Positions 1 through 5,657 of a DNA stretch of 5,657 nt are shown here, in pieces. Source of the DNA: a bacterium. Its GTDB lineage: Bacteria; CAIJMQ01; JAADFP01. Position numbers and translations under genes: made by a program. A model generated the notes under the pieces. That model made no database searches. It was not told the origin of the DNA and saw nothing but the letters and a program-made list of their open reading frames with translations. The stretch is taken from positions 1 through 5,657 of the forward strand of contig JALUVB010000281.1 of the NCBI GenBank assembly GCA_027021085.1. Direction: 5' to 3'. Within the stretch, counting starts at the first letter, position 1; every line of letters starts with the position of its first letter.

Positions 1-12
1 CGCCACGCCCCG
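1..12 (-). tRNA. tRNA-Pro, 5' end only (partial at window edge)
   Basis: Read on the minus strand from position 12 to 1, the sequence is CGGGGCGTGGCG. This matches the usual start of bacterial proline tRNAs: acceptor strand CGGGGCG, then T8, G9 and the start of the D stem GCG. Only 12 nt are inside the window, so the anticodon and cloverleaf cannot be checked. The assignment rests on recognising this 5' end and on a promoter-like element at a sensible distance upstream. A chance GC-rich match in an otherwise AT-rich spacer remains possible. Confidence 0.6.
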
Positions 13-65
13 ACTTATCAAAAGTTCAATATATTTACGGCTTTTCTTCCGTTTTATTTTTCACT

Positions 66-93
66 ATTATATCACTGCTGAAACTTTTTTCCA
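66..93 (-). promoter_or_regulatory. Candidate extended -10 promoter for the tRNA-Pro gene
   Basis: On the minus strand, positions 74 to 66 read TGATATAAT: a perfect TATAAT preceded by TG and one base, the extended -10 form. A weak -35 (TGGAAA, 4 of 6 matches) lies at 93-88 with a 16-bp spacer. Initiation near position 59 would give about 47 nt of 5' leader, to be removed by RNase P before the mature tRNA end at 12. Assigned from motif and orientation only. Confidence 0.5.
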
Positions 94-100
94 CTCAGTG

Positions 101-127
101 TTTACTGGGAAATTAGATAAATATGAT
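101..127 (+). promoter_or_regulatory. Weak candidate promoter for the VIT-like gene
   Basis: TATGAT at 122-127 is a good -10 (5 of 6). The best -35 is TTTACT at 101-106, with a short 15-bp spacer. Transcription would start near 134, only about 5 nt before the ATG at 139, so the mRNA would be nearly leaderless. That fits the lack of any Shine-Dalgarno before this ATG. The -10 overlaps a direct repeat GATAAA (116-121 and 125-130), which could be a regulator site, but nothing ties it to a known regulator. Confidence 0.35.
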
Positions 128-138
128 AAAATTGCCAG

Positions 139-615
139 ATGAGACACTCGTTCAAAATAGGCCTTAGCTTTGGTTTGACTTCCGGCATAATTACTACGCT
201 GGGTTTAATGGTAGGCTTAAATTCCAGCACACATTCGAAGCTTGTAGTTATTGGGGGAGTATTAACCATAGCTGTGGCAGATGCGCTTTCCGATGCCTTG
301 GGAATTCACGTCTCTGAGGAATCGGAGGTGAAACATTCCACCAGGGAGATCTGGGAATCAACAGTATATACGTTTTTCTCCAAATTTATCGTTGCCTTGA
401 GCTTTGTTGTGCCTATTTTATTACTCCCGCTTTCTCTGGCTGTTAAAATTGACATTGCCTGGGGGCTTTCTCTCTTGGGACTTTTTAGCTTTTTTATTGC
501 ACAGGAACAAAAGGCTGCACCCTGGAAAGTGATAGGAGAACATGTGATTATAGCGCTTCTGGTCATAGTTGCCACTCATTACGTAGGTGATTGGATAGGA
601 GCGGTATTCAGCTAA
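139..615 (+). CDS. Small VIT1/CCC1-family membrane protein, putative metal (Fe/Mn) transporter
   Basis: A 158-residue, very hydrophobic protein with about five membrane segments (approximate residues 8-27, 35-57, 80-102, 105-122 and 131-156), the topology of the VIT1/CCC1 iron/manganese exporter family. The first helix has the family-like pattern G-L-x-x-G-I-I-T-T-L-G-L-x-x-G-L (residues 12-27). The second carries D48 and D52, followed by an acidic loop with E60, E61, E63, E70 and E73. Eukaryotic VIT1 has a separate helical metal-binding domain between helices 2 and 3; here that loop is only about 20 residues, as in short prokaryotic members. Metal transport is inferred from family, and the ion is not predictable. 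The ATG at 139 follows an in-frame stop at 127-129 and has no Shine-Dalgarno, suggesting leaderless translation. The gene is probably monocistronic, because a new promoter lies just downstream. Confidence 0.75.
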   Translation: MRHSFKIGLSFGLTSGIITTLGLMVGLNSSTHSKLVVIGGVLTIAVADALSDALGIHVSEESEVKHSTREIWESTVYTFFSKFIVALSFVVPILLLPLSLAVKIDIAWGLSLLGLFSFFIAQEQKAAPWKVIGEHVIIALLVIVATHYVGDWIGAVFS

Positions 616-648
616 ACAGATTTTCACTTCAAAGGGAGTTCGGGATGG

Positions 649-677
649 TTGACAATCTCTTAAATAAAAGTTATCAT
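649..677 (+). promoter_or_regulatory. Sigma-A/sigma-70 type promoter for the rny gene cluster
   Basis: A perfect -35 TTGACA at 649-654, an exact 17-bp spacer, and TATCAT at 672-677 (5 of 6 to TATAAT). This is by far the best promoter in the window. Initiation is expected around 683-685, giving an rny leader of about 70 nt. The -35 starts 33 nt after the stop codon of the VIT-like gene, with no convincing terminator between them, so some read-through from upstream is possible. Confidence 0.8.
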
Positions 678-681
678 TTTC

Positions 682-748
682 TACCGCAGAGATTTTTACA
701 AAGTAATTTTAGGTAATAATAACCCCCTCTGCGGTAAAAGAAGGGGGT
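682..748 (+). promoter_or_regulatory. Structured 5' leader of rny; candidate SD-sequestering pseudoknot or alternative hairpins
   Basis: Helix 1 is a perfect 10-bp inverted repeat, TACCGCAGAG (682-691) with CTCTGCGGTA (727-736), enclosing a 35-nt AU-rich loop. Helix 2 pairs ACCCCCT (722-728) with AGGGGGT (742-748), and the latter contains the rny Shine-Dalgarno AAGGGGG (741-747). The helices share only 727-728. If helix 2 is trimmed to 722-726/744-748 both can form together as an H-type pseudoknot: the ACCCC strand abuts the 3' arm of helix 1, and a short A-rich loop (737-743) crosses it. Otherwise they compete. Either way helix 2 hides the ribosome-binding site. There is no U-tract, so it is not an intrinsic terminator. 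It does not match a riboswitch class I recognise. The pairing is seen in the sequence; regulation is inferred. Confidence 0.6.
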
Positions 749-752
749 ATAA

Positions 753-2309
753 ATGCATAAATATCTATTAGTTGCTATTCCAGTAGCGTTTTTGTTTTTT
801 CTTGTAGGCTACTTCTTCCGGAAATTCTATTCCCGTAAAGAGCTATCCAGCGCTGAAAAAAGAGCGGGTGAAATTTTAGCCGAAGCAAAGAGGGAAGCTG
901 AGAATATAAGAAAGGAGGCTCAGTTATCCGCCCGCGAAGAGCTTTACCGTATAAGAAATGACTTTGAAAGAGAAGTAAGAAACAAGAGAAATGAACTGGA
1001 GCGGCGAGAAGACAAGCTTTCTAAAAGAGAGGAGAACTTAGAGCGAAGGGTAGAATTACTTGAAATAAGAGAAAGAGAGCTGAAAGAAAGGGCTAAGAAG
1101 TTAACTGTTGCTCAGGAGGAATTAAGCGAAAAGGAGAAGAAGCTTAATGAAATAATTGAAGAAGAAAAGAGGAAATTGGTGCAAATTTCCGGGTTAAGTA
1201 TAGAGGAAGCCCGCCGGATTATTCTTTCTCAGGTGGAAAAAGAAGTCCATCAAGAAGCTGCCCTTTTAGCTAAAAAGATAGAGGATGAAGCGAAAGAAAA
1301 AGCGGAAAGAAAAGCCAGGGAAATCCTGGGCCTGGCGATTCAGCGCTGCTCCACGGACCATGTGAGCGAAAGTACCGTAAGTGTAATTCCCCTTCCTTCT
1401 GAGGAAATGAAGGGACGGATTATTGGAAGGGAAGGGAGAAACATAAGAGCGTTTGAGATGCTCACCGGGGTAAATGTGATAATAGATGATACTCCCGAAG
1501 CGGTAAGTATCTCCAGTTTTGACCCTATCCGGAGAGAAATTGCGCGGATTGCCATGGAAAGATTGGTGGAGGATGGCCGGATACATCCAGCTCGCATTGA
1601 AGAGGTGGTAGAAAAAGTTAAGGGGGAGTTCCCCGAAATTATCAAGGAAGAAGGGGAAAGAGCAGCATTTGAAATAGGCGTACATGATCTCCATCCTCAG
1701 GAAATTGAGCTTCTGGGTAAGCTCAAGTATCGCACTAGTTTTGGACAGAATGTTCTGCAGCATTCCAAAGAAGTAGCTAACGTAATAGGAATAATGGCTT
1801 CCGAACTGGGATTAGACCCTCAAATAGCCAAAAGAATTGGGCTTATCCATGATATTGGGAAGGCAATAAGCCAGGAAGTAGAAGGGTCTCATGACAAAAT
1901 AGGGGCAGAAATATCATTAAAGCTGGGAGAATCTGACGAGATTGTCCAGGCCATAAGAAGCCACCACGAGGTGGAATCACCCCAGACTTTATACGGTGTG
2001 CTTCTTCAGGCAGCCGATGCTGTATCTGCTGCCCGACCCGGAGCGAGAAGAGAAACCATAGAAAACTATGTCAAGAGACTGGAAAGGTTAGAAAATATTG
2101 CTTATTCTTTCGAAGGTGTGGAAAAGGCCTATGCCATCCAGGCAGGTAGAGAGATAAGGGTTATAGTTGAACCTCATCGGATAAACGACGGAAGTATTGT
2201 TGCCTTAGCCAGAGATATAACCCAGAAGATTAAAAAGGAAATTGAATTTGCGGGAGAGATAAGAGTTACTATTATAAGAGAAACCCGTGCCATAGAATAC
2301 GCCAGGTGA
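753..2309 (+). CDS. rny: Ribonuclease Y
   Basis: Membrane-anchored endoribonuclease that initiates mRNA decay and processing in many bacteria lacking RNase E; 518 residues, against 520 in Bacillus subtilis. Domains in order: an N-terminal membrane helix (about 4-22); a long charged Lys/Glu/Arg-rich coiled coil (about 30-190); a KH RNA-binding domain with the GxxG loop GREG at 225-228; and a metal-dependent HD domain with H337, the HD pair H366-D367, H404-H405 and D422, all intact. The C-terminal region is complete. The ATG at 753 is preceded by the Shine-Dalgarno-like AAGGGGG (741-747), one mismatch from AAGGAGG with a 5-nt gap, lying in a strongly pairable leader. The stop overlaps the ymdB start by 4 nt. 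The cluster promoter at 649-677 makes this the first gene of the transcript. Identification is secure. Confidence 0.98.
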
Positions 2310-3085
2310 TAAAAATACTTTTTGTAGGGGATGTGATAGGAAAACCTGGAAGGGAATGTCTGCGGAAATTTCTACCTCGTTACAACAAAGAAGCTGACTT
2401 TTGTATTGTAAATGGAGAGAATGCTGCAGGCGGAAGAGGGATTACTCCGGCGATTGCAGAAGAGATTTTTTCTCTAGGGGTGGAGGTAATAACTACGGGA
2501 AATCATGTCTGGGATGATAAGAAAATCATTCCATACCTGGAAGGACGCCATAATCTGCTTCGTCCCATCAATTATCCTCCCGGTGTGCCAGGCAAGGGCT
2601 GGGGGATTTTCCAGACGCGAAACAAAGTAAAGTTGGGGATTGTGAATGTTTCGGGAAGAGTCTTTATGCCGGCTCTTGATTGTCCATTTCGAGGCACTAA
2701 GCAGGCAGTGGAAGAGATAAAAAGGGAAACTTCATGTATAATAGTAGATGTGCACGGTGAGGCAACTTCAGAAAAAGTAGCTTTAGGTTATTATCTGGAA
2801 GGGGAGGTTTCGGCAGTGATTGGTACTCACACTCACGTACAAACTTCAGATGAAAGAATTCTTCCTAAAGGAACAGCTTATATTACTGATGTAGGCATGG
2901 CTGGATCTTATCTCTCTATTATCGGGATGAGAAAAGAGGAGGTGATGAAACATTTCCTCACACAGATGCCGGTGCGCTTCAAAGTGGCTCAGGGGGAGCC
3001 CTGGATTAATGGGGCCTGGATAGAGATAGAGGAAACTACAGGTAGGGCGTTAAGTATAGAAAGGATTAAAGAAAGGGCAGAATGA
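2306..3085 (+). CDS. ymdB: YmdB-family metallophosphoesterase (2',3'-cyclic nucleotide phosphodiesterase)
   Basis: 259 residues (B. subtilis YmdB has about 264), belonging to the TIGR00282 calcineurin-like phosphoesterases. In B. subtilis this enzyme hydrolyses 2',3'-cAMP and cGMP and affects the choice between motility and biofilm. The binuclear metal site is complete: D9 (FVGDVIG), E38-N39 (NGENAAGG), N66-H67 (TGNHVWD), H150 (DVHGE), and H175 and H177 (GTHTHVQT). The start is a GTG at 2306 in the overlap GTGA with the rny stop. No Shine-Dalgarno precedes it, so translation is probably coupled to rny. The pairing of rny with ymdB is widespread in bacteria and links RNA cleavage to removal of cyclic-phosphate nucleotides; that functional link is inference. 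Confidence 0.95.
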
Positions 3086-3114
3086 TGGAAGAGTTAATAG
3101 AAAAAGGAGGTAGT

Positions 3115-3375
3115 ATGACTCTGCTGAAAGTATCTTCTAAATCATCTCCCACTGCTGTTGCAGGAGCCTTAGCTGGTGTGTTGAGAAGGGAAGGGGAAGC
3201 CGAGGTTCAGGCGATCGGAGCAGGAGCAGTAAATCAAGCAGTCAAGGCTATTGCTATTTGTAGAGGATATGTGGCTCCCAATGGAATAGACTTGGTCTGC
3301 ATACCTGCTTTTGCGGATGTCGAGATAAACGGTGACCAGCGGACGGCCATAAAATTTATAATTCAACCCAGGTAG
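3115..3375 (+). CDS. spoVS: Stage V sporulation protein S (SpoVS) family protein
   Basis: An 86-residue protein with near-complete identity to the conserved SpoVS pattern: LKVSSKSSPTAVAGALAGVL, then the AIGAGAVNQAVKAIAICRGY segment, then CIPAF and the ending RTAIKFIIQPR. The length matches B. subtilis SpoVS exactly if ATG 3115 is used, and that ATG has a strong Shine-Dalgarno AAAAAGGAGG (3101-3110) 4 nt away. An in-frame ATG at 3082, overlapping the ymdB stop, would add 11 unconserved residues and is less likely. In B. subtilis SpoVS affects septation and spore coat development, but the family occurs in many non-sporulating lineages. An Alba-like fold and nucleic-acid binding have been proposed. 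It lies 29 nt downstream of ymdB, probably in the same transcript as rny. Confidence 0.95.
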   Translation: MTLLKVSSKSSPTAVAGALAGVLRREGEAEVQAIGAGAVNQAVKAIAICRGYVAPNGIDLVCIPAFADVEINGDQRTAIKFIIQPR

Positions 3376-3400
3376 AAAATTTCTATCTTGGTTGATAGAA
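3363..3400 (+). other. RNA hairpin across the spoVS stop codon, with an overlapping alternative hairpin
   Basis: The 5' arm 3363-3377 pairs with the 3' arm 3381-3395 in a 15-position stem with one C-U mismatch (3369/3389) and one G-U wobble (3372/3386), and a tight AAT loop. The stem includes the spoVS stop codon TAG (3373-3375). An alternative shorter stem, TTCTATC (3381-3387) with GATAGAA (3394-3400), uses the same 3' bases, so the two exclude each other. No run of T follows, so it is not a standard intrinsic terminator. It may be a 3'-end stabiliser, a processing site or a partial attenuator between spoVS and tsaB. The remaining spacer to 3471 shows no clear promoter. Confidence 0.5.
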
Positions 3401-3471
3401 TTTACAGGCAGAAAGCGAGCAGAGAGGAATATTCTATTGTCTATAAATTCTTAAATGTACTCCTTTTTAGC

Positions 3472-4170
3472 ATGAGAATTCTTTCCATAGAAACAAGCGG
3501 AAGATGGAGCGGGTATTCCATAGTAGAAGAAGATAAAGTGCAGGAAGAAGTTATCTTGCTTTCCCGCAATTTAAGCTCTTTTTTTCTCTCTTACCTGGAG
3601 AGGTCCCTAAAAAGATTGAAAATAACAGTGAGAGATTTAGATCTGCTTGCAGTTTCTACTGGTCCCGGGTCTTTTACCGGGTTAAGAGTGGGATTAAGTA
3701 TAGGGAAGGCATTTTCCTTGTCTCATAACATTCCCCTGGTAGGAATTCCCACTCCTCAGGTGGTAAGAGAAGGAGTTGCTTTTTCCTCTTTGCCTGTCCT
3801 GGTATTACTTGGTTGTCGGAGAGACGCGGTTTATGTTTTCCTTTACCAAAAAGAAGACAGTCAATGGAAGGAGGTTATAAACGGAGAAGTAGTGGAAATA
3901 CACAACCTGGGAAAGAGAATCGGAAGACAAAAAGTACTTGTGTGTGGGGAGGGCTTTCTTCTTTATGAGGATAAAATAAGAGAAGTATTGAAAGATAGCG
4001 GGGAATTTCTGCCTTCTCCCAATAATTTTTCCCGTCCCTCCCATCTTGCCTTTCTTGCCCGGAAGATAAAAGGCAGATGTAAATGGGAAGAGGGGCTTTC
4101 TTTGTCCCCGCTTTATATGAACTTTCCCCGAATAGGAGATAAAAATGGATCTATACAAGGAATCTCTTAA
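3472..4170 (+). CDS. tsaB: tRNA threonylcarbamoyladenosine biosynthesis protein TsaB
   Basis: TsaB (YeaZ) is the inactive ASKHA-fold partner of TsaD. With TsaE it transfers the threonylcarbamoyl group to A37 of tRNAs reading ANN codons. The protein is 232 residues, the usual size. It begins MRILSIETSG, the family N-terminal strand (commonly I-D-T-S; Glu replaces Asp here), and carries the hallmark GPGSFTGLRVG at 64-74 followed by the helix SIGKAFS. The reading frame is open further upstream (TTG 3388), but those 28 residues resemble nothing in TsaB, so ATG 3472 is chosen. No Shine-Dalgarno precedes this ATG, which is unusual. tsaE, tsaD and rimI, frequent neighbours, are absent from this window. 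The 3' end overlaps the malic enzyme start by 26 nt, implying co-transcription. Confidence 0.93.
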   Translation: MRILSIETSGRWSGYSIVEEDKVQEEVILLSRNLSSFFLSYLERSLKRLKITVRDLDLLAVSTGPGSFTGLRVGLSIGKAFSLSHNIPLVGIPTPQVVREGVAFSSLPVLVLLGCRRDAVYVFLYQKEDSQWKEVINGEVVEIHNLGKRIGRQKVLVCGEGFLLYEDKIREVLKDSGEFLPSPNNFSRPSHLAFLARKIKGRCKWEEGLSLSPLYMNFPRIGDKNGSIQGIS

Positions 4171-5305
4171 ACTACATTATAAACTGAGAGGCAAGTTGGA
4201 AGTTAAAAGCAAGGTCAAACTTAGTGACCGTCTTGCTCTATCTCTTGCTTACACTCCGGGAGTGGCAGAGCCAAGCCGGGCTATTTACTCCCGACCTGAA
4301 GAAGTTTTTGCCTTGACCACTAAAAATAATTGTGTAGCCATAGTCTCGGATGGTTCAGCAGTGCTTGGGCTGGGTAATATCGGGGCAGAAGCTTCTTTAC
4401 CAGTTATGGAAGGAAAAGCTATTTTATTCAAGGAATTAGCTGGAATAGATGCTTTTCCCATATGTATAAAGTCCCAGGATGTAGAAGAAATTGTCAGAAC
4501 GGTAGAACTAATCTCTCCTGTATTTGGCGGAGTAAACCTGGAGGATATTTCAGCTCCTCGTTGCTTTTTAATAGAAAGAGAGCTGAAAAAGAGACTGGAT
4601 ATACCGGTTTTCCACGACGACCAGCACGGCACAGCAGTGGTTACTCTCGCTGCCCTTATAAATGCTTTAAAACTCACCGGGCGGAAAGTGAAGAATACCA
4701 GTATATTAATAAACGGTGCAGGCTCTGCCGGCATTGCCATAGCATATTTTCTTTACGAGTTTGGATTTAAGGATATCATTATCTGTGATAGTTTTGGCAT
4801 AATCTACCAGGGAAGGGAAAAAGGGATGAATTTTGCCAAGGAAGAAGTGGCAGAAATCACCAACCGGGAAAGAATTAAGGGCGGATTAAAAGAAGGGATA
4901 AAAGGCCGTGATGTGTTCATAGGGGTTTCTGTTCCCGGAATTCTAACGGGTGAGATGGTAAAAACAATGAAGCCTGATTCCATCGTACTGGCTATGGCGA
5001 ACCCTGAGCCGGAAATTCATCCGCAGGAAGCTAAAGCAGCTGGTGCCAAAATAGTGGGAACAGGAAGAAGCGATTATCCCAACCAGATTAACAATGTTTT
5101 AGGTTTCCCGGGTATTTTCCTGGGAGCTTTAAGAGCCAGGAGTAAAGCCATTACCGAAGAAATGAAAATTGCGGCTTCTCTGGCATTATCCAATATTCTC
5201 CAGGAAAACGAGCTTAACGAGGAATGCATAATTCCCAATCCTCTGGACAAGCGGGTGGCGAAGAATGTAGCTAAGGCTGTGGAAAGTGCTGCGCAGAAAG
5301 AGTAA
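4145..5305 (+). CDS. Malic enzyme (malate dehydrogenase, oxaloacetate-decarboxylating), short bacterial type
   Basis: 386 residues, the short form without the C-terminal phosphotransacetylase-like domain of MaeB. It oxidatively decarboxylates malate to pyruvate, reducing NAD or NADP, in the cytoplasm. Seen in order: Y36 in AYTPGVAEPS and K91 in MEGKAILFKE (likely catalytic Tyr and Lys); E133-D134 and D159 (metal ligands; signature FHDDQHGTA at 156-164); the Rossmann loop GAGSAG at 191-196 with D215 ending the second strand, which favours NAD over NADP; ANPEPE at 285-290; and GRSDYPNQINNVLGFPG at 307-323. All key residues are present. ATG 4145 has AGGAG (4134-4138) 6 nt upstream, inside the end of tsaB. 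The cofactor choice and any malolactic activity cannot be settled from sequence. It is probably a co-transcribed metabolic neighbour rather than a partner of tsaB. Confidence 0.95.
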   Translation: MDLYKESLKLHYKLRGKLEVKSKVKLSDRLALSLAYTPGVAEPSRAIYSRPEEVFALTTKNNCVAIVSDGSAVLGLGNIGAEASLPVMEGKAILFKELAGIDAFPICIKSQDVEEIVRTVELISPVFGGVNLEDISAPRCFLIERELKKRLDIPVFHDDQHGTAVVTLAALINALKLTGRKVKNTSILINGAGSAGIAIAYFLYEFGFKDIIICDSFGIIYQGREKGMNFAKEEVAEITNRERIKGGLKEGIKGRDVFIGVSVPGILTGEMVKTMKPDSIVLAMANPEPEIHPQEAKAAGAKIVGTGRSDYPNQINNVLGFPGIFLGALRARSKAITEEMKIAASLALSNILQENELNEECIIPNPLDKRVAKNVAKAVESAAQKE

Positions 5306-5331
5306 ATAATTCAGTAGGTGAGATCTCTGCG
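5292..5331 (+). other. Weak inverted repeat spanning the malic enzyme stop
   Basis: CGCAGA (5292-5297) is complementary to TCTGCG (5326-5331), with a 28-nt loop containing the stop codon. The 3' arm sits in CTCTGCG (5325-5331), the same heptamer as in the 3' arm of the rny leader helix (727-733). With only 6 bp and a long loop it may be chance. The rest of the 67-nt spacer to 5372 holds only the ribosome-binding site of the next gene; no terminator or promoter is evident. Confidence 0.25.
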
Positions 5332-5372
5332 TCCAGGTGAAGCTAAAAAGAAAAGGAAGGAGGTAGCGGCGT

Positions 5373-5657
5373 ATGAAAGTGAGATTTATCTTCCCTGATA
5401 AAAATATATCCATTACCGGAGATTTGGACGAAAATCTGGTTACAGTGCAGAAACTAAAAGAGTCTCTGCCTGTTGAAAGTAGAGGTAATCGCTGGGGAAA
5501 AGAGTTTTACTTCTCCTGTCCTCTGGAAGCGGAAGATGAGAATTCCCGCCAGATTCTGAGATTAGGAGAGATAGGTTTCTGGATACCAGGCAAAGCTCTC
5601 TGTTTGTTTTTTGGGCCTACACCTATAAGTCAGGAAGGGGAGATACGAGCTGCCTCC
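5373..5657 (+). CDS. Cyclophilin-like fold protein, TM1367/DUF369 family (partial, C-terminus beyond window)
   Basis: The first 95 codons of a gene running off the window, with no stop reached. The protein resembles the Thermotoga maritima TM1367 family (Cyclophil_like, PF04126): W-G-K-E-F-Y-F-S near residues 42-49, and then the family hallmark GEIGFWIPGKALCLFFGPTP (residues 68-87) followed by the E-I-R-A-A-S segment. Members are about 120-125 residues, so about 25-30 residues are missing. The structure is a cyclophilin-like beta-barrel, but the family lacks established prolyl isomerase activity and its function is unknown. ATG 5373 has an excellent Shine-Dalgarno AAGGAGGT (5357-5364) at 8 nt, which fixes the start. 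It follows malic enzyme on the same strand after 67 nt and is probably co-transcribed. Confidence 0.88.
   Translation, partial: MKVRFIFPDKNISITGDLDENLVTVQKLKESLPVESRGNRWGKEFYFSCPLEAEDENSRQILRLGEIGFWIPGKALCLFFGPTPISQEGEIRAAS

Follow-up and report, generated by a model that had tools for sequence, protein, structure and literature searches.

The window, by which we mean the whole stretch of DNA analysed here (5,657 nt), carries the gene of ribonuclease Y (rny) on the plus strand. RNase Y is the initiator of mRNA decay in many bacteria and a master RNA-degrading enzyme. To our knowledge, little is known about the control of its level outside Bacillus subtilis. In the window, rny is preceded by a promoter and a leader, in which we recognised the following parts:

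649 to 654, plus strand: -35 element TTGACA of the rny promoter, with an equivalent in all seven genomes compared
672 to 677, plus strand: -10 element TATCAT after a spacer of 17 nt; TATTAT or TATAAT in relatives
682 to 691, plus strand: 5' arm of helix P1, UACCGCAGAG, at the predicted mRNA 5' end; ACCGCAGAGA is identical in all seven genomes
692 to 721, plus strand: L1, an AU-rich loop, shorter in genome G002 and a long folded hairpin in family f2
722 to 726, plus strand: ACCCC strand complementary to the Shine-Dalgarno (SD) sequence, the candidate pseudoknot strand; ACCCC, ACCCCC or AUCCC in relatives
727 to 736, plus strand: 3' arm of P1, CUCUGCGGUA; CUCUGCGG is identical in all seven genomes
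737 to 742, plus strand: L3, an A-rich linker, AAAGAA; REP-like hairpins are inserted in genomes G003 and G006
743 to 748, plus strand: SD sequence GGGGGU, the putative partner of 722 to 726; GGGGG in place of the usual GGAGG in all seven genomes
753 to 2309, plus strand: rny, ribonuclease Y (TIGR03319, 712 bits)

The profile search found the RNase_Y_N, KH, and HD domains in the RNase Y of the window, and the start codon of rny is the ATG at 753. The closest named relative is 'Caldisericota bacterium M_MaxBin.041', whose RNase Y is 97% identical. The sample consisted of all seven genomes of the phylum in our collection (G000–G006), three from family f1 and four from family f2, and RNase Y is 56% identical between the two families. 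The upstream neighbour of rny is not constant, being a VIT-family gene in the window and another membrane-protein gene in f2, and the promoter and leader persist although this neighbour changes. PNPase (TIGR03591) was above the cut-off in all seven genomes, and RNase J (TIGR00649) was below the cut-off in all seven (G000–G006), several of these assemblies being incomplete.

The promoter upstream of the helix is a new observation, absent from the preliminary description of this DNA. It is near-consensus (TTGACA-17-TATCAT, 649–677, 11 of 12 matches), and both the promoter and the transcription start were assigned by consensus only. The start is predicted at 682–684, 5–7 nt downstream of the -10 element. 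Because the -10 element lies 4–9 nt upstream of P1 in every genome, we take the 5' arm of P1 to be the predicted mRNA 5' end. With the start within the first bases of the helix, P1 would therefore join the very first bases of the mRNA to a site shortly before the SD. A terminator-like site on the minus strand (746–723) was rejected as a candidate; it is the inverted sequence of the leader read on the other strand, and its T tract is weak.

The preliminary description had proposed a perfect 10-bp helix (682–691/727–736), followed on its inner side by a C-rich strand facing the ribosome-binding site of rny. Direct reading confirmed the helix, as TACCGCAGAG is the exact reverse complement of CTCTGCGGTA. 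The complementarity of the C-rich strand, placed at 722–726 and up to 728, also stood, and its limits were corrected: the C-run is C723–C727, and the strand that does not overlap P1 is A722–C726. C727 is common to the C-run and P1, and 722–726 with C727 are also the 5' strand of an alternative SD hairpin. Similarly, the G-rich ribosome-binding site given as 742–748 is present, its G-run being 743–747 followed by T748, and the third loop given as 737–743 is A-rich and spans 737–742. In 45 of 3000 dinucleotide shuffles of 616–752 (137 nt), a perfect helix of 10 bp was reached (P ~0.015). P1 alone is thus only moderately unlikely, and the case rests on conservation.

The leader stands in front of rny in all seven genomes of the phylum, down to an RNase Y identity of 56%. 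Its order is the same in each of them: ACCGCAGAGA, then CUCUGCGG(U/C) with the C-run directly 5' of it, and then the GGGGGU ribosome-binding site. P1 has 8–10 bp in the seven genomes, the SD helix has 5–6 bp, and the C strand abuts the 3' arm of P1 in all of them, with 0 nt between. The P1 arms are separated by ~26 to 204 nt, the distance being some tens of nt in f1 and ~170–204 nt in f2. The third loop measures 6–7 nt in all but G003 and G006, whose third loops contain an inserted hairpin. At the level of sequence, the two families keep both complementarities and their place close to the promoter while the loops vary freely, and to this extent structure and conservation are demonstrated. Between the window (genome G000) and its nearest relative G001, 1 of 71 positions differed in the leader (682–752), and 53 of 183 fourfold-degenerate sites of rny differed (29%; binomial P ~9e-10 for the leader). 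No 71-nt coding segment was as conserved as the leader in this pair of genomes. By this measure the whole leader, loop included, is under strong purifying selection. The exact form of the motif occurs once per f1 genome; elsewhere in the seven genomes, ACCGCAGAGA was never found with a TCTGCGG partner, and the element was found at rny only.

In stretches from two genomes, GGGGG was present in the SD window of 3 of 298 genes (G004) and 3 of 72 genes (G000), rny counted, and GGAGG in that of 40 of 298 and 13 of 72 genes, respectively. The rny SD is GGGGG in all seven genomes, each time opposite the conserved C-run; these seven leaders are related by descent and are not countable as independent cases of a GGGGG SD. 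The keeping of this rare sequence at rny, facing the C-run in every genome, supports selection for pairing between the C-run and the SD.

Some features of the f2 leaders are recorded here as separate observations. The third-loop hairpins of G003 and G006 (leaders L006 and L005) lie between GCGGU and UAAAGGGGG and resemble a scattered REP-like family (GCCCTGAACCGAG..CTCGGTTCAGGGC). Their opposite orientations at the same site suggest two independent insertions, and the sister genome G004 has no inserted third-loop hairpin. L1 of L005–L007 (G003, G004, G006) contains a possible ORF of 15 codons (ATGAxxAAAAAxACA...CTCTTTATTTAG), which is not aligned in G005. The early rny codons of f2 (L005–L008) carry a strong hairpin, GGTTATTTCTGC..GCAGGAATAACC, in all four leaders, with the loop end changed in G005; likewise, the structure at the ribosome-binding site of B. 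subtilis rny reaches codon 13.

In P1, eight pairs are constant and the ninth (outer) pair is A-U in six genomes and A.C in one, and the only variation in the SD helix is from C-G to U-G. Covariation, named in the preliminary description as the check on both helices, lent no support among the seven genomes, as no compensatory change was found; the invariance was not counted against the helices. Because its base pairs are invariant, covariation speaks neither for nor against P1. Since neither helix has a compensatory change, we infer the pairing from co-conserved complementarity.

The energy of the P1 helix is -16.7 kcal/mol at 37 °C (f1), and that of the SD helix at the same temperature is -7.5 (window), -10.8 (G002), and -4.9 kcal/mol (f2), all before the pseudoknot penalty. 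In idealised A-form geometry, the third loop of 6–7 nt must span ~25–29 Å. With a junction of 0 nt in all seven genomes and an L3 able to span this distance, the H-type pseudoknot of the preliminary description is possible: its complementarities are conserved as a unit, it is sterically allowed, and the f1 helix energies favour it.

The alternative fold pairs the C-run and UCU with AGA-A-GGGGGU in a plain hairpin. In nested folding of the window at 37 °C, P1 (-23.5 kcal/mol) and the SD hairpin (-24.6 kcal/mol) are nearly equal. In the four f2 leaders, a long hairpin formed by the intervening sequence draws the two arms of P1 close to each other. Each of these leaders has P1 in its minimum-energy fold, 6.5–10.5 kcal/mol better than the competing SD hairpin. 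When the 5' part of the window leader was removed in silico, the predicted probability of the SD hairpin rose from 0.07 to 1.00 and the accessibility of the SD fell from 0.20 to 0.00, and the same removal left the SD fully paired in all seven leaders. Nested folding leaves the SD mostly occupied even when P1 is intact, and its accessibility in the window is not below that of shuffled leaders under the nested model (0.29 vs 0.26), so a clean on-state is not predicted.

The leader had been said to resemble preQ1 and SAM-II riboswitches in principle and to match neither class. This was borne out by cmscan, which gave no Rfam match in the leader of the window (E up to 5) or in those of five relatives (E up to 1). 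Like preQ1 and SAM-II, the leader has P1, a C-rich strand beside P1, an A-rich third loop, and the SD as the second strand. Unlike them, it has a P1 of 8–10 bp and an L1 of up to ~200 nt, and whereas preQ1 and SAM-II sit upstream of ligand-related genes, usually several, it occurs upstream of rny only. Of the two sensors suggested earlier, neither is likely. Against a general metabolite riboswitch stands the finding of the element at rny alone, and against a temperature sensor stand the apparently excessive stability of P1 (-10.9 kcal/mol even at 60 °C) and a 16S G+C content of 50–57%, which is not hyperthermophilic.

Among 76 rny leaders of other phyla, the topology was found in 1 by a strict scan, compared with 3 in shuffles, and in 3 by a relaxed scan, compared with 1.3 in shuffles. 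As there is no clear excess over shuffles, the topology is not general to rny. Nested folding of the rny leaders of 74 other species gave no signal of SD sequestration (median rank 0.49), and viral contigs held no copy of the 3' half of the leader. Pairing of the arms with rRNA was also considered; a 9-nt match in one genome was absent in the other and was taken as chance. In a literature search on RNase Y, pseudoknots, and the Shine-Dalgarno sequence, no title or abstract dealt with such a leader. We therefore regard the leader as a lineage-specific element, which would combine the self-regulatory leader of a ribonuclease mRNA with SD sequestration.

A different, conserved SD hairpin, UCUCCU-(15 nt)-AGGAGG, was observed just before rny in leaders of Aminicenantes/Acidobacteriota (L043, L085, L080, L056, L082, L055, L068, L073, and L074), a second lineage in which the translation start of rny is structured. 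It is paired in 98% of cells and has one compensatory change, U-A to A-U in L073. Six of the nine leaders also contain UUUGA/UCAAA, which would place the SD in a loop instead.

Studies have shown that ribonucleases can act on their own mRNA leaders. For example, RNase Y of B. subtilis controls its own synthesis by cutting its own 5' UTR and the start of the ORF, after which RNase J1 trims the 5' UTR to the ribosome; cleavage in the 5' UTR accounts for part of the lowering of rny mRNA by RNase Y (PMC10303841). Like the present leader, that of B. subtilis rny is AU-rich and has an unusually strong SD and a ribosome-binding site that can be drawn into secondary structure; unlike it, the B. subtilis leader is 164 nt long and has no described P1/C-run element or 5'-terminal long-range helix (PMC10303841). 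Similarly, RNase E of E. coli senses the leader of its own mRNA, rne (PMC3997798, PMC10303841), but its binding to a leader stem-loop speeds cleavage elsewhere, and the SD is not sequestered through a 5'-end clamp. The B. subtilis mechanism uses RNase J1, whereas RNase J was not above the cut-off here. As PNPase is present and RNase J was not found above the cut-off, a pathway resembling the control of pnp in E. coli is favoured over trimming by J1.

In E. coli, according to Jarrige et al. in 2001 (cited in PMC3997798), PNPase reportedly controls its own synthesis by degrading a double-stranded structure in the pnp leader. As in the present leader, the mRNA is that of a ribonuclease and has its 5' end in a long stem, and removal of the 5' strand alters translation and decay. 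In pnp, RNase III cuts first and the 5' strand of the duplex is degraded by PNPase, whereas the cut proposed here would lie in a single-stranded AU-rich loop. An explicit anti-SD C-run is present here, unlike in pnp.

The leader is probably the cell's way of setting the amount of RNase Y, because it is kept in all seven genomes and is absent from Rfam, and we hold with moderate confidence that it acts on translation. The reading that we prefer is translational control specific to rny, in which the 5' arm would clamp P1, the C-run would contest the SD, and loss of the arm would seal the SD; we give this reading an even chance. In the intact transcript, P1 would form first and shield the 5' end of the mRNA. 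With P1 formed, the SD would be contested between the ribosome and the C-run in an H-type pseudoknot. RNase Y may then cut the AU-rich loop L1, and PNPase may remove the upstream fragment, so that the 5' arm of P1 would be lost. The freed C-run with UCU would close the plain hairpin on the SD and translation would stop. An excess of RNase Y would in this way lower its own synthesis. The sign of such feedback is expected to be negative, because under both structural models the SD can only become more strongly sequestered once the 5' arm is lost. Autoregulation by RNase Y had been suggested in the preliminary description. It has a direct precedent in B. subtilis (PMC10303841), and for this leader the trigger is a hypothesis by analogy. 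Taken on their own, the cleavage trigger and the feedback, suggested by the analogy with B. subtilis rny and E. coli pnp, are put forward tentatively as the less probable outcome. The complete cleavage-operated switch, in which the 5' end would be a removable clamp strand and the cut by RNase Y would hand the other strand to the SD, we consider somewhat unlikely.

The invariance of P1 is notable and, in the genomes compared, exceeds what pairing alone needs. It suggests that the bases are read directly (by a protein, a ligand, or triples with the A-rich loop) or are frozen by dual pairing. P1 or the pseudoknot may be a sequence-specific site, at which a protein (the KH domain of RNase Y, a partner, or a ribosomal protein) or a ligand binds and sets access to the SD. 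P1 bases that stay invariant, and free of covariation, across a protein identity of 56% are expected if they are read directly, and the A-rich L3 kept beside P1 and the restriction of the leader to rny agree with this. However, the leader matches no known RNA family, we have no candidate binder, and dual pairing of the 3' arm could equally freeze the sequence, so we think such a site rather improbable. Protection of the 5' end only, in which P1 would hide the first bases from 5'-end-dependent decay and the complementarity of the C-run and G-run would be incidental, seems to us unlikely. It would account for the 5' arm of P1 being at the predicted +1 in all seven genomes, whatever the loop length, and RNase Y is stimulated by a 5' monophosphate (PMC3997798). 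It leaves unexplained why all seven genomes keep a C-run directly beside P1 together with an uncommon GGGGG SD, and why the 3' arm is placed close to the SD.

The element could also be an operator acting at the level of DNA, with the two inverted ACCGCAGAG copies, one at the promoter start and one downstream, as half-sites for a transcription factor. Neither copy varies, and the predicted transcription start falls within the first, but the spacing between them varies widely, ACCGCAGAGA has no second copy to pair with at its other sites in these genomes, and the complementarity of the C-run to the SD and the folded f2 loop are features of RNA; we therefore judge an operator quite unlikely. That the element is a functionless relic of the mobile palindromic repeats of the CGCAGAG family, known from other phyla, is highly unlikely, as inverted pairs of ACCGCAGAG...CTCTGCGG do lie inside repeat-rich palindromes of other phyla (for example, in G233, G093, and G066) but this phylum showed it at no place other than rny, where seven of seven genomes have it, and 1 of 71 leader changes against 29% at silent sites already contradicts it. 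In G233, G093, G066, and G315, the ACCGCAGAG...CTCTGCGG pairs are set in CGCAGAG-rich palindromic repeats, and these repeats are possibly the ancestral source of P1.

Returning to translational control of rny by the leader, the finding presents a leader that is compact and strongly conserved, from an uncultured phylum where we did not detect RNase J, the enzyme that works with RNase Y in B. subtilis. This leader offers a testable structure for feedback on the translation of RNase Y. If the cleavage-operated switch is true, the enzyme would feed back directly on its own synthesis, and neither a ligand nor a separate regulator would be needed. Together with the SD hairpin of Aminicenantes, the present leader suggests that different lineages may have evolved their own ways of gating the translation of rny.
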